From Desulfuromonas sp. SDB (GTDB lineage Bacteria; SDB-A): 29,775 nucleotides of DNA. Within the stretch, counting starts at the first letter, position 1, and every line of letters starts with the position of its first letter. The position numbers and the translations under genes are program-made. Shown here piece after piece: positions 1 to 29,775 of the stretch. The notes beneath the pieces were generated by a model. The model was not told the origin of the DNA, did not search any database, and saw nothing but the letters and a program-made list of their open reading frames with translations. Location: contig LKUE01000293.1 in assembly GCA_001412365.1 (NCBI GenBank), positions 1-29,775 of the forward strand, in the 5' to 3' direction.

Positions 1-443
1 GGTTTGAGGTCCCATTTGAATATTAAATTAAAAAACCTTTCATGGGTTAAAACAAAGCTGAAAATTATTACTAAAAAAATGAAATAAACAGGTCTGCTGT
101 CTGAAAAAACCTGGGTTTTCAAAGGCTTGGAGAAAATTGAAATCAAACCATAGGAAATAAATGAAAATATTAAAAGAGAGAAATAACTCGTAGATATAAT
201 TATTTTCTTAAATTTCCTGTATTTATTATCAGAATAAAATCTGCCCAACCCGTTTGAAATTTGAATCCCGCTGATTGCGGTGGACAACAGGGTGGCGAAA
301 GCGATAATTAAGGAAATTTCTCCGAACTCTTCCAGGGTAAAGAAATTAGTGTAAAATTTAGTGGTGACTAAATTGATAATCTGAAATACCCCTACCCCCA
401 GGGTGTAAATCAGTATATGCTTAGATAAGACTTTTAAATTCAT
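1..443 (-). CDS. Polysaccharide flippase (Wzx/RfbX-type), N-terminal part, runs off the window
   Basis: An open frame of about 147 codons runs leftward from the ATG at 443 to the window edge with no stop, so the C-terminal part is missing. The translation begins MNLKVLSKHILIYTLGVGVF, and the motif FYTNFFTLEEFGEIS follows the first membrane segment. This is the typical start of the MATE/Wzx-like polysaccharide export family, where the first helix is followed by an LxxxEFG turn. Later hydrophobic segments lie near residues 48-60, 90-110 and 120-140. Such proteins flip lipid-linked sugar units across the inner membrane. The gene is divergent from the acyltransferase at 488, and the neighbours (acyltransferase, deacetylase, glycosyltransferase) fit a surface-polysaccharide locus. 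An AGGA lies three bases before the ATG. The family call is fairly secure; the substrate is unknown. Confidence 0.75.
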   Translation of the reverse strand, partial: MNLKVLSKHILIYTLGVGVFQIINLVTTKFYTNFFTLEEFGEISLIIAFATLLSTAISGIQISNGLGRFYSDNKYRKFKKIIISTSYFSLLIFSFISYGLISIFSKPLKTQVFSDSRPVYFIFLVIIFSFVLTHERFFNLIFKWDLK

Positions 444-453
444 AATCCTAAAC

Positions 454-482
454 TTGACTATAATAGTTTTATAGCATACTGT
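454..482 (+). promoter_or_regulatory. Possible promoter in the divergent 44-bp gap
   Basis: The gap between the leftward flippase and the rightward acyltransferase contains a perfect TATAAT at 459-464, which would place a start of transcription near 471. No good -35 lies 17 bp upstream of it. An alternative reading is TTGACT at 454-459 with a 17-bp gap to TACTGT at 477-482, which would give an almost leaderless mRNA. The two readings exclude each other and the call is weak. Confidence 0.25.
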
Positions 483-487
483 AAAGC

Positions 488-1354
488 ATGGAAGTAATTA
501 GGGATAATACAGTGTCAGAACGCCATTTAACCGGTTTGTTCGATTGGGAACTGATGACTCAGGGTGCTAAGTTATTGAAAAGTGAATTAATTGCTTTTAC
601 GGTCAGAACAAACAAACTGGCTGTCCCTCTAATCTTCTTAAAAAAAAAAAATAAATTAATCTGTCCCCCTACTTTTGCCTACAATGCATTTATACCGGTA
701 AAAATTAATTTTTCAGATAAAAGCAATCAGCGGCATTGGCTTGCCATTGTCAACAAATTAAAAAAACACCTTCCCCGGCACGGTTCAATACTTTGTCATC
801 CCTGGTATTATGATTTAAGACCGTTCATTTGGAATAATTACAAGGTGGATATCTTATACACCTTTAGAAATAATATGAAGTGGAGAGAACAGGATGTTGA
901 ACGGGAAGAGAAAAAGCAAATTAACAAAGCCCTGAAAAAAAACTTAATGCTGGTCACCCATACCCCTACCCAGCAACTTGTGGATTTACTGCTTCAATCT
1001 TACCGGCGACATGGTCGGAAACCGCCCTACTCTTCTGAATACATTTACGGTCTGATGGAAACTGCAAGAAAAAACCAAACTGCCCAGGTTATTTCAGTGG
1101 TGGATGAAGAGCAGAATTTACTTGCGTTCAGGGCAAAACTGCTTTCTGACCGGCAGGATTACGATTGGATTGCCGGATCCAATATTCAGGGATTAAAACA
1201 AGGGGCGAATGCATTTGCTCTACATGAAAGTATAAAACAATCCCGGGATCAGGGCAAAATAATTGACCTGTGTGGAGCTAATACCAAATCAGTAGCTTTA
1301 TTTAAAGCTGGATTCGGCATGGAGTTAATTTCTTATGCCAGGATAAGCTGGTGA
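488..1354 (+). CDS. FemAB/GNAT-like acyltransferase of a polysaccharide locus
   Basis: This 288-residue protein has the look of the BioF2-like/FemAB acyltransferase group (double GNAT fold). The C-terminal GNAT half contains AQVISVVDEEQNLLAF followed by DYDWIAGSN, then NAFALHESIKQSRDQG and the hallmark end IDLCGANTKSVALFKAGFG. In FemAB-like proteins this region binds the acyl donor and the sequence after it, ending in a Phe-Gly-rich turn, closes the fold. Members transfer amino-acyl or acyl groups to sugars or peptidoglycan. It sits first in a coupled set with the polysaccharide deacetylase (GTG start at 1351 overlaps this stop by 4 bp) and a glycosyltransferase. The ribosome site before the ATG is weak. 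A run of 12 A residues at 640-651 lies in the coding frame. Substrate unknown. Confidence 0.6.
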   Translation: MEVIRDNTVSERHLTGLFDWELMTQGAKLLKSELIAFTVRTNKLAVPLIFLKKKNKLICPPTFAYNAFIPVKINFSDKSNQRHWLAIVNKLKKHLPRHGSILCHPWYYDLRPFIWNNYKVDILYTFRNNMKWREQDVEREEKKQINKALKKNLMLVTHTPTQQLVDLLLQSYRRHGRKPPYSSEYIYGLMETARKNQTAQVISVVDEEQNLLAFRAKLLSDRQDYDWIAGSNIQGLKQGANAFALHESIKQSRDQGKIIDLCGANTKSVALFKAGFGMELISYARISW

Positions 1355-2670
1355 TTACAGTACTCAATCCCCAGCTTAGTTTAAAAAAGTACCCCCCCTT
1401 TGTTTATGTAGTTGAAACATTGCTGGAAGTTTCCGGTTTAATTTATCGTTTAGTTAATCGAACCCCTTGTGATTTAGCTTTTCAATATAATTCCGGGAAT
1501 ATTCCAGGGGTAAAATTTGTTCAGGAGGTTAAATCCTATGAAAAAATTGTGCCCTTTTTAACTGGTGAAAAGACAGTTAATCTACCCATAGTGGAAACTG
1601 AAGCGGAGAAATTTTTAAATAAATGTAAACGTATTTTTCCTCATGAATGGATGTATTTTTCAAAATGGCCCTGCAGCAGCCCTTTTGCCGTGGGGTTAAG
1701 CCATGATGTGGACAGGATTAGATATTATTCCTGGTCTAATGTGCTCAGGCTTTGGTTTAACCGCAAATTAAATTTAGATATCAATAAAACCATTTATTAT
1801 TTAACCCATCCTTATCAAGATCCTTACTTTCAGATTGAAAACCTGGCTTTGCAGGAACTCAACCGGGGAGTGACTTCAACCTTTTTTTTTCTGACCGTTC
1901 CCCGGGATAGCCATGGAAGAAGATATAAAGTTAAAACCCTGTCCCCTAAGCTTGCCGAATTATCTTCCATGAACTTTGAGATTGGTCTTCATGCCAGTAT
2001 CAAATCAAAAAAATCAGTGAAAAAGCTGAACCGGGAAAAAGAAATTTTACAAAAAATTGTAAAAAATAAAATAAACGGGGTCAGATACCATTATTTGATG
2101 AAAAATGATAATTTTCTGGTCTTTCCTGATCTGGCTGGATTTTTATATGATTCTTCTCTTTCTTCATCGAAAATATGGACCATTCCCCGAGGAGTTACTT
2201 ATCCTCACCAGCCCTGGTGTGGATTTTTAAATAGAAAACTGCAGATTAGGGAAATAGTATTAACAGTTCATGACATGGCTTTAATAAATGGTTACTCATT
2301 CAACCCGCAGTTTATTTCGAGAATTATCAAAGCAGGAGGGTTATTGACCGTCCTCTGGCACCAGAGATTTATGGCTTCCCCCTTTGAAAATTTTACCCGG
2401 CAGTATTGGGACATAGTTGACTGGGGAAAACGGGAAAAGGGCTGGTTTGCCACTTTATCTGAAATCGTCAATTTCTGTAATTGTCGAAAATCAATTTTAT
2501 TTGTTCCCGACAAAGATATATTGAGAAGCTATTTTAAAATAGATGACCTTGATCTCAATCAAAGTCTAAGTTTATCTTCTCCCCGGTTAAAGGGTAAAGG
2601 CAGTGTAAAGAAGATAACCCCGGGAAAATTCAGGTTAAATTTGCATTCAGGAGATGTTCTTAAATGGTAG
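1351..2670 (+). CDS. NodB-like polysaccharide deacetylase family protein
   Basis: This 439-residue protein starts at GTG, overlapping the previous stop (GTGA), with an AGGAT about 7 bases upstream. The NodB-type motif 1 is visible as LSHDVDRIRYYSW near residues 116-128 (HDVD; the second Asp and the following region supply the metal and catalytic residues). It is followed by TSTFFFLTVPRDSHGRRY and by IGLHASIKS, the usual position of the second metal ligand His. Motif 3 appears as GVRYHYL near residue 249. This arrangement matches the long-form deacetylases seen in exopolysaccharide and lipid-linked sugar loci, which remove N-acetyl groups from hexosamines. The N-terminal 100 residues are not assigned. 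The neighbours on both sides are coupled polysaccharide genes. The family is secure; substrate and cellular side are inferred. Confidence 0.75.
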   Translation: MITVLNPQLSLKKYPPFVYVVETLLEVSGLIYRLVNRTPCDLAFQYNSGNIPGVKFVQEVKSYEKIVPFLTGEKTVNLPIVETEAEKFLNKCKRIFPHEWMYFSKWPCSSPFAVGLSHDVDRIRYYSWSNVLRLWFNRKLNLDINKTIYYLTHPYQDPYFQIENLALQELNRGVTSTFFFLTVPRDSHGRRYKVKTLSPKLAELSSMNFEIGLHASIKSKKSVKKLNREKEILQKIVKNKINGVRYHYLMKNDNFLVFPDLAGFLYDSSLSSSKIWTIPRGVTYPHQPWCGFLNRKLQIREIVLTVHDMALINGYSFNPQFISRIIKAGGLLTVLWHQRFMASPFENFTRQYWDIVDWGKREKGWFATLSEIVNFCNCRKSILFVPDKDILRSYFKIDDLDLNQSLSLSSPRLKGKGSVKKITPGKFRLNLHSGDVLKW

Positions 2671-3782
2671 GAGATCAGATAAGAACAAATAAGGTTTTAA
2701 TGACTGCTTTTTCCCATGCTCCTGATGATCGTAGGATTATCAGGGAAGCCACTGCATTAACCCAGATCAATTGGTTGGTGACTATAATTTATCCGGCAAA
2801 TAATAGCCGCAAAATATTCACCTACAAAAATATTAATTTTATTCCTGTGCCCCTGGGCAGAATGAAAAATTCACCATTGAGATTTTTATTGTTTTGGCTT
2901 TCTGCAGTTCAGCTGGACCCGCGTCCATTTCAGGTAATTCACTGTCATGACCTAAATTGCCTGCCCTTGGGCTGGTTTTGGTCAAAAAAGTTTAATCTCC
3001 CCCTCATCTACGACAGTCATGAATGGGGAGTGGGAGTCTATGATCTACATAATTCGGTGATTAAAAGAAATATCTGGAATTTTTTGGAAATTTTCTTAAT
3101 TAAACAGGCATCAGTGGTAATTACGGTGAATATTTATCTAGCCCGGATGTTGAGAAGATACAGGAAATTATCAAAACTTCCTGAAGTTGTCAAAAATGCC
3201 AGTGAGTTGAATACCCCAACTTCTTCCTCTAAAAAATTACAGGGAAACATCGGATATCTGGGGGGATTGATGAAGGGTAGAAACCTAAGTGCAATATTAT
3301 CAGTACTTGTCAGCATGCCCCAGGTAAAATTGCACTTGATCGGGGATGGCAAGATGAAGAAGGAAATACTGTCAGCTGCAGAAAAACTTAATGTGGCTAA
3401 TCAGGTATTGATTTCCGGATGGGTAGATGACATTAGAGCAGCTCTTTTACCGGTAGAAATCGGGTTGTCCTTAATTCCTTCTAATTGTACCAACAACCGC
3501 TTGTCTTCTGCAGGTAAAGTATTTGATTATGCAGCATTGATGATCCCCCAAATCAGCTCAAATCATCCCGCTCTACGCGATCTAGTGCAGGAAAGGGGAA
3601 TTGGAATTTGTATAGACGAACAAGACCCTTCCATGCTGGTGGATGCGGTTAGCACCTTGCTGAAAAACCAAAAGCAGTACAAACAAATTGTTTTAAATAT
3701 AACAAAAAATCTTAATTTCTACCTTTGGGAGAATGAAAAGAAGAAATTGTGGAAGATTTACCGAAATATCAATAAGGAATAG
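2664..3782 (+). CDS. Glycosyltransferase family 4 (GT-B fold)
   Basis: This 372-residue protein has GT4 architecture. The N-terminal half shows SHAPDDRRIIREATALTQ, the standard opening in which a loop is followed by a charged helix, then VIHCHDLNCLPLGW and LIYDSHEWG, the acceptor-side signature of GT4 enzymes. The C-terminal Rossmann half has IGYLGGLMKGRNL, KLHLIGDGKMKKEI, VLISGWVDD and the nucleotide-sugar segment KVFDYAALMIPQISSN. GT4 enzymes transfer a sugar from a nucleotide donor with retention of configuration. The ATG at 2664 overlaps the deacetylase by 7 bp. An ATG at 2700 with a TAAGG six bases upstream is a plausible alternative, but it would remove the first beta strand (KVLM). The donor sugar cannot be predicted. 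Confidence 0.8.
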   Translation: MVGDQIRTNKVLMTAFSHAPDDRRIIREATALTQINWLVTIIYPANNSRKIFTYKNINFIPVPLGRMKNSPLRFLLFWLSAVQLDPRPFQVIHCHDLNCLPLGWFWSKKFNLPLIYDSHEWGVGVYDLHNSVIKRNIWNFLEIFLIKQASVVITVNIYLARMLRRYRKLSKLPEVVKNASELNTPTSSSKKLQGNIGYLGGLMKGRNLSAILSVLVSMPQVKLHLIGDGKMKKEILSAAEKLNVANQVLISGWVDDIRAALLPVEIGLSLIPSNCTNNRLSSAGKVFDYAALMIPQISSNHPALRDLVQERGIGICIDEQDPSMLVDAVSTLLKNQKQYKQIVLNITKNLNFYLWENEKKKLWKIYRNINKE

Positions 3783-3859
3783 GGTTGAACCAATGAAATT
3801 TTATCTTCATATTTTGTGTATAGATAAATTAAACCAGGATCAATTTTCATTTTTTAGTT

Positions 3860-4396
3860 ATGCGTGTTCCACTGCCCGGTGACAATGCTTTGGGGATAAT
3901 TCTTCCTGATAAGATAACCAGGATTATTGATCCCTGGAGAAAGCAGTATGATCCTTTTTACGAGATATTTCCTCCTCATATTACCTTGATATATCCTCCT
4001 TTTATAACCCCCCGGGAGTGGAAAAAGGATAAGCCGGAATTGCAAAAATTAATGCAGCATTTTTTTTCGTTTGATATTTATTTAAATGACTTAGGGAATT
4101 TTAATTCAGAACAGAACTGGGTTTTATGGATTAAGCCGGAAGATAATGGTTACCTTCACCTCCTCAGGAAATTAATTGTAAAACAGTTCTGGGAGCATAT
4201 CAGCATAATGCCATTTGATTACGTTCCCCATGTAACTATCGGTAGGTTTGATAATTACCAGGATTATCTGGTCGCTGAAAAAAGAGTTAAAAATGAATTA
4301 TCTCCTATGATGTTTAAAGTAGAGTCCATACATTATTTAATTTTTGATGATAAATGGACTTTTAACATTGAAGATAAAATTGATATCGGACAGTGA
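3860..4396 (+). CDS. 2H phosphoesterase (2'-5' RNA ligase / cyclic phosphodiesterase family)
   Basis: This 178-residue protein carries both H-x-[ST] motifs that define the 2H phosphoesterases: PPHITLIYPPF near residues 39-49 and YVPHVTIGRF near residues 120-129. The two histidines form the active site for 2',3'- or 2',5'-phosphodiester and cyclic phosphate chemistry on RNA ends or small nucleotides. Its length is normal for bacterial LigT-like proteins. The start is weakly supported: the ATG at 3860 has no clear ribosome site, and an in-frame TAA at 3830 blocks a longer form. Its stop overlaps the GTG of the Nudix gene (GTGA at 4393), so the two are probably translated together. That suggests related nucleotide substrates, but this is inference. 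Confidence 0.75.
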   Translation: MRVPLPGDNALGIILPDKITRIIDPWRKQYDPFYEIFPPHITLIYPPFITPREWKKDKPELQKLMQHFFSFDIYLNDLGNFNSEQNWVLWIKPEDNGYLHLLRKLIVKQFWEHISIMPFDYVPHVTIGRFDNYQDYLVAEKRVKNELSPMMFKVESIHYLIFDDKWTFNIEDKIDIGQ

Positions 4397-5172
4397 AGTT
4401 GAAAACAGGTCAGAGAGACATCCGACTGCAAGGTTTGATTGTGGAGAATAACAAATTTTTACTGGTTAAACATCTGGCGGTTAAACAATCCCGCAGTTTT
4501 TGGGCGTTGCCGGGAGGGGCTAGGGAAAACCAGGAAACTGAACATCAAGCCCTGATCAGAGAAATAAAAGAAGAAACAGGTTTAACCGTCCAGTTGGATT
4601 CAAAGAGGTTTTTATCTGCTGAAGTTCATCCTACCTCTATTTACAAAAAAATGATCACCTATTTGGGATATCCTGTAAACGGGAGCTTATGTTTAGGAGA
4701 AGAACCTGAATTTAAAAATATATATGAACTTGTTGATGTCGCCTGGTATAGTTTAGACGATTTTACAAAAATTGATTCCCTCACCGCAGCATACATATTA
4801 CCGGTCAGAAATTACTGCCTCTCGGATAAATTTAAAATTACTTCCCGGATTGCAGTAATGACCCCGGAAAATCAAATACTGTTGGTTAGAAATGAAGATC
4901 AAGATTTTTTATCACTTCCCTCCCCGGAGAAGTTAAAAGCGGTGAATTTATTTCAACAAAATTTAACCACCTGGGGTTGGATGCTGAAAATAAAAGATGA
5001 AATGAAATGGAGAATTCATTACTGGTTTATAAAAATCTCTCCGGATGTAATTTTAAATAAGATTATCAATCACCAGGGATTGTTTAAACTAATTAATATT
5101 GAAGACAGTAGTTCATACATTATTGAAGATGAAAGCAGAAGGTTTATTGAAATATTTTTAGGGCAAATATAA
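4393..5172 (+). CDS. Nudix hydrolase with a degenerate second Nudix-like half
   Basis: This 259-residue protein is about twice a single Nudix domain. Residues 8-135 form a canonical domain: a beta strand RLQGLIVENNKFLLVK, then WALPGGARE and a complete Nudix box (G-x5-E-x7-RE-x-x-EE-x-G) near residues 41-64, containing REIKEETGL, the Mg-binding helix. Residues 150-259 begin SRIAVMTPENQILLVRN followed by FLSLPSP, which mimics the first two strands of a Nudix fold but has no Nudix box at all. It is read as a degraded repeat. Nudix enzymes hydrolyse nucleoside diphosphates linked to another group. The gene is coupled to the upstream 2H phosphoesterase by a 4-bp overlap and starts at GTG. It faces the leftward lipoprotein genes with only 13 bp between stops. 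Substrate unknown. Confidence 0.75.
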   Translation: MKLKTGQRDIRLQGLIVENNKFLLVKHLAVKQSRSFWALPGGARENQETEHQALIREIKEETGLTVQLDSKRFLSAEVHPTSIYKKMITYLGYPVNGSLCLGEEPEFKNIYELVDVAWYSLDDFTKIDSLTAAYILPVRNYCLSDKFKITSRIAVMTPENQILLVRNEDQDFLSLPSPEKLKAVNLFQQNLTTWGWMLKIKDEMKWRIHYWFIKISPDVILNKIINHQGLFKLINIEDSSSYIIEDESRRFIEIFLGQI

Positions 5173-5185
5173 AAAATATTATAAT

Positions 5186-5755
5186 TTAAAAATATTCCGG
5201 ATAAGTATTAATTTCCAGCCTCCAAACCTCATTTTCCAAAATAAAATGATAATTTTCCAGGCTGTCTGAATGTAATACGGTCACTGTGGATTGATTTTCA
5301 TTTAAACTTTGTCTTACAAATTGGTAAGGTTTGTCAAAATCAATAAAAAAGAAAGGTGCTTGTTTTATTATAAATTCCAGTAGAAATTTCAACCGTTCCC
5401 GGGGAGACAGCATCATCAGGGAGTCAATATCCGCCTGCATTAAACAGTAAAGCGAGTCAAGGGCTAAGTGGTAGTAGTGATTGTTTTTCTGGAGAAAAAC
5501 CATGGTTGAGTCAAATTCCGCCAGCAAATAATTTACTGAATTATCTGAAAGGTAATAGACAACTTGATCGGTATTTTTTTGATTAAGGGCAACAATTAAA
5601 TTATCAAAATTTGATCGGGGAGTGTTAAGTTTATGCGAACAGGAAACAAGTTGTACTAAAAATAATAAAACAAAAAAAATAAAAAAAGGCAGATAAAATT
5701 TTATCTGCCTTTGTACAAGAAATTTTTCAATTAAAAAGCAATGTCTATTTTCCAA
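5186..5755 (-). CDS. DUF4878-like lipoprotein, divergent paralogue of the upstream gene
   Basis: A 189-residue leftward frame has an N-terminal hydrophobic stretch (about residues 20-36) ending in LVQLVSCSHK, a lipobox with the acylated Cys at 39. It is a paralogue of the protein at 5731-6210: SDNSVNYL matches SDGTVENM, LSPRERLKFLLE matches MEPRERLATILE, and FILENEVWRLEIN matches LIKENGAWKIDI. The only standard start in frame is ATG at 5755, inside the last codons of the upstream gene, giving a 25-bp overlap. An intrinsic terminator (5685-5712) lies between this start and the lipobox, so most transcripts should end before the gene is reached. Expression may therefore be low or depend on readthrough. 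The start is uncertain; reality of the gene is supported by the paralogy. Confidence 0.6.
   Translation of the reverse strand: MENRHCFLIEKFLVQRQIKFYLPFFIFFVLLFLVQLVSCSHKLNTPRSNFDNLIVALNQKNTDQVVYYLSDNSVNYLLAEFDSTMVFLQKNNHYYHLALDSLYCLMQADIDSLMMLSPRERLKFLLEFIIKQAPFFFIDFDKPYQFVRQSLNENQSTVTVLHSDSLENYHFILENEVWRLEINTYPEYF
5670..5712 (-). terminator. Intrinsic terminator inside the second lipoprotein's coding start
   Basis: A perfect 28-bp palindrome occupies 5685-5712 (AAAGGCAGATAAAA and its complement). Read leftward, it is followed directly by a T-rich run interrupted by one A at 5680, which is the standard intrinsic terminator layout. No T run follows it on the plus strand, so it acts leftward. 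It falls 18 bp beyond the stop of the lipoprotein at 5731-6210 and within codons 15-24 of the following lipoprotein frame. Confidence 0.8.
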
Positions 5756-6210
5756 GCGCCGTTTTCTTTAATTAAAGTGATTTCTTCTTCTTCTCCGTCA
5801 CCGGTTTTAATAGTTACCACTGCTTCATCTCCATCAATTTCTTCGGATACTATTTCAAATTCACCCATTTCGCCAAACATATCTTCTTCTCCGGTGTTTT
5901 CTAAAATAGTGGCCAGTCTTTCTCTGGGTTCCATTCCTTTTAATTCATCAATGGATATTCCAAGTTCTTTTTCCATCTCAGCAGCGGCATCGGGATCTTC
6001 TGCAGCCATTTCAATGAACATATCGAACATTGCGGACATATTCTCTACGGTGCCGTCGGACATGTAGTCAACTGCTTTTTTGACATCGCCGTCTTTGATC
6101 GCCTGGGCAAAACCTTCTACTGCTGCGGAAGGACTACTTGCTCCACCACCACTGCAAGCGGATAAAATAAATACTACAAGCACTAATAACGCAGATAGCT
6201 TTCTAATCAT
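5731..6210 (-). CDS. DUF4878-like lipoprotein, acidic
   Basis: This 159-residue protein has a clear lipoprotein signal: MIRKLSALLVLVVFILSAC, with the acylated Cys at 19 followed by a Gly/Ser linker. The rest resembles the DUF4878/NTF2-like lipoproteins: SAAVEGFAQAIKDGDVKKA is the usual first helix pair and ENGAWKIDIAF the usual last strand. It is strongly acidic, with many Glu and Asp residues. The start is well supported by AAGGAGGA about 8 bases before the ATG, and a good leftward promoter lies at 6257-6285. It is the first of two leftward paralogues and is followed immediately by a strong terminator. Function is unknown; proteins of this kind are thought to be small outer-membrane or periplasmic lipoproteins. 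Confidence 0.8.
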   Translation of the reverse strand: MIRKLSALLVLVVFILSACSGGGASSPSAAVEGFAQAIKDGDVKKAVDYMSDGTVENMSAMFDMFIEMAAEDPDAAAEMEKELGISIDELKGMEPRERLATILENTGEEDMFGEMGEFEIVSEEIDGDEAVVTIKTGDGEEEEITLIKENGAWKIDIAF

Positions 6211-6256
6211 TAGGATTCCTCCTTGTTAATATTGGCTTTTAAACTATTGTCGTTTT

Positions 6257-6285
6257 CTCATATCATTTCTTTAATACGTTGTCAA
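6257..6285 (-). promoter_or_regulatory. Leftward sigma-70-type promoter of the lipoprotein genes
   Basis: Read leftward, a perfect TTGACA (complement of 6280-6285) is followed after 17 bp by TATGAG (complement of 6257-6262). The start of transcription would fall near 6250, about 40 bases ahead of the lipoprotein start codon. The -35 is ideal and the -10 is poor. Confidence 0.5.
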
Positions 6286-6312
6286 GCTTGTTTACATAAT
6301 AAAATTATTTAA

Positions 6313-6390
6313 AACACTTCATTAATTGAAAATTTAACCTAATTTTACTATAAAATGTTAAATTTTAATCATTTACATTAAGGAAGTGTT
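6313..6390 (+). promoter_or_regulatory. nusA promoter flanked by an imperfect 13-bp inverted repeat
   Basis: TTGAAA at 6326-6331 and TATAAA at 6349-6354 are separated by exactly 17 bp and point at nusA, giving a start of transcription near 6361 and a leader of about 105 nt. The promoter is bracketed by an inverted repeat: arm 6313-6325 (AACACTTCATTAA) and arm 6378-6390 (TTAAGGAAGTGTT) match at 12 of 13 positions. The arms lie just before the -35 and within the leader. This could be a paired operator; no regulator is identifiable. Confidence 0.45.
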
Positions 6391-6465
6391 GAAATATCAT
6401 ATATTTTATGGTAAATAAGTTGAATTGAATTTGTTATTTACTCCAGAAAAATTTAAGGAGGATTA

Positions 6466-7719
6466 GTGAATTTTGGAGATGAAATATTAGATACGTTAAG
6501 AGAAATTGCTGCAGAAAGAGATATTGATGAAGATATTATTACCCGTAGCTTAGAAGAAACCCTGGAAGTAGCATTTAAAAAAGTGCACGGCAGAGTGGAT
6601 GGAATAGAAGTTAAAATCGGAGAAAAAGGGAAAATTAATTCTTACATCGAGTTAGAGGTAGTGGAAAATGTGGAAGAACCAGATCTGGAAATTTCCCTGC
6701 CCGACGCCCAGCAGATAGAACCCACTGTTAAAATTGGAGATATTGTTAAAAAGAAGCTGTTTATTGAAGAATTGAGCAGAGGAACTATTTTAAATATCAG
6801 GACATTGTTAGGACAAAAAATAAGAGAGGCAGAGAAGGAAAGAGTATTAACTGAATACAATGATAAGATAAACGAAATAGTCAGTGGTCAGGTTCAGCAG
6901 GTTGGAAAAAACAGCATAATTGTGGATTTGGGTAGAGCGGAGGGAATGCTGGAGTCAAAGGACTTAATACCTTCTGAAAGGTGGCATCAAGGACAGAGAA
7001 TAAAAGCGCTGGTTACGGGAATACAAGAAAAAGGTAAAATTCCGTTTATTAAACTATCCCGTTCAGATAATGAATTCTTAGTAAAATTATTCCACAATGA
7101 GGTGCCTGAAATTTACGATGGAATTATTCAGATTATGTCTGTGTCCAGGGATCCCGGGGAAAGGGCAAAAGTTGCAGTATGGTCAAAAGATGAAAGGATT
7201 GATCCGGTAGGGGCATGTGTGGGAATGAAAGGAATTAGGGTTCAATCTATAGTAAAGGAATTAAGCGGAGAAAAGATTGATATTGTACTGTGGTCTCAGG
7301 AATCGGAAGTATTTATCACTCGAGCCCTGGCTCCGGCAGTAATTGAAAAAATAAATTTAGATGAAAAGGAAAAAGCAGCTAAAGTAATTGTCAACGATGA
7401 TCAACTTTCTCTGGCTATAGGTAAAAGCGGTCAAAATGCCCGTTTAGCCAGCAAACTGACTGGATGGACCATTGATATCTGCAGTATTTCTGAAAGCAGA
7501 GATAAAAGAAGACAGGATTTATATAAAAAAATATCCCTGGATAATCTGGGTTTAATTCCTCCAGATAAAATTGAAATTTTAAAGCAGCAATTTAAAACTG
7601 TTTTTGAATTACATCAAGCAAGCGAGGAAGAAATATTGTCCTTGCCTGGAATTGAGGAACAGGATATTCCCTTGCTGAGGAAAGCAATTGAACAGGTAAG
7701 TGAAATTTCAGATGCTTGA
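6466..7719 (+). CDS. nusA: Transcription termination/antitermination factor NusA
   Basis: This 417-residue protein has the full NusA order: an N-terminal RNA-polymerase-binding domain (1-125), an S1 domain (about 135-199, with VSGQVQQVGKNSIIVDLGRA and the EGMLESKDLIP loop), KH1 (about 247-275, DPVGACVGMKGIRVQSIV), KH2 (about 305-340, LSLAIGKSGQNARLASK) and a short C-terminal helix-hairpin-helix segment (384-410, LSLPGIEE). It binds RNA polymerase and nascent RNA to modulate pausing, termination and rRNA antitermination. The GTG start is fixed by AAGGAGGA just upstream. Unusually, no rimP precedes it and no ylxR follows it; infB follows after 47 bp. It has no duplicated acidic repeats as in E. 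coli. Confidence 0.95.
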   Translation: MNFGDEILDTLREIAAERDIDEDIITRSLEETLEVAFKKVHGRVDGIEVKIGEKGKINSYIELEVVENVEEPDLEISLPDAQQIEPTVKIGDIVKKKLFIEELSRGTILNIRTLLGQKIREAEKERVLTEYNDKINEIVSGQVQQVGKNSIIVDLGRAEGMLESKDLIPSERWHQGQRIKALVTGIQEKGKIPFIKLSRSDNEFLVKLFHNEVPEIYDGIIQIMSVSRDPGERAKVAVWSKDERIDPVGACVGMKGIRVQSIVKELSGEKIDIVLWSQESEVFITRALAPAVIEKINLDEKEKAAKVIVNDDQLSLAIGKSGQNARLASKLTGWTIDICSISESRDKRRQDLYKKISLDNLGLIPPDKIEILKQQFKTVFELHQASEEEILSLPGIEEQDIPLLRKAIEQVSEISDA

Positions 7720-7766
7720 AATTAAAACAGGGACCTACCTAGAAATCGAGTAAGGAGTTAGTAAAT

Positions 7767-9914
7767 ATGGCTAACAAACGAATTTACCAAGCAGCAAAAA
7801 GATACGGATTAACTTCTTCTGCTCTTGTAGATCTTCTTCGCGACTTAGGATACCAGGTGAAAAGTCATATGAGTAGTATGTCCCCGGAAATGGAAAAAGC
7901 AGTTGATAAAAAATTTGAAGAAAGTCGGGAAGATGCTAGAAAAGAAGAGGAAAAGAAAAAACAGTTAAGTGAAAAATCTAAAGCCCTTAAAAACAAGGGA
8001 AAGGATAAAAAGAAAATTAAGAAAAGAAAAAAGAAAGTAGATAAGGAAAAAGTTGATTTAAAACTTAAACAAACCCTTCAAAAAATTAGAAAAGGTGACC
8101 GTAGAAGAAAGAGAAAAATAGAAAAGGAGTACAGCCCTGATCATCCAGAAGAAGCTAAAAAAATTCTTAATGTCAGTGAGTACATCTCCGTAGCTGAATT
8201 AGCGGAGAGAATTGGAGTTACTCCCAATGAAATCATATCAGTATGCTTGTCCCTGGGATTGATTGTTACCATTAATCAGCGTTTGGATTTAGATATGATT
8301 ACGGCAGTGGCAGATGAGTTTGGCTATGAAGTAGAACTTCTTCCGGAATGGGGTTCCGAACTTTTAGAAGAACCGGAGATCACTGAAGGTCAAGAAGATA
8401 AGCAATTGGAGACCAGAGCTCCGGTGGTTTCGGTAATGGGTCATGTTGATCACGGTAAAACTTCACTGTTGGATTACATCCGCAGAACAAAAGTCGCCCA
8501 GCAGGAAGCAGGATTGATTACTCAACATATAAGCGCTTATGAAATCCAGCATAAAGAACAAAAAATAACATTTTTAGATACCCCCGGTCATGAATTGTTT
8601 ACCGCGATGAGGGCAAGAGGAGCTCAGCTGACTGATATCTGTGTGCTGGTGGTTGCTGCTGATGACGGAGTTATGCCCCAGACCGTAGAGGCTATTGACC
8701 ATGTGAGAGCAGCGGGAATCCCCATGATTGTGGCGATTAATAAAATGGACTTGTTAACTGCTAATCCCCAAAGGTTAAAGCAGCAATTATTGGAACATAA
8801 GGTTATGGTGGAAGATTTCGGGGGAAAAATTCAATGTGTCAATATTTCTGCTAAAACCGGAGAAGGTATTCCTGATTTGCTGGATGCAATATTGCTGGAA
8901 GCGGAAATGATGGATCTGAAGGCTTCCTACCATGAAAATGCCAAGGGGGCAGTTATTGAATCCTCGGTGGAAAAGGGAAGAGGAATGATTGCAGATGTGC
9001 TCATAACCAGAGGATACTTGAAAATTGGAGATGCCTTTATTGCTGGAAGCGCTTCCGGTAAAATAAAGGCAATGTTCAACGAAAGAGATGAAAAGGTTGA
9101 ATCAGTAGGTCCGTCCCAGCCAGTTAAAGTCATGGGCTTTAATAAACTGCCGGAAGTGGGAGACACCTTTCAGGTTGTAGAAGAAGAGCGCCGGGCTAAA
9201 GAAATTGCCCGGAAAAGAGAATTGGTGGATAAAGAACAACAAAGTCGGATCAATCAGTATTCGGTGGAAAATTTCAAGAAAGCCCTGCAAACTGCTGAAG
9301 TTAACACCCTGAAAATTATCCTTAAATGTGATGTGGGAGGATCTCTGGAAGCCTTATCCGATGGTATTCTCAGACTTCCCCAGGAGGAAGTGGAAATATC
9401 CATTATTCATAAAGCTATTGGGGCGGTAACGGAAAATGATGTTTTGCTGGCTCAATCCTCAGAGGCATTAATTCTTGCCTACAATGTGGGGATAAGACCG
9501 GATGCGGCAAAATTAGCACATGCCCGGGCAGTGCGGATTGAAAGCTACAACATTATTTTTGAGGCAATTGAATCAATTAAGAAAGCGATGAGCGGTTTAC
9601 TTGAACCGGAATTAAAAGAAATCGTAGTAGGCAAGGCTGAAATCAGACAAGTGTTTTCCGTTCCCAAAATCGGTGTGGTTTGCGGATCTTATGTTTACGA
9701 AGGAGAAGTTAGAAGAGGGTTGAAAGCCAGGGTGAAAAGGGAAAGAGAAGTTATTCATCAGGGAAAAATTATATCTTTAAAGAGATTTAAAGATGATGTC
9801 CGTAAGGTAGAATCAAATTTTGAATGCGGTATTGGCATAGAGAAGTTTAATGATGCTGAAGTTGGCGACATCATTGAATGTTTTGAGCAGGTAGAAGTGA
9901 TTAGGGAAATTTAA
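7767..9914 (+). CDS. infB: Translation initiation factor IF-2
   Basis: This 715-residue GTPase positions fMet-tRNA on the 30S subunit. Two IF2_N-type helical modules are visible (about 4-50 and 137-190), separated by a Lys/Arg-rich linker (55-120). The G domain carries G1 GHVDHGKT at 225-232, the switch I segment ITQHISAYE, G3 DTPGHE at 271-276 and G4 NKMD at 325-328. Domains II-IV follow to the C terminus, including KIILKCDVGGSLEAL and IIHKAIGAVTENDV. The length is at the short end for bacteria because the linker is short. A GGAG 8-11 bases before the ATG supports the start. The usual rbfA and truB do not follow; a leftward tRNA begins one base after the stop codon. Confidence 0.95.
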   Translation: MANKRIYQAAKRYGLTSSALVDLLRDLGYQVKSHMSSMSPEMEKAVDKKFEESREDARKEEEKKKQLSEKSKALKNKGKDKKKIKKRKKKVDKEKVDLKLKQTLQKIRKGDRRRKRKIEKEYSPDHPEEAKKILNVSEYISVAELAERIGVTPNEIISVCLSLGLIVTINQRLDLDMITAVADEFGYEVELLPEWGSELLEEPEITEGQEDKQLETRAPVVSVMGHVDHGKTSLLDYIRRTKVAQQEAGLITQHISAYEIQHKEQKITFLDTPGHELFTAMRARGAQLTDICVLVVAADDGVMPQTVEAIDHVRAAGIPMIVAINKMDLLTANPQRLKQQLLEHKVMVEDFGGKIQCVNISAKTGEGIPDLLDAILLEAEMMDLKASYHENAKGAVIESSVEKGRGMIADVLITRGYLKIGDAFIAGSASGKIKAMFNERDEKVESVGPSQPVKVMGFNKLPEVGDTFQVVEEERRAKEIARKRELVDKEQQSRINQYSVENFKKALQTAEVNTLKIILKCDVGGSLEALSDGILRLPQEEVEISIIHKAIGAVTENDVLLAQSSEALILAYNVGIRPDAAKLAHARAVRIESYNIIFEAIESIKKAMSGLLEPELKEIVVGKAEIRQVFSVPKIGVVCGSYVYEGEVRRGLKARVKREREVIHQGKIISLKRFKDDVRKVESNFECGIGIEKFNDAEVGDIIECFEQVEVIREI

Positions 9915-9988
9915 TGGCGGCACAGGGATTCGAACCCCGGACACGTGGATTATGATTCCACTGCTCTAACCAACTGAGCTATGCCGCC
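9915..9988 (-). tRNA. tRNA with CAU anticodon (Met elongator or Ile2)
   Basis: A complete 74-nt cloverleaf reads leftward from 9988. The acceptor stem is GGCGGCA pairing with TGCCGCC, the D arm is GCTC/GAGC, and the anticodon stem GTGGA/TCCAC encloses the loop ATCATAA. The variable loop is five bases, and the T arm is CGGGG/CCCTG with TTCGAAT. The anticodon is CAU. The GG-start acceptor and the A-U-rich D loop exclude the initiator form in my reading; elongator Met and lysidine-modified Ile2 cannot be separated by eye. CCA is not encoded: after discriminator A the next bases are TTA. No terminator is visible downstream; the 3' end lies 1 bp from the infB stop codon on the opposite strand. Confidence 0.93.
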
Positions 9989-9999
9989 AATGGATGTTT

Positions 10000-10028
10000 A
10001 TTATCCTAAACAAGCTTATTAATGTCAA
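10000..10028 (-). promoter_or_regulatory. tRNA promoter
   Basis: Read leftward, a perfect TTGACA (complement of 10023-10028) and GATAAT (complement of 10000-10005) are separated by exactly 17 bp. Transcription would start within a few bases of the mature tRNA 5' end at 9988, implying a very short 5' leader. This is the best promoter match in the window. Confidence 0.65.
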
Positions 10029-10061
10029 GTTGAGATTTAAATTTATTAATATAAACAAGTT

Positions 10062-10703
10062 ATGACAAAAACCAGTTCGTTAATAGTGATGCAGATAATT
10101 GCATTGCTGTTTTCCGTAATTATTCATGAAATTTCCCATGGTTTGGCTGCCTGGTGGAGGGGAGATGCCACCGCCAAAGAACAGGGCAGACTTACCTTAA
10201 ATCCCCTTCCTCATATTGATCCGGTAATGAGTATCATGGTTCCTCTGCTGCTGATCATCTCCGGTTCTTCAATTATCTTCGGAGGAGCTAAACCGGTACC
10301 GGTGAATCCGGGGAGAATGAAGAATCCTAAATGGGATATGGCTTTAGTAGCCGCATCCGGACCTCTGTCTAATTTAGCCTTAGCCCTTTCCGCAGGAATG
10401 ATATTCAGAATATTACTGCTGTTAACCGACCAGGGTTTGCCCGTGTACATTCAGGGTATATTTGACTTTATTCAAATTTTTGTGATCATCAATGTTCTGT
10501 TGATGATTATCAACTTAATACCAGTCCCTCCCCTGGATGGATCAAAAGTCATCAGTCCTTTTCTGGGTGAAAAAATCGGGCAAGTTTTCAACAGAATGGG
10601 TATGTTTCCTGGCTTACTGTTGGTTTTTCTGGTATTTATCGTGTTCAGAAAATTCATCGGTATGATGGTGCTGGCGGTATCATCGTTAATATTGGGATTG
10701 TAG
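10062..10703 (+). CDS. Site-2-type membrane metalloprotease (M50 family)
   Basis: This 213-residue integral membrane protein carries the M50 zinc motif HEISH at residues 22-26 within the first helix (FSVIIHEISHGLAA), and the second metal/active-site motif NLIPVPPLDGSKV near residues 150-162. Between them lies GGAKPVPVNPGRM, the re-entrant segment typical of the compact YwhC-like subgroup, followed by AASGPLSNLALAL. Length and order match that subgroup, which has no PDZ domain. Such proteases cleave substrates within or next to the membrane; the substrate here is unknown. It starts an operon with a lipoprotein (start codon directly after this stop), a membrane protein and uvrB. No ribosome site is clear at the ATG; an in-frame ATG at 10089 is possible. 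Confidence 0.85.
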   Translation: MTKTSSLIVMQIIALLFSVIIHEISHGLAAWWRGDATAKEQGRLTLNPLPHIDPVMSIMVPLLLIISGSSIIFGGAKPVPVNPGRMKNPKWDMALVAASGPLSNLALALSAGMIFRILLLLTDQGLPVYIQGIFDFIQIFVIINVLLMIINLIPVPPLDGSKVISPFLGEKIGQVFNRMGMFPGLLLVFLVFIVFRKFIGMMVLAVSSLILGL

Positions 10704-11720
10704 ATGAAATATAAATTAAGCTCGATGACCGCAGTTAGCATCTCCGTGGTGGTTTTATTAAGCGGCTGTGGAAAAAAAAGTATGCCCACCAGCCCGGATC
10801 GTTGGGCTCCTAAACTTTCAGAAGTAATTGCGGTTGACCGCACTCATGTTGACTGTGTGTTTTCCGAACCAATAAACCCCAGTTCAATTACCGCAAACAC
10901 AAAATTTTTAATTACAGATACATCAGGGGTGGACAGTTTAAAAATAATTACAGTAGTTCCGGGAACGGATGGAGTTACTGCTCATATTTCAACCTTTCCC
11001 ATGGACAGCATAGAGTATTATTTGTTTTGCGACAGCATTCAGGATGAAGCAGGAAATTTTATAAATCCCTCCCGAATCCAGTTTACCGGTAGTCTGCAGA
11101 GGGATACCACTAACCCTTACCTTGTAAGCCGGTCTTCTTCCTGGATCAGAATCAGTGAAAAATTAGATTCAATTTTAACCCTGAAATTTTCTGAGCCAAT
11201 GGATAGTTTAAGTTGGTATTGGTTAATACTGCCCCGGTCCAATTATCCGGTAGAGGGTATTTTTGATTCAACCTACACTACCTTTAGATTAAACCTGCTT
11301 ACTGCTGCGGAAAGCTTGACTCAAGCGGGGGTGTACCATCTGTACACCTGGGGTTTCCATGACATTCAGGGCAATTCAGCAAAAGGATTCAACCGGTTAT
11401 CAATTTACAACCCTGGTTATGACTTGATTGAAAACACCATGGTTTCCTGGAATGACACTTTTGATTCAATGTTAATTTTTATCACCGATAGTTTAAATCA
11501 GGTGAGATTTTTTGATATGATCACCAAGTCTGATTCTACAATTAATTTATTGGATCCCTCCCTGTACAATTTTTATCTGGTGGCGGGAAAGTATCCTTCC
11601 TATTGGGGATGGGGGAAGAGTACTGAATTTATTGAGGAAGACAGCAGTATAGTTGAGGTTAAGCCGGAACCCGCCCCTCTTCCGCTATCTGTTGAATTAA
11701 TTCTGGAAAACCTGGAGTAA
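10704..11720 (+). CDS. Ig-like (Big_5-type) lipoprotein
   Basis: This 338-residue protein has a signal with lipobox VVLLSGCGKK (Cys at 22). Residues 37-130 fit a bacterial Ig-like Big_5/SbsA-type domain: APKLSEVIAVDRTHVDCVFS, then EPINPSSITANTKFLI and YYLFCDSIQDEAGNFINPSR, the characteristic Asp-x-x-Gly-Asn turn. A second, weaker copy follows: LKFSEPMDSLSWYWLIL near residue 160, then DIQGNSAKGFN near residue 220. It is probably anchored in the outer or inner membrane and exposed to the periplasm or surface. The start codon directly follows the stop of the protease gene. A role as protease partner or substrate is possible but unsupported. The C-terminal 80 residues show no recognised motif. 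Confidence 0.65.
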   Translation: MKYKLSSMTAVSISVVVLLSGCGKKSMPTSPDRWAPKLSEVIAVDRTHVDCVFSEPINPSSITANTKFLITDTSGVDSLKIITVVPGTDGVTAHISTFPMDSIEYYLFCDSIQDEAGNFINPSRIQFTGSLQRDTTNPYLVSRSSSWIRISEKLDSILTLKFSEPMDSLSWYWLILPRSNYPVEGIFDSTYTTFRLNLLTAAESLTQAGVYHLYTWGFHDIQGNSAKGFNRLSIYNPGYDLIENTMVSWNDTFDSMLIFITDSLNQVRFFDMITKSDSTINLLDPSLYNFYLVAGKYPSYWGWGKSTEFIEEDSSIVEVKPEPAPLPLSVELILENLE

Positions 11721-11738
11721 TGGTTGCACTGATTGTCC

Positions 11739-13616
11739 ATGTTGTGGAAACTTCCGTTAATACTTACTATTAGTTTCATCGTATCCTGGATAAGCTACCG
11801 GTCCCTTTCAGTTCCTGCAGTTTTAAGAGTTTTATCAGTTAGCTTGATATTATCTTTGCTGTTCTATCCCCGCCTGGGTAAATTTAAAATCAGTAAAAGG
11901 GAGACTGCGGAAACGGTATTGGCGGTTGATGGCGAATTAGATTACTGGCTGGACTCGGTAGAGGAGTACAGGGAGATTGATAAATTCATCTTAACCGAAG
12001 ACACCGCAGTTGAATATCCCTTTGAAAACATGGAGTTGACAAATCCGGGCAGAGCTTTTTTAAATTTACTTTATTTGCTGAACAAATTTCCCGGCACCCT
12101 TGTGTGGATAACTAAAGGGGAAAAATTTGATCAAATGAGTGAAGATATCTTCCAGCAGATTCCTCAGGTCTATATTTACTGTGATAATCCCATCAACCGT
12201 CCTCATCTGGAAATTGGCTTGCTGGGAGGAAAACAGTTTTTAAACCGAAATGAGCAGGGATGGGTGAAATTTAGCGTCATCAATAATTATGCTCAACCAG
12301 ATACTTTTGATTTTGAAATACGGTTAGATAACCATCTGTTGAATAATCATTCCCTGAATACACCTCTGATTATCCCCGGATATTCCCGTAAAATTATCAG
12401 TAGTTTAATTGATCCGGTACAGCAAAATCTCCAGGAAGGATCTCATCAACTGGAATTTATGTATGATTATGACCGGATAACTTTCAATTTCTGGATTAAC
12501 CATGATGATCTGAATGTAGATTTAATTGCAGATAACCCTCATTGGAGTATTGGAAAGTTGAGAAGAGTGCTGGTTAAAGAACCCCGCCTAAATTTTAGAG
12601 GAACGGTTAGAGGTTTGTCTGAAAATTATGTTCAGTTCACTCCACAGCAGGAACATCTGGTAAATGCTTTTCCCGATCTTTCCCCCACCCAATTATTATT
12701 TTATATTGGAAACGAGTTTTCTCCCTCTTACCTGCACAATAAAAGACTGGTTCTGGTGGTTTGGTTAATGACTAAGAATCTGGAAACTGATATTGAACAG
12801 TTTTATCCAGTTCAGTTAACCGAGCAAGGAATGCTCTATCCGTTTACCCATTGGTTGGGGGGCGGAGAGGTAACCGGGAATTACCTAATAAATGCATCCG
12901 GTCAAAATTTGTTAAATTTCTCCAGGGGGGAGGTGTTAACCACCCTGAATAATTTCCCCCAGATGGTTCTGTTCAATATAGACGGAATTTATCTGTTGGC
13001 GGTGCCGGCATCCCAATTTCAAAGTTGGCATGAACAGGGCAACTCAGATAAAATTGATTCAATGGTAACCGGTTTAATTAACTGGAGCAGAAGCCAGTCC
13101 CGGGGAGAGTTAAGTTTATTTGTTGACCAGCATAAGTTGAGCCAAGGGCATCCCTTGAATATCACCGCGGTTTCTGACAGTTTTTCTGAGGTTTGGATTA
13201 GAAAAATGCCCCGGGAATATTGGACTCCTGATGATGAAGAATTTTGGATGGTTCAAGATGATGAAAACTATTTAATCCCCGCCCGGATTGATTCAGGGGT
13301 ACAGTTCTATCAGGCATGGCTGGACAGTCCTGGAAATTATTTAATTTTAGGTTCCCGGGGAAAAATCAGGGCGATAGAACAAGTTCAGGTGAAACCGCAG
13401 TTGTTTTACCTGCAGCCACAGTACCGCCATGATAATTATATTCTGCTGAATCAATCTGAATTTATAGCATTGCTGGAAACATTGCCTGAAGTGAATGTTG
13501 ATGTTGAGATTGAAGCAACCGTTTTTCCCCAGTGGCTAATAGGATTGATTTTAATTGGATTACTGATGTTGGAATGGTTTTTAAAATACAGACGGGGTCT
13601 TAATAACTCGCCATGA
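11739..13616 (+). CDS. Membrane-anchored protein with large extracytoplasmic region, unknown function
   Basis: I do not recognise a specific family. The protein (about 625 residues from the ATG at 11739) has two close hydrophobic segments at the N terminus, LPLILTISFIVSWISY and VLRVLSVSLILSLLF. A long extracytoplasmic region rich in beta-strand patterns follows, then a single C-terminal helix, LIGLILIGLLMLEWFL, ending KYRRGL. That end (membrane helix, then E-W-x-x-x-x-R-R-G-L) is the usual end of membrane-anchored BatA/VWA-associated or transglutaminase-associated proteins, so it may belong to that broad architecture. No VWA MIDAS motif is visible. A TTG at 11733 in the same frame is the alternative start. 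The stop overlaps uvrB by 4 bp, so it is co-translated with it. Confidence 0.6.
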   Translation: MLWKLPLILTISFIVSWISYRSLSVPAVLRVLSVSLILSLLFYPRLGKFKISKRETAETVLAVDGELDYWLDSVEEYREIDKFILTEDTAVEYPFENMELTNPGRAFLNLLYLLNKFPGTLVWITKGEKFDQMSEDIFQQIPQVYIYCDNPINRPHLEIGLLGGKQFLNRNEQGWVKFSVINNYAQPDTFDFEIRLDNHLLNNHSLNTPLIIPGYSRKIISSLIDPVQQNLQEGSHQLEFMYDYDRITFNFWINHDDLNVDLIADNPHWSIGKLRRVLVKEPRLNFRGTVRGLSENYVQFTPQQEHLVNAFPDLSPTQLLFYIGNEFSPSYLHNKRLVLVVWLMTKNLETDIEQFYPVQLTEQGMLYPFTHWLGGGEVTGNYLINASGQNLLNFSRGEVLTTLNNFPQMVLFNIDGIYLLAVPASQFQSWHEQGNSDKIDSMVTGLINWSRSQSRGELSLFVDQHKLSQGHPLNITAVSDSFSEVWIRKMPREYWTPDDEEFWMVQDDENYLIPARIDSGVQFYQAWLDSPGNYLILGSRGKIRAIEQVQVKPQLFYLQPQYRHDNYILLNQSEFIALLETLPEVNVDVEIEATVFPQWLIGLILIGLLMLEWFLKYRRGLNNSP

Positions 13617-15619
13617 ATTTCAAGTTAATATCTGAATTTTCCCCTGCCGGGGATCAGCCCGGAGCAATTGAAAAGCTCTGCTCCCATATTGAAAACAAGG
13701 TGAGCAGTCAAGTCCTGCTGGGAGTGACCGGGTCGGGGAAAACCTTTACCATCGCTTCCCTGGCGGAAAAAATTAACCGTCCTATTTTGGTAATTTCACA
13801 CAATAAAACTTTAGCTGCACAGCTGTATGCGGAATTTTCCAGCTTGTTTCCCTACAATGCAGTTGAATTTTTTATCAGTTACTACGATTATTATCAACCC
13901 GAAGCCTATCTTCCTCAGACAGATACTTATATTTCAAAAGATGCCAGTATCAATGACTATATTGACCAGTTAAGGTTGAGGGCTACTGCTTCCCTGCTGT
14001 CCCGGAGGGATGTGATAATTATTGCCTCGGTTTCTTGTATTTACAATATCGGCTCCCCTGATCTGTTTAAGCAGGGATGTGTAAAGGTAAAGGTTGAAGA
14101 CCGCGTAACTCCGCTGCAGCTAGCCAGGGAACTCACCGAAGTTCATTACACCCGTAACGATCTGGATACTTCCTGCGGTAATTTTCGAATCCGGGGAGAT
14201 GTGATGGAAGTTTATCCTGCTTATGACAACAAGAGTTTGTGGAGGATTGAATTTTTCGGGAACACTGTGGAAAATATTTCCCGTTTAACCTATCCTGACT
14301 ATAAGCACCTGGAAAAGGTAGAACAAGTGGACATATTTCCCGCCCGTCATTACTTGATTTCCCCGGTGAATTTAAGAGCTGCCTTAGCCAATATTGAGAA
14401 GGAGTTAGAACAGCGTCTTAATTATTTTAGAAAAGAAAACAAACTGTTGGAAGCCCAGAGATTAGAGCAGAGAACCTTAGCTGATGTGGAAATGATTGAA
14501 AATTTCGGTTACTGTCACGGAATTGAAAATTATTCCCGTCATCTCTCGGGCAGAGAGCCAGGGGCAAGACCCCAATGCCTTATTGATTATTTTCCTCATG
14601 ATTTTATTACCATCATTGACGAATCACATGTAACCATACCTCAACTAAGGGCTATGGAACACGGAGACAGATCACGGAAGCAAACCCTTATTGACTACGG
14701 ATTCCGGCTTCCTTCTGCTTTGGACAACCGTCCCCTGAAGTTTGAAGAATTCACTGAAATTATCAGACAATGCGTGTTTATGTCCGCAACTCCCGGAGAA
14801 TGGGAAAAAAACCTGGTAGGCAGGCAGAATATTGTGGAGTTAATTGTCCGCCCTACCGGTTTAATTGATCCGTTAATTGAAGTGTTCCCCCGGGAAGGTC
14901 AGATTGACCTCATATTGGAGGAGGTTCAAAAGCAGGTTGATGTTGGGAAAAGAGTTCTGATTACCACTTTAACTAAAAAAATGTCTGAAGAACTGGCTGA
15001 CTACCTTCATCAGGAAGGGGTTAAAGTTACCTACCTTCATTCAGAAATTAAGTCCATTGACCGGGTTAAAGTGCTTAGGAATTTAAGATTAGGCAATTTT
15101 GATGTAGTGGTGGGGGTAAACTTATTACGGGAAGGTTTAGATCTTCCTGAAGTTGCCTTGGTCATAATTTTAGATGCTGACCGGGAAGGATTCCTCAGAA
15201 GTGAAACTTCCCTGATTCAAACCGCGGGAAGGGCAGCCCGGAATCTCTGCGGCAAAGTATGGCTGTTTGCCGATCAAATTACAAATTCAATGCAGAGGGC
15301 TATTGATGAAACCAGCCGGAGGAGAGTTAAGCAACTGGCTTATAACCGTAAGCATAATATTACCCCTGCTTCAATTGTAAAAACCCGGGAACAGATTTTA
15401 AAAGCAACTGCAGTGGCAGAAATAAGTGATCAAAAGCAGGATTATTTAAAAACAGATTATGGAGATAATTTAACCAGACTGGAGATTATGGAAAAAATTG
15501 TGAACCTCCAGCAGCAGATGAAAAATGCAGTGGAACAGCTTGAATTTGAAAAAGCGGCAAAGTGCAGAGACATGATAAAAGAACTAAAAATTAAACTAAA
15601 CCAGGAACAGACAGGATAA
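13613..15619 (+). CDS. uvrB: UvrABC excinuclease subunit B
   Basis: This 668-residue helicase-like protein loads onto damaged DNA with UvrA and recruits UvrC. The Walker A is GVTGSGKT at residues 37-44. The damage-clamping beta-hairpin is YYDYYQPEAYLPQTDTYI at 90-107. The DEAD-type box is DESHVT at 336-341, the later motif is QTAGRAARN, and the C-terminal UVR motif (about 623-660, QLEFEKAAKCRDMIKEL) binds UvrA or UvrC. Length and order are normal. The ATG overlaps the upstream stop (ATGA), so uvrB is last in an operon with a membrane protease and two envelope proteins, an uncommon setting. It has no own promoter that I can see. Confidence 0.97.
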   Translation: MNFKLISEFSPAGDQPGAIEKLCSHIENKVSSQVLLGVTGSGKTFTIASLAEKINRPILVISHNKTLAAQLYAEFSSLFPYNAVEFFISYYDYYQPEAYLPQTDTYISKDASINDYIDQLRLRATASLLSRRDVIIIASVSCIYNIGSPDLFKQGCVKVKVEDRVTPLQLARELTEVHYTRNDLDTSCGNFRIRGDVMEVYPAYDNKSLWRIEFFGNTVENISRLTYPDYKHLEKVEQVDIFPARHYLISPVNLRAALANIEKELEQRLNYFRKENKLLEAQRLEQRTLADVEMIENFGYCHGIENYSRHLSGREPGARPQCLIDYFPHDFITIIDESHVTIPQLRAMEHGDRSRKQTLIDYGFRLPSALDNRPLKFEEFTEIIRQCVFMSATPGEWEKNLVGRQNIVELIVRPTGLIDPLIEVFPREGQIDLILEEVQKQVDVGKRVLITTLTKKMSEELADYLHQEGVKVTYLHSEIKSIDRVKVLRNLRLGNFDVVVGVNLLREGLDLPEVALVIILDADREGFLRSETSLIQTAGRAARNLCGKVWLFADQITNSMQRAIDETSRRRVKQLAYNRKHNITPASIVKTREQILKATAVAEISDQKQDYLKTDYGDNLTRLEIMEKIVNLQQQMKNAVEQLEFEKAAKCRDMIKELKIKLNQEQTG

Positions 15620-15684
15620 TTGCAATATATAATGTACATTTTGCTTGCAATATTAAAATAAACATGGTATTTGAGAAAAGTGTT

Positions 15685-15813
15685 ATGAAAAATAATATTT
15701 CTATATTTATTGTCTTAATTTCTACAAAAATCCTCGCCCTAACCTCAGGTTGCATTTGTAATGAGAGAAAAATTGATATAAAGTATATACAGTTGACCAA
15801 CAGATATTGGTAA
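15685..15813 (+). CDS. Possible 42-residue small lipoprotein
   Basis: In the 197-bp gap before the MgtC-type gene, an ATG at 15685 opens a frame ending in TAA at 15811-15813, three bases before the next ATG. The peptide starts MKNNISIFIVLISTKILAL and continues to TSGCICNERK, a plausible lipobox with Cys at 23, then a short polar tail. No strong ribosome site is present (only GAGAAAAG upstream). Very small lipoproteins of this kind exist in many bacteria, but a chance frame in AT-rich DNA is equally possible. Confidence 0.3.
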   Translation: MKNNISIFIVLISTKILALTSGCICNERKIDIKYIQLTNRYW

Positions 15814-15816
15814 AAT

Positions 15817-17082
15817 ATGTTACTGGAACAATTACAAAGCTTTATCCCTCCTGAGGGCATTAAAATTATCACTGCATTATTTTTATCCTTTGTAGTGGGT
15901 TTGGGCAGGGAAGGGGAGAGATCATCCACCGGAATTTATTATTTTGGGGGAATCAGAACTTTTCCCCTGTTGGGATTACTGGGTTATTCCTTAATTTACA
16001 TATCTCCGGACAGTATCGTCCCCTTTGTCATCGGTTTCGCTGTAGTTGGTTTACTCATGGGGCTTTCCTATTTTAGAAAATTTGCCCAGGGAGTTCCCGG
16101 CTTTACCACTGAACTGGCTGGTTTGATGGTCTATCTGGTGGGGGGGATAGTTTCCATGGGTTATTTCTGGGTGGCTACCACTCTAATCGTTATTGAAGTT
16201 TTCCTTTTGGAAATGAAACCGACTTTAGCTAGATTTGGCAGGAAGGTTTCCCGGAAAGAGATGATAACTTTGACCAAATTCCTGTTGGTATTTTTAGTTA
16301 TTCTTCCCATCGCCCCTAATAAAAATTTCACTCAATTTGAGTTGAACCCGTTTAAGACCTGGTTAGTGGTAGTGGCAATCACCGGAATATCCTATTTCAG
16401 TTATATTGTCCAGAAGATCACCAAATCAACTAAAAGTGTAATCTGGTCTGCTGCTTTAGGAGGAATTTATTCTTCTACTATGACTACGGTAGTACTGGCT
16501 AGAAAATCGAAAAACAACAACAATCATTACTTGTTCAGCGGCAGTTTGTTGATTTCTTCTTCCGTAATGTATTTGAGGGTTCTCGCCCTGATCTTTTTAT
16601 TTAACCGGACTATGGCAGGACGCTTGCTCATTGGATTTTCAGTAATTGGAGTGCTGGGAATAGTAGTGGGTTTTTTCATTGCGATGAAACGTCATAACCA
16701 GGATGAAAATGTAAGCGGGGACTTGGGCATTACCAATCCCCTGGAATTGAAAATTGCCTTCTTATTTGCTTTTCTGTTTATCATCACTGTGATTATAACA
16801 AAGTTGCTGGCAGAATATTTGGGGAATAAAGGAGTATATGGTTTATCCGCGTTAATGGGACTCACTGAAATTGATCCATTTATTCTGGGTATTACCCAGA
16901 GCGCCGGAGTTTCTGTAAATATCCCAGTGGCAGTTTCCGCAGTGATTATTGCCACCAGTTGTAACAATTTAGCCAAAGCGCTTTACGCCTGGTTGTTCAG
17001 CCGGAATAGAAGCGGAAGGTGGGGGGCGGTTATGCTGGTCATACTGGGATTAATTGGAGCTTTGCTTTTATGGTTAGTTTAA
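15817..17082 (+). CDS. MgtC/SapB-DUF4010 integral membrane protein
   Basis: This 421-residue multi-pass protein has an N-terminal MgtC/SapB-like domain (about 15-140): ALFLSFVVGLGREGE is the conserved first helix with the acidic GxxRE signature, followed by GIRTFPLLGLLGY. The C-terminal DUF4010 region (about 175-421) includes KFLLVFLVILPIAPN, AALGGIYSSTMTTVVLAR and GVYGLSALMGLTEIDPFIL. Around 12 membrane helices are expected. The two-domain form is widespread in bacteria; transport or sensing of ions is suspected for MgtC relatives, but the role of the DUF4010 form is not established. No clear ribosome site precedes the ATG. It is not coupled to the following gene, which starts after 93 bp. 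Confidence 0.85.
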   Translation: MLLEQLQSFIPPEGIKIITALFLSFVVGLGREGERSSTGIYYFGGIRTFPLLGLLGYSLIYISPDSIVPFVIGFAVVGLLMGLSYFRKFAQGVPGFTTELAGLMVYLVGGIVSMGYFWVATTLIVIEVFLLEMKPTLARFGRKVSRKEMITLTKFLLVFLVILPIAPNKNFTQFELNPFKTWLVVVAITGISYFSYIVQKITKSTKSVIWSAALGGIYSSTMTTVVLARKSKNNNNHYLFSGSLLISSSVMYLRVLALIFLFNRTMAGRLLIGFSVIGVLGIVVGFFIAMKRHNQDENVSGDLGITNPLELKIAFLFAFLFIITVIITKLLAEYLGNKGVYGLSALMGLTEIDPFILGITQSAGVSVNIPVAVSAVIIATSCNNLAKALYAWLFSRNRSGRWGAVMLVILGLIGALLLWLV

Positions 17083-17175
17083 CTGATAAAAAGTTGTATT
17101 ATTTAACAATATTTGGTAATTTTATGAATTAAGTCAAATTTCATTTCAACATCACCTATTGATAAAGAGGAGGAT

Positions 17176-18612
17176 ATGCCTGAAAAACTGATATTTGAAC
17201 TACCTGATGGCGAAGAGAACTCTTATTTTTGTAAAGTGGATGGAAATCCACAGGATTATATTTCCCCTCAATTTATCCGCAATACCCCCCCCCTTATACC
17301 AAATGTGGGGGAATCAGGGGTGGTCAGACATTTTATAAATCTTTCCACCTTAAACTACCATGTTGATAAGAATTTATATCCTCTGGGCTCCTGTACCATG
17401 AAGTACAACCCTAAAGTAAATGAAACTATTGCCAGTGATCCCAGCTTTACCCAGTTACATCCTGACCAGCCAACTTCCAGCGCTCAGGGGGCGATGAGAA
17501 TAATGGGTGAACTTCAGCAGATGCTGGGTGAATTAACTGGATTTACTGCAGTTAGCCTTCAGCCGGTGGCGGGAGCACACAGTGAATTAACCGGAATATT
17601 GATGTTCAGGAAATATCACCAAAACCAAGGAATTCCCCGGTCAAAAATATTGGTCCCCGATTCCGCCCATGGCACCAATCCAGCCAGCGGAGCTTTAGCC
17701 GGTTACACCATTGTAAAAGTTAAATCCAATGATCAGGGAACTATTGATCCGGAAGCTGTTGAAAAGTTAATGGATGAGGATAGTGCAGGAATCATGATAA
17801 CCAATCCTAACACCCTGGGTCTTTATGAACCTAAATTGCCGGAGATTTGCAGGATTATTCACCACCAGGGAGGATTGGTTTACATGGACGGGGCAAATCT
17901 TAATGCTCTGTTGGGGATGGTTAAACCTGGAGAATTAGGAGTGGATATTCTTCATTTTAATCTTCATAAAACTTTTTCCACTCCCCATGGAGGTGGAGGA
18001 CCGGGAGGAGGGGGAGTGGCGGTAACCGAACAGCTTAAATCCTATCTTCCCGTCCCTGTAATTTATCGGGATGATTTTGAATGGAAATTCAACTATGAAT
18101 TGAAAAACAGCATTGGACCGGTACACAGCTATTTTGGAAATTTCCAGGTGATGCTTAAAGCTTATTGTTATATTTTAAGATTGGGACTTAACGGATTAAA
18201 AAGAGTGGCAGAGCAAGCCATCATCAATGCCAACTATATCCGCACCCAACTGGAGGGAATATATCACTTGCCTTATTCCCGGGTATGTATGCATGAAGTG
18301 GTTTTCTCCGGGGATATCCAGAAAAAAAGAGGAGTGAAAACTCTGGATTTGGCTAAATCCCTCTTGGATCAGGGGTATCATGCTCCTACTATTTACTTTC
18401 CCTTAATTGTCAGTGAAGCGCTGATGATTGAACCGACCGAGACTGAATCCACAGAGTCGCTGGATGGCTTTATTCAAGCAATGAAAAAGTTAGATGAATT
18501 ATCTCAGCACAATCCTGAAATATTAACTGCTTCTCCCCACAAAACTCCGGTGGGAAGACTGGATGAAGTAAAAGCAGCCCGGGAACTTAAAGTGAGGTTC
18601 AATGAGCAGTAA
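17176..18612 (+). CDS. gcvPB: Glycine dehydrogenase (decarboxylating) subunit 2
   Basis: This 478-residue protein is the C-terminal-type subunit of a split P protein, which decarboxylates glycine and passes the aminomethyl group to lipoylated GcvH. The PLP lysine is Lys265 in HFNLHKTFSTPHGGGGPGGG. Other family blocks are LYPLGSCTMKYNPK, LQPVAGAHSELTGI and DSAHGTNPASGA. The length is normal. AGAGGAGGA just before the ATG fixes the start. A run of nine C residues (17285-17293) lies in the frame near residues 37-39. The partner gcvPA and the gcvT and gcvH genes are not in the window; instead the gene opens an operon of a 151-aa unknown, a MutL-family ATPase and membrane proteins. P-protein function is secure; a link to the rest of the operon is not. 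Confidence 0.95.
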   Translation: MPEKLIFELPDGEENSYFCKVDGNPQDYISPQFIRNTPPLIPNVGESGVVRHFINLSTLNYHVDKNLYPLGSCTMKYNPKVNETIASDPSFTQLHPDQPTSSAQGAMRIMGELQQMLGELTGFTAVSLQPVAGAHSELTGILMFRKYHQNQGIPRSKILVPDSAHGTNPASGALAGYTIVKVKSNDQGTIDPEAVEKLMDEDSAGIMITNPNTLGLYEPKLPEICRIIHHQGGLVYMDGANLNALLGMVKPGELGVDILHFNLHKTFSTPHGGGGPGGGGVAVTEQLKSYLPVPVIYRDDFEWKFNYELKNSIGPVHSYFGNFQVMLKAYCYILRLGLNGLKRVAEQAIINANYIRTQLEGIYHLPYSRVCMHEVVFSGDIQKKRGVKTLDLAKSLLDQGYHAPTIYFPLIVSEALMIEPTETESTESLDGFIQAMKKLDELSQHNPEILTASPHKTPVGRLDEVKAARELKVRFNEQ

Positions 18613-19057
18613 GTGGTGGGACAATATTTTTGCTGATCCTGCGGAGGGGCTGGTAGATGCAGAAGAGCTCAATGGGCAAGAGGAAATAGAGTTAATGGAT
18701 AAGATCGCCCACCAGGTGGTAAAAAGAGAATTGACCGTACCCGCCATAATGTTTCTGGAAAGTGTAAAACCCCTTAATTTTATCGGCAGCCAAGCCATGG
18801 TGTTTTTCAATCCTCTGGTGCAGATTGTATTTCCCTCTAAAATCTACGGACAGATGCAGTTGTTTTTCGAAAAGAGGGAAAATGTGGAAAAACTTATTCA
18901 GCATATTGAAAAAGCTGATTCTGAATATGTTGATCAAAATAAAAAATTAAATTCTGATAAACCTAAACCCGATAAAACCAAGAAAAAGACTTTCTTCTGG
19001 TGGAAAAGGAGGAGCGATGAAGCCAAAGGAACAGATCAAGAACATTCTGGCCACTGA
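18602..19057 (+). CDS. Uncharacterised 151-aa protein between gcvPB and mutL
   Basis: I do not recognise a named family. The protein is soluble with no signal peptide. It begins MSSKWWDNIFADPAEGLVDA, has an acidic stretch, then a compact alpha-helical core (about 40-105) with RELTVPAIMFLESVKPLNF and GSQAMVFFNPLVQIVFPS, followed by FEKRENVEKLIQHIEKAD. The tail is Lys-rich (KPKPDKTKKKTFFWWKRR). It overlaps gcvPB by 11 bp at its start and the MutL gene by 41 bp at its end, so it is translated with both. The core of hydrophobic helices next to a basic tail could contact the inner face of the membrane; this is inference. It is most likely a soluble accessory protein of the operon. Confidence 0.75.
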   Translation: MSSKWWDNIFADPAEGLVDAEELNGQEEIELMDKIAHQVVKRELTVPAIMFLESVKPLNFIGSQAMVFFNPLVQIVFPSKIYGQMQLFFEKRENVEKLIQHIEKADSEYVDQNKKLNSDKPKPDKTKKKTFFWWKRRSDEAKGTDQEHSGH

Positions 19058-20849
19058 TTGTGGTTCTACCACCACCAAAGCCATTTTGATTCAGTATGAT
19101 CCGGAAGCGGGGAGATATCGTTTAATTGTCAGGGGAGAAGCGCCCACTACGGTGGAAGCTCCATTTGAAGATGTTACCATTGGAGTTTTAAATTCAGTGA
19201 AAGAAGTGGAGGAATTAACTCATCGGGAAATTCTTCAGCAGGACAAGATTATCAAGGAATCCAGTGAAAACCGGGGGGTGGACATCTATATTTCCACTTC
19301 TTCCGCAGGGGGAGGATTGCAGATGATGGTGGCGGGTGTGGTGATGAATATGACTGCCGAATCCGCGGAAAGGGCTGCCTTGGGAGCCGGTTCCATAGTA
19401 ATGGACGCCATTGCCACCAATGACAAGAGAATGCCCCATGAACGGATTGAGCGGATCAGGAATTTACGCCCGGATATGATCTTACTGTCCGGAGGTATTG
19501 ACGGAGGAACGATCAAACATGTCACTGAATTAGCGGAAATCATCGCTGCCGCTGATCCCAAACCCCGGTTCGGCTCCACCTATAAATTACCGGTAATTTA
19601 TGCGGGGAATAAAGATGCCCGTGAACCGGTGAAGGAAAGATTGGAAGGCAAAACTGATTTATTCATTGTGGATAACCTTCGACCGGTATTGGAAAGAGAA
19701 AACCTCCAGCCAGCCCGGGACAAAATCCACGATTTGTTCATGGAACATGTAATGGCTCAAGCCCCCGGATATAAGAAACTGATGTCCTGGGCGGATGTGG
19801 ATATCATGCCCACTCCGGGAGCAGTAGGACTGCTTATTGAGACCGTGGCTAAGCAGGAGGATATTGAAGTAGTGGGAGTGGACATCGGGGGAGCCACCAC
19901 TGATGTGTTCAGTGTGTTTAAAGACCGCACTGAGGAAGAGGAAAAACCGGTATTCAACCGTACCGTATCCGCTAATCTGGGAATGTCCTATTCTATTTCC
20001 AATGTGATGGCGGAAGCAGGGCTGGATAATATATTACGGTGGGTTCCCTTTACCATGGAGGAAAAAGATTTGCGCAACCGCATCCGCAATAAGATGATCA
20101 GACCTACCACCATTCCCCAGTCTCTTCAGGAGTTGAAGGTAGAACAGGCTATTGCCAGGGAAGCCCTCCGCCTGGCATTTGTCCAGCATAAACAGATGGC
20201 GGTGGGACTTAAAGGCATCCAGCAGGAGAGGACTATTGCCGATGCTTTTGAACAGGTGTCCACCGGTGAAACTCTAGTTAACCTGATGAATTTAAATATG
20301 CTCATCGGATCGGGAGGGGTGTTGTCCCATGCTCCTCGACGGGCTCAGGCGGCGTTGATGATGATTGACGCTTTTCTGCCCCAGGGGATTACCATGCTGG
20401 CGGTGGATTCAATTTTCATGATGCCCCATTTAGGGGTTCTGTCCAAAGTGCATCCCCAGGCAGCTACTGAGGTTTTTGACAATGACTGTCTGATCAGATT
20501 AGGTCACTGTATCGCTCCGGTGGAGAAGAAGAGAAGAAAAGGAGGAGAACATTGTTTCACTCTGAAAATTGAAAACAGAGACGAATTAAAAATTGCCTGG
20601 GGCGAATTGAAATTAATTCCCCTGGGAGAAGGAGAAAAGGTCAAAGCAACTATAATCCCCGAACGTCATTACGATGTAGGAGATGGATACGGAAAATCCA
20701 TAACTATCACCTTGGAAGGAGGAGTGGTAGGATTAGTGGTGGATGCCCGGGGAAGAAATCCTTTTTCTCTGCCCTCTAAACTGGAGGAAAGAATTAACAA
20801 GTTAGAACAGTGGAATAAAGCTTTAAATATTTACCCGGAGAAAGAATAA
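19017..20849 (+). CDS. MutL-family (glutamate-mutase-associated) ASKHA ATPase
   Basis: This 610-residue protein belongs to the glutamate mutase MutL family, not to DNA mismatch repair MutL. It has the actin/Hsp70-like ATPase fold: phosphate-1 loop ILATDCGSTTTKAIL (about 11-25), LLSGGIDGGTIKHV (about 157-170), and phosphate-2 loop VGVDIGGATTDVFSVF (about 285-300). The length and the Gly-rich motif GGVLSHAPRRAQAAL are typical. In clostridia such genes lie between the two subunits of B12-dependent glutamate mutase, with no proven role; relatives reactivate or chaperone radical enzymes. Here no B12 mutase subunit is nearby; instead it is coupled (TAATG) to a 375-aa soluble protein and the DUF6754 membrane genes. 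AAAAGGAGGAGCG before the ATG fixes the start. The family is secure; the role here is open. Confidence 0.85.
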   Translation: MKPKEQIKNILATDCGSTTTKAILIQYDPEAGRYRLIVRGEAPTTVEAPFEDVTIGVLNSVKEVEELTHREILQQDKIIKESSENRGVDIYISTSSAGGGLQMMVAGVVMNMTAESAERAALGAGSIVMDAIATNDKRMPHERIERIRNLRPDMILLSGGIDGGTIKHVTELAEIIAAADPKPRFGSTYKLPVIYAGNKDAREPVKERLEGKTDLFIVDNLRPVLERENLQPARDKIHDLFMEHVMAQAPGYKKLMSWADVDIMPTPGAVGLLIETVAKQEDIEVVGVDIGGATTDVFSVFKDRTEEEEKPVFNRTVSANLGMSYSISNVMAEAGLDNILRWVPFTMEEKDLRNRIRNKMIRPTTIPQSLQELKVEQAIAREALRLAFVQHKQMAVGLKGIQQERTIADAFEQVSTGETLVNLMNLNMLIGSGGVLSHAPRRAQAALMMIDAFLPQGITMLAVDSIFMMPHLGVLSKVHPQAATEVFDNDCLIRLGHCIAPVEKKRRKGGEHCFTLKIENRDELKIAWGELKLIPLGEGEKVKATIIPERHYDVGDGYGKSITITLEGGVVGLVVDARGRNPFSLPSKLEERINKLEQWNKALNIYPEKE

Positions 20850-21976
20850 TGGCACATGCATATACCCCTGGATTAAAAGTAACTGCCCGGACCGTACTCA
20901 GAAAAGAACGGAGATTGCCCTTGAAGGGAAAAGTGATGGTCAGCGAAATTGGAACTAAGGTCAAGGCAGAGCAAATTGTTGCCCGGACTGAACTTCCGGG
21001 AAATGTACTTCCTCTTAATTTAGCAGGTAAACTTGGCTGTGATGCCAGAGATGTAAAAGGAAATCTCAAAGTAAAAATTGGCGATAAAATTGCCAAACAT
21101 CAGCTGATTGCGGAAACTAAAGGTTTATTGGGATTGTTTAAATCCTCAGTCCGCTCTCCCCTTGACGGAAGTTTAGAAAGTGTTTCCGATATCACCGGAC
21201 AGGCTATCCTCAGGGAGCCGCCTCAGCCGGTGGAAACTGATGCTTACATTGAAGGGAAGGTAGTGGAAATCATCCCCGATGAAGGAGTGATCATTGAAAC
21301 TGTGTGCACCTTCATTCAGGGTATTTTCGGAATCGGGGGGGAAATCAGAGGGGAGATCTATCCGGTAGTGGAGCAACCTGATCAGGAATTGACCGTGGAA
21401 TTACTCAATGAAGACTGCCGGGATAAAATTGTTATCGGCGGTTCATTCTGTACTGCTCCGGTTTTGGAAAAAGCAGTCCAGGTAGGCGCCCGGGCGGTAG
21501 TGGTGGGAGGAATTGACGATGAAGATCTGAAAAATTTCCTGGGATACGATGTTGGGGTAGCTATTACCGGGAATGAACAGATGGGGATAACTCTGGTGGT
21601 CACCGAAGGTTTTGGCAAAATTCCCATGGCTAATAAGACCTTCCGCCTGCTCCAGGAGAAGAAAGGTTATTATGCTTCAGTCAATGGAGCCACTCAGATC
21701 AGAGCGGGGGTGATGAGACCGGAAGTGATAATTACCCTGGAGGAAGATCAAAGTATGAAAACCACCGGTTCCGCCGAAAGCGGAATGATGGAAGTAGGCA
21801 CTCCGGTCAGAATAATCCGGGAGCCTTATTTTGGGGAATTGGGAAAAGTAGCCGAACTCCCCCCCCATCCCATGAAAATTGAAACCGAAGCCAAGACCAG
21901 GGTGGTTAAGGTGAAATTAGATGATGGAAAAGAAGTATTATTGCCTCGGGCAAATGTTGAATTAATTGAGGAGTAG
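20849..21976 (+). CDS. Soluble protein with lipoyl-like barrel repeats and KOW-like end, unknown function
   Basis: This 375-residue protein has no signal peptide or membrane helix. Two stretches look like half-barrels of the biotinyl-lipoyl/barrel-sandwich type: VSEIGTKVKAEQIVARTELP (about 31-50) and VKIGDKIAKHQLIAET with VRSPLDGSLESVSDITG (about 75-117). There is no lipoyl or biotin lysine motif, so these are structural barrels as in RNA polymerase or RnfC-like proteins. Residues 195-296 look alpha/beta (VVVGGIDDEDLKNFLG, ITLVVTEGFGKIPM, GATQIRAGVMRPEVII). Residues 315-340 read as a KOW-like strand pair, VGTPVRIIREPYFGELGKVA. The start overlaps the MutL stop (TAATG) and the stop lies 3 bp before the DUF6754 gene. 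I infer a cytoplasmic partner of the MutL ATPase and the membrane module; its activity is unknown. Confidence 0.7.
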   Translation: MAHAYTPGLKVTARTVLRKERRLPLKGKVMVSEIGTKVKAEQIVARTELPGNVLPLNLAGKLGCDARDVKGNLKVKIGDKIAKHQLIAETKGLLGLFKSSVRSPLDGSLESVSDITGQAILREPPQPVETDAYIEGKVVEIIPDEGVIIETVCTFIQGIFGIGGEIRGEIYPVVEQPDQELTVELLNEDCRDKIVIGGSFCTAPVLEKAVQVGARAVVVGGIDDEDLKNFLGYDVGVAITGNEQMGITLVVTEGFGKIPMANKTFRLLQEKKGYYASVNGATQIRAGVMRPEVIITLEEDQSMKTTGSAESGMMEVGTPVRIIREPYFGELGKVAELPPHPMKIETEAKTRVVKVKLDDGKEVLLPRANVELIEE

Positions 21977-21979
21977 CCA

Positions 21980-23137
21980 ATGAAGTTTTTAACTCTTTTT
22001 GGAATTTTATTTCTGATAATCCAGGGAGGATCACTTTACTCTGAAATAGTGGTAGAAGATGTCCCCAATGATGCCGGAGAAGCGTTGATGATTACCTGGG
22101 ATCTCCCTGATGATGTCGGTAATATTTCGATGTATAGAATATACCGGCTTGACCCTGGAGCAGAAGATTACATTCTGGTGGGGAAAGTTGAAAATCCCAA
22201 TGTCAATGTCTTTGTTGACCATGATCCCCGCTATCCCCTCCATGCCGGAACAGAATTTGTCTATAAAATAGTGCCGGTAGATTTTAGCCAGAATGAAGTG
22301 GAATCTTTGGGAACTTCCCTGGCAGTTTCCCCGGTAGCCCAGTTGTTTAATTTCAACAAAGTAAATTCCTTAATTGCTACTCTATTTGTATTTGCTGCCT
22401 TAATTTTCTTTTTGAATTATGCTAAAACCGGCAAGGGATTATTTATCCGAAAAATTGCAGGTTTAGATGCTTTGGATGAGGCGGTGGGAAGAGCTACGGA
22501 AATGGGTAAACCGGTTCTCTACGTTCCCGGTTTATCTACTATGTCCGATGTGGCTACTATTGCTTCTATAAACATTTTGGGTCCGGTGGCTAAAAAAGTA
22601 GCTGAATATGAAACCAAAATATTAGTTCCCAATCGGGATCCAATTGTCTACACCATAGTGCATGAGGTTGTAAAGGAATCTTACCTGGAAGCAGGACGAC
22701 CGGATGCCTTTGACACCGATCAGGTATTCTTTGTCTCTCAGCAGCAATTTGCCTTTGTAGCAGCGGTAAACGGTTTAATGATGAGGGAAAAACCAGCTAC
22801 TAACTTGTTTTTGGGAATGTTCTGGGCGGAATCACTGCTGATGGCGGAAACCGGTAACATCACCGGAGCAATTCAGATAGCGGGGACTGATTCGGTAACC
22901 CAGCTTCCCTTCTTCATCACTGCCTGTGACTACACTTTAATCGGAGAAGAACTGTATGCAGCTAGCGCTTATCTTTCCCGTGATCCCATTCTGGTAGGCA
23001 GTGTTAAAGCTCAGGATTTGGAAAAAGCTATAATTTTATTTTTAATGATAGCTTGTTCAATAATTTCACTTATTGCAGTTTTAGCATTTAATACATATGC
23101 ATTTAATCAAGTGATCAGTGCAATATTTAGTTTTTAG
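21980..23137 (+). CDS. FN3-TM-DUF6754-TM membrane protein, copy 1
   Basis: This 385-residue protein has a signal segment (1-20), an FN3-like extracytoplasmic domain (22-115: VEDVPNDAGEALMITWDLP, MYRIYRLDPG, FVYKIVPVD), a helix at 128-146, a large domain at 150-345 and a C-terminal helix at 350-372. Basic residues directly after the first helix (KTGKGLFIRK) place the large domain in the cytoplasm by the positive-inside rule. That domain begins GLDALDEAVGRATEMGKPVL and contains LEAGRPDAFDTDQVFF, the features I associate with DUF6754, a family without assigned function. It is closely matched by the gene at 25394. GAGGAG before the ATG supports the start. It follows the 375-aa protein by 3 bp. 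I infer a scaffold linking an envelope-exposed FN3 domain to cytoplasmic partners. Confidence 0.8.
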   Translation: MKFLTLFGILFLIIQGGSLYSEIVVEDVPNDAGEALMITWDLPDDVGNISMYRIYRLDPGAEDYILVGKVENPNVNVFVDHDPRYPLHAGTEFVYKIVPVDFSQNEVESLGTSLAVSPVAQLFNFNKVNSLIATLFVFAALIFFLNYAKTGKGLFIRKIAGLDALDEAVGRATEMGKPVLYVPGLSTMSDVATIASINILGPVAKKVAEYETKILVPNRDPIVYTIVHEVVKESYLEAGRPDAFDTDQVFFVSQQQFAFVAAVNGLMMREKPATNLFLGMFWAESLLMAETGNITGAIQIAGTDSVTQLPFFITACDYTLIGEELYAASAYLSRDPILVGSVKAQDLEKAIILFLMIACSIISLIAVLAFNTYAFNQVISAIFSF

Positions 23138-23164
23138 ATATAGTTATGATAAAAGGAGATTGGC

Positions 23165-23782
23165 ATGTTATTTAAACGAACTCTGCCGCTTTTAGTGGTA
23201 TTTGTCTTAGGTATTGCCATGATGATCCAGTACTTCATTCCTCATCCAATATCTCAATCCTTTAAGGAAGGTGCTGATAACTGGATAAGAATTATTGGAG
23301 CTTTTGCCATTGTGCTGGGATTAGCTAGTTTTTTCCATGTCCATACCCGGAAGATAATGAGAAAAAACAAGGACAGTATTTTCTCAGTTGTGGCTATAGT
23401 CAGTTTAATTGGTATGGCATTAATAGGTATTCTGGGCAAAGATGGTTTGGACAATTGGCTGTTTTCCAATCTATATAGTTATATAATCGTTCCTTTAGAT
23501 GCCACCATGTTTTCATTACTTTCTTTCTACATCGCCTCGGCAGCCTTTAAGGCGTTTAAAGCCAGAAATGCCATGGCTTTTGCCTTGCTAGTCACTGCAA
23601 TCATTGTTATGTTGGGGAGAGTTTCCTTTGGCAGTTTCTTAAATGGTTTGGTGGAGTGGATTATGGTTTATCCCAACACTGCAGCCCAGAGAGGAATCTT
23701 AATCGGTATCGGTTTAGGGATTATCGCCACTTCACTTAAGATTATTCTGGGTATAGAAAGATCTTATCTGGGGGGTGAATGA
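23165..23782 (+). CDS. Multi-pass membrane protein, module A position 2
   Basis: No named family is recognised. The 205-residue protein has about six membrane helices (near 7-24, 42-58, 71-89, 108-128, 137-155 and 175-193) with short loops. Landmarks are YFIPHPISQ after helix 1, HVHTRKIMRKNKDS in the first basic cytoplasmic loop, VPLDATMFSLLSFYIASAAF and YPNTAAQRGILIGIGLG. It has the same layout and several matching positions as the protein at 27950-28585 of module B (for instance IVPLDATMFS against LAIPLWTSFT). AAAGGAGA before the ATG fixes the start; its stop overlaps the next start (ATGA). It is likely a subunit of a membrane complex with its neighbours. Confidence 0.75.
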   Translation: MLFKRTLPLLVVFVLGIAMMIQYFIPHPISQSFKEGADNWIRIIGAFAIVLGLASFFHVHTRKIMRKNKDSIFSVVAIVSLIGMALIGILGKDGLDNWLFSNLYSYIIVPLDATMFSLLSFYIASAAFKAFKARNAMAFALLVTAIIVMLGRVSFGSFLNGLVEWIMVYPNTAAQRGILIGIGLGIIATSLKIILGIERSYLGGE

Positions 23783-24660
23783 TGAAATTTTGGTTATTCT
23801 TGGAACGATTGGACCGCCGTTGGATTTATCTGGCTATTGGTCTTTCTGTAATTATTCCTTTGATCTTCCCCTTTAATTCACCAACCACTATAACACCACC
23901 TACTGTAAACCTATGGAATTATATTGATAGTTTAGCGGAAACAGGAAAACCGCTGATGGTTATCACCGATTACGCTCCTTCCACTTCACCGGAGTTAGAT
24001 CCCATGTCTAGAGCTGTAATTCGTCACGCTTTAGAAAAAGATATTCCCATAATTATATATGGAGGATTATATCCTCAAGGTTTTGGCATGTCTCAACGGG
24101 TAGAACAGTATGTTATTGATGAAATGAATCATAAGAAAGTTAACGGAGATACTATTATATATGGTGAAGATTGGGTTCTACTACCTTTTATTCCTGGTGC
24201 AACTGCTGTTATAATGGGTATGGGGGATGATTTTCATCGGACTAGTCCTGAAGACGCCAGAGGAAATTCATTGAGTGATCTGGAAGTAACTAAAGACGTC
24301 CGAAGGTTGGGAGATATTGGCTTAATTGTAGATATTTCTGGAAGCTCATTGCCTAGACTGTGGTTACAATATGCAACCACCCGGTACGGAGTCCCAGTTG
24401 GAGTGGGAACTACTGCAGTCAGCGCTGCGGAATACTACGCCTTTCTGCAGACTGGGCAATTTGTGGGGATGATGGGGGGGATGAAGGGAGCAGCGGAGTA
24501 CGAACAGCTAAATGAAGATCTTATTGAAGTAAAAGTCAGGAGAGTAGCTTCAATTGCTATGGACGCCCAGAACGCAGTTCATATTTTTATAATTATAATT
24601 GTTATTCTGGGTAACATTTCCTTCTTCGTAATGAAAAAGAACAAGGCGCGGAGGTTCTGA
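23779..24660 (+). CDS. TM-alpha/beta-TM protein, module A position 3
   Basis: No named family is recognised. The 293-residue protein has a helix near 17-33, a large domain (40-265) and a C-terminal helix near 269-285 ending in KKNKARRF. Basic residues flank both helices on the terminal sides (ERLDRRW before the first), so the domain should be outside the cytoplasm. It has alternating strands and helices: GKPLMVITDYAPSTSPELD, EKDIPIIIYGGLYPQG, GDTIIYGEDWVLLPFIPGA, DIGLIVDISGSS and YGVPVGVGTTAVSAAEYY. The later Gly-rich part (GMMGGMKGAAEYEQL) is well formed. A shorter, diverged counterpart lies at 28569 (FIPGATAVIMGM against FLPGIPGSIIEIM). It overlaps its neighbours by 4 and 1 bp. Function unknown; role in a complex inferred. 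Confidence 0.75.
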   Translation: MMKFWLFLERLDRRWIYLAIGLSVIIPLIFPFNSPTTITPPTVNLWNYIDSLAETGKPLMVITDYAPSTSPELDPMSRAVIRHALEKDIPIIIYGGLYPQGFGMSQRVEQYVIDEMNHKKVNGDTIIYGEDWVLLPFIPGATAVIMGMGDDFHRTSPEDARGNSLSDLEVTKDVRRLGDIGLIVDISGSSLPRLWLQYATTRYGVPVGVGTTAVSAAEYYAFLQTGQFVGMMGGMKGAAEYEQLNEDLIEVKVRRVASIAMDAQNAVHIFIIIIVILGNISFFVMKKNKARRF

Positions 24661-25307
24661 TGAGTATTAGTACAAATCTCTGGGTATGGTTAGCCGCTTT
24701 CCTTACCCTTACCATTTATTCCTTTCTGTATAAAGATAATATAATGTACAAATTTGCCGAACATCTTTTTGTGGGAGCTTCGGTGGGCTGGTCCATTGCC
24801 ATTATTTGGCATCTCACCGTATTTCAATACATAATTGATCCAATTAAAGAGGCAGTATTGAACAAAGATGTTTTAGGATTTATTCTGGTGCTTGTTCCCA
24901 CCATAATTGGTTTGATGTACTTTTCCCGGTTCAGCCGGAGTAAAGGCTGGATTGCCCGATGGCCTATTGCGGTAACCATGGGCTATTACACCGGTATATC
25001 CATCACTCCCAGTATTGAAACCAATATATTCAAACAGGTGGAAGGAACTATCCTCACTAGTTTCAATCCGGGCAGCCTGGGTTCCTGGTGGGCGTTGCTT
25101 CTTCTGGTGGGAGTGGTGACCACTTTGTTCTATTTCTTCTTTTCGGTAAAACATGCCGGATTTGTGGGAAGAACTGCCAAAGTGGGAATCTGGTTTGTGA
25201 TGATTGCTTTTGGCGCTTCCTTCGGCTACACGGTTATGGCTCGGGTATCCCTGCTCATTGGAAGAATTCAATTTTTGCTGCACGACTGGCTGGGTATAAT
25301 AAAGTGA
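24660..25307 (+). CDS. Multi-pass membrane protein, module A position 4
   Basis: No named family is recognised. The 215-residue protein has about six membrane helices (first near 7-22, second near 34-54, last near 175-195). Landmarks are IYSFLYKDNIMYKFAEHLFV after the first helix, MYFSRFSRSKGWIARWPIAV in the central loop and FFSVKHAGFVGR near residue 161. The same landmarks recur in the truncated protein at 29336 (FSFFWKEGFLYRGAEALL and FFIVHH), so they are paralogues at the same place in two modules. CGGAGG before the ATG supports the start, which overlaps the previous stop by 1 bp. It is the last gene before the terminator at 25345, so it closes the first operon. Confidence 0.75.
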   Translation: MSISTNLWVWLAAFLTLTIYSFLYKDNIMYKFAEHLFVGASVGWSIAIIWHLTVFQYIIDPIKEAVLNKDVLGFILVLVPTIIGLMYFSRFSRSKGWIARWPIAVTMGYYTGISITPSIETNIFKQVEGTILTSFNPGSLGSWWALLLLVGVVTTLFYFFFSVKHAGFVGRTAKVGIWFVMIAFGASFGYTVMARVSLLIGRIQFLLHDWLGIIK

Positions 25308-25344
25308 TCATTTAATATGCTTGAAAATTTTGATATTTTCCTTA

Positions 25345-25380
25345 AGCGGTTAACCTTCTGGTTAACCGCTATTACTTTTT
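25345..25380 (+). terminator. Terminator-like hairpin between module A and the second DUF6754 gene
   Basis: A perfect 11-bp stem (AGCGGTTAACC at 25345-25355 and its complement at 25360-25370) with a 4-base loop TTCT is followed by ATTACTTTTT. This is a good intrinsic terminator. It lies directly ahead of the ribosome site (AGGAGA at 25384-25389) of the next gene, so it could also work as an attenuator in that gene's leader. Confidence 0.75.
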
Positions 25381-25393
25381 GCCAGGAGAAATT

Positions 25394-26560
25394 ATGGTAA
25401 AAATTATTTTGATTCTTATATCATTAGCTGTATTTATATCCTCAATATTTGCAGATCAAAGTGATATTATTGAAGTTAGAGATGTTCCCAATGATGACGG
25501 CAGCGCACTTTTGATCAACTGGGAAAAGCCGGATTATGATGTCTATGGTTATCAGATTTACAGATTAGATCAAGGAACCAATGAATACATCCAGGTGGGT
25601 GAAATAACCAATGCTGATCAAACTGAATTTATTGACTACGATCCCCGTTACCCCTTAATCCCCGGGGTTCAAGTTCAGTATAAAATAATCTCATTAGACC
25701 ACTTGGGAAATGAGTTAGAGGTTGTCGGTACATCTGAATTGTTTTCCACCCAGGCTTCATTGTTCAATTTTTATAAGGTAAATTCCTTTATTGCCACTGC
25801 ATTTATCTTTGTAGCATTGATTTTGTTTTTAAATCTTGCCAGAAAGGGAAAAGGACTGTTTATCCGTAAAATTGCCGGTTTGGATGCTCTGGATGAAGCG
25901 GTGGGAAGAGCGACCGAGATGGGCAAGCCGGTACTCTATGTCCCCGGTCTTTCCACCATGGACGATGTTGCCACTATTGCTGCTATCAACATATTAGGTC
26001 CGGTAGCTAAGAAAGTTGCCGAATATGAGACCAAGATAATTGTTCCCAACACCAATCCCATTGTCTACACCATAACCCATGAAGTGGTTAAAGAATCCTA
26101 TCTGGAAGCAGGACGACCGGATGCTTTTGACACCGACCAGGTTTATTTTATCACCGATGTTCAATTTGCCTTTGTGGCTGCAGTAAACGGGGTGATGATG
26201 AGGGAAAAACCGGCAACTAATTTATTTCTGGGGATGTTCTGGGCGGAATCTCTTTTATTGGCGGAAACTGGTAATATCACCGGAGCAATTCAAATCGCGG
26301 GAACGGATGCGGTTACTCAGCTTCCTTTCTTTATCACCGCTTGTGACTACACCTTAATTGGAGAAGAGTTGTACGCCGCCAGCGCTTATCTTTCCCGGGA
26401 TCCCATCCTGGTGGGCACTTTAAAAGCACAGGATTTGGAAAAAGCAGTTATTTTATTTTTACTGCTTGGAATTTCCCTGTTTTCTCTGATTAACTTCTAT
26501 TTTATTCATTCCAGTGCGATAAACCGAATTTTAGCATCAATCCTGATGGTAAATTCATAA
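25394..26560 (+). CDS. FN3-TM-DUF6754-TM membrane protein, copy 2
   Basis: This protein (388 residues from the ATG at 25394) has the same plan as copy 1: a signal segment ending SSIFA-D, an FN3-like domain (EVRDVPNDDGSALLINWEKP, YGYQIYRLDQG), a helix, the DUF6754 domain and a C-terminal helix. From KGKGLFIRKIAGLDALDE to the last helix it is almost the same protein as copy 1; the FN3 domain and membrane helices differ more. A TTG at 25379 would extend the frame, but it lies in the T run of the terminator, whereas AGGAGA at 25384-25389 is placed for the ATG. It stands alone between two terminators, so it may be expressed by readthrough or from a promoter in the end of the upstream gene (TATAAT at 25295-25300, poor -35). 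Confidence 0.8.
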   Translation: MVKIILILISLAVFISSIFADQSDIIEVRDVPNDDGSALLINWEKPDYDVYGYQIYRLDQGTNEYIQVGEITNADQTEFIDYDPRYPLIPGVQVQYKIISLDHLGNELEVVGTSELFSTQASLFNFYKVNSFIATAFIFVALILFLNLARKGKGLFIRKIAGLDALDEAVGRATEMGKPVLYVPGLSTMDDVATIAAINILGPVAKKVAEYETKIIVPNTNPIVYTITHEVVKESYLEAGRPDAFDTDQVYFITDVQFAFVAAVNGVMMREKPATNLFLGMFWAESLLLAETGNITGAIQIAGTDAVTQLPFFITACDYTLIGEELYAASAYLSRDPILVGTLKAQDLEKAVILFLLLGISLFSLINFYFIHSSAINRILASILMVNS

Positions 26561-26569
26561 GATTATTTG

Positions 26570-26622
26570 GGCTGAGAAACAGGACTTTTATTATCATTCT
26601 CAGCCTAAGTATTTTTTATTTT
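26570..26622 (+). terminator. Terminator after the second DUF6754 gene
   Basis: A 9-bp stem (GGCTGAGAA at 26570-26578, TTCTCAGCC at 26597-26605) encloses an 18-base loop and is followed by TAAGTATTTTTTATTTTATT. The long loop is less than ideal, but the T-rich tract and the position 10 bp after the stop codon support an intrinsic terminator. The remainder of the gap to 26690 is very AT-rich and contains TATAAT at 26677-26682 without a convincing -35. Confidence 0.65.
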
Positions 26623-26690
26623 ATTCCCACAATAGTAGTATTTATTTATAAATAGATGTTATATTATAGATGATAATATAATATATTTTT

Positions 26691-27953
26691 ATGCAAAATA
26701 TTCATCTAAATACAAACAGGATATTTAGATCAATTTTTGTTTTTATAAAATTCAAAGATTTAACCGATACTGCTGTTATCAATTTTCAGTCAGGTTATCT
26801 TTCAAATTTTAGCACTTATTTGAAGTTTTTTTATATAGCAGTACTAATTGTTCTGCCTTGCACCATTGTTGCATCATCTCCCCTTCCCCCCCGGGAAGTG
26901 ATAGCCCGGGATTTTCCCGATGACCGGGGAGGTAAAATTTTAATAACCTGGGAAAGAAGTATTACCGATTCGGTGATAAGTGAAAACAATGTATGGGGCT
27001 ACAAAGTTTACCGGTTCAATGTTGAATCCGGGGACACCTTGTTTTTAGGTTTTGTGGACCGATGGCAGGAATTGACCTTTGTGGATAACTCTGCTGCAGA
27101 CGGAACCATTTATCAGTATTTAGTTCAAACCAAGTCATCTGCGGGCAGCTCCTCTTTATACCCTTCAAATCTGATAAGTTCAAAGGCGGGATGGTTTTAC
27201 TGGGGCAGGATCCAGGTGTTGATTTTCCTTATTCTGGTTTCAGCAGTGTTCTGGTGGTTTAGAAAAGAATCCGGTGATAATAAGTACAAACATTATTACC
27301 GTAGAATTGACTGGTCTGTGGAAAAAGGAAAATCAGTCATGGTAATTTTAAATTTTCATGATTTTATAAAAAAAAATGATCTTTCCCGTACCATTGAAGA
27401 TTTGTCTGAAATAGCGGAAAGAGTAATACGGGCGGATGGTAATATAAAAGTACTTACTTCCGGGGAGATGATGAATCCGGTTTCCGAAGCAGTACGCAAA
27501 GCCTTTATGAAAATGGGAAAACTTGACCTGTTCAGGCCGTTTGCCTTGAGGAGAGTATGGTCTTGGGGACCGGCTTTTTCCGAAGAAGCCTGCCGGTTAG
27601 TACACCGTTGGAAGCCGGGAGTAATTGTGGTGATGGGAGATCCGGGAAGATGGGTGTTCCCTGCGGTAAATGCGGGAATTGATGAAAATGCTGAGATAAT
27701 TGGGTGGAATTTGAACCGGGAATTGTTGTCTGCGGGTATGATAAATGATTTAAATGAAGTGGAAATTGAGGGATTTTTTTCAAAAATCTTAAATCCTTCC
27801 CCAAAACTTAAATTCATGATTTACATCATACTAACCTTGACTATGATCAGTATGCTCTATGTTTCCCTTTATTGGCTGTTACAGGGAAATCAGGCGATAA
27901 TGTTGATTGAACAGTTCAGAGAAATTCTTACCGGATTGTTGGTGGGGCGATGA
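26691..27953 (+). CDS. FN3-TM-alpha/beta-TM protein, module B position 1 (diverged DUF6754-type)
   Basis: No named family is assigned directly. The layout equals the DUF6754 genes: a signal-like segment, an FN3-like domain (REVIARDFPDDRGGKILITW, VWGYKVYRFNVESGD, then IYQYLVQT), a helix near 181-196, a cytoplasmic alpha/beta domain and a C-terminal helix near 381-396. The domain has GKSVMVILNFHDF, RADGNIKVLTSGE, RWKPGVIVVMGDPGRWVF and NAEIIGWN, so it is a distant relative of the DUF6754 region. The start is doubtful: with ATG 26691 a 43-residue non-homologous leader comes first, whereas the in-frame TTG at 26820 begins a textbook signal peptide (MKFFYIAVLIVLPCTIVASS). Neither has a clear ribosome site. 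It overlaps the next gene by 4 bp. Confidence 0.7.
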   Translation: MQNIHLNTNRIFRSIFVFIKFKDLTDTAVINFQSGYLSNFSTYLKFFYIAVLIVLPCTIVASSPLPPREVIARDFPDDRGGKILITWERSITDSVISENNVWGYKVYRFNVESGDTLFLGFVDRWQELTFVDNSAADGTIYQYLVQTKSSAGSSSLYPSNLISSKAGWFYWGRIQVLIFLILVSAVFWWFRKESGDNKYKHYYRRIDWSVEKGKSVMVILNFHDFIKKNDLSRTIEDLSEIAERVIRADGNIKVLTSGEMMNPVSEAVRKAFMKMGKLDLFRPFALRRVWSWGPAFSEEACRLVHRWKPGVIVVMGDPGRWVFPAVNAGIDENAEIIGWNLNRELLSAGMINDLNEVEIEGFFSKILNPSPKLKFMIYIILTLTMISMLYVSLYWLLQGNQAIMLIEQFREILTGLLVGR

Positions 27954-28585
27954 GATTTATTTCCACTATTGCCATGATCATAATGATTATTGTTTTTTTT
28001 ATCGTCCCCGAAACCTGGGGAGAGAGGGCAGAACAGGAATTGCTATATGGCTTCAGAATTTTAGCGGGGTTTGTAATTTTAGGGGGCTGCTTAAGAGTAA
28101 TTTTAATTCAATTCAGCAGAAGGAAAGCAGGGGGCAATCAGAAGCTATTGGCTACAGGGATATTGATTTCAGTGGCAGTATTGGTGGCGCTTATGTTCAG
28201 TTTATCTTTGTTTAGAATAAATTTTGCTTATGTCGTTGTGGAAAACCTGGCTATTCCCCTGTGGACCTCATTTACCGCCATAGCCGGATTAAGTTTCACC
28301 ATTGCCATTATCAGATCAATAAGGATAAAAAAATGGGAAACTGTTTTCATGTCCGCAGTGGTGTTATTTTACCTGCTCAGCATGACCCTGCCTGTTTTTA
28401 TAACTCAACTTCATCCGGTTAACCGGTCAACTTTGTCCGTTTTGAATATCTCCAGGGTACTGTTTAGATATATATTTGCAGGAACGTTAAAAGGATTTTT
28501 ATTTGCTTTTTTTCTACTAATTTTAATTGATAAATTGAGAATTTTGTTTTTGCGGGAAAAGAGAAAAGATGAATTTATGGCCTGA
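27950..28585 (+). CDS. Multi-pass membrane protein, module B position 2
   Basis: No named family is recognised. The 211-residue protein has about six membrane helices, a first helix followed by FFIVPETWGER, a basic loop FSRRKAGGNQK, then LAIPLWTSFTAIAGLSFTIA and, before the last helix, LFRYIFAGTLKGFLFAFFLL. These positions line up with the 205-residue protein at 23165 (FIPHP, basic loop, PLDATMFS, RGILIGIGLG), although overall similarity is low. It starts in the previous stop (ATGA) and overlaps the next gene by 17 bp, so it is translated with both. Its C terminus is basic (FLREKRKDEF), probably cytoplasmic. Confidence 0.7.
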   Translation: MRFISTIAMIIMIIVFFIVPETWGERAEQELLYGFRILAGFVILGGCLRVILIQFSRRKAGGNQKLLATGILISVAVLVALMFSLSLFRINFAYVVVENLAIPLWTSFTAIAGLSFTIAIIRSIRIKKWETVFMSAVVLFYLLSMTLPVFITQLHPVNRSTLSVLNISRVLFRYIFAGTLKGFLFAFFLLILIDKLRILFLREKRKDEFMA

Positions 28586-29339
28586 CCGTCAATGGAGAAT
28601 TGCCTGGGTATTAATGATGATGACTGTTTTAGGATATCTTATAGGAAAACCACTGCCTCAGTCCTACCAGCCTCTGGGCAAGGAGATTCCTACGGTTTAT
28701 GCCCACCAGGGGGAGGAAGTAATCATGGTGTTGGATTTTTCTCTGGAAACTTGGGATGAGATGTCCCCGGTGATGTTCAGTTTTCTGGAAAATTTTATCA
28801 GTAGAAGACACCAAATATATTTACTGAGTACAAACCTGGATCTTTGTATATGGCTGGAGAAAGTAGTATCAGATTTAAACAGGCAATCTTTAACTGAAGA
28901 ACAGCATGAACAAGTTTTTTTTTCAGGATTTTTACCGGGAATTCCCGGAAGCATAATTGAAATTATGAGAGATCCCTCCCTGATCACTGAAAATTTAAAC
29001 ATAAATAATCCTGAACAAAAATTGTGGATTGTCTTTTCAGATCGTTCCTGGTTTCACCAGTGGATCTTTTACGGATGGGCTAGATATCACAGCCGGATCA
29101 TATTAGTATTGCCTAATAAATGGTATCCGGAGGGATATATCTACGAAAAATCAGGACAGGTTGATGAATTATATCAAAGTTATATTCAAATTGAAGATAA
29201 ACGTCTGAACAGAAGAAAATCAGCAGTGGTTTGGTTTGTATGGGGGGTGATATTGATCAGCTTAATAAGGCTGATGAGAATACCTGTTCACAGATTTAAA
29301 CTCAGACAATTTAAACAAACTCATAAAAAATTCAGATGA
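28569..29339 (+). CDS. TM-alpha/beta-TM protein, module B position 3
   Basis: No named family is recognised. The 256-residue protein has a helix near 10-25, a domain (30-220) and a C-terminal helix near 221-236 followed by a strongly basic tail (RFKLRQFKQTHKKFR), so the domain should be extracytoplasmic. The domain reads EEVIMVLDFSLETWDEMSPV, RRHQIYLLSTNLD, QVFFSGFLPGIPGSIIEIM and KLWIVFSDRSW. The order and spacing of these strands match the 293-residue protein at 23779 (GKPLMVITDY, KDIPIIIYGG, GEDWVLLPFIPGATAVIMGM). It is shorter and lacks that protein's Gly-rich C-terminal part. The stop overlaps the next start by 4 bp (ATGA). Confidence 0.7.
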   Translation: MNLWPDRQWRIAWVLMMMTVLGYLIGKPLPQSYQPLGKEIPTVYAHQGEEVIMVLDFSLETWDEMSPVMFSFLENFISRRHQIYLLSTNLDLCIWLEKVVSDLNRQSLTEEQHEQVFFSGFLPGIPGSIIEIMRDPSLITENLNINNPEQKLWIVFSDRSWFHQWIFYGWARYHSRIILVLPNKWYPEGYIYEKSGQVDELYQSYIQIEDKRLNRRKSAVVWFVWGVILISLIRLMRIPVHRFKLRQFKQTHKKFR

Positions 29340-29775
29340 TCAGTTACTTAATACAATTTAGCTTAATTATGGTGGTGTTCAGTTTTTTCTGGAAAGAGGG
29401 ATTTTTATACCGGGGAGCAGAAGCTTTATTAATTGCAGTAGTGATTTCCCTGCTGATTTACTCCAGTTATTTTTATTTTCTACTGCCCCAAATCAACATA
29501 GCAAGTTCCAGCCCCTTTCGGTTTATATGGTTTGGTTTAGGTCTGATGATTTTAGTTGGAGAAATGCCCAGGTTCAATAAAATTTCATATTTTCCTATGC
29601 ATATTTTTGTTGGTTTGGGTTCAGGTATATTAATTATTGGAATTATACAGGGCTTTATGTTGCCTCAGCTTGGTAGCACTTTATTCTGGAATGTTCAGGG
29701 TAAACAGTTGATCTTGGTGTTTATTTCCCTTTTGTCCACTTTTATAATTTTGTTTTTTATTGTACATCACCGCAT
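29336..29775 (+). CDS. Multi-pass membrane protein, module B position 4, cut by the window end
   Basis: An ATG at 29336, within the previous stop (ATGA), opens a frame that stays open to the last base (146 codons). The protein is very hydrophobic with at least four helices: MISYLIQFSLIMVVFSFFWK, then a segment near 28-46, one near 60-75 and one near 88-105. KEGFLYRGAEALL matches KDNIMYKFAEHLF of the protein at 24660, and LVFISLLSTFIILFFIVHH matches its LLLVGVVTTLFYFFFSVKH. It is therefore the counterpart of the last gene of module A. The end of the gene and anything after it are outside the window. Confidence 0.7.
   Translation, partial: MISYLIQFSLIMVVFSFFWKEGFLYRGAEALLIAVVISLLIYSSYFYFLLPQINIASSSPFRFIWFGLGLMILVGEMPRFNKISYFPMHIFVGLGSGILIIGIIQGFMLPQLGSTLFWNVQGKQLILVFISLLSTFIILFFIVHHR

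Follow-up and report, generated by a model that had tools for sequence, protein, structure and literature searches.

A candidate seven-protein inner-membrane system with a GlmL-like ATPase in diderm candidate phyla, and its divergent twin in one phylum

We propose that the genes described here encode a seven-protein inner-membrane system, in which the ATPase MutL and the proteins U and V would join a membrane complex of four subunits, A1–A4, and of which a conserved A set and a degenerate B set are present; we put the probability of this reading at roughly 0.5. What we report directly is gene order, co-occurrence, duplication and domain architecture, together with a predicted fold for A3, as observed in other genomes and in the window, i.e. 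the whole 29,775-nucleotide stretch of DNA that was analysed, which is the complete contig C293 of genome G000.

Results

The conserved genes form a tightly packed run

The genes of the window listed here all lie on the forward strand. The conserved set opens with V (18602–19057), which encodes a small protein of 151 aa and has overlaps of 11 bp with gcvPB and 41 bp with MutL. It is followed by MutL (19017–20849), a GlmL-like ATPase of the ASKHA type (610 aa; PF13941) with a C-terminal extension, by U (20849–21976), a soluble protein of 375 aa for which all domain resemblances are weak, and by the four genes of module A. Here, A1 (21980–23137) encodes a signal peptide, an FN3 domain, a TM segment, a DUF6754 domain predicted to be cytoplasmic and a further TM segment; A2 (23165–23782) is a six-TM protein; A3 (23779–24660) holds a Rossmann-like alpha/beta domain, predicted to be extracytoplasmic, between two TM segments; and A4 (24660–25307) is a multi-TM protein with the motif SFLYKDNxxYKFAEHLFVG. 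These seven genes, of which A1 is the fourth, form a tightly packed run in which neighbours either overlap or are separated by no more than 27 bp.

Between modules A and B lies A1′ (25394–26560), which encodes a second DUF6754 protein; its ORF opens at 25379, and the ATG at 25394, which has a good ribosome-binding site, is the best start. Module B comprises B1 (26691–27953), a divergent A1 paralogue that has kept the FN3 domain and may start at 26820, B2 (27950–28585), a divergent A2 paralogue with six TM segments, B3 (28569–29339), a divergent A3 paralogue, and B4 (29336–29775), a divergent A4 paralogue truncated by the end of the contig.

An initial annotation of this DNA had assigned eight ORFs to modules A and B, and each of them was found with its coordinates and strand. 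Genes within a module were said to overlap, which is so for A2/A3 (4 bp), A3/A4 (1 bp), B1/B2 (4 bp), B2/B3 (17 bp) and B3/B4 (4 bp), but not for A1 and A2, which are 27 bp apart. That account omitted A1′ as well as the first half of the operon, V-MutL-U, and the four-gene unit it described needs to be enlarged: the membrane modules are real, but gene order and a near-perfect phyletic co-occurrence make the unit one of at least seven genes (V, MutL, U and A1–A4).

Soluble partners and phyletic co-occurrence

MutL matches Pfam PF13941 with an E-value of 4.9e-132 and carries all the ASKHA motifs (phosphate-1 DCGSTTTK, phosphate-2 DIGGATTD and adenosine IGSGGVLSH), while scoring below the NCBIfam cut-offs for GlmL (242 vs 475 bits for NF040745 and 178 vs 204 bits for TIGR01319); by these scores it is outside the GlmL equivalog and inside the broader Pfam MutL family. 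A phmmer search detected no sequence relatives of MutL in the PDB. For U, the N-terminus bears a weak resemblance to barrel-sandwich domains (lipoyl/RnfC_N-like), a further stretch is weakly RraA-like and the C-terminus weakly KOW-like, and V has no match in Pfam.

The seven-gene set is found in about a quarter of the sampled bacterial genomes, in dozens of families. Among 241 genomes, 59 have both U and DUF6754, none has U without DUF6754, four have DUF6754 without U and 178 lack both; it should be noted that related genomes in these counts are not independent and that the positives span dozens of families. One of the four genomes with DUF6754 only is G001, whose B contig begins just before B1, so that its A locus may be missing from the assembly. 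V was present in 13 of 60 genomes, all 13 being DUF6754 genomes. Within the 60-genome set, PF13941 matches occur in 14 of the 15 DUF6754 genomes vs two of the 45 others, a count that leans partly on paralogues, as the matches in G001 and G002 are to a divergent MutL′ only, their own MutL being truncated or lost where contigs end. In G010, which possesses three modules and U, no MutL match was obtained. None of 14 well-known control genomes contained DUF6754.

In 29 of the 59 genomes with both, the distance between U and a DUF6754 gene is at most 5 kb, MutL-U-A1-A4 are adjacent in G015, G037 and G006, and the order A1-A4-MutL-U is found in G011, these genomes belonging to unrelated families; in G019, U alone is near module A. 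Homologues of V sit just upstream of MutL (G015, G037, G006 and G036) or of A1 (G007 and G011). Contigs labelled WOR-3, Stahlbacteria, Hydrothermota, Latescibacterota, TA06 and Cloacimonadota carry module A with its gene order preserved, and Fermentibacteria contigs hold parts of it; several contigs have it as head-to-tail repeats of two to three copies, and in WOR-3 genomes DUF6754 genes also stand alone. Module A is widespread in many candidate phyla without B. Its gene neighbours differ among genomes, and no substrate is consistently implied by them.

The classical location of GlmL genes is beside those for glutamate mutase, and MutL belongs to the GlmL family; it could be argued from this that MutL and U are metabolic proteins, engaged like GlmL in the reactivation of a B12-dependent mutase, and that their co-occurrence with A1–A4 is a phylogenetic coincidence. 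We consider this very improbable. Glutamate mutase E (PF06368) was found in none of the 60 genomes, a count that had no positive control, no control genome giving a match either; moreover, U tracks DUF6754 in 59 of 59 cases across dozens of families, and the operon linkage recurs, in differing orders, in several unrelated families. MutL could nevertheless have a separate cytosolic role, which would speak against a single system.

Domains, topology and folds of the membrane subunits

The membrane localisation first suggested for both modules is supported. A1 and A1′ are clear members of Pfam DUF6754 (PF20539), with 389.7 bits (E 6.4e-117) and 385.5 bits (E 1.2e-115), respectively, against a gathering cut-off of 27 bits, whereas B1, with 23.3 bits (E 4.1e-5), falls below it. 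A1′ is 69% identical to A1, and in G002 and G003 it is conserved at the corresponding location. Profile matches to solved FN3 domains in the PDB place the FN3 domain of A1 at residues ~29–109, and that of B1 was recovered with an E-value of 8e-14. Across the A1 family this arm varies from none detectable in the 258-aa protein of G011 to about six copies in the 943-aa protein of G037.

Topology was assigned by the positive-inside charge of the membrane subunits: the DUF6754 domain of A1 is placed in the cytoplasm because of the positively charged flank that follows the TM segment, and the domain between the TM segments of A3 is placed outside because the ends of A3 are positively charged. A2 has six TM segments, a pattern shared by B2, and A4 has four clear ones and probably more. 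In the AF2 models, A3 is well defined (pLDDT 90.5), and the alpha/beta half of A1 is poorly modelled (mean pLDDT 65). The best fold match to A3 is the epsilon subunit of CODH/ACDS (Z 9.5, 3.0 Å over 145 residues, 12% identity); as Foldseek, taken alone, returned no significant match for the A3 model, we claim only a fold for this domain.

For A2, A3, A4 and B2–B4, neither Pfam nor NCBIfam yields an accepted family; a PDB search at E-values up to 1 recovered no sequence relatives of A2 or A4, and the databases searched give no function for any of the membrane proteins. Several candidate relationships were rejected. A PDB sequence search with A3 gave only chance-level matches, to TEAD factors; a relation of A2 to the type VI secretion protein TssN is not supported, since A2 scores 17.4 bits vs a Pfam cut-off of 30.3 and a match was seen in one of 29 members of the A2 family; and ten cluster proteins had no PADLOC match at E-values up to 0.01, so the locus was not assigned to anti-phage defence. 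Although A1 and A3 both carry an alpha/beta domain between two TM segments, their homology is rejected at the sequence level (0.6% probability by hhalign), as is that of A2 and A4 (2.5%).

This architecture might also suit a membrane sensor or signalling complex, in which the FN3 arm and A3 bind a ligand, DUF6754, U and V relay the signal, and MutL is a chaperone or switch and not a motor. The Rossmann-like domain of A3, with conserved residues retained in B3 (D64, E72, P75, G136, W195 and Q227 in A3 numbering), the variable extracytoplasmic arm and the KOW-like and barrel-sandwich resemblances of U are compatible with such a role, but the genes have no constant sensor, kinase or DNA-binding neighbour and two polytopic subunits exceed what a receptor usually needs, and we therefore rate it as unlikely.

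An old duplication and a fast-evolving second set

The suggestion that modules A and B are parallel and arose by duplication of a whole module was upheld by profile–profile comparison. With family alignments of 42–62 sequences for A and four for B (from the window, G003, G002 and G001), hhalign gave probabilities of 99.4% for A1/B1 (E 1.5e-21), 90.4% for A2/B2 (E 1.4e-6), 94.3% for A3/B3 (E 1e-7) and 97.9% for A4/B4 (E 3.9e-13). Negative controls were low, at no more than 2.5% for 16 non-matching pairs and no more than 13.4% for reversed or block-shuffled B profiles. As all four profile pairs exceed 90%, the threshold put forward with the original suggestion, we accept duplication of the whole module, which is real and very old; counterparts in A and B share just 22–26% pairwise identity. 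The landmarks by which the two modules had originally been aligned also agree, those of A3 and B3 falling in aligned columns and the landmark residues S21 and E34 of A4/B4 being kept in all B4 proteins. In a quick tree B1 lies on a long branch, a placement from which we draw no date for the duplication.

Full-length B1 is confined to the phylum of the window, where all four genomes have it; elsewhere, the B1 profile retrieves A1 proteins or chance partial matches. B proteins retain only roughly a quarter of those positions that are conserved in A (19–20 of 78 in B1, 6–11 of 41 in B2, 8–12 of 36 in B3 and 11–16 of 50 in B4), and between the two genera the B genes are 34–39% identical vs 62–81% for the genes of the A set. 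The same four genomes carry, at another locus, an adjacent and divergent MutL′-U′ pair, in which U′ is 27–31% identical between the two genera vs 72% for U. MutL′ lacks the adenosine motif and has lost the phosphate-2 Asp in three of the four genomes, and its ATPase is probably inactive, as judged from these motifs. Six of the seven components are thus matched, in precisely these genomes, by a rapidly evolving twin, V being the exception. From this shared distribution and rate, and not from adjacency, we infer that MutL′-U′ are the expected partners of B1–B4.

Divergence of this extent raises the question of whether module B is a non-functional copy in decay, given that most A-conserved residues are lost and that the ATPase motifs of MutL′ are damaged. 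This strikes us as highly improbable, since intact ORFs, gene order, the FN3 domain and the membrane topology have been maintained in four genomes from two genera, and the B alignments hold many invariant positions of their own. Subfunctionalisation, as first put forward, captures the divergence of the duplicate modules, but the pattern resembles more closely one conserved and one degenerate copy, with roughly one in four of the positions conserved in A still present in B and motifs lost from MutL′.

The same annotation had further envisaged that, after duplication and subfunctionalisation, the A and B subunits build one heteromeric complex. The ancient duplication in this proposal stands, and A and B do lie in one gene run in the window and in G003, are both present in all four genomes of the phylum and share some residues that are invariant in A3 and kept in B3. 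However, in all other DUF6754 genomes examined module A occurs with no B, MutL′-U′ provide B with candidate partners of its own in the same four genomes, and the contigs of G001 and G002 do not carry A and B together, which may reflect assembly breakage. We thus regard a single heteromer as doubtful and prefer two parallel complexes, because all components but V are twinned in the four genomes of the phylum.

Discussion

Taking the seven proteins as one system, we infer a physical complex, coupling to ATP and a substrate in the envelope, which could be arranged as follows. MutL would cycle ATP at the cytoplasmic face and dock on the DUF6754 domain of A1 with U and V as adaptors; the conformational change would be relayed through A2 and A4 to A3 and the FN3 arm, whose target might then be a polymer or lipid of the envelope or a partner in the outer membrane. 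In the phylum of the window, the set would have been duplicated or split long ago, giving rise to the conserved A set (V, MutL, U and A1–A4, together with A1′) and to a fast-evolving B set, made up of B1–B4 here and MutL′-U′ elsewhere, which is presumably a regulatory or specialised second complex. That this amounts to a new class of ATP-driven envelope machine in diderm candidate phyla, with one phylum possessing a nearly complete, degenerate pseudo-ATPase twin as a specialised or regulatory complex, is a tentative proposal, to which we give slightly less than an even chance.

The gene neighbourhoods offer circumstantial pointers to an envelope role. Wzi-like outer-membrane barrels adjoin A4 (A3 in L050) in five loci and, in two further genomes, lie ~1 kb or less from U, giving seven loci in total, and ExbB/ExbD/TonB clusters are near DUF6754 genes in several loci. 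Omp85 is not discriminating, being present in 15 of 15 DUF6754 genomes and in 41 of 45 others.

If correct, the system would rank among the larger membrane assemblies still undescribed in uncultured diderm bacteria, and it would give an orphan GlmL-like ATPase a concrete role to test. It may also constitute a natural experiment in complex duplication, in which nearly the whole set, soluble partners included, exists with a diverged twin.

Relation to known systems

The modules had been thought undescribed, and this view is sustained: DUF6754 is the only family to which they lead, and it is not named, nor is PF20539, in the open-access papers searched, a scope that excludes preprints and subscription papers. 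A search of the open-access literature for GlmL in a membrane context returned nothing relevant, and among the characterised systems searched none has these membrane subunits. DUF6754 itself, of which A1 and A1′ are members, is a Pfam domain of unknown function whose definition includes neither the four-gene module nor the partners MutL, U and V. With the GlmL/MutL family (PF13941, TIGR01319 and NF040745; glutamate mutase accessory protein), MutL has the domain and the ASKHA motifs in common, but it differs in a C-terminal extension of ~120 aa, in scores below the NCBIfam cut-offs and in its linkage to membrane genes. The nearest solved fold to the soluble domain of A3, the Rossmann-like epsilon subunit of CODH/ACDS (DHS-like NAD/FAD-binding fold), shares the fold alone, A3 being membrane-anchored and predicted to be extracytoplasmic. 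PilM- and FtsA-type systems likewise place a cytosolic actin-fold ATPase beside bitopic and polytopic inner-membrane partners; the likeness is one of analogy only, as the membrane subunits described here are not homologous to pilus or division proteins in Pfam or NCBIfam. The recognised parts, a GlmL-like ATPase, an FN3 domain and a Rossmann-like fold, are known, whereas the proposed system that they would form part of is new to the papers and databases searched.

In the window, a second DUF6754 (PF20539) gene, A1', lies between the two four-gene membrane modules at 25394-26560, a position that is kept in two further genomes of the phylum (G002 and G003). A quick tree pairs the window's A1, the first gene of module A, with the window's A1' rather than either gene with its respective positional counterparts, and this clustering suggests that gene conversion or repeated duplication has shaped their history. 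The window's own genome also carries a complete additional A1-A4 module, unlinked to the first (L064, on G000:C397), in which A1 is 519 aa long and has an extra FN3-like stretch. At two loci (L047 and L049) the FN3 arm of A1 is interrupted by charged inserts, which are probably coiled-coil. Solo DUF6754 genes lacking A2-A4 occur in WOR-3 genomes (L036, L038-L042 and L044), and ExbB-ExbD-TonB clusters adjoin three of them.

MutL'-U', the divergent twin of the pair formed by the GlmL-like ATPase MutL and its soluble partner U, is found at L087 (10720-13619; G000:C381) and at L088, L089 and L090, and each of the phylum's four genomes carries it; its ATPase motifs are damaged and its neighbours are ordinary metabolic genes. 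U-like stretches are also contained in ORFs of about 1000 aa in G083, G117 and G151, possibly representing a distant paralogue of U.

Two small, overlapping lipoprotein-like genes on the minus strand of the window (5186-6210) look like mutual paralogues. Elsewhere, genes for Wzi-like (PF14052) outer-membrane barrels are located immediately 3' of the module (L043, L046, L048, L050 and L054) or near U (L092 and L094).
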